A DNA stretch of 34,840 nt, taken from NCBI GenBank assembly GCA_017694555.1, contig JADIMS010000059.1, forward strand, positions 1-34,840, in the 5' to 3' direction. Shown here one piece after another: positions 1-34,840 of the stretch. The notes under the pieces were generated by a model. The model made no database searches and was not told the origin of the DNA. It saw nothing but the letters and a program-made list of their open reading frames with translations. Position numbers and translations under genes: made by a program. Within the stretch, counting starts at the first letter, position 1, and each line of letters begins with the position of its first letter. The stretch comes from Candidatus Avitreponema avistercoris. Its GTDB lineage: Bacteria; Spirochaetota; Spirochaetia; Treponematales; Treponemataceae.

Positions 1-969
1 GCCGTTCCCCTGGATAATTTCGGCTCCGGTTTGTCCGGCGGTCCGGCGCAGGCTTCCGGTTTCCGCCCGCTGTTTCCCGATGCGCTGACGTGGGACGGCT
101 TTCTGTCTTCCGTCCGCGGCGCTTCCCCGCAGATTTACGCGGTCCCGACCAAAGAAGAGGCAGACCGCCTGCGCAGCCCGGCAGACGCGCGGCTCCAGTC
201 ATTTCTGCTGAATAACGACGTATTCGCGCTGTACGGCAAACCGGGCGCATATACGATGGGCATTCTGGGCCGTTATCCGCTGGATGAAATCGAAGAAGTG
301 ATGGATGACTTTGTGGCGCGCTACGACGCCGCCAACGGACAGCGCGGCATCATTCCGGCTTTCTATATCATCTTCGGTACGTGCTGGCCGGAAGGCGAAA
401 TCGGGATCCTGAACTCCTCCGTGGTGCAGGAATACATCGAATTTGCGGCGGAACGCGGCTGGCTGGTGTTTTTGGATCATCAAATCGGCCGTTATTCCGT
501 GGAAAGCGCGGTGGAAAAACTTCTGCCCTGGCTGCGCTACGACAATGTACACCTTGCGCTTGATCCGGAGTGGCGCACGGAAAAACCGATGCAGGAAATC
601 GGATCGGTAACCGCGGAAGAAATCAACCGCGCCCAGCAAATGATTCAGGATTATATGAAGGAACATAATCTGCCCGACCGCCGGATGCTCGTTATCCACC
701 AGTTTAAGCCGAAGATGATTCAGGACCGGGAAGAAGTCCGCAGCGATTTTGAGCTGGTCAAGCTGATTCACTGCGCCGACGGGTTCGGTTCCCCGCAGCT
801 GAAACGGAATACGTATGCGTTCAATGCGGCGGCTAAAAATATCCCGCTGAAATCGTTCAAGCTGTTTCTGGAGCCGACGGTGGAAGGCGCCGGTTATGAC
901 CAGCCGCTGATGAGCCCGGAAGAAGTGTTTGCACTGAATCCGCGGCCCTATTTGATTATGTACCAGTAA
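1..969 (+). CDS. Conserved hypothetical protein, 5' end cut by window edge
   Basis: Frame 1 is open from base 1 to the TAA at 967-969. The translation has a long conserved-looking globular C-terminus (ALDPEWRT...RMLVIHQFKPKMI...). Confidence 0.75.
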   Translation, partial: AVPLDNFGSGLSGGPAQASGFRPLFPDALTWDGFLSSVRGASPQIYAVPTKEEADRLRSPADARLQSFLLNNDVFALYGKPGAYTMGILGRYPLDEIEEVMDDFVARYDAANGQRGIIPAFYIIFGTCWPEGEIGILNSSVVQEYIEFAAERGWLVFLDHQIGRYSVESAVEKLLPWLRYDNVHLALDPEWRTEKPMQEIGSVTAEEINRAQQMIQDYMKEHNLPDRRMLVIHQFKPKMIQDREEVRSDFELVKLIHCADGFGSPQLKRNTYAFNAAAKNIPLKSFKLFLEPTVEGAGYDQPLMSPEEVFALNPRPYLIMYQ

Positions 970-986
970 ACCGCTATATTCTGTGT

Positions 987-2690
987 ATGCAGAAAAGCGA
1001 AAACCCGCTGATTGTGCAGGGCGACCGGAGTATCCTGCTGGACGTACATGCGCCCGGCGCTCCGGAAGCCCGGAATGCCCTCCTCCCGTTCGCTGAACTG
1101 GAAAAATCTCCCGAGCATTTGCATACTTACCGTTTGACGCCGCTTTCCCTGTGGAATGCCGCGGGCGCCGGGTTTTCCCCGCAGGAAGTGCTTGCCGTTC
1201 TGGAACGTTTTTCCCGCTATCCGGTTCCGCCGCATCTTTCTGCCTGGGTTTCCGAAACAATGTCCCGGTTCGGGAAAATTACACTGGAAGAAAATCCGGA
1301 AAACCGGCCGGATGGCGGCGGGCAGGGGGATTTCCTGTTCCTGCGGACGGCGGAAGAACGGGTATTCCGGGAGATTGCCGCTGCAAAATCCGCCGCGAAA
1401 TATCTTTTTCCGCTTCCGGACAGCAGCGGTTTCCGTCTTGCGCGGCTGCAGCGGGGGACGGTCAAGCAGGAACTTTTGCGCCTGGGGTGGCCGGTGCGGG
1501 ATTTGGTTCCGCTGCGTGAGGGTGCGCCGCTGGAAACCGCTTTGCGGAAACAGACGCTTTCCGGGGCGCCGCTGGTGGTCCGGGATTACCAGGAGGAAGC
1601 TGCACAGTGTTTTGTGGGCGGAAAAGGGCCCGGTACTGGATTCGGCGTGATTGTCCTTCCCTGCGGCGCCGGAAAAACCATTACAGCCCTGCGGGTAATG
1701 GAAATGCTGCAAACGGAAACGCTGGTTCTGACAGCCAATACCGTTGCCGTCCGCCAGTGGATAGCGGAAATACAGGACAAAACCACGCTGCCTGCCGGCA
1801 GTACCGGCGAATACACCGGCGCACGGAAAGAAATAAAGCCGGTTACCGTTGCGACGTATCAAATCCTGACATGGCGTGCCGGACCTGATGAAGATTTTCC
1901 GCATTTTAATCTGTTCCGCGCCAGAAACTGGGGTCTGATCATTTACGACGAAGTGCACTTGCTGCCCGCGCCGGTGTTCCGCATCACGGCTGAGTTACAG
2001 GCTGTCCGGCGGCTGGGGCTTACGGCAACGCTTGTGCGGGAAGACGGGCTGGAAAAAGATGTGTTTTCCCTTGTCGGCCCCAAACGCTTTGACGTCCCCT
2101 GGAAAGAACTGGAGGCAAAAGGGTGGATTGCTTCCGTGCGCTGCGTCGAGATCCGCGTCCCGCTGTCCGGCGGACTGGAGTATGACTACGCTTCCGCCCC
2201 GCTCCGGGGAAAACACCGGATTGCAGGGGAAAACCCGCGGAAAACCGGAATCGTTGCGGAACTTGTACAGCGTCATGCCGGCAGGCAAATTCTGATTATC
2301 GGCCAATATCTGGATCAGCTGGCGAAAATCGCAGCCAGGCTGCACGTTCCGCAGATTACCGGCAAAACGCCGGAAGCCGGACGCGAAAGCCTTTATGCGG
2401 ACTTCCGCAGCGGGAAAGAGAAAATCCTCGTGGTGTCGAAAGTCGCCAATTTTGCCGTTGATTTGCCGGATGCTTCCGTCGCCATCCAGGTTTCCGGGTC
2501 GTTCGGCAGCCGCCAGGAAGAAGCGCAGCGGCTGGGCCGGATTCTGCGTCCGAAAGACCGGGAAGCTGTATTTTACACGCTGGTTTCGGACCGGACTGTG
2601 GAAGAAGATTTTGCTGCAAACCGCCAGAAATTCCTTGCAGAGCAGGGATATGCTTATTCGATTGTCCGGGAAGGGGAGTTTTTGTCATGA
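987..2690 (+). CDS. XPB/Ssl2-type superfamily 2 DNA helicase
   Basis: Walker A-like PCGAGKT, DEVH box (IIYDEVHLLP), GLTATLVREDG, and C-terminal QRLGRILRPK motifs, typical of bacterial XPB helicases. Confidence 0.9.
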   Translation: MQKSENPLIVQGDRSILLDVHAPGAPEARNALLPFAELEKSPEHLHTYRLTPLSLWNAAGAGFSPQEVLAVLERFSRYPVPPHLSAWVSETMSRFGKITLEENPENRPDGGGQGDFLFLRTAEERVFREIAAAKSAAKYLFPLPDSSGFRLARLQRGTVKQELLRLGWPVRDLVPLREGAPLETALRKQTLSGAPLVVRDYQEEAAQCFVGGKGPGTGFGVIVLPCGAGKTITALRVMEMLQTETLVLTANTVAVRQWIAEIQDKTTLPAGSTGEYTGARKEIKPVTVATYQILTWRAGPDEDFPHFNLFRARNWGLIIYDEVHLLPAPVFRITAELQAVRRLGLTATLVREDGLEKDVFSLVGPKRFDVPWKELEAKGWIASVRCVEIRVPLSGGLEYDYASAPLRGKHRIAGENPRKTGIVAELVQRHAGRQILIIGQYLDQLAKIAARLHVPQITGKTPEAGRESLYADFRSGKEKILVVSKVANFAVDLPDASVAIQVSGSFGSRQEEAQRLGRILRPKDREAVFYTLVSDRTVEEDFAANRQKFLAEQGYAYSIVREGEFLS

Positions 2691-4834
2691 AAGAACTTCC
2701 GTCCGCTGCGGCGGTTGCCCGCTGGAAAGAGGCTGTGCTCGGTTTGTCCGACAAACGCTTTTTTGATTTGATGCGGCTGTACCTCGGCCCGGTTAAAACG
2801 CCATTCAATAAACAGCGGCTGACGGATGCGCTGGCTGCGTTCCTGCGGCGGCCGGCAGTCCGGGAAAATATCCTGGCAGGCCTGGATACGCTGGACCTGC
2901 GGCTGATCAGCGCCGTCCGCTTTCTGCATGAACCGGACCGTACCCGGCTGACGGATGTTTTTTCCGGGGAAATTCCCTATCCGGAGCTTTACGGGCGCAT
3001 TCTCAATCTGGAAGAGCGTCTGCTGATTTTCCGCGCGAAAGAAGACCATGCGGCCGGGTACCGCCTGAATCCGCTACTGGAAGCCGACCTGCGCGACCGT
3101 GCGGATTTTTCGTTTCTGGTTTCGCCCGGCGTTCCGGCGGCGGGATTCCGTCCGTCTCCGGTTTTACTGCCTGCCGCCGGATTAACGCTGGCGGGGATTT
3201 TTGCGTTTTTCCATTGCCGGAAAATTCCGGAAACGCGGGATGCTTCCCTGCGGAAAAAAGACGCGCAGGCCTTTGCGGAAATTTTTCCGGACGTCCCTGC
3301 TTCCCCGGAAATTCTGATTCCGGTTCTGAAACGGCTCGGGCTTTTAACCGTTGCGGAAGAAAATACGCTTGTCCCGGATTTTGCCGTCTGGCAGGAATTC
3401 TCCCGGCTTTCCGTTGCTGTGCGTACCGCCTGGCTTTGCGCGGCCGCCGTTCCGCTTTCTGCCTCTTTCCGCACGCTTTCCGGAGCCGCTTCCGTTTTTT
3501 TGACCTGTACAGGAATCTTGCTGCCGGGCGCCGTTTACCGTGCCGGGGACGTCGCACGCCTGTTTGCCGTACTTGCGGAAAATCCGGAAAACGCGCTTCC
3601 TTCCCGTCCGCTTTTGTGCAGCAGTCCGGCGCAGGGAAAAAGCCGCTTTGCCGCCCTTCTTGCAGCGGCGCAGTCCCCGGAAAAAAACAGCCGGGTTTCT
3701 ATGACGGATGCCGCGCTTGCATTCGGGCTTCTGGTCCGTGACGGGGATTTTTTTGCGCTCAACCATGAATTGGCCGGTTACGCGGAAAATACGGGAAGTG
3801 AATTTCCCGCGGGACAAAAAGTGCCGGAAAAACGGAAAGAGGACGGCGGCGTCCGCAATGTTTTTGCCGACCCTTCCTGCCGGGTGACCGTGCTGCCGGG
3901 AACGCCGCTTGCGGATTTTCTGCCTGCCGTCCGTTTCCTTGCGCCGGAAAATATCCACCAGGCGGCAATATTCTGCATTACGCGGGAATCCTGTGCGGCG
4001 GCTTTTGCGGACGGGGAAACCCCGGATTCATTCCGGCAGGTATTTTCGCTGCTTGGTGCGGATCTGCCGGAAAACGTGGGCTTCCTTCTGGACGACTGGT
4101 ATGACCGTTTTTCTTCGCTGCGGCTGTACGAAGGAATTGTGCTGAAAGCCGCCCCGGAATTGCAGCCGCTTTTTGCACCGGGCGGAAATCTCTTTTCTTT
4201 TGTGCGCGGAACGCTGGCTCCCGGCGTTTACCTTTTGGGCGGCGGGAACCGGGAGTCCCTGGCCGCAGCTTTCCGGCAGGCGGGATTGGATGTCCCTTTG
4301 CCGGAATCCGCTTCCCGGGAACCCGTTCCCGGCGGGGAACTGCGCCCGGTATTCGCCGTACCGTTACAGCGCGCGGATTTTGCCGCAGCCGGAACCCGGA
4401 GGGAAGCCCCTCCGCCGGCGGAGGATGCCGGAGACGCCGGACGGATACAGGAAAGTTTGCTCGCTGAATTGGACGCAAAACCGATGGAGGATTCCGTGCG
4501 CGCCGTTTTTGTCCGGCGCATCCGGGAAAAAACCGTCGTCTGTAAAACCCAGCTGGATCCGGCTGCCGTCCGCGCGGAGAAAACCGAAGCGGGGACGCTT
4601 GATTTCAGCGGAAAAGTCCGGCTGGCGGAACAGGCGCTGCGGGAAGGCGCGCTGCTGGAAATCTGGCCGGATGAAAGCCGGAAAACCGGGGGCGGCGCCG
4701 CCGTGCTGCGTCCGCTGCGTGTGGAAAAATCCGGTATGGTACACGGCACGCTGGAGCCTGCGGGGACGGCATGCAGCTTTTCATTGGGCAAAGCTGCACG
4801 GGTACGGATTCTTCCTTCCCCTCTTTTCTCCTGA
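2687..4834 (+). CDS. Large helicase-partner protein (XPB-associated / helicase_C_3-like)
   Basis: 715 aa ORF whose ATG overlaps the helicase stop (ATGA), implying translational coupling. No independent catalytic motif recognised. Confidence 0.6.
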   Translation: MKELPSAAAVARWKEAVLGLSDKRFFDLMRLYLGPVKTPFNKQRLTDALAAFLRRPAVRENILAGLDTLDLRLISAVRFLHEPDRTRLTDVFSGEIPYPELYGRILNLEERLLIFRAKEDHAAGYRLNPLLEADLRDRADFSFLVSPGVPAAGFRPSPVLLPAAGLTLAGIFAFFHCRKIPETRDASLRKKDAQAFAEIFPDVPASPEILIPVLKRLGLLTVAEENTLVPDFAVWQEFSRLSVAVRTAWLCAAAVPLSASFRTLSGAASVFLTCTGILLPGAVYRAGDVARLFAVLAENPENALPSRPLLCSSPAQGKSRFAALLAAAQSPEKNSRVSMTDAALAFGLLVRDGDFFALNHELAGYAENTGSEFPAGQKVPEKRKEDGGVRNVFADPSCRVTVLPGTPLADFLPAVRFLAPENIHQAAIFCITRESCAAAFADGETPDSFRQVFSLLGADLPENVGFLLDDWYDRFSSLRLYEGIVLKAAPELQPLFAPGGNLFSFVRGTLAPGVYLLGGGNRESLAAAFRQAGLDVPLPESASREPVPGGELRPVFAVPLQRADFAAAGTRREAPPPAEDAGDAGRIQESLLAELDAKPMEDSVRAVFVRRIREKTVVCKTQLDPAAVRAEKTEAGTLDFSGKVRLAEQALREGALLEIWPDESRKTGGGAAVLRPLRVEKSGMVHGTLEPAGTACSFSLGKAARVRILPSPLFS

Positions 4835-4889
4835 AATTCCGGGATTCCTGCATTGATTAAAAAATATTAAGAATTTACCTAAATAATAC

Positions 4890-4917
4890 TTGAAATAATA
4901 AAAAAATAGTCTATAAT
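4890..4917 (+). promoter_or_regulatory. Sigma70-like promoter upstream of nagB
   Basis: TTGAAA at 4890-4895, 16-nt spacer, TATAAT at 4912-4917, in an AT-rich intergenic region. Confidence 0.65.
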
Positions 4918-5058
4918 TTACTTTAACAGCGTTTGGCGGAATAGAAACGGTTGACCCGCTGTTTTCCCGGAACCCGGTATACAGAACCCTTGCGGCAGGG
5001 ATATACTGGAACGCGCCGTTTTGCTTGCGGCTGATTTTCCTTATTCTAAGGAGCTTTT

Positions 5059-5850
5059 ATGCGCGTTGTAATCAAAGAAGACTATTCTGCCTGCGCTGTA
5101 TGGACTGCGAACCTGATTGTCCGCAGGATTCAGGAATTTGCGCCGTCGGCGGAGCGCCCCTTCGTATTGGGGCTGCCGACCGGTTCCACGCCGCTGGGTG
5201 TTTACCGGGAGCTGATCAATCTGTGCAAGGCGGGCCGGGTTTCTTTCCGGAACGTGGTCACCTTCAATATGGACGAATATCTGTCGCTCGATCCCGAACA
5301 CCCCCAGAGCTACCACCGGTTTATGTACGATAATTTCTTTTCGCACATCGATATCCGTCCGGAAAACATCAACATCCTGGACGGGATGACGGCAGATCCC
5401 GAAGGCGAATGCCGCCGTTACGAAGAGAAAATCGCTTCGTACGGAAAAATCAACCTGTTCCTCGGCGGCGTCGGGGCGGACGGTCATATCGCGTTCAATG
5501 AGCCCGGTTCTTCGCTGTCTTCCCGGACGCGGGTCAAGACGCTTACCCGCGATACCATTATCCAGAATTCGCGCTTTTTCGGCGGCGATACGTCCCGGGT
5601 GCCGGCGCAGGCGCTGACGGTGGGCGTCGGGACGGTTACCGACGCGGAAGAAGTGGTGATTCTTGCTACCGGCCACGGAAAAGCCCGTGCAGTCCGGCAC
5701 GCCATCGAAGGCAGCGTCAACCAAATGTGGACCGTCAGTGTGCTGCAGCTTCATCCGCGCGCGGTTTTGGTCTGCGACGAAGATTCCATTGAGGAATTGC
5801 GCGTGGGCACCGTCCGCTACTTTAAAGATATTGAGGAGCGCGCAGAGTAG
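5059..5850 (+). CDS. nagB: Glucosamine-6-phosphate deaminase
   Basis: [24 protein letters not shown] and [17 protein letters not shown] signatures of NagB; AAGGAG ribosome binding site upstream. Confidence 0.95.
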
Positions 5851-5923
5851 CCCCGCGGAAAACGGCGGCTGTTTTCATCTGTAATTTGTCTGTTCAGTCA
5901 GAAATAAATTTGAAGGAGCAAGC

Positions 5924-8407
5924 ATGAAATTCGGCCATTTTGACGACAGCTGCCGTGAGTATGTGATTGAGACGCCCCGGACTCCGTATCCGTGGATCAA
6001 TTACCTGGGGAATGAGAAATTTTTCTCGCTGATTTCCAATACGGCGGGCGGGTATGCGTTTTACACGGACGCCCGTCTGCGCCGGCTGACCCGCTACCGG
6101 TACAACGATGTACCGCTGGACGGAAACGGACGCTATTTTTATATCGAAGACGGCGGAACCGTATGGAATCCGGGATGGAAGCCGGTGTGCACGGAGCTGG
6201 ACAAATACGAATGCCGCCACGGTTTCGGCTACACGAAATTCGCTTCGGAGAAAAACGGGCTGCAGGCGGACGTCCTGTACATGGTACCGAACGGCGAAGA
6301 CGCAGAAGTACAGCGGATTACGCTGACCAACGCCTCTCCGGCGGAAAAAAAGGTTTCCCTGGTTTCGTTTGTGGAATGGTGTCTGTATAATGCTCAGGAC
6401 GATTCTTCCAACTTCCAGCGGAATTTTTCCACCGGCGAAGTGGAAATCTGCGGCGGCGCCATTTACCACAAAACCGAATACCGCGAACGGCGGAACCACT
6501 TTGCGTTTTATTCCGTCAACGCGCAGCCGGACGGTTTTGACACGGACAGGGAAACGTTTTTGGGCAGCCTGTACAACGGCTACGCCAACCCGGCTGCGGT
6601 TTTTTCCGGCAAAAGCGGCAATTCCGTGGCGGACGGCTGGTCTCCGGTTGCCAGCCACCGCCTGAATTTTAACCTGAAACCCGGGGAAAGCCGGACGTTT
6701 ATTTTTGTGCTCGGCTACATCGAAAACAGCCCGGAGTGCAAATGGGCTGCCGCGCCGGAAGAAGGTCTTTTGCAGACCAATGCGGCCATGCGCGTCATCA
6801 ATAAAGAAAAAGCCGTTGCGCTGCAAAAACGCTTTGATACGCCGGAAAAAGTGGACGCCGCATTTTCCGCGCTGAAAGAATTCTGGGACGGGCTGTTGTC
6901 CAATTTTACGCTGAAAACCGGCGATGAAAAACTGGACCGCATGGCGTTGTGGAACCAGTATCAGTGCGTCGTTACCTATAACTTTGCGCGTTCGGCTTCG
7001 TATTTTGAAAGCGGCATCGGGCGCGGGATCGGGTTCCGTGACACAAGCCAGGATATGCTCGGCGTTGTGCACCAGCTTCCGCGCCGCCGCCTGCGGGAGC
7101 GCCTGTATGATGTGGCCGCGACGCAGTTTGCCGACGGCAGCGCGTACCATCAGTTCCAGCCGCTGACCAAACGGGGCAATGCCGATATCGGTTCGAATTT
7201 CAACGACGATCCGCTGTGGCTGATTCTGGGGACGGCAGGCTACATCAAGGAAACAGGCGACGCGGATTTTCTGCATGAGATGGTTCCGTTTGACAACGAT
7301 GAAAATAACCGCGCGCCGATGTTTGAACATTTGCGCCGTTCCTTCCATTATATTACGGAACACAAAGGGCCGCACGGACTGCCGCTGATCGGACGGGCCG
7401 ACTGGAACGACTGCCTCAACCTGAATTGTTTCAGCACGGATCCCAACGATTCGTTCCAGACCTGTACGAACAAAGACGGAAACCGCGCCGAATCCGTCCT
7501 GATTGCCGAAATGTTTGTGTATGTGGCGCCGGACTATGCCGCCATGTGCCGGCTGGCCGGGGACGAAGCCGAAGCCCGGTTTGCCGAAACGGAAGCGGCA
7601 AAAATGGCGGAGAAAATCTGCGAAACCGGCTGGGACGGCGAATGGTATCTGCGCGCCTACGACGATGCAGGAAACAAAATCGGCTCCTCGGTATGCGGAG
7701 ACGGAAAGATTTACATCGAAACACAGGGGTTCGGCGCGATGGCGCGCATCGGCGCGGAAAAAGGCTATCCGCTGCGGGCGCTGGACAGCGTGGAAAAGTA
7801 TTTGGACAGCAAGTATGGGATTGTGATTCTCGACCCGCCGTATAAAGATTATCATGTGGAGCTGGGCGAAGTTTCGTCCTATCCGCCGGGATATAAAGAA
7901 AACGCCGGGATTTTCTGCCACAACAATCCGTGGGTGATGATCGGGGAAGTGCTTTGCGGCCGCTGTGATAAAGCGTGGGAGCATTACCGGAAAATCGCGC
8001 CGGCTTTTCTGGAAGAAATCAGCGAAATCCACCGGCTGGAGCCCTACGTCTACGCGCAGATGATTGCCGGAAAAGCCGCCCGGCGGCACGGCGAGGCCAA
8101 AAACAGCTGGCTGACGGGGACTGCGGCCTGGAATTTTGTGGCGCTGTCGCAGTATTTGTGCGGCGTGCGTCCGGAATTTGACGGTCTGCGCGTGGAACCG
8201 CGTCTTCCGGCGCATATCAGGCAGGCGGAAATCGTGCGCGTGTGGAAAGGCGTGCGTTATGTGATTGCGGTGGAAAACCTCGATCCCAAGGGTATTGTGA
8301 CGCTTTCTGCGGATAATCCGGATGTCCGGACGGAAGGCACGCTTGTGCGTTTGCTGCCGGGCGCAAAGGCGGCTGAAGTGCGTCTGACCGCCCGTATCGG
8401 CGGGTAG
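5924..8407 (+). CDS. GH94 glycoside phosphorylase, cellobiose phosphorylase-like
   Basis: N-terminus MKFGHFDDSCREYVIETPRTPYPWINYLGNEKFFSLISNTAGGYAFYTDARLRRLTRYRYN and the GRADWNDCLNLN catalytic region match the cellobiose phosphorylase family. Confidence 0.92.
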   Translation: MKFGHFDDSCREYVIETPRTPYPWINYLGNEKFFSLISNTAGGYAFYTDARLRRLTRYRYNDVPLDGNGRYFYIEDGGTVWNPGWKPVCTELDKYECRHGFGYTKFASEKNGLQADVLYMVPNGEDAEVQRITLTNASPAEKKVSLVSFVEWCLYNAQDDSSNFQRNFSTGEVEICGGAIYHKTEYRERRNHFAFYSVNAQPDGFDTDRETFLGSLYNGYANPAAVFSGKSGNSVADGWSPVASHRLNFNLKPGESRTFIFVLGYIENSPECKWAAAPEEGLLQTNAAMRVINKEKAVALQKRFDTPEKVDAAFSALKEFWDGLLSNFTLKTGDEKLDRMALWNQYQCVVTYNFARSASYFESGIGRGIGFRDTSQDMLGVVHQLPRRRLRERLYDVAATQFADGSAYHQFQPLTKRGNADIGSNFNDDPLWLILGTAGYIKETGDADFLHEMVPFDNDENNRAPMFEHLRRSFHYITEHKGPHGLPLIGRADWNDCLNLNCFSTDPNDSFQTCTNKDGNRAESVLIAEMFVYVAPDYAAMCRLAGDEAEARFAETEAAKMAEKICETGWDGEWYLRAYDDAGNKIGSSVCGDGKIYIETQGFGAMARIGAEKGYPLRALDSVEKYLDSKYGIVILDPPYKDYHVELGEVSSYPPGYKENAGIFCHNNPWVMIGEVLCGRCDKAWEHYRKIAPAFLEEISEIHRLEPYVYAQMIAGKAARRHGEAKNSWLTGTAAWNFVALSQYLCGVRPEFDGLRVEPRLPAHIRQAEIVRVWKGVRYVIAVENLDPKGIVTLSADNPDVRTEGTLVRLLPGAKAAEVRLTARIGG

Positions 8408-8446
8408 GCCGCAAAACCGGAGCATAACGGCGGCGCGCAGACGCCG

Positions 8447-8494
8447 GATAAACAGCCGTCCGGGGCGGGAGGTTTCCTGCTCTTGGCGGCTGCT
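8447..8494 (+). terminator. Probable intrinsic terminator after the GH94 gene
   Basis: Imperfect stem (CAGCCG...CGGCTG with inner AGG/CCT) followed directly by a run of T. Confidence 0.45.
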
Positions 8495-8579
8495 TTTTTT
8501 TTACGCTATACTTTCCCGGATTGATTTTTATTCATTCTAACTAACGGCAGCTTTTGCCGGTATATGCCAGGAGGACAAC

Positions 8580-8936
8580 ATGAACGGAACGGTTCCGGAA
8601 ACGGTTCTTGCCAAAACAAAAGAACTGATTGCTGCGTCTACTTGCTGCGCAGCCGCCAAAAAAGCCGCAGAGGACTGGCTTGCAGCTCTGGGAACGGAAA
8701 AAGAAGCGGCCGCCGCCCGCGCTTATGTGGAAGAATTGGAGCGGGACATCATGCCGCTGGAAAACCTGATTGCCTTTGCAAAATCCCCGGACGGCGCGCG
8801 TGTGTTCGGCGGACGCGCAGGCGAAGTTGCCGCCCATGCCGGGGAACTGCTGGCAGGCGGAAAAAAATACTGCGACTGCCCTGCCTGCGCTGCGGCGGAA
8901 GCCATACTGGCGGAAAAAGCGGCAATCCTCCGGTAA
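8580..8936 (+). CDS. Small cysteine-rich conserved protein of unknown function
   Basis: 118 aa with paired Cys motifs (STCCAAAKK and YCDCPACAAAE); AGGAGG ribosome binding site a few nt upstream. Confidence 0.75.
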   Translation: MNGTVPETVLAKTKELIAASTCCAAAKKAAEDWLAALGTEKEAAAARAYVEELERDIMPLENLIAFAKSPDGARVFGGRAGEVAAHAGELLAGGKKYCDCPACAAAEAILAEKAAILR

Positions 8937-8953
8937 ACGGAAGCAGAAACGCG

Positions 8954-9000
8954 CCGGTGTGCGGAAAATTTTCCGCGCGCCGGGCTTATCCTTTTGTTTT
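8954..9000 (+). terminator. Hairpin terminator-like structure
   Basis: CCGGTGTGCGGAAAA / TTTTCCGCGCGCCGG pair along 15 positions (two G.U), followed by a T-rich stretch. Confidence 0.45.
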
Positions 9001-9075
9001 CCCGCTGTATCTGCGTGTAATCTGTGCGCCGTTTTCCCGGTTGCCCGGCGGGGAAAAATGCGTTAAACTGGCAGC

Positions 9076-10275
9076 ATGAGCCAGCGAATCCCGATACAGG
9101 CCGTTTCGATTGTAGCGCTTCTTGCCCTGATGATTTTTTTGATGGGCGAGATTTTCCTGCCGTATGCCAGCGTCCTTCTGTGGTCGGCCGTATTTTACAT
9201 CCTGCTCCGTCCGCTGTACAAAAAAATCCTGCTGCGGATGAATCCCAAAAAAAAGCTGTATTCCCTGCAACGGCGTTTACTGGCCGGTGTGTTTTCGCTG
9301 GGTACTGTGGTTGCCGTCTTCTTTCTGTTCAGCTTTCTGGTGGTGAATCTGGCCGGGCAGATTACGGTTTTTGTGAACGAACTGATTTCGTTTATGAATT
9401 CCAATCTCGAATTTTTTAATGAGTCGGAAACCGGCCGTAAGATTTCGGATACGGTTAAGAACTTGTCGATGGGTGTTCTCGATCTTTCCGCAATGGACAT
9501 CAAGGCGCAGATTGTTTCCCTGCTGCGTCAGTATTCGGATACCATTCTGGGACTTTCCCGCAGCCTTGCGTCAAATATCGGCCGCTTTATCCTGTCGCTG
9601 TGTTTCATGTGCTTTTCGCTGTATTTTTTCTATGTAGACGGTTCGTATCTGGTGAATCTTCTGATCAGCGCCGTTCCCATTGACAAACGCCAAACCCGGC
9701 TGCTGATGAAAAAATTCCGCGACGTTCTGGGTAATTTGGTGCAGGGGCTCTTTCTGGTGGCTTTTTACCAGGCAACGGCTGCATTCCTGATTTTCTCCCT
9801 GTTCCGGATAACCGGCTCGCTGCTTTTTGCGGTGCTGGTATTTTTCTGCTCATTCATCCCGATGTTCGGATGCGCCATCGTGTGGTTCCCGCTGGGTGTG
9901 ATGCTGATACCTGTACGGGGTATATTCCCGGCTCTGCTGTTCATGGCGGCCTGCGCTGTTTTTATCAGCTTCCTGGATAATTTTATCCGCCCGCTGCTGC
10001 TGAAAGACCGTATCAAAATCCATCCGCTGCTGATTTTCTTTTCGATTCTGGGCGGCGTGAAATTTTTCGGGCTGAACGGCATTATCCTCGGCCCGATGAC
10101 GGTTATTTTGTTTTTCACGATTGTCGATATGGTGACGGCTGATTCTCCCGGCAAGCGTTCCGTGAGGCGGATGCAGAACCGTCCGCCGCTGGCGGATGAG
10201 CCGGACGCCGGAACGGCCGGGGAACCGGAGGCGGAAAATGCCGGAGATGAAGATGACGGATGCAGGGAAACTTGA
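9076..10275 (+). CDS. AI-2E family (PerM/UPF0118) membrane transporter
   Basis: 399 aa multi-TM protein with [15 protein letters not shown]...DNFIRPLLL and [10 protein letters not shown] motifs. Confidence 0.88.
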
Positions 10276-11005
10276 CGCATTGTGCAGCGCGCTGACGCAT
10301 GCTTCCCATTGTGTGGCTTTTACCGGGGCGGGGGTCAGTACGCTGTCCGGTATCCGGGATTTCCGCGGTAAGAACGGCCTGTATACGACCGGCGGCCCGG
10401 ACGCGGAACGGATGTTTGATCTGGATGTGTTTTTTCAGGATCCGTCGGTGTACTATACCTGTGCGCGGGATTTTATTTACGGACTGGAAGACAAGCAGCC
10501 TTCTGTGGTGCATGAAGTGCTGGCCCGTCTGGAAGCGCGCGGTATTGTGCGTGCGGTCATTACGCAGAATGTAGACTTGCTGCACCAAAAAGCCGGTTCC
10601 GGACAGGTGATTGAGGTTCACGGTTCGCCTTCGGTACACCGCTGCCCGGCGTGCGGCTGGGAGACGGATTTTGCTTTTGCGGCTGCGGAGGTGCGGGCGG
10701 GACGGCTTCCGCGGTGCGCACGCTGTTCCGCCGTGCTGAAACCGGCCATTACGTTTTTCGGGGAAAGTTTGCCTGCGGCGGCGCTGGCCCGGGCGGAACG
10801 GGAGGCTGCTGCGGCCGATTTGCTTTTGGTTCTCGGTTCTTCGCTGACGGTGTATCCTGCCGCCGCGCTGCCGGATTTGACGCTCCGCGGCGGAGGCCGC
10901 GTTGTGGTGGTGAACGACCAGCCGACGCGCGCGGACGCTTCTGCTTTCCTCCGCTTTTCGGATTTACAAACGGTGTTTGACGGACTGTCGCACCGTTTTC
11001 CGTAA
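10238..11005 (+). CDS. Sir2-family NAD-dependent protein deacylase
   Basis: [35 protein letters not shown]...CARC zinc site and [13 protein letters not shown]. Start overlaps the end of the upstream gene. Confidence 0.92.
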
Positions 11006-11025
11006 CGTTTTCGCCGGCTCCGCGG

Positions 11026-11862
11026 ATGAAAAAGACGGATGCGTTCGGCATTTGCGCCGCATTGTTTGTACTTGCCTTTGGATTGCCGCTGCTTCCGCTC
11101 CCTTTGCCGGCCGGCGGACTGCTCTTTTCTTCGCTGTATGTGTGCTGTATCGGCCTGCTTCCGTTTGTGTATGCTGCGGCAAGGCGCATCCCGTGGCGGA
11201 CGTTTTTTCGTGCGGGGAATTTTTCCCTGCGGCTTCTGGCCGGCGCGCTGTTGTGCATGGCCGGCGGCGCGGCTTTTTCCGCAGTGGCGTGGACGGCGTC
11301 TGCCGCTGTTTTCCGGGAAAGCCATGCGGCGCACGAAGCCATGCTGGAAGGATTTTTTACCGGCTATCCTGCGCCGCTGGTGTTTTTTGCCCTGACGGTT
11401 TTGCCCGCGTTTTGCGAAGAAGTGTTCTTCCGCGGTTTTGTCCTGCGCAGCCTGCGCCGCTTTCCGGACCTGCCTGCGCGCCGTTTCCGGGATGAAGCGC
11501 CTGCGGTTGTGGCCTGCGCGCTGCTGTTTGCCCTGGCGCACATGGATCTTTCCCGGTTTCTGCCGGCCTTTATATCCGGACTTGTCCTTTCGTATACCGC
11601 CTGCCTGACCAATTCACTGGTTCTGCCTGCCGCGATGCATTTTTTCTACAATGCCGGCGTACTTTTTTTATCCTGGTTTCCGCTTTCGCCGGACGATTTG
11701 GCTGTATCCGGGCTGCTGATGGAATTTCCCCGTGAGTTTTTGCTGGCAGTGGCGCAGGCGGCCCTCCCCGCGGCTTGTGCCGGCGGCGGGCTGCTGTATT
11801 TTTGCGGTCTGCGTCTGATCCGGCGCGGGATGGCCGGACGGCGGCACAGGACTTCTGCTTGA
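11026..11862 (+). CDS. CPBP family intramembrane metalloprotease
   Basis: Multi-TM protein with EEVFFRGFVL and a downstream FALAHMD motif, typical of the CPBP/abortive-infection-like family. Confidence 0.85.
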   Translation: MKKTDAFGICAALFVLAFGLPLLPLPLPAGGLLFSSLYVCCIGLLPFVYAAARRIPWRTFFRAGNFSLRLLAGALLCMAGGAAFSAVAWTASAAVFRESHAAHEAMLEGFFTGYPAPLVFFALTVLPAFCEEVFFRGFVLRSLRRFPDLPARRFRDEAPAVVACALLFALAHMDLSRFLPAFISGLVLSYTACLTNSLVLPAAMHFFYNAGVLFLSWFPLSPDDLAVSGLLMEFPREFLLAVAQAALPAACAGGGLLYFCGLRLIRRGMAGRRHRTSA

Positions 11863-11942
11863 AAATTTCCTGTTTCCCTTTATAATCTGCCTTTGCGCGG
11901 CTGTTCCGGGATTCCCGGCATATATCCGCGCGGAGAGTAAAT

Positions 11943-13289
11943 ATGGCAGAACCGCATACGCAGTCCAACGAACTCGCTTTTTTTACATCGGCTAAACCCG
12001 TGCGCCTGTTTTTCCGCATGGCGCTTCCCGGCGCGGTCAGTATGGTTGCGTCCGTGCTCTACCAGTTTCTGGACGGAATTTTCGTCGGACGGATTCTGGG
12101 CGCCGAAGCGTTTGCCGCGCTGAACCTTGCTTTTCCGTTTGTCATCATCAACTTTGCGATTGCCGATTTGGTGGGCGTGGGATCCGCCGTCCCTATTTCG
12201 ATTTGTCTCGGGCGTCAGGAAAATGCGGAAGCCGACAATATTTTTTCCTGCGCCTGTATCCTGATTGTGGCTTCCGGCGCAGTACTGGGCGCGGCGTTGT
12301 ATGCGGGCGCCCCGCTGTTTATGCGTCTTTTGGGTGCGGAAGGGGGATTCGCCGCGCGCGCAGCGGAGTACCTGCGGGTGTACGCGCTGTGTTCCCCGGT
12401 GACCACGATTGTCTTTGCGATGGACAATTACCTGAAAATCTGCGGGCGCGTCAAAACCAGTATGGCGCTCAATATCGTGATGTCGTTCCTCGGCGCAGGA
12501 CTGGAATTCCTGTTTCTGTTTGTATTCGGGACCGGCATTTGGGGCGCGGCGGCGGCAACCTGTCTTTCCATGATGGTTTGCGCCGTTCTGGCCGTGATTC
12601 CGTTTGCGCGCAGGAAGATGCAGCTGCGGTTCCGTCTGCCGCATTTTTCGCGGCGGATTGTGGCGCGCATCCTGTCCTGCGGTACGCCGACATTTCTTTC
12701 CAATATTTCCGGCCGCATCACATCCATCCTGATGAATCTGCTTTTGGTGCGCCTGGGCGGCGCCCCGGCGGTTTCCATTTACGGTATGCTGATGTACGCA
12801 GACGGATTTGTGATTTCCCTGCTGTACGGCTCCATCGACTCGGTGCAGCCCGCCGTCGGGTACAATTACGGCGCCGGGCGGCGGGACCGTGTACGCGCCA
12901 TCGAAGCCTGCTGTTTCACGGCGGCCGGCGTGCTTTCGGTGGTTCTGGCTGCCGTGCTGTTTTTGTTCCCGGAAGCCATCACCGCGCTTTTTCTGGAAGA
13001 CGCAGCCGGCGCTTTCCGGGCAGAAGCGGCGGCGGCCATGCGGATTTTCAGCCTGACGTACCTGAGCCGCTGGTTTTCATTCACTACGCAAAGTTATATG
13101 CTGGCAATCGGCAAATCCGCGCCGGCTTCGGGTATTTCCGTCGCTACCGCTTTTGTGTTTCCGGTGATCCTGCTGGCGGCGTTTTATCCCGCCGGGCTTA
13201 CCGGAATCTGGCTGAACTTTCCGTCCACGGCGTTCCTGGCGGCGCTGCTTTCGGCAGCCGTTCTTATCCGGGAGCGGCGGCGCGGCTGA
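11943..13289 (+). CDS. MATE family efflux transporter
   Basis: 12-TM-like protein with PGAVSMVASVLYQFLDGIFVGRILG and a repeat half organisation. Confidence 0.88.
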   Translation: MAEPHTQSNELAFFTSAKPVRLFFRMALPGAVSMVASVLYQFLDGIFVGRILGAEAFAALNLAFPFVIINFAIADLVGVGSAVPISICLGRQENAEADNIFSCACILIVASGAVLGAALYAGAPLFMRLLGAEGGFAARAAEYLRVYALCSPVTTIVFAMDNYLKICGRVKTSMALNIVMSFLGAGLEFLFLFVFGTGIWGAAAATCLSMMVCAVLAVIPFARRKMQLRFRLPHFSRRIVARILSCGTPTFLSNISGRITSILMNLLLVRLGGAPAVSIYGMLMYADGFVISLLYGSIDSVQPAVGYNYGAGRRDRVRAIEACCFTAAGVLSVVLAAVLFLFPEAITALFLEDAAGAFRAEAAAAMRIFSLTYLSRWFSFTTQSYMLAIGKSAPASGISVATAFVFPVILLAAFYPAGLTGIWLNFPSTAFLAALLSAAVLIRERRRG

Positions 13290-13412
13290 GTTCCCGCTTC
13301 CGGGATGCATTTCCTCAAGTTCCGGCGTGCGGTGCGGTTGACGGCGGGCGGCGGATTTTATTACTTTTCAATATGTACGTAGAAAAAATGTAGAAAAATA
13401 ACGGAGGTCTAC

Positions 13413-15410
13413 ATGGCAACCTATCAGTTTCAGACGGAAGTGAATCAGCTTTTGACGCTGATTATCCACTCCCTGTATTCCAACCGGGAAATCTTTTTGC
13501 GGGAGATTGTCTCCAACGCTTCCGACGCCCTGGACAAACTGAAATATCTGACCCTTTCGGACGATGCGTACAAGAGCGTGCCTTTTGCGCCGCGCATCGA
13601 TATTGCATTTGATGAAAACGCAAAGACGCTGACCGTCCGCGACACCGGAGTCGGCATGAATGACCAGGACATTATCGCCAACCTCGGCACCATCGCGCGT
13701 TCGGGAACAAAAGCCTTTTTGGAAAAACTTTCCGCCGGAGACAAGAAAGACTCCAACTTGATCGGCCAGTTCGGCGTGGGTTTTTACTCCGCGTTTATGG
13801 TCTCTTCCAAAATCGAGGTGGTTTCCAAGAAAGCCGGCGAATCCAAAGTGTGGAAGTGGGTGTCCGACGGCAAAGGCTCCTATGATCTGGAAGAAGCCGG
13901 AGACAGTGCGTTCCCGCTCTTGGACGGCGTGCCCGAAGGATCCAACGGCACGGCGGTGGTGATGTACCTGAATGACGATGACAAGGAATTCGCTTCCCGC
14001 TGGAAAATCGAAGACATCATCAAACGGTATTCCGACCACATTGCGTTCCCGATTTACCTGCACTACACGAAAAACGAATACGACGACAAAGGCAAGGTGA
14101 AAAAAAGCGAACCGGCTTCGGAGCAGATTAACGACGCAAGCGCGCTGTGGCAGAAACCCAAGTCTGAACTGAAAGAAGAGGATTACGTTTCTTTCTATAA
14201 GTCTTTGTCGCACGATTCCGAAGATCCGCTGCTGTATGTGCACACCAAGGCGGAAGGAACGCAGGAATACACGACGTTGTTTTATGTTCCGGCGCGCGCG
14301 CCGTTCGACATGTACCATGCGGATTACAAACCCGGCGTCAAGCTGTTCGTAAAGCGGGTATTCATCACCGACGACGACAAAGAGCTTCTGCCGGTGTACC
14401 TCCGTTTTGTGCGCGGCATCATTGACAGCGAGGATTTGCCGCTTAACGTGAGCCGGGAAATCCTGCAGCAGAACCGCGTGCTTTCCGCCATTCAGGGCGC
14501 TTCGGTGAAAAAACTGCTCGGCGAATTCAAAAAGCTGGCGGAAGGCGATCCGGAGAAATATAACCGTTTTGTGGCGGAATACAACCGGCCGCTGAAAGAA
14601 GGCCTGTACAGCGATTACGCGCACCGCGACGATCTGGCTGAACTTGTACGGTTTAAAACCACGGCCGAACTGCCCAAGCTGCAAAAGAAAGTAACGGTGA
14701 AAGATGCGGAATCCGGCGACGGCGCTTCCGCGGAAAAAATCGAGGAAGCGGAAAACCCGTGGACCGGACTTGCCGGCTACGTTTCCCGGATGAAAGAAGG
14801 GCAGAAAGCCATTTATTACATCACCGGCGGCGATGAAAAAACGCTGCGGCAGTCCCCGCTTCTGGAAGCGTACAAGGCCAAGGGCTTTGAAGTGCTCATC
14901 ATGGATGATGAGATTGACGACATCGTGATTCCTGCCCTCGGCAAGTATAAGGACTGGGAACTGAAAGCGGTAAACCGCGCCGGAAGCGACGACGAGCTTG
15001 CGGACGGCGACACGGACAAAAAAGCGGAAAAGAACAAAGAGAAAGAACTGAAGGATGTGGTGGAAGCCGTGAAGAAGTCGCTGGGCGACCGGGTGAAGGA
15101 TGTGCGCCTTTCCCGCCGGCTTTCCGATTCCCCCTGCTGTATTGTTGTGGACGAGAACGATCCCAGTCTGCAAATGGAACGGATGATGAAAGCGATGGGA
15201 CAAAAAGGGTTTGCGGAAGTCAAGCCGATTTTGGAACTGAACGGGGATCATCCGCTGGTGCTGCGGCTGAAGGGGCTTTCGGATCAGGAGCAGGTGGACG
15301 ATATTTCTTCCGTGCTGCTTGACCAGGCGCTGCTGGTGGACGGCGGCGAACTGAAGGATCCGGCAGATTTTGTGAAGCGCATGAACCGTCTGCTTGCGCC
15401 CGGCGCCTGA
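13413..15410 (+). CDS. htpG: Molecular chaperone HtpG (Hsp90)
   Basis: FQTEVNQLLTLIIHSLYSNREIFLREIVSNASDALDKL, IGQFGVGFYSAFMV and NVSREILQQNRVL. Confidence 0.97.
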   Translation: MATYQFQTEVNQLLTLIIHSLYSNREIFLREIVSNASDALDKLKYLTLSDDAYKSVPFAPRIDIAFDENAKTLTVRDTGVGMNDQDIIANLGTIARSGTKAFLEKLSAGDKKDSNLIGQFGVGFYSAFMVSSKIEVVSKKAGESKVWKWVSDGKGSYDLEEAGDSAFPLLDGVPEGSNGTAVVMYLNDDDKEFASRWKIEDIIKRYSDHIAFPIYLHYTKNEYDDKGKVKKSEPASEQINDASALWQKPKSELKEEDYVSFYKSLSHDSEDPLLYVHTKAEGTQEYTTLFYVPARAPFDMYHADYKPGVKLFVKRVFITDDDKELLPVYLRFVRGIIDSEDLPLNVSREILQQNRVLSAIQGASVKKLLGEFKKLAEGDPEKYNRFVAEYNRPLKEGLYSDYAHRDDLAELVRFKTTAELPKLQKKVTVKDAESGDGASAEKIEEAENPWTGLAGYVSRMKEGQKAIYYITGGDEKTLRQSPLLEAYKAKGFEVLIMDDEIDDIVIPALGKYKDWELKAVNRAGSDDELADGDTDKKAEKNKEKELKDVVEAVKKSLGDRVKDVRLSRRLSDSPCCIVVDENDPSLQMERMMKAMGQKGFAEVKPILELNGDHPLVLRLKGLSDQEQVDDISSVLLDQALLVDGGELKDPADFVKRMNRLLAPGA

Positions 15411-15439
15411 AGCCGGTTCCGGATTACAGCGGCAACCCC

Positions 15440-16432
15440 ATGTGCAGCGGATTTACGCCGGACAGATGGCTTTCCGCCTGTTCGCTTTGTCCCCGCGCGT
15501 GCGGCGCTTCCCGTGCGGAAGCCGTCGCTTCCGCGTTTTGCGGGGAAGCGGCAGACCTGCGGCTGGCGTGGGCCGGCCTGCATTTCGGGGAAGAGCCGCC
15601 GGTAACGGGCGCAGGCGGTTCCGGTACGGTATTTGTAACCGGCTGCAATTTGCGCTGTTCGTTCTGCCAGAACCGGCAGATTTCGCAGGAAGGTATGGGC
15701 GCGCCGGTTTCCCGCGGCGCCTTTGCCGGGATCTGCCTTGCGCTGGAAAAAGCCGGCGCTGAAAATATCAACATTGTGACCGGAAGCCACGCGGTTCCTG
15801 CGCTGGCGGACGGATTGCGGGAAGCCCGGGAGAGGGGGCTTTCCGTTCCCGTTTTATGGAATTCATCCGCCTATGAATCCGTAACTACACTGCGCCGGCT
15901 GGAAGGGCTGGTTTCCGTGTGGCTGCCGGATTTTAAATCGATGGATGCGGATTTTTCCGCCGCCGTTTTCCGCGCGCGGGATTATCCGCAGCGTGCGGCT
16001 GAAGCGCTGCTGTACATGGCGGAAACTTCCCCGCTGTCTTTCGGCCCGGCGCGCTCCGGCAGTACGGAAGTGCTGCGTTCCGGCGTGATTGTGCGCCATC
16101 TTGCGCTCCCCGGCAGGCTTGCGGATACGGAAAGCGTGCTGCGCTGGTATAAGGAAAACCTGGACGGCCGGGCGCTGCTTTCGCTGATGACGCAGTACAC
16201 CCCGATTCCCGGCAGTCCTGCCGTACCGTTCCCGGACCGCTTTACGGAACAGGAAGAATACGGCAGCCTGCTTGCCTTTTTGGAGCAGCTGGATATCGGG
16301 GACGGTTTTTTGCAGGAGCTGAACCCGGATGACGAATGGCTCCCGGATTTTTCGCGGGAGCAGCCGTTTTCTTCGGATTTGGCCCGGCCGGTCTGGCACT
16401 GGAAAACCGGCTTTCTCCCGGCTGTACGCTGA
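15440..16432 (+). CDS. Radical SAM protein, PflA/PflX-like
   Basis: GTVFVTGCNLRCSFCQNRQIS cluster motif and the LMTQYTPIPG C-terminal block. Confidence 0.85.
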   Translation: MCSGFTPDRWLSACSLCPRACGASRAEAVASAFCGEAADLRLAWAGLHFGEEPPVTGAGGSGTVFVTGCNLRCSFCQNRQISQEGMGAPVSRGAFAGICLALEKAGAENINIVTGSHAVPALADGLREARERGLSVPVLWNSSAYESVTTLRRLEGLVSVWLPDFKSMDADFSAAVFRARDYPQRAAEALLYMAETSPLSFGPARSGSTEVLRSGVIVRHLALPGRLADTESVLRWYKENLDGRALLSLMTQYTPIPGSPAVPFPDRFTEQEEYGSLLAFLEQLDIGDGFLQELNPDDEWLPDFSREQPFSSDLARPVWHWKTGFLPAVR

Positions 16433-16442
16433 ACCGCCTGTA

Positions 16443-16472
16443 CGCGGAAACGGCTGCGCCGCCGTTTCCGCG
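16443..16472. terminator. Hairpin between convergent genes
   Basis: Perfect 12-bp stem CGCGGAAACGGC / GCCGTTTCCGCG with a 6-nt loop, between the stops of two convergent genes. No U tract. Confidence 0.45.
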
Positions 16473-16486
16473 GCCGCCGTTCTGTG

Positions 16487-18256
16487 CTATCCGGCGGTGT
16501 AAACCGTTTTTCCGTCCTTAATTGTATGCAGCACGCGCAGGCTGCGCAGTTCCTCTCCGCTTACCGTGAGCGGATTTCCGTCCAGTACCGTAAGATCCGC
16601 GCGTTTACCCGGCTCAAGTGTCCCCTTGGAATCCTCTTCCCAGATTTCCCATGCGCCGTGCACGGTAACGGCTTTCAGCGCATCGTACACGGAAACTTTT
16701 TCGTCTTCGGCAAACTGTACGCCGTTTTTGGTAATCCGCGCGGCGGCACACCAGATGGTTTCCAGCATATCCGGCGGAATGACCGGCGTGTCCTGATGGA
16801 ACGTGTAGGGCAGTCCGGCTTTCCGCGCGCTGTTCACCGCGCTGATGTGCGAAGCGCGCTCCATTCCCAGATTTTCGATGTGGACGTCGCCCCAGTGCCA
16901 GATGTGCGCCGGGAACATCGAAGGCAGGATGCCGGTTTCCGCCATTTCCCGGAACTGCTCCGGACGGATGACCTGCGTATGAATCATGACCGGGCGGGTT
17001 TCTGCGCGCGCCGGTTTTCCCCCGTTCTGTTCTGCAAGGGCCTGCCGGAAAGCGCGGATGTATTGCGCGGCTGCGGCATCCCCGTTGCAATGCGCATGGA
17101 GGCTGATGCCTTCTGCAAGGCTGCGCGCCGCAAATGCCTGCACTTCTTCATCTTTATAGACCGGATACCCGCAATAATCCGGGGCGGAACCGTTTTGCGG
17201 CAGGTACGGCTCGGAAAGCCATGCGGTTCTTCCCTGCGGGGAGCCGTCCAGGAAAATCTTATATCCGCCCAGCTTGAAATGGCTGCGGTAGACGTTGTGC
17301 ATATCCGCGTGTTCCGCCAGCAGATGTGAAGCGTCTTTCATGTCTGCATACCCGACAACGTCGATTTGCAGCACGCCGCTTTCCGCAGCTTCCTGCAGGA
17401 TGGCGAATTCCTTTTCAAAAATCCGCGCGTCCTGCGTGGTGGTGATGCCGTAGCGGAAGTACGCGTTCTGTGCCCGTGCGATCAGGTCGTTCATGCTGAC
17501 CTGCGGCATCTGCGTTTTGCCGGCGCATTCCATAAAGGCTTTTTCTTCCACATAGCCGTCCGGTTCGGAAGAGCCGGGTTCGCGTCCGATCCGTCCGCCC
17601 TGTGGGTCCGGCGTGGCGGCCGTGATGCCGCATACTTCCAGGGCTTTGGAATTGAGTACGCCCATGTGTCCGGATGCGTGGGTGATGGAAACCGGAATTT
17701 CCGCGGAAATCCGGTCCAGCACTTCTTTTGTGGGATGGCGGCGGCCGGGCAGGTTGTTGTTGTCATAGCCGAATCCGACGAGCCAGTCGCCTTCCTGCAT
17801 TTTATCCGCATTATCTTTGAGGAAAGCCTGCATGACCGCCACGATTTCATCGTCCGTCGTGACGTCCCCCAGCTGCGCGATGGCGAGCGTCTGCGCATAG
17901 GAGGTGATATGGCTGTGCCCGTCGATAAAGCCGGGCAGCAGGGTTTTTCCTTCCAGATCGATCCGGCGCGCGGAGGACGACGCCTGCGCTCCGGTTTCCG
18001 CAAGCGTTCCCACGGCGGCGATTTTCCCGTCCCGGATGAGCAGCGCTTCCGCCGTTACGGGCGATCCGTCCGGGTTACCGGTCATGGTGAGGATATTGCC
18101 GCCGGACAGAAGTACTTCCCCCTGCCCGGTAAGCGCGGAGAGATCCTGCACGGTGTTTCCGGATTCCTGCGTGCCGCCTGCCTGCCGGCAGGCAGTTGCA
18201 GCCAGAAGGCAAAGCGTGCAGAGCAGCGCGGCCGTTGTTGCATAGGGATTTTTCAT
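16487..18256 (-). CDS. Amidohydrolase family lipoprotein (YtcJ-like)
   Basis: FIDGHSHIT metal motif, LHAHCNGDAA, C-terminal GKRADLTVLDGNP; lipobox LAATAC after a signal peptide; AAGGAGG precedes ATG 18256. Confidence 0.9.
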   Translation of the reverse strand: MKNPYATTAALLCTLCLLAATACRQAGGTQESGNTVQDLSALTGQGEVLLSGGNILTMTGNPDGSPVTAEALLIRDGKIAAVGTLAETGAQASSSARRIDLEGKTLLPGFIDGHSHITSYAQTLAIAQLGDVTTDDEIVAVMQAFLKDNADKMQEGDWLVGFGYDNNNLPGRRHPTKEVLDRISAEIPVSITHASGHMGVLNSKALEVCGITAATPDPQGGRIGREPGSSEPDGYVEEKAFMECAGKTQMPQVSMNDLIARAQNAYFRYGITTTQDARIFEKEFAILQEAAESGVLQIDVVGYADMKDASHLLAEHADMHNVYRSHFKLGGYKIFLDGSPQGRTAWLSEPYLPQNGSAPDYCGYPVYKDEEVQAFAARSLAEGISLHAHCNGDAAAAQYIRAFRQALAEQNGGKPARAETRPVMIHTQVIRPEQFREMAETGILPSMFPAHIWHWGDVHIENLGMERASHISAVNSARKAGLPYTFHQDTPVIPPDMLETIWCAAARITKNGVQFAEDEKVSVYDALKAVTVHGAWEIWEEDSKGTLEPGKRADLTVLDGNPLTVSGEELRSLRVLHTIKDGKTVYTAG

Positions 18257-18360
18257 GTATTCCTCCTTCTTTGCTTTGATTCTTCTATAGTATAGTTGCT
18301 TCAATTCTTTCATTGTACAGCCTGTTCAGCGCACATCCGGCGCCTGTATATTGCGCCTTT

Positions 18361-18461
18361 TCCCCGGGACATACAAGAGGGCTGCCTCTATCCGCGCCGG
18401 AGGCATGATTTGCTTAGCGGTAAGGGTGGAAAACCGTCGGCGCCATTGTATGTTCCGGGGA
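18361..18461 (+). ncRNA. Candidate structured RNA element, class not recognised
   Basis: TCCCCGGGACATACAA (18361-18376) pairs with TTGTATGTTCCGGGGA (18446-18461) over 16 bp (one G.U). Internal hairpins GAGG/CCTC and GCGCCG/CGGCGC. Confidence 0.35.
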
Positions 18462-18939
18462 GACGCACTGTTAAGCGCCGGCGTCCGCGGGCGGGCATTG
18501 CTTCGCTGAATCTAAGACTGCACCATAAGACGAATCACCCTTATAGCGTCTTTCCGGCGTGTGCCTGGCCCGCCCATATGCGCCGTCCTCTTGCACGGCC
18601 GCGGATCGTGTGCTAAAATGTCCTTATCATACGCGGTTTTTCCGCGCGGAACCGGTCAGCTGTTCCGGCAGCGGCTGGATTCGGGCTGTATTTCTTTTAT
18701 TTTCCGCTTCCTGCGGAAATGTCCTGCCGTGCCCGCATGGCTGTACAGACGCAAAAAAACGCCCGCCCTGTCCGGCAGTCCGTCTGCCTTCCGGGTCCGC
18801 CGTCCCGTCCCGCCCGGGTTTCCCCGGTTTTACCTGAAACGGTTTTCATTGCCACGCCGCCGTGCGCTGCCCGCGGTATTGTTTCCATAAAGCATATATT
18901 CCATACCGTAATAGCTGTTTGTTATTGCAGCGTGCAGCA

Positions 18940-19064
18940 TAAGCCTGTCCGGAGAATGCTGTAAGCCTTGCAGGAGAATATTCTAAGGCTTACAGGAAAA
19001 TGTTCTAAGCTTATCAGCAAAATATTCCAAGCTTATCCGGAGAATGTTCCAAGCTTATCCGGAG
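18940..19064. repeat. 22-bp tandem repeat array, about 5.7 degenerate units
   Basis: Units at 18940, 18962, 18984, 19006, 19028 and a partial at 19050, consensus near TAAGCTTATCCGGAGAATGTTC. Confidence 0.9.
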
Positions 19065-19133
19065 GCGCGGCCGGGCTGTTTCGCGGTGAGGCGGAAAGCC
19101 GGACGGCGTGATTGGCAGGATAAAATAAGAATG

Positions 19134-20897
19134 ATGACATTCAATGAATTAAAACGGAGGGCGAAAGCAGATCTTTCCGCGCTTCCGGCTGTTTCCTTTG
19201 CGGTTACTGGCGATAACGCTACGCAACTTCTTTGCACGGCAATCCGCGGGACGGCGGCGGAACGGGGGTTGCGGGCGGAGATTTTAGAAAGCGGCTTTGA
19301 CCAGATAGAAGGCCAGCTTTTGAATCCGGAAAGCGAAATCCTGCGTTCCGGCGCGGAATTTATCGTACTGTTTCAGTCTTCACATAAACTGTTGGAAAAG
19401 CATGCCTGTATGTGTCCGGAAGACCGTCCGGGTTTGGCGGAAGAACGGCTTTCCTTTATCCGCGGCGTTTTGGCGCAACCGGGAGTGTCCGGGCGGAAAC
19501 TGATTGTATTCAATTATCCGGAAATTGACGACGGCGTGTTCGGCAGTTATGCCAACAAGGTTCCGGAATGCTTTGTCCGGCAGGTACGCAGGCTCAATGC
19601 AGGGCTGATGGATCTGGCTGAAGAGAACGCCAACCTTTTCATCTGCGATCTTTCGTCGATTCAGAACAAATACGGGCGGGATTTTCTGTTTGCGTCCAAC
19701 ATTTACGCAACCACGGAAAATGTTCTGTCGCTGGATGCGCTGCCTGCCGTTGCGTCCAGGCTTTTGGATATTGTCTGCGCCGTCCGGGGAATGCTGAAAA
19801 AATGCCTGATTCTGGATTTGGACAATACGCTGTGGGGCGGCATTGTCGGCGATGACGGCGTAGAAGGAATCGAAATCGGGCATGGACTGGGAACCGGTCA
19901 GATTTTCCGCGAGATACAGCTGTGGGCAAAAAAGCTGAAAGACCGCGGGATCCTTTTATGTGTTGTTTCAAAAAATGACGAAGCGAACGCAAAAGCTCCG
20001 TTTTTGCAGCATCCGGATATGGTTCTTCGTCTTGAGGATTTTGCCGTATTCATTGCCAACTGGGAAAACAAAGCGGACAATATCCGCAGGCTGCAGGCGG
20101 TTTTGAATATTTCTTTCGATTCCATGGTGTTCTTGGACGACACCCCGTTTGAGCGGGCAATGGTGCGGGAACATCTTCCCGCCGTTACGGTTCCGGAATT
20201 GCCGGAAGATCCGGCGGACTGGCTGGAATTCCTGTACGGGCTGAATTTGTTTGAAACGGCTTCTTTCGCTTCCGAAGACCGGAACCGCACCGGCCAGTAC
20301 CGTGCGGAAGCCGGGCGTGTGTCTGCGCGCGCTTCGTTTGCCAATGAAGATGATTTTCTGCGGTCGTTGGATATGACGGCGGAAGTACGTAACTTTGATT
20401 CCTATAACATCCCGCGGGTTGCGCAGCTGTCCCAGAGAAGCAACCAGTTCAATCTACGCACGGTACGGTATACGGAAGACCAGATTGCAGCTCTTGCCGC
20501 GGAGCCGGATGCCTGGTGTCTGGCGGTTATGCTGCGCGACCGGTTCGGAGACAACGGGCTCGTTGCCGCCGTCATCCTAAAGCGGCTGGACGCTGAAACC
20601 TGTTTTATCGATACCTGGATTATGAGCTGCCGGGTGCTTCGCCGGGGAGTGGAGGATTTTACGCTGAATGCGGTTGTCCGCACAGCGCGGGAAGCCGGAT
20701 TTACCCGGATCATGGGCGAATACCTCCCGACGGCAAAAAATAAACTGGTGGAAAACCTGTTTTCGTCCTTGGGTTTTTCGCGGATTCCGGATTCGGATTC
20801 TGCGCGGTATGAACTTTTTATACAGGGTTTTCAGGAACGGAAAAATCATATCCGCCTTGCGGGGAAAAACGGGGAAAAGAAAAATGACGGTTTCTGA
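19134..20897 (+). CDS. FkbH-like HAD-IIIC family protein
   Basis: LILDLDNTLWGGIVGDDGVEGIEIG HAD motif, FLDDTPFERAMV, and a GNAT-like C-terminus (IDTWIMSCRVLRRGVEDFTL). Confidence 0.9.
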   Translation: MTFNELKRRAKADLSALPAVSFAVTGDNATQLLCTAIRGTAAERGLRAEILESGFDQIEGQLLNPESEILRSGAEFIVLFQSSHKLLEKHACMCPEDRPGLAEERLSFIRGVLAQPGVSGRKLIVFNYPEIDDGVFGSYANKVPECFVRQVRRLNAGLMDLAEENANLFICDLSSIQNKYGRDFLFASNIYATTENVLSLDALPAVASRLLDIVCAVRGMLKKCLILDLDNTLWGGIVGDDGVEGIEIGHGLGTGQIFREIQLWAKKLKDRGILLCVVSKNDEANAKAPFLQHPDMVLRLEDFAVFIANWENKADNIRRLQAVLNISFDSMVFLDDTPFERAMVREHLPAVTVPELPEDPADWLEFLYGLNLFETASFASEDRNRTGQYRAEAGRVSARASFANEDDFLRSLDMTAEVRNFDSYNIPRVAQLSQRSNQFNLRTVRYTEDQIAALAAEPDAWCLAVMLRDRFGDNGLVAAVILKRLDAETCFIDTWIMSCRVLRRGVEDFTLNAVVRTAREAGFTRIMGEYLPTAKNKLVENLFSSLGFSRIPDSDSARYELFIQGFQERKNHIRLAGKNGEKKNDGF

Positions 20898-21327
20898 GCT
20901 TGCAGAAAAAAAGACTGAATACAGGCAGGTGTACCGGATAACGGACGGCGTATACGCCGCCTTCCAGTTTTGCTCGCGGGACTATAACCCGCTGCATACG
21001 GATCCGGCGTTTGCCGCTTCCCACGGCTTCGGGGAATGCGTGATGTACGGGAATATCCTGAATGCGTTTGTCTCGCATTTTGTCGGGATGGCGCTTCCTG
21101 TCCGTGATGTGATGATCCAGAAGCAGGAGCTGGCTTTTCACAAGCCTTGTTTTCTTGGAGATGAATTGACACTGTGTGCGCACGTGGACTTTGTTTCAGA
21201 AGCAGTCAATGTCCTTGCGTTTAAGTTGCGGTTTACACGAAACCGTGACGGAAAACCGGAAACAGTTGCCAAAGGTTCCGTGCAGATCGGCTTGCTGCGC
21301 GGCGCAGAGACAGAAGGGGGGGGGTAA
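20884..21327 (+). CDS. MaoC-like hot-dog dehydratase/hydratase
   Basis: FCSRDYNPLHTDPAFAASHGFGECVMYG matches the hydratase motif; overlaps the end of fkbH. Confidence 0.85.
   Translation: MTVSELAEKKTEYRQVYRITDGVYAAFQFCSRDYNPLHTDPAFAASHGFGECVMYGNILNAFVSHFVGMALPVRDVMIQKQELAFHKPCFLGDELTLCAHVDFVSEAVNVLAFKLRFTRNRDGKPETVAKGSVQIGLLRGAETEGGG
21316..21324 (+). repeat. Poly-G tract, G9
   Basis: GAA-GGG-GGG-GGG-TAA: final codons of the MaoC-like gene, immediately 5' of the TTG start of the SDR gene. Confidence 0.95.
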
Positions 21328-22047
21328 TTGAACATTCTGGTAACAGGCGGCTCCTCCGGTCTTGGAGAAGCCATTGTCCGCAAATTGGCATCCGCGGGCG
21401 GGCACCGGATTTTGTTTACATACAACAGCGGGAAAGAAAACGCGGAAAAACTTTGCGGAATGTTTCCGAATGTTTCCTGCGCGCAGGTTGATTTTTGCGA
21501 TGCGGCAAGCGTAGATGCTTTTGCCGCATCTGTTTCTTCTCTTGATATAGATGTGCTTGTGAATAATGCCTGGGCCGGTTCCCCGGACGGAACATATTTT
21601 CATAAAACACCGGCAGAAGATTTTCTGCATGCGTTTACGTGCAATGTCATGCCGTTAATCAAAATTACGCAGGCATGCATTTCCGTGATGCGGAAGAAAA
21701 AGTCAGGAAAAATCATCAATATTATTACTTCATCCCTGATTTCTTTACCGCCGATGGGATATTCCGTTTATTCGGCAACAAAAGCTTATATCTGGCAGCT
21801 TTCCAAATGCTGGTGCAGAGAGAATTTGAAATTCAATATTACCTCAAACTGCATTCTGCCGGATTTTATGGATACCGGATTCAGTACGCCGGATCCGCGT
21901 ATTGCAGAACAGATGACTGCGGAGCACCCGTTAAAGAAATTGCTTTCAGCAGAAGAAACCGCCGGTGCTGTGCAGTTTTTTGTTGAAGCATCCCCGCAGG
22001 TCAACGGCGTATCCCTGCCGCTTACTGCGGGGCAGAGGGTTTTCTGA
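21328..22047 (+). CDS. SDR family oxidoreductase (FabG-like)
   Basis: NILVTGGSSGLGEAIV, NNAWAG, and YSVYSATKAY catalytic motif; TTG start. Confidence 0.9.
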   Translation: MNILVTGGSSGLGEAIVRKLASAGGHRILFTYNSGKENAEKLCGMFPNVSCAQVDFCDAASVDAFAASVSSLDIDVLVNNAWAGSPDGTYFHKTPAEDFLHAFTCNVMPLIKITQACISVMRKKKSGKIINIITSSLISLPPMGYSVYSATKAYIWQLSKCWCRENLKFNITSNCILPDFMDTGFSTPDPRIAEQMTAEHPLKKLLSAEETAGAVQFFVEASPQVNGVSLPLTAGQRVF

Positions 22048-22090
22048 ATCCGGGGGACGGATAAGAGTAGTAAAATTAAAGGAGCGTATG

Positions 22091-22333
22091 ATGGACAATG
22101 CGGAAATTCTGCAAAAGCTGGAAGCCATTTTCCGGGATGTTCTGGATAATGAAGAAATCTGCCTGACAGAGGATACAACAGCGGACGATATTGAAGAATG
22201 GGATTCGCTTTCGCATATCCAGCTGATTGTGGCAATCGAAAAAGGATTCGGTATTAAGCTTTCTGCGAGGGAAGTGCGGGAACTTGCCGACGTTGGGGAG
22301 ATGGTACTTTGCATCGCGGATAAATTGCAATAA
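22091..22333 (+). CDS. Acyl carrier protein
   Basis: About 80 aa with IEEWDSLSHIQLIVAIEKGFGIKL (phosphopantetheine serine in DSL); AAAGGAG just upstream. Confidence 0.9.
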   Translation: MDNAEILQKLEAIFRDVLDNEEICLTEDTTADDIEEWDSLSHIQLIVAIEKGFGIKLSAREVRELADVGEMVLCIADKLQ

Positions 22334-22364
22334 TCCCGGTTTCTCCATCCGGATAATTTTACGT

Positions 22365-24173
22365 ATGATTGACATAAAAGACAAAAGAGACTGCTGCGGC
22401 TGCAATGCCTGCGGAGACATTTGTCCGAAAGAAGCGGTCAGTTTTGAGACGGATATTGAGGGGTTCTGGTATCCGGTTGTTGACCGTGCAAAATGTGTGG
22501 ACTGCGGGCTGTGTGAAAAAGTTTGCCCGGTGCTTCATGCGGATGCTTGCAGGGTAAGCAATGAAGAGTTGCCCGTTTGTTATGTTGCGGAAAATAAAAA
22601 CGTTTCCATTGTCTTTGCCAGTACGTCCGGCGGTGTGTTTTCCGTGTTCGCGGATGCCGCTTACCGGGAAAAGGGTTATGTCGGCGGCGCGGTATTTAAT
22701 GATGATTTTTCCGTAAGGCATATTTTGTCTGCAAAGCGGGAAGATATTGCCCGGATCAGGGGATCCAAATATATTCAGAGTTCTTTTTCCGGATTTTATA
22801 CGGCGGTAAAAAAAGCTCTGAATGAAGGGGATTTTGTTGTGGTGTGCGGCGGTCCCTGCCAGATGGCCGCATTGCGTACTTTTTTGGGGAAGGATTACGA
22901 CAATCTGATTCTCATTGATTACATTTGCCGGGGAATCGGGTCTCCAAAAGCCTTTCAGAATTATTTACGCTCGTTTGAAAAACGGTACGGCTCCCCGGTT
23001 GTACACGCCAGGGCAAAGGCAAAGGATCTCGGCTGGCGGAATCTTACACAGCAGGTGGATTTGGCGGACGGGCGCAGGATTTTTGAAACAAGCGCCGAAA
23101 GCGCTTGGACAAGTCATTTTAACCGGGACGGATTGTTCCACCGCCCGTCCTGTCATGCCTGCCGGTTCCGGGGGTTTCCGCGGGTTTCGGATATTACCAT
23201 TGCGGACTTCTGGGGCGTGGAAAAAATAAAACTGGAGAATATCAAGGACAAAAATTTGGGCTTGTCTTTGATTATGGTGAATTCAAAAAAAGGATCGTCT
23301 TTTTTTGAGACGGTGAAAAAGAAATTCAACTTTCAGCAGGTTCCGTTTGAGATGGCTGTCCGCGGTAATGCGCATCTTTACCGGAACGTCCAACAGGAGC
23401 CGGTTGACCGGGAAGAATTTTACCGTGCGCTTGACCGTATGTCTTTGCAGGAAGCGCTTAGTGTGTTTTATCAAAACTACAATCGCATTCCGCTTCTGCG
23501 CCGTATGCGCCGGACTGTAAAAAACATTCTGCGTTTTGGTTATGCGTTTATCCGATATACCCGTCTGCATCCGCGGCCGGTTTTGCAGTTTTTCCGCTGG
23601 AACAGTGTCCCGGAAATCCTCCGCGGGAATATGCTCCTTCCGACGCCGCATTGTGTGATTCAGAATCACGGAAAGATAAAGGTAAAGGGCGTTGTGGTTC
23701 TTGGCGGAAAGCGCGTGCTGAAATCAAAAGCCGAAACGCGGCTTTTGATTGACAAGGGCGGTGTGTTTGAAACGGCCGGAGCCTGCACGATCGGATACGG
23801 AAGCGACATTCAGGTATTCCATTCCGGGCATCTTGTTTTTGAAGGCGGGAATATCATCAACTCGGACGCGGTTATTATTTGTGCGGAGGATATCCGGATC
23901 GGAAAAAATACCGCGATCGGGCGCGGCGTTGTGATACGGGACAACCACGGGGAACATTGGATGAATATTCCCGGATACCGGCCTTCCCGCCCCGTGCAGA
24001 TCGGGGAGCATGTGTGGTTCGGCGAGCGCGCTGTTGTCATGCCCGGCGTGAAAATCGGTTCCGGTTCCGTGATTTCTGCCTGTTCCGTGGTGACTGGCAA
24101 TCTTCCCGCGCGATGTCTTTGTGCCGGTCATCCGGCGCAGGTTATCCAGACGGAAATTGCATTTAAACTGTAA
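22365..24173 (+). CDS. Fusion: ferredoxin-type/F420 hydrogenase-dehydrogenase beta subunit-like protein with C-terminal hexapeptide acyltransferase
   Basis: CCGCNACGDICP and CVDCGLCEKVCP [4Fe-4S] motifs and F420_beta-like core in the N-terminal part; C-terminal left-handed beta-helix repeats (IRIGKNTAIGRGVVIRDN...VWFGERAVVMPGVKIGSGSVISACSVVTGNLP). Confidence 0.85.
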   Translation: MIDIKDKRDCCGCNACGDICPKEAVSFETDIEGFWYPVVDRAKCVDCGLCEKVCPVLHADACRVSNEELPVCYVAENKNVSIVFASTSGGVFSVFADAAYREKGYVGGAVFNDDFSVRHILSAKREDIARIRGSKYIQSSFSGFYTAVKKALNEGDFVVVCGGPCQMAALRTFLGKDYDNLILIDYICRGIGSPKAFQNYLRSFEKRYGSPVVHARAKAKDLGWRNLTQQVDLADGRRIFETSAESAWTSHFNRDGLFHRPSCHACRFRGFPRVSDITIADFWGVEKIKLENIKDKNLGLSLIMVNSKKGSSFFETVKKKFNFQQVPFEMAVRGNAHLYRNVQQEPVDREEFYRALDRMSLQEALSVFYQNYNRIPLLRRMRRTVKNILRFGYAFIRYTRLHPRPVLQFFRWNSVPEILRGNMLLPTPHCVIQNHGKIKVKGVVVLGGKRVLKSKAETRLLIDKGGVFETAGACTIGYGSDIQVFHSGHLVFEGGNIINSDAVIICAEDIRIGKNTAIGRGVVIRDNHGEHWMNIPGYRPSRPVQIGEHVWFGERAVVMPGVKIGSGSVISACSVVTGNLPARCLCAGHPAQVIQTEIAFKL

Positions 24174-24236
24174 AATTTTACGGAAGAATTCTTGGAATAT
24201 TTAGAAGACGGAAAAGGAGTAGAGTGTGGATAGTTT

Positions 24237-24776
24237 TTGCTTAGAGACTGTCTCCGGTTCGCAAGTACCTGCCGTTGGAATGGGAACCTATCTTCCTCCA
24301 CAGTTGCTGCCGTCTATGGTTTGCGCCGCATTCCTTATGGGATTTCTCCGCAATACGGTTATCACTGGACTCTTGCTGCCAGAATACTGAATAACAAGCC
24401 AATCATAAGGTGGAACGGCGGCATCAACCGCTGCAACATGATGCGCGTGGAAGATTTCGCTGTAGGGGCAGTCGGACTGATCGGTAATCCGTCCGCTTAT
24501 AATGAGGCATTCAACATTTGCGGCGACGAGACACCTTCTTTTAACGATGTGCTGGACTGCCTTTCGGAACTAACGGGAAAAATCGTAAAGACCGTAGACA
24601 TTGACAGCGCTTTTTATGCAAAGGAAGTGCCGAAAAGGGCAGGGGAAATCCTCGGCGGACGTTCCATCGACTCGATCAACAGTAATGAAAAAATAAAAGC
24701 AGCTGTTCCTTCGTATGTCATAGCGGACGGTAATCCGGCAGTACCTACCATGTATAACGTCTATTGGAAAGTCTAA
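24237..24776 (+). pseudogene. NAD-dependent epimerase remnant lacking the N-terminal Rossmann part
   Basis: C-terminal epimerase-like sequence (YGYHWTLAARILNNKPII...MRVEDFAVGAVGLIGNPSAYNEAFNICGDE) with no GxxGxxG domain and a poor N-terminus. Confidence 0.65.
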
Positions 24777-24811
24777 CCAACGAAGGTTGTTACTACAATT
24801 CTGCTTAAAAC

Positions 24812-26338
24812 ATGTTAGATAGCAAGCGCATAGCAAAGAATACGATATTCTTGTACTTCAGAATGATTCTGGTAATGGCGGTTGCATTATATACATCGAG
24901 AGTTGTTCTGGGCATATTGGGAGCTTCTGATTATGGTCTTTATAACGTAGTAGGCGGAGTCGTCACCATGTTCGCATTTGTTAATGGTGTCCTCAGCTCG
25001 GGAACATCAAGGTTTATTACTTACGAACTAGGCATGGGAGATGATGAGAAGCTAAGAGATATTTTTAATGTGGCGCTTGTTTCACATATTGGGTTAGCGT
25101 TTATTGTTTTTATTCTGGCGGAAAGTGCGGGGGTGTGGTTTATCAATACACAACTTGTGTTTCCTCCCGAGCGTACACTGGCAGTCAATGTGGTTTATCA
25201 GCTATCTGTCCTCACTTTGATGTTGCAGTTTACCCAATTGCCATATACCGCTACGATTATCGCCCACGAGAAAATGAATGTTTATGCTTATGTAGGGCTC
25301 CTTGACGTAGGTTTGAAACTGCTGATGATACTCTTGCTGAATCTCAATCGTTCGTTAGATAATCTTATTTTATACGCTATATTGATTTTCTGTGTTCAGG
25401 TTATCACGCTGGTTATATATCGAATTTATTGTTTGCGCCATTATCAGGAATCACATTGGCGATTAAGTAAAGATAAGCAAAAATATAAAGACATTTTCTC
25501 CTATGCGGGGTGGGATGTCATAGGATCTCTATGTGTTATTACTCAGGGACAAGGTGTTAACATTCTGCTTAATATTTATTTTGGGCCCGTTGTCAATGCG
25601 GCTCGTGCTATATGCTATCAGGTGGAGGGAGCCTTTAATCAATTGACAGGTAACTTTATGACGGCATTAACCCCTCAGATAGTCAAAAGTTATGCCAAAA
25701 ATGAGATAGATGACATGTTGGAACTTATCAAGGATGGCTCCAAATATGGTTTCTTCCTTTTGGCGGTTTTTTTGATACCTGTAATGTACAAGATAGACTA
25801 TGTTTTGAATCTGTGGTTGATAGATGTTCCGGCACAAACAGCTCTATTTGTTCTTATAATTCTAACTAATACTATGATTAGAGTGATAGCAAGGCCTGTG
25901 ATAAGCGGCGTGCATGCTACAGGTCGCATTAAACGACTTGATATATATGCAGGAGGCATAGGATTGATGCCGCTTCCGCTGATTTGGGTGCTTTTTGAGA
26001 AGGGTTTTGCCGCTCATTATGCTTTTTGGGTGATTTTGCTTTGGGGAGTTTTTGCTAATATAGCAGAGATCATTATCTTTAAGGTTGAATTGCCAGAATT
26101 TCAAGTGATAGATTATTGTATTTCAGTTTATGGCAGATGTTTTATAGTAGCGGCAGGCGTGTTGTTTATAGACAATATATTGCTGGACTTTTTCGCGAAT
26201 CAATTCCTGTCTGTTTGTTTGTATTTTGCTTTGACTTTTGCTTTAAATGCCTCGATAGTCTTCATGTTAGGATTTAATCGAAGACAGAGAGGAAAGATTT
26301 TAAATGTACTGTATGGTAGATTAAAACAATTATTATGA
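24812..26338 (+). CDS. Polysaccharide flippase (Wzx/MATE-like)
   Basis: 508 aa multi-TM protein beginning KRIAKNTIFLYFRMILVMAVALYTSRVVLGILGASDYGLYNVVGGVV, typical of capsule/O-antigen flippases. Confidence 0.88.
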   Translation: MLDSKRIAKNTIFLYFRMILVMAVALYTSRVVLGILGASDYGLYNVVGGVVTMFAFVNGVLSSGTSRFITYELGMGDDEKLRDIFNVALVSHIGLAFIVFILAESAGVWFINTQLVFPPERTLAVNVVYQLSVLTLMLQFTQLPYTATIIAHEKMNVYAYVGLLDVGLKLLMILLLNLNRSLDNLILYAILIFCVQVITLVIYRIYCLRHYQESHWRLSKDKQKYKDIFSYAGWDVIGSLCVITQGQGVNILLNIYFGPVVNAARAICYQVEGAFNQLTGNFMTALTPQIVKSYAKNEIDDMLELIKDGSKYGFFLLAVFLIPVMYKIDYVLNLWLIDVPAQTALFVLIILTNTMIRVIARPVISGVHATGRIKRLDIYAGGIGLMPLPLIWVLFEKGFAAHYAFWVILLWGVFANIAEIIIFKVELPEFQVIDYCISVYGRCFIVAAGVLFIDNILLDFFANQFLSVCLYFALTFALNASIVFMLGFNRRQRGKILNVLYGRLKQLL

Positions 26339-27180
26339 GAATTTCTGGAATCGATTTCCCATCTATAATGATGGGTACGTCTGTTTGTGATTATAAAGGC
26401 AACAGAAGAAGTTTGCTTAAAAAGGTTGAGGAGAGTATTCTCTTTTCGATTAAATCTGGTAAACTGGGCTACGATACTGCTCGTGATTATGGGAATGAGT
26501 CTATCTTAGGGAAGATTTTTTCTTCATTGATAAAGAAAGGAGAAATATCTCGAGAAGATTTATTTATAACTACCAAGGTGGGCAATAACCAACAAAGATT
26601 GGGTGATATACGCCATGAATTAGAGCTTTCACTAAAGGCTCTGCGATTAGACTACTTAGATTTATGGCTTCTCCACTGGCCTCTCCCCGGGCACTATCTT
26701 GATAATTGGAAACAAATGTGTGAGATCTATCAATCGGGTATGGTCAAAGCTATAGGAATCGCTAATTGTCGTGAGCGGCATATATTGGAAATGGAGAAGG
26801 CTAATGTAGTTCTGCCACATGTCATACAGATAGAATATCATCCATTCCGAACTGTGCCTCGAATGGTACAGATGTGTAAGGAGAGAAATATTCAATTGGA
26901 GGCCTACTCCGCAAATTGTCTCATGCTCCCATTCGTTCGCCATAATGATATCCTTACTTCACTGGCGAAGAAGTATTCTAGAACAGTTGGTCAGATTATA
27001 ATGCGATGGCATGTGCAGCAAGGAGTAATACCCATCTTTAGTTCATTTAATAAGGCTCACATTGCTGAGAATATCAATATTTTCGACTTTGAGTTAGAAG
27101 AATCTGATATGCAGAAAATTTTTAACTTGAATATAGACTATAAGTTCCATCCTGAATCATTAAATTGCTTTAGTTATTAA
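26335..27180 (+). CDS. Aldo/keto reductase
   Basis: GYDTARDYGNE, TTKVGNN, LDYLDLWLLHWPLP, KAIGIANC and LEAYSANC motifs. Confidence 0.9.
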   Translation: MRISGIDFPSIMMGTSVCDYKGNRRSLLKKVEESILFSIKSGKLGYDTARDYGNESILGKIFSSLIKKGEISREDLFITTKVGNNQQRLGDIRHELELSLKALRLDYLDLWLLHWPLPGHYLDNWKQMCEIYQSGMVKAIGIANCRERHILEMEKANVVLPHVIQIEYHPFRTVPRMVQMCKERNIQLEAYSANCLMLPFVRHNDILTSLAKKYSRTVGQIIMRWHVQQGVIPIFSSFNKAHIAENINIFDFELEESDMQKIFNLNIDYKFHPESLNCFSY

Positions 27181-27183
27181 AAT

Positions 27184-28239
27184 ATGAGAAAGAAATTATA
27201 TTTACTTGCCGCCATCGATTTGTTATTTATCATGGTAACGTTCTTTACTTGTTGGAAAATATCGTTGGCTCTAATCATTCTCTCTCTGCTAACAGGAATC
27301 TGTGGCCTATCTTTTCTCGTTCTCAACAAATTATTTAAGAAGACCAATTATTGGAAGAACCTGTTCGACTTTCAGAAGCGTTTTGTCTCCAATGAGGGGT
27401 ATCGTGATAATATCAGTCGTAATTACGATATCATAAACCTAGGTAGCAATCCCGCCATGTTCGCCTTCTTCTATGAGCAAGTGAGAGGGCAGAATTGGTC
27501 TACGGGATCGCAGGGGCTGTCAATGGATTTTGAGATACTGAAATATTTCCATAGTTACCTGAGAGATGGCGGCATAGTACTTATCCCTATCATGCCTTTT
27601 ACGGCTATTTCTCAGTATCTAAAGAATAAACCGGAGTATTGGTCCGATAATTATTATATGAAGTTTGCCAGCATCTTGGATGGCTATCAAGCTAATCACC
27701 TGAATGGAGCTAAAAATTATCTTCTCATGTTGAAGTGTCCGCTGCTCTATAATATAAAGGGCATAAAATACCTGTTTCATGACGTAGAAAGAGATCATCG
27801 GTTGGAGATAGCCGAGCAACCGATGCAGGCTCTTGATATGGAACAGGATGCAAGATTGTGCATACAGAGTTGGATGAAAGAGTTTGATGTCACTGACATG
27901 GAGGCTTTCTATAGCGATAAGTTTGCTGAATATTATGAAGAAGGGACGCAGATACTGCGTGATATGATAAACTATTGTTTGGAGCGTAACTATAAACCCG
28001 TCATCATAACCATCCCTATGACTTCATATCTTGGAGAAATGTTTAACGAGGAGTTCCGCCAAAAAATGGTGAAGGATTTTGTCTCTAAAGCTAATGAGAA
28101 AGATGTCCTGTTCTTGGATTACTGGAACCAAAGAGTATTCACAGATAGTTCACTCTATTTTAATTCCTTCTACTTTAACCTGCGAGGAAGGAAATTATTC
28201 ACGGCTCAAGTACTGAAAGAATTGGGGCTAATGAGCTGA
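27184..28239 (+). CDS. Membrane-anchored SGNH-like protein of unknown function
   Basis: Two N-terminal TM segments, then IINLGSNPAMFAFFYE and a C-terminal FYFNLRGRKLFTAQVL block reminiscent of SGNH/DltD-like proteins. Confidence 0.5.
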   Translation: MRKKLYLLAAIDLLFIMVTFFTCWKISLALIILSLLTGICGLSFLVLNKLFKKTNYWKNLFDFQKRFVSNEGYRDNISRNYDIINLGSNPAMFAFFYEQVRGQNWSTGSQGLSMDFEILKYFHSYLRDGGIVLIPIMPFTAISQYLKNKPEYWSDNYYMKFASILDGYQANHLNGAKNYLLMLKCPLLYNIKGIKYLFHDVERDHRLEIAEQPMQALDMEQDARLCIQSWMKEFDVTDMEAFYSDKFAEYYEEGTQILRDMINYCLERNYKPVIITIPMTSYLGEMFNEEFRQKMVKDFVSKANEKDVLFLDYWNQRVFTDSSLYFNSFYFNLRGRKLFTAQVLKELGLMS

Positions 28240-28329
28240 GAGAATTCATAACTATCTATAGATGTGTAATGGCTCCCTTGTCATATTTTGACATTATATA
28301 GCATCTGGTTTGTTTTTATTCGATTTTAA

Positions 28330-29088
28330 AATGAAAAACTCAATGCTGGACATTACGGAAACAAATTGCTTGGTTGTTTCGCCGCTATGCAGATTGACGG
28401 GGTCGTGCATTTGGCAGCTTTTCAAGCTTTTTCTCCGGAAGAAGGAGAAATAAAAGATTTGGTGCTTTCTAATATTTGGCTTGGAACTGCGCTTCTTGAG
28501 GCTTGTAAAAAAGCTGACGTTAAATGGTTTTTAAATACAGGAACTATATGGCAAAATTACCAGTCTCCGGATTTTTTAGATGTATATAATCCGGTAAATC
28601 TTTATGCAGCGTCTAAGCAGGCTTTCCTTTCCATGGCCAAATATTATACTGAGACCTCTTCAATTCGATTTTGTACTTTAAAACTTTGTGATACATATGG
28701 TCCTGGGGATACAAGAAAGAAAATTTTATCACTATTTGATGAAGCCCGTCAGACCGGATGTAGGCTTGATTTGACCCCCGGTAAACAACAAATCGATCTG
28801 CTCCACATTAATGATGTTGTTTCCGGGTTTGTCCGTTTGACTGCAATTCTTGCGGATCAAGAATTTCCGGTTTGTCCAGAATATGTTTTGTCTTCGGGAA
28901 AAAGAATTTCTTTAAGAAATCTGGCTGTTCTTTATGAGAAGAAATATCATACAAAATTGAATATCTGTTGGGGTGCTATCCCTTACCGGGAACGTACTGT
29001 TATGATTCCGTATAAGGGTAATATTCTGCCCGGATGGTCGCCGATTATAACAGAGGAGGATTTGTACGGAGATGAAATCCCGTCTTGA
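28330..29088 (+). pseudogene. NAD-dependent epimerase/dehydratase lacking the N-terminal Rossmann motif
   Basis: In-frame stop at 28327; sequence begins within the domain (GVVHLAAFQAF...NPVNLYAASKQAF...LCDTYGPGD...LLHINDVVSGF). Confidence 0.65.
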
Positions 29089-30091
29089 ATATTACGACTT
29101 TCTGCGCGGTGTCGCGGTGATCATGGTTGTTGCGATACACACGTTTGGCGTTGTGTACATAGATGAAACGCTGACGCTTGCCGGCATATTTGTGCGCGAA
29201 CTTCTGAACTGCGCGGTGCCGCTGTTCTGTGTGTCGAGCGCGTTTTTTCTCATCAATAAGAATACAGGAAATTACAAGATGTATCTTGTGCCGCATATAC
29301 TGCGCGTGTGGATACCGCTTTTGGTGTATTCGTTTCCGTGGTTCGCGTATGACGTCTGGAAAAACGGCGCTGGCCTTACGGGTGTGCTGAAGCTGATTGG
29401 GGGGGGGTATAGCGTCTATTACTTTGCCGCGGTAATCCTTCAGTTTTATGTTCTGCTGCCGCTGTTCCAGAAATATAAAATCTTTCGGAATGTGCCTGTG
29501 ATGTGTTTGATCTCGCTGCTGTGGGTAGCGGGATATATTTACATTGTCTATCCAGAGTATTCGCAGCTTCCGCTTTTGGCATATGGCGGCGTGATCTTGT
29601 GTTGGCTTGTGTATTTTGCGCTGGGAGCTGCCTTTATGAAAGACGGAATAAAAAGCCGTGTTTCTGTCCGCCTGTGTCTTGCAGGCAGTATCGCGGCGCT
29701 TGCATTGAGCTTTGCCGAATGTATCTTCTTGCGCGAAAAACCTGGCGCGTTGCCATTTGATGGAATCGGACTAAAGCCCTCTGCGGTTCTGTTTGCCGTT
29801 TGCGTATGTGCCTTGCTGTATTCTGACCGGTGTGCGCAGCTATACCGGCGCGACGCTGTCCGGCGGTTTATTGCCTGCCTGGGGCGATTCAGTTATGGTA
29901 TGTATCTTGCTCATATGTATGTGCTGTGGGCAGGCGGAAAAATTCTTGCATTCACAGGATTCGGGTTCCCGGGGATAAAGCTGTTGTGGTGGGCGGCGTA
30001 TACCGCAGTTGTCGCGTGCATAACGTTCGCTCTCCTTTCCCTTGTAAAGAGAATCAGTCCGGAAATTTCCAAAGTGTTTTTTGGTGTATAG
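29072..30091 (+). CDS. Acyltransferase family 3 membrane protein
   Basis: YDFLRGVAVIMVVAIHTFG N-terminus and multiple TM segments; intact frame requires the G9 tract at 29399-29407. Confidence 0.88.
   Translation: MKSRLEYYDFLRGVAVIMVVAIHTFGVVYIDETLTLAGIFVRELLNCAVPLFCVSSAFFLINKNTGNYKMYLVPHILRVWIPLLVYSFPWFAYDVWKNGAGLTGVLKLIGGGYSVYYFAAVILQFYVLLPLFQKYKIFRNVPVMCLISLLWVAGYIYIVYPEYSQLPLLAYGGVILCWLVYFALGAAFMKDGIKSRVSVRLCLAGSIAALALSFAECIFLREKPGALPFDGIGLKPSAVLFAVCVCALLYSDRCAQLYRRDAVRRFIACLGRFSYGMYLAHMYVLWAGGKILAFTGFGFPGIKLLWWAAYTAVVACITFALLSLVKRISPEISKVFFGV
29399..29407 (+). repeat. Poly-G tract, G9, inside the acyltransferase gene
   Basis: ATT-GGG-GGG-GGG-TAT; one extra G gives GTA-TAG (immediate stop). 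Confidence 0.95.
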
Positions 30092-30094
30092 AAA

Positions 30095-31240
30095 ATGAAA
30101 ATCGGTATTCTTACCTTCTGGTGGTCCGCTGACAATTACGGGCAGCTTTTGCAGGCGTACGCGCTGCAAGCCTACTTGCGCGGGCAGGGGCACGACGCGT
30201 ACCTAATCCGCTACAAATGGGAAAAGGACTTTACGCCGTCGCCGCTTGCGCTTCGCCTCCTGAAGGCGTGCAATCCCGTTTTGCTGTTCCGCTTTTTCAG
30301 CGCGCGGCGCAGAATTCGCGCGGCGAAACAAGAGCAAGCCGCGTTTGACCGCGGATTCGACGCGTTCCGCGACCGGTACATCGCGCAAAGCCCGCGCGTT
30401 TACAACTCTTGGACGGAACTTCGCGAAGACCCGCCGCAAGCCGATTGCTACATTGTTGGCAGCGACCAAGTTTGGAATTTCGGCGCCATTCCGCTCGCGC
30501 GCTGCCGATCTGCCGTGCACGCGTACTTTTTGGATTTCGGCAAACCTGAAACCGTGCGCCTTTCGTACGCGGCAAGCTGGGGACGCGTAACGCTCCCGGA
30601 TGAATACGCGCGGGAAATCGCGCCGCTTCTTTCGCGCTTCCGGTACGTTTCCGTGCGGGAAGAAAGCGGCGTTTCGCTTTGCGTGCAATGCGGCTTTCCC
30701 GGTGCGCGCTGGGTGCGAGACCCGACGCTGTTGTTGGACGCTGAGGCGTGGCGCGCGCTCTATAAAGAAAACGAATTGCGCGAGCCAACCGGGCGCTATC
30801 TTTTTCTTTACATGCTCGGAAATGAATGCGAATTTGATATTGAAACTGTCTATCGTTTCGCGCGCGAGCGGAATCTTCAAGTTGTCTACGTGACGGGCAA
30901 CAGCGTTGTTGACCGCAGAGAGAAATGGTTCGCCACGATTCCGGAGTGGCTCGCTCTTGTCGATCACGCGGAGTATGTCGTGACGAACAGCTTTCACTGC
31001 TGCGTGTTCAGCGTCTTGTTTGAAAAGCGCTTCGCCGTGATCCCGCTGAAAGGCGCGGCCGGCGGAATGAACGCGCGCATGGATTCGCTCTTTGAATTAT
31101 TCCGGATGAAGCCGCGTTGGCTGCGCGGGGACTTTTCTGTGCTGGAGAGCGAGGCGGATGCCCGCGTGCCGGACACGTTCCGGTTTGATTTACAAGAAGC
31201 GCTCGGCGAAACGAGCGAAGGGACGCGCGAAAGCCGTTAA
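30095..31240 (+). CDS. Polysaccharide pyruvyl transferase family protein
   Basis: IGILTFWWSADNYGQLLQAYALQAYLRGQGHDAYLIRY, YIVGSDQVWN and VTNSFHCCVFSVLF. Confidence 0.92.
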   Translation: MKIGILTFWWSADNYGQLLQAYALQAYLRGQGHDAYLIRYKWEKDFTPSPLALRLLKACNPVLLFRFFSARRRIRAAKQEQAAFDRGFDAFRDRYIAQSPRVYNSWTELREDPPQADCYIVGSDQVWNFGAIPLARCRSAVHAYFLDFGKPETVRLSYAASWGRVTLPDEYAREIAPLLSRFRYVSVREESGVSLCVQCGFPGARWVRDPTLLLDAEAWRALYKENELREPTGRYLFLYMLGNECEFDIETVYRFARERNLQVVYVTGNSVVDRREKWFATIPEWLALVDHAEYVVTNSFHCCVFSVLFEKRFAVIPLKGAAGGMNARMDSLFELFRMKPRWLRGDFSVLESEADARVPDTFRFDLQEALGETSEGTRESR

Positions 31241-32481
31241 ACAAATTGCGCGGGAATCGCCGCCGCGTTCACTCCGTTGTGGGAGAGCGAGACGACATTG
31301 TTCGTGCTGCAGATCACGACGGCGTCCGCGATTTGCACGTTCTTGATCCTGGATAGGATATGAAAGTTTTTTGCGTCATCGCCGGTTGGCGTGGCGGTCT
31401 TTTTGATTTCGACGGGGTATAGGATTCCGTCCTGCTCAATCAGGAGATCGATTTCGGTTTTATCTTTGTCGCGGTAAAAGAAAAGCGGCGGGGTGATTCC
31501 TTTGTTGGCGAACGACTTGACGATTTCCGCGACGACGTAGGTTTCAAAAAAAGCGCCCGCGCTCGCGCCGCTGCAAAGTACTTCGGGGTTCGTCCAGCGC
31601 GTCAGATACGCGGCAAGGCCTGTGTCCATAAAATACAGCTTGGGCGTTTTTACGACGCGCTTTTCGACATTCGCCGAATAGGGCGGCAGCAAATAAATCA
31701 CGCCGGAGCTGAGCAAAAGCGAGATCCATTTTTTGACGGTGACTTCGCTTACGGAACATTCGCGCGCGATGTCGGCGTAATTCAAAAGCTGCGCCGTGCG
31801 CGCCGCCGCAATCGAGATGAATTGCAAAAATTGCATTTCACTGGCGACGTGCGCCAGTTTTCGGATGTCACGTTCGATATAGGTTTTCAGATAGTTCGCG
31901 TAAAAATCCCGCGGCGCGTTGTTCGCCGCGGCAACTTCCGGATAAAAACCGCGCTGAATCGAAGTCCACAGTTTTTTTTGCGGAACGGCGAAGGAGGCAA
32001 TTTCTTTGTTCCGCGCAAGCAGATATTGTTTTGAGGGGATGAACGGCGCGTCAAAGCTCTCTCCTCGGAGTTCCCGCTCAGAAAGCGGGTAAAGCTGCAG
32101 AACGGCGATTCTCCCGGATAAGCTTTCCGCGGTCGCTTCCATCAGGTTGAACTGCTGGCTTCCCGTGAGGAAATACATTCCGTTTTTGCGGTCTGAGTCA
32201 ATTTGCATTTTGAGATAGCGGAATAAATGGGGAACGTATTGAACTTCGTCAAAAACGCGGGGCGCGGGATGAAACTCGATGAAAGACTTCGCGTCGTTTT
32301 TGGCGGAGGCTTCTTCCATCGGATCGTCAAAAGTGGTGTAGGGAATGTTCCGCGCGTCCGTGATTTTTTTTAAGAGCGTTGTTTTACCTGTCTGTCTCGC
32401 GCCCGTTACCAGAACGGCCGGATATTCTTTGGCAAGGCGGGAAACCGTTTGTTCCGCGTGGCGTAAGACTTGCTTTTTCAT
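31237..32481 (-). CDS. AAA ATPase with DUF4143 domain
   Basis: LVTGARQTGKTTLLKK Walker A, RVFDEVQYVP, DIRKLAHV...FETYVVAEIVKSF...FYRDKDKTEIDLLI. Confidence 0.93.
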   Translation of the reverse strand: MKKQVLRHAEQTVSRLAKEYPAVLVTGARQTGKTTLLKKITDARNIPYTTFDDPMEEASAKNDAKSFIEFHPAPRVFDEVQYVPHLFRYLKMQIDSDRKNGMYFLTGSQQFNLMEATAESLSGRIAVLQLYPLSERELRGESFDAPFIPSKQYLLARNKEIASFAVPQKKLWTSIQRGFYPEVAAANNAPRDFYANYLKTYIERDIRKLAHVASEMQFLQFISIAAARTAQLLNYADIARECSVSEVTVKKWISLLLSSGVIYLLPPYSANVEKRVVKTPKLYFMDTGLAAYLTRWTNPEVLCSGASAGAFFETYVVAEIVKSFANKGITPPLFFYRDKDKTEIDLLIEQDGILYPVEIKKTATPTGDDAKNFHILSRIKNVQIADAVVICSTNNVVSLSHNGVNAAAIPAQFV

Positions 32482-32531
32482 GGCTGGCTGTTTCTCCTTC
32501 TGAAAGCGGTAAGTGAAAGCCGCAGACCGGC

Positions 32532-32568
32532 ATGGGATAATCTTTAATATGACTTTAGATTATCCCAT
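32532..32568. promoter_or_regulatory. Inverted repeat, candidate operator upstream of the AAA ATPase
   Basis: Perfect 12-bp arms ATGGGATAATCT / AGATTATCCCAT separated by 13 nt, about 50 bp upstream of the minus-strand start. Confidence 0.5.
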
Positions 32569-32656
32569 TGCTTGAAAAATTGCAAGATTTAAAAACACGG
32601 CGTGCGTAAGCCTCGCATGAATATCTGTAATAGATATAGATAAAATAGGAGTTTTT

Positions 32657-32818
32657 ATGTCTGAAACGCCGAAAATCAGCGTGATCGTGCCGGTGTACAA
32701 TACCGCGCGCTATCTTGCCCGCTGCCTCGATTCGATTGCGGCGCAGACGTTCACTGACTGGGAATGCGTCTGCGTAGACGACGGCTCTCCTGACGAAAGC
32801 GGCGCCGGTTTAATTTGA
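32657..32818 (+). pseudogene. Truncated family 2 glycosyltransferase (5' fragment)
   Basis: MSETPKISVIVPVYNTARYLARCLDSIAAQTFTDWECVCVDDGSPDESGAGLI*; near-identical to the start of the GT2 at 33703. Confidence 0.85.
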
Positions 32819-32918
32819 AAAATCTGAAAAGAAACGGAGGTGTGCCGGAAAGAGAATTGATTTTTTGGAAAGGGCATGGTAAATTTATGCGGGAATTTTG
32901 AATTTTACGGAGGACTTT

Positions 32919-33170
32919 ATGACTGTGGACATAACAATTACGAACGCAGACAATGCGCTTGTTTCGGCGCTCAAAAGTGTATGCAGGCTGAATCCTGCGG
33001 TAAAAGTTTCCGTCAAAATGCAGGATTCCCCCGCGGACGAGTTGCGGACAGATCGGATGCACAGTGATGCAGCTGGGCAAAACGGAAAATCAAAATTCCT
33101 TGAACTTGCCGGCAAAATCGACATCGATTCAACTGCGGTTGACGGACTGCGCGAAAGGAGTTCGATTTGA
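32919..33170 (+). CDS. Antitoxin of a VapBC-like pair
   Basis: Small protein ending KIDIDSTAVDGLRERSSI, overlapping a PIN toxin; ACGGAGG ribosome binding site. Confidence 0.7.
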   Translation: MTVDITITNADNALVSALKSVCRLNPAVKVSVKMQDSPADELRTDRMHSDAAGQNGKSKFLELAGKIDIDSTAVDGLRERSSI

Positions 33171-33547
33171 AACTTCTCGCCGATTCCAACGTTCTGATTG
33201 AAATCCTGAAATCTCCGGCAAAAGATCTTGCAGATGTGTTCGTTTCGAACGAAATAGTAATTTGCGGCGTTATAAAGGCGGAAGTCCTTCACGGCGCGAA
33301 GAACGACACGGATTTTGCCGCCATAAGAGATGCATTGAGCGGGTTGGAAGAAATTGATATTGAATTTACTGACTGGATTGAAATCGGCCGCCTGCTTTAC
33401 ATGCTCCGTAAAAAAGGCGTTTCCGTTCCGTTTCAAGACGCAGTGATTGCCTTTGCCGCAAAGAAACACAATGCCGTGCTTTGGACACGTGACAAGCATT
33501 TTGCTTTGATAAAAGAAAACGCTCTGCCGGATCTCTCGATTTTGTAA
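33167..33547 (+). CDS. PIN-domain toxin (VapC-like)
   Basis: MKLLADSNVLIEILK, KAEVLHGA, PFQDAVIAFAAKKHNAVLWTRDKHF acidic motif set. Confidence 0.88.
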   Translation: MKLLADSNVLIEILKSPAKDLADVFVSNEIVICGVIKAEVLHGAKNDTDFAAIRDALSGLEEIDIEFTDWIEIGRLLYMLRKKGVSVPFQDAVIAFAAKKHNAVLWTRDKHFALIKENALPDLSIL

Positions 33548-33702
33548 TGCATACTTGTACGCACAGTGTTATTCTTTCCCAAAATCAAAAAACAGCAGTT
33601 AGGATTTGTTGACGGACGGTGTCAGAGTCTGTTTGTTAATTCCGCATAATGCAGTATGCATTGCCCGTAATTGCTGAGTGATTCTCTTCCGGCCAAAACT
33701 GA

Positions 33703-34461
33703 ATGGCTGAAACAGGACAAAAAGCTTTACCGAAAATCAGCATTATCGTGCCGGTATACAATACCGCGCGTTACCTTGCCCGCTGCCTTGACAGCATCGC
33801 GGCGCAGACGTTCACTGACTGGGAGTGCATCTGCGTGGACGACGGATCGCCGGACGCGAGCGGCGCAATCCTTGACGAGTACGCGGCAAAAGACAGCCGC
33901 TTTGTCGTGCTGCATCAGGAGAACGGCGGCGTAAGCCGCGCACGGAACGCCGGCCTTGACGTGGCGCGGGGAGAGTGGATCGCGTTTGTGGACAGCGATG
34001 ACTGGGTGGAGCCTGAAACGTTCGCGCTTGCCCATGAGGCCGCCGCCGCGCACAACGCGGATTTGGTGCAGTGGGATTATGTGTTTGAGGACAACGGGAA
34101 ACGGATCGTCGGGCTTTCCTTGGCGGAAGGGCCGTTTTCTGTTTCGAAGAATGCCACATACTTTTGTCCAAGTATGTGTCATAAATTAGTTTTAAGAAAA
34201 CTAATTTATGACAATCATTTGTTATTTCCGGAAAACATCCGCCTTTCGGAAGACCGCCTGTTTTCGTTTCAGTGCAGCTTGATCGCGCGCCGCGCCTTCC
34301 ATTTGAATCGCGCGCTTTATCACTATACGGCGAACGCGTCTTCTGCGAGCCACAATATGACGCGCGAAATGATTTTGGAAGAAGTGGAGGTTGTGAAAGA
34401 GATGGAGCGGTTCTCTCTCGATTTTGAACGCAACGCCGTCCTGAGCGGGGGGGGGGTATGA
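33703..34461 (+). CDS. Family 2 glycosyltransferase, out of frame at a G10 tract
   Basis: ISIIVPVYNTARYLARCLDSIAAQTFTDWECICVDDGSPD...FVDSDDWVEP. Stops at TGA 34459-34461; removing one G extends the frame to TAA 34694-34696. Confidence 0.9.
   Translation: MAETGQKALPKISIIVPVYNTARYLARCLDSIAAQTFTDWECICVDDGSPDASGAILDEYAAKDSRFVVLHQENGGVSRARNAGLDVARGEWIAFVDSDDWVEPETFALAHEAAAAHNADLVQWDYVFEDNGKRIVGLSLAEGPFSVSKNATYFCPSMCHKLVLRKLIYDNHLLFPENIRLSEDRLFSFQCSLIARRAFHLNRALYHYTANASSASHNMTREMILEEVEVVKEMERFSLDFERNAVLSGGGV
34178..34212. repeat. Perfect 16-bp inverted repeat with 3-nt loop inside the GT2 gene
   Basis: GTCATAAATTAGTTTT-AAG-AAAACTAATTTATGAC. Confidence 0.95.
34447..34456 (+). repeat. Poly-G tract, G10, inside the GT2 gene
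   Basis: AGC-GGG-GGG-GGG-GTA-TGA as read in the GT2 frame. Confidence 0.95.
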
Positions 34462-34756
34462 CGGCGCCCCGCTTCTTTTCGCGCAGAAGCTTGAGCCGAA
34501 GCTGCATGCGCTGCTCGGTTTGCTGGAACCGGACGCGAATCTTTGCCGCGCGGTGTTCCCGGAAACAAACCGTAAGCTCTTCGGCAATTTCCTGCGCAAG
34601 AAGACGCGGTCTGCTTTCCTGCTGCTGCTTGCCGCCCTGCGCATGGATTTCCTTGTGCGTCTCGCGGTTCAAGTCCGCAAGGTGTTCATGGCGTAACGCC
34701 GCAGAGAATGCCCGCGCCCGAACGACGCGCTTTGATTTTGAAGCGGGGCGCGCGGC

Positions 34757-34840
34757 ATGAAAAACACAAAACCAAAAATCGCGTTTTTTATGCCGGGACC
34801 GGATGGAAGGCCTACCGGCGGCTACAAGATGGTTTATGAA
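34757..34840 (+). CDS. Start of a further gene cut by window edge, possibly a glycosyltransferase
   Basis: ATG 34757, MKNTKPKIAFFMPGPDGRPTGGYKMVYE, open to the end of the window. Confidence 0.55.
   Translation, partial: MKNTKPKIAFFMPGPDGRPTGGYKMVYE

Follow-up and report, generated by a model that had tools for sequence, protein, structure and literature searches.

Slipped-strand phase variation is an established mechanism, already known from Campylobacter, Neisseria, Haemophilus and the promoters of Treponema pallidum. In C. jejuni, 52% of the poly-G tracts are nine bases long and 30% are ten (PMC6321876). T. pallidum, which belongs to the same family as the bacterium studied here, has poly-G tracts of 7–11 bases at the tpr genes and tp0126, and their variation in length has been proven in vivo (PMC7864442). 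Switching of acyltransferase-3 (AT3) enzymes has also been described: on/off switching of the AT3 gene oafA of H. influenzae alters the O-acetylation of a surface glycan, and we liken the gene reported below to it, while Salmonella oafB provides phase-variable AT3 O-acetylation by another mechanism (PMC9558356).

We analysed a stretch of 34,840 nucleotides (hereafter the window) from contig JADIMS010000059.1 of Candidatus Avitreponema avistercoris (assembly GCA_017694555.1), together with the rest of this 1.87 Mb draft genome, which is 80% complete, and other genomes of the Treponemataceae.

An in-frame G9 tract in an AT3 gene

The first-pass annotation of the window had proposed a 339-residue acyltransferase whose open frame requires a run of nine Gs, and both the identity of the protein and the dependence on G9 were borne out. 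The features concerned are:

29072–30091, + strand: AT3-only acyltransferase gene, 339 aa, ATG start, ON at G9 (open reading frame; PF01757, E 1.6e-25; R12-X10-H23; AF2 model)
29399–29407, + strand: putative G9 contingency tract encoding Gly110–112, before TM helix 4 (frame arithmetic; AF2 model; G10 in the orthologue of genome G003)
30095–31240, + strand: polysaccharide pyruvyl transferase gene, separated by 3 bases from the AT3 gene before it (PF04230, E 4.8e-32)

The match to PF01757 spans residues 6–321 of the protein and positions 2–324 of the 326 in the profile. The R-X10-H motif, absolutely conserved in AT3 proteins and located in TM helix 1 (PMC9833829), is represented by R12 and H23 in helix 1, both invariant in the AT3 alignment. 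At the RXXR position, on the cytoplasmic face of TM helix 3, there is a single invariant arginine, R78 (HILR), rather than two. AT3 proteins have a 10-helix membrane fold; the AF2 model here, built on a shallow alignment, is all-helical (pTM 0.73, pLDDT 69), and the best plausible matches in a PDB fold search were to HGSNAT, with probabilities up to 0.94 and non-significant E values above 0.2. Together, profile and motif support the prediction that the frame encodes an AT3 protein. We infer that its acceptor is a glycan, to which it would probably transfer an acetyl group.

The tract consists of exactly nine Gs, with ATT on one side and TAT on the other, and in the AF2 model Gly110–112 form the link between a short helix (101–109) and the helix at 116–134. 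Frame arithmetic gave the full protein for G9 and kept the frame open for G6 and G12, while G7 reads GGV and then a stop. It also confirmed the products anticipated for single slips, GGGV followed by a stop for G10 and GGGIASITLPR followed by a stop for G8. As the first-pass annotation had supposed, truncation would come before most of the TM segments, the G8 and G10 products keeping about three helices according to the model. The gene thus carries an in-frame homopolymer of at least eight bases with both other frames truncated, as is required of an SSR phase-variable gene.

The order AT3–pyruvyl transferase is common to the window and to the loci of the nearest named relatives of the AT3 gene, which are uncultured Treponema isolate RUG314 (L052), probably of rumen origin to judge from the isolate name, and Spirochaetaceae MAG RGIG8712 from water-deer colon (L053). 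These relatives make it most likely that the bacterium is a family member of gut type. The two genes are likely co-transcribed, and a frameshift in the first may act polarly on the second.

Long G runs in the window, genome and family

Exact run lengths across the whole genome were distributed as follows: G6, 90; G7, 1; G8, 6; G9, 8; G10, 9; G12, 1; G14, 1. A single G7 run thus stands against 19 runs of at least nine, and in the window G runs reach five and then do not recur until nine. With G7 all but missing and a second group of runs spanning G8 to G14, the long runs stand apart as a class of their own, which is a hallmark of contingency tracts; the dominance of G9 and G10 resembles the poly-G spectrum of C. 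jejuni (PMC6321876). Further features of the window are:

21316–21324, + strand: G9 tract in the 3' end of a MaoC-like gene (PF01575), followed directly by the stop TAA of that gene and the TTG at which an SDR gene (PF00106) starts, GGGGGGGGGTAATTG
24812–26338, + strand: membrane protein of 508 aa and a probable polysaccharide flippase, judged only by the appearance of its sequence, which gives context for a surface-glycan cluster
33703–34696, + strand: family 2 glycosyltransferase (GT2) gene, OFF (PF00535; matches an open reading frame of genome G015)
34447–34456, + strand: putative G10 contingency tract in the GT2 gene, for which ON would be G9 or G12 (frame arithmetic)

The GT2 frame is stopped after its tract, at 252 aa, the final 79 codons being out of frame with the rest. 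In G015 a single uninterrupted frame matches both parts, with 59% identity over 229 aa and 36% over 50 aa, and a family-wide search with the C-terminal part found one relative only. This G10 run is a candidate second switch in the window, which would be OFF at present. At the MaoC-like/SDR junction, G10 would lengthen the MaoC-like protein by about 55 aa and abolish the stop/start arrangement, so length changes there could alter translational coupling of the two genes. The 508 aa membrane protein had no Pfam match at 1e-3. GC content drops from 55% in the surroundings to 38% at about 25–29 kb, and the epimerase gene at 28366–29088 lacks the start of its profile (matching 60–224 of 240); by these two signs, 24237–29088 has the look of an acquired, partly decayed surface-glycan island.

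Other runs in the genome lie in a variety of settings. On contig C89 (G000:C89; L041 4344–4355), a WecA-like glycosyltransferase family 4 gene (PF00953) is preceded by a G12 run that sits between TTGACA and TAGAAT, at a spacing of 20, and might act as a promoter switch where glycan synthesis begins. Tracts on C38 and C68 are flanked in a comparable way (TTGACA..TAAACT), and all three promoter-spacer tracts are arranged as reported for T. pallidum tp0126 (PMC7864442). A G10 run on C41 (G000:C41:6249-6258; L044 minus strand, reverse-complement 1881–1890) stands 17 bases upstream of an N6/N4 DNA methylase gene (PF01555), counted from its ATG; G11 would bring an upstream ATG into frame, making this a candidate phase-variable methyltransferase. 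On C4 (G000:C4; L039 4215–4224), G10 follows closely on the Cys of what is likely a lipoprotein signal sequence and is now out of frame, and G8 or G11 would restore the frame. Several runs in G015 likewise stand just before a lipobox-like stretch, and that genome also has a recurring promoter-like unit on the C strand, TTGACAnTA-C9-GT..TATA, with the run in the spacer (L058, L060, L063, L069). The starts of contigs C31 and C67 (G000; L035, L036) are almost alike for 160 bases past a run that differs in length between them (G9 against G10), beyond which they part; this could reflect either a gene end that is repeated or strain variants at the tract.

TA comes after runs of at least G8 much more often than expected, in several reading frames and in promoters, both in this genome and across the family. 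For runs of exactly G9, TA followed in 78 of 179 cases in the family compared with 16 of 182 in sister families and 18 of 179 in the reverse control; genome G007 is an exception (0/30). The idea that this TA is always part of a -10 element was rejected, because coding runs in several reading frames have it after them too. A tentative and rather doubtful extension is that host-associated Treponemataceae share a genome-wide poly-G phasome with a common DNA signature, at least G8 and then TA, which would suggest one lineage-specific process creating or maintaining the runs, with AT3 genes as a recurrent target.

AT3 tracts in the genome and its relatives

Exactly three genes in the genome pass the family cut-off for AT3, and each contains a tract:

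Window gene: G9, ON
Contig C68 gene: G9 at C68:15061, ON
Contig C115 gene: G10 at C115:26381, OFF

Tract lengths here and in the comparisons below are one consensus per MAG, with one genome per species, and homopolymer calls at G9–G10 may err by one. The C115 gene and its orthologue in the sister species G001 are 92.9% identical over 1179 bp, with 83 mismatches and a single gap. That sole indel falls in the tract, G10 here and G9 in G001. The gene is OFF in both species, with the protein 90% identical and the remainder of the gene open. Conservation of an OFF gene in two species, with no other indel, implies that it is still under constraint and speaks against decay. G015 has a counterpart of the C68 gene whose two halves show 44% and 43% identity; its G9 tract lies almost at the corresponding position and leaves that gene OFF.

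The window AT3 orthologue is present in only four of 274 family genomes. The first-pass annotation had named invariant mixed glycine codons among homologues as evidence against a switch; what we found in G003, a member of another genus, is G10 at the very codons of the window G9, with the gene frameshifted. By BLAST, the G003 protein is divided at the run into two intact frames, with 48% and 53% identity to the window protein; the site differs in tract length between related genomes, G9 against G10. Outside the run, 51% of residues, 57% of bases and 18 of 51 fourfold sites are alike. Since synonymous sites are nearly randomised and GGG is rare in G003 genes (8.5% of Gly codons in those sampled, compared with 23% in the window), the G003 run has probably been maintained and not merely inherited. 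The adjoining G003 pyruvyl transferase gene is, by eye, a decayed remnant. Orthologues in G213 and G269 have other residues at the site (TTC TGT GGC and AGT TGT TCC), showing that the tract is not required; that of G269 has an independent in-frame G10 near its C-terminus. Elsewhere in the family, AT3 genes carry tracts at other positions (L071, L091, L102, L127, L131). Of 52 sampled family AT3 loci, 5 carried tracts, a rate of 10% that is not unbiased, as the sample was mostly high-scoring intact genes to which L071 was added as a known tract carrier.

Phase variation weighed against alternatives and known systems

Slipped-strand phase variation of a surface-glycan modification best explains the tract in the window AT3 gene, with a probability that we put at roughly 0.85. 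Mispairing at replication would lengthen or shorten the run, which lies between membrane helices three and four. With G9 (or G6 or G12) the full multi-helix protein would be made and the surface polysaccharide acylated, probably acetylated; at G8 or G10 translation would stop within about 12 codons, leaving about three helices and no acylation, until a reverse slip restored it. With tracts in three AT3 genes, a glycosyltransferase, a lipoprotein and several promoters, such slips could generate combinatorial surface-glycan states. Switching would be expected within one population, and its benefit may be evasion of phage or of immunity.

The run might instead be a stable, neutral by-product of three adjacent glycines and GC-rich codon use. 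At the 23% share of GGG in the window, three in a row would arise in about 1% of cases, and a dinucleotide shuffle of the window alone gave no significant excess of runs of at least seven (10 matches against 6.35 expected), a result counted in favour of neutrality even though we dropped this shuffle as a test of chance because it is blind to the avoidance of G7 runs in the genome. A synonymous codon shuffle of the AT3 gene, however, produced a run of at least nine in only 11 of 1000 trials, and neutrality also has to contend with the gap at G7 below 19 long runs, the persistence of the run in G003 despite rare GGG and scrambled synonymous sites, and the presence of tracts in all three AT3 genes of the genome. 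We regard it as extremely improbable. Little more credible is the view that no switching occurs and that the out-of-frame genes (G003 AT3, C115 AT3 and window GT2) reflect ordinary pseudogenes or errors of assembly. These are MAG consensus sequences, homopolymers are error-prone, and G003 has also lost its pyruvyl transferase; but the lesion lies at the run each time between frames that are intact and conserved, and the C115 gene, OFF in both sister species, retains 90% protein identity without another indel.

Long homopolymers are slippery sites, and RNA polymerase or the ribosome might slip on poly-G to give a mixture of full and truncated protein, so that tract length would tune dose rather than act as an on/off switch. 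We consider this unlikely as the main role of the run, given the stops 4–12 codons on in both wrong frames and the length changes seen between relatives at the DNA level. Within the phase-variation reading, such slippage could nevertheless leave the OFF state leaky.

Poly-G switches are known and switchable AT3 enzymes are known; their combination in a non-pallidum Treponema appears to be undescribed, and an open-access literature search found no paper joining Treponema, phase variation and AT3. Apparently new are the tracts in every AT3 gene of one genome, with counterparts across genera. The H. influenzae oafA repeat is reportedly a tetranucleotide, and the acceptor of that enzyme is known (LOS heptose), whereas the window AT3 has a predicted glycan acceptor. 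With the Oac/OafB-type O-antigen acetyltransferases the window protein has in common the AT3 domain, R-X10-H and predicted membrane helices, but it has no SGNH domain (being AT3-only, like Oac) and RXXR is not present as such (PMC9833829).

Like the tracts studied here, the poly-G contingency genes of C. jejuni have intragenic runs, mostly G9 or G10, with frameshifted OFF states and many in genes for surface structures; they belong to a different phylum, and here several tracts sit in AT3 acyltransferases (PMC6321876). In T. pallidum the tracts act in the promoters of outer-membrane proteins, whereas the window tract would act in translation of a putative glycan-modifying enzyme (PMC7864442). 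Poly-G switching in treponemes has been known mainly from those outer-membrane protein promoters of the syphilis agent. An uncultured, probably gut-living relative has intragenic tracts in all of its AT3 genes and in a glycosyltransferase, and counterparts in other genera in different states suggest that switching of surface glycans is general in the family; if so, this would bear on resistance to phage, recognition by the immune system and the typing of strains in the rumen and gut.
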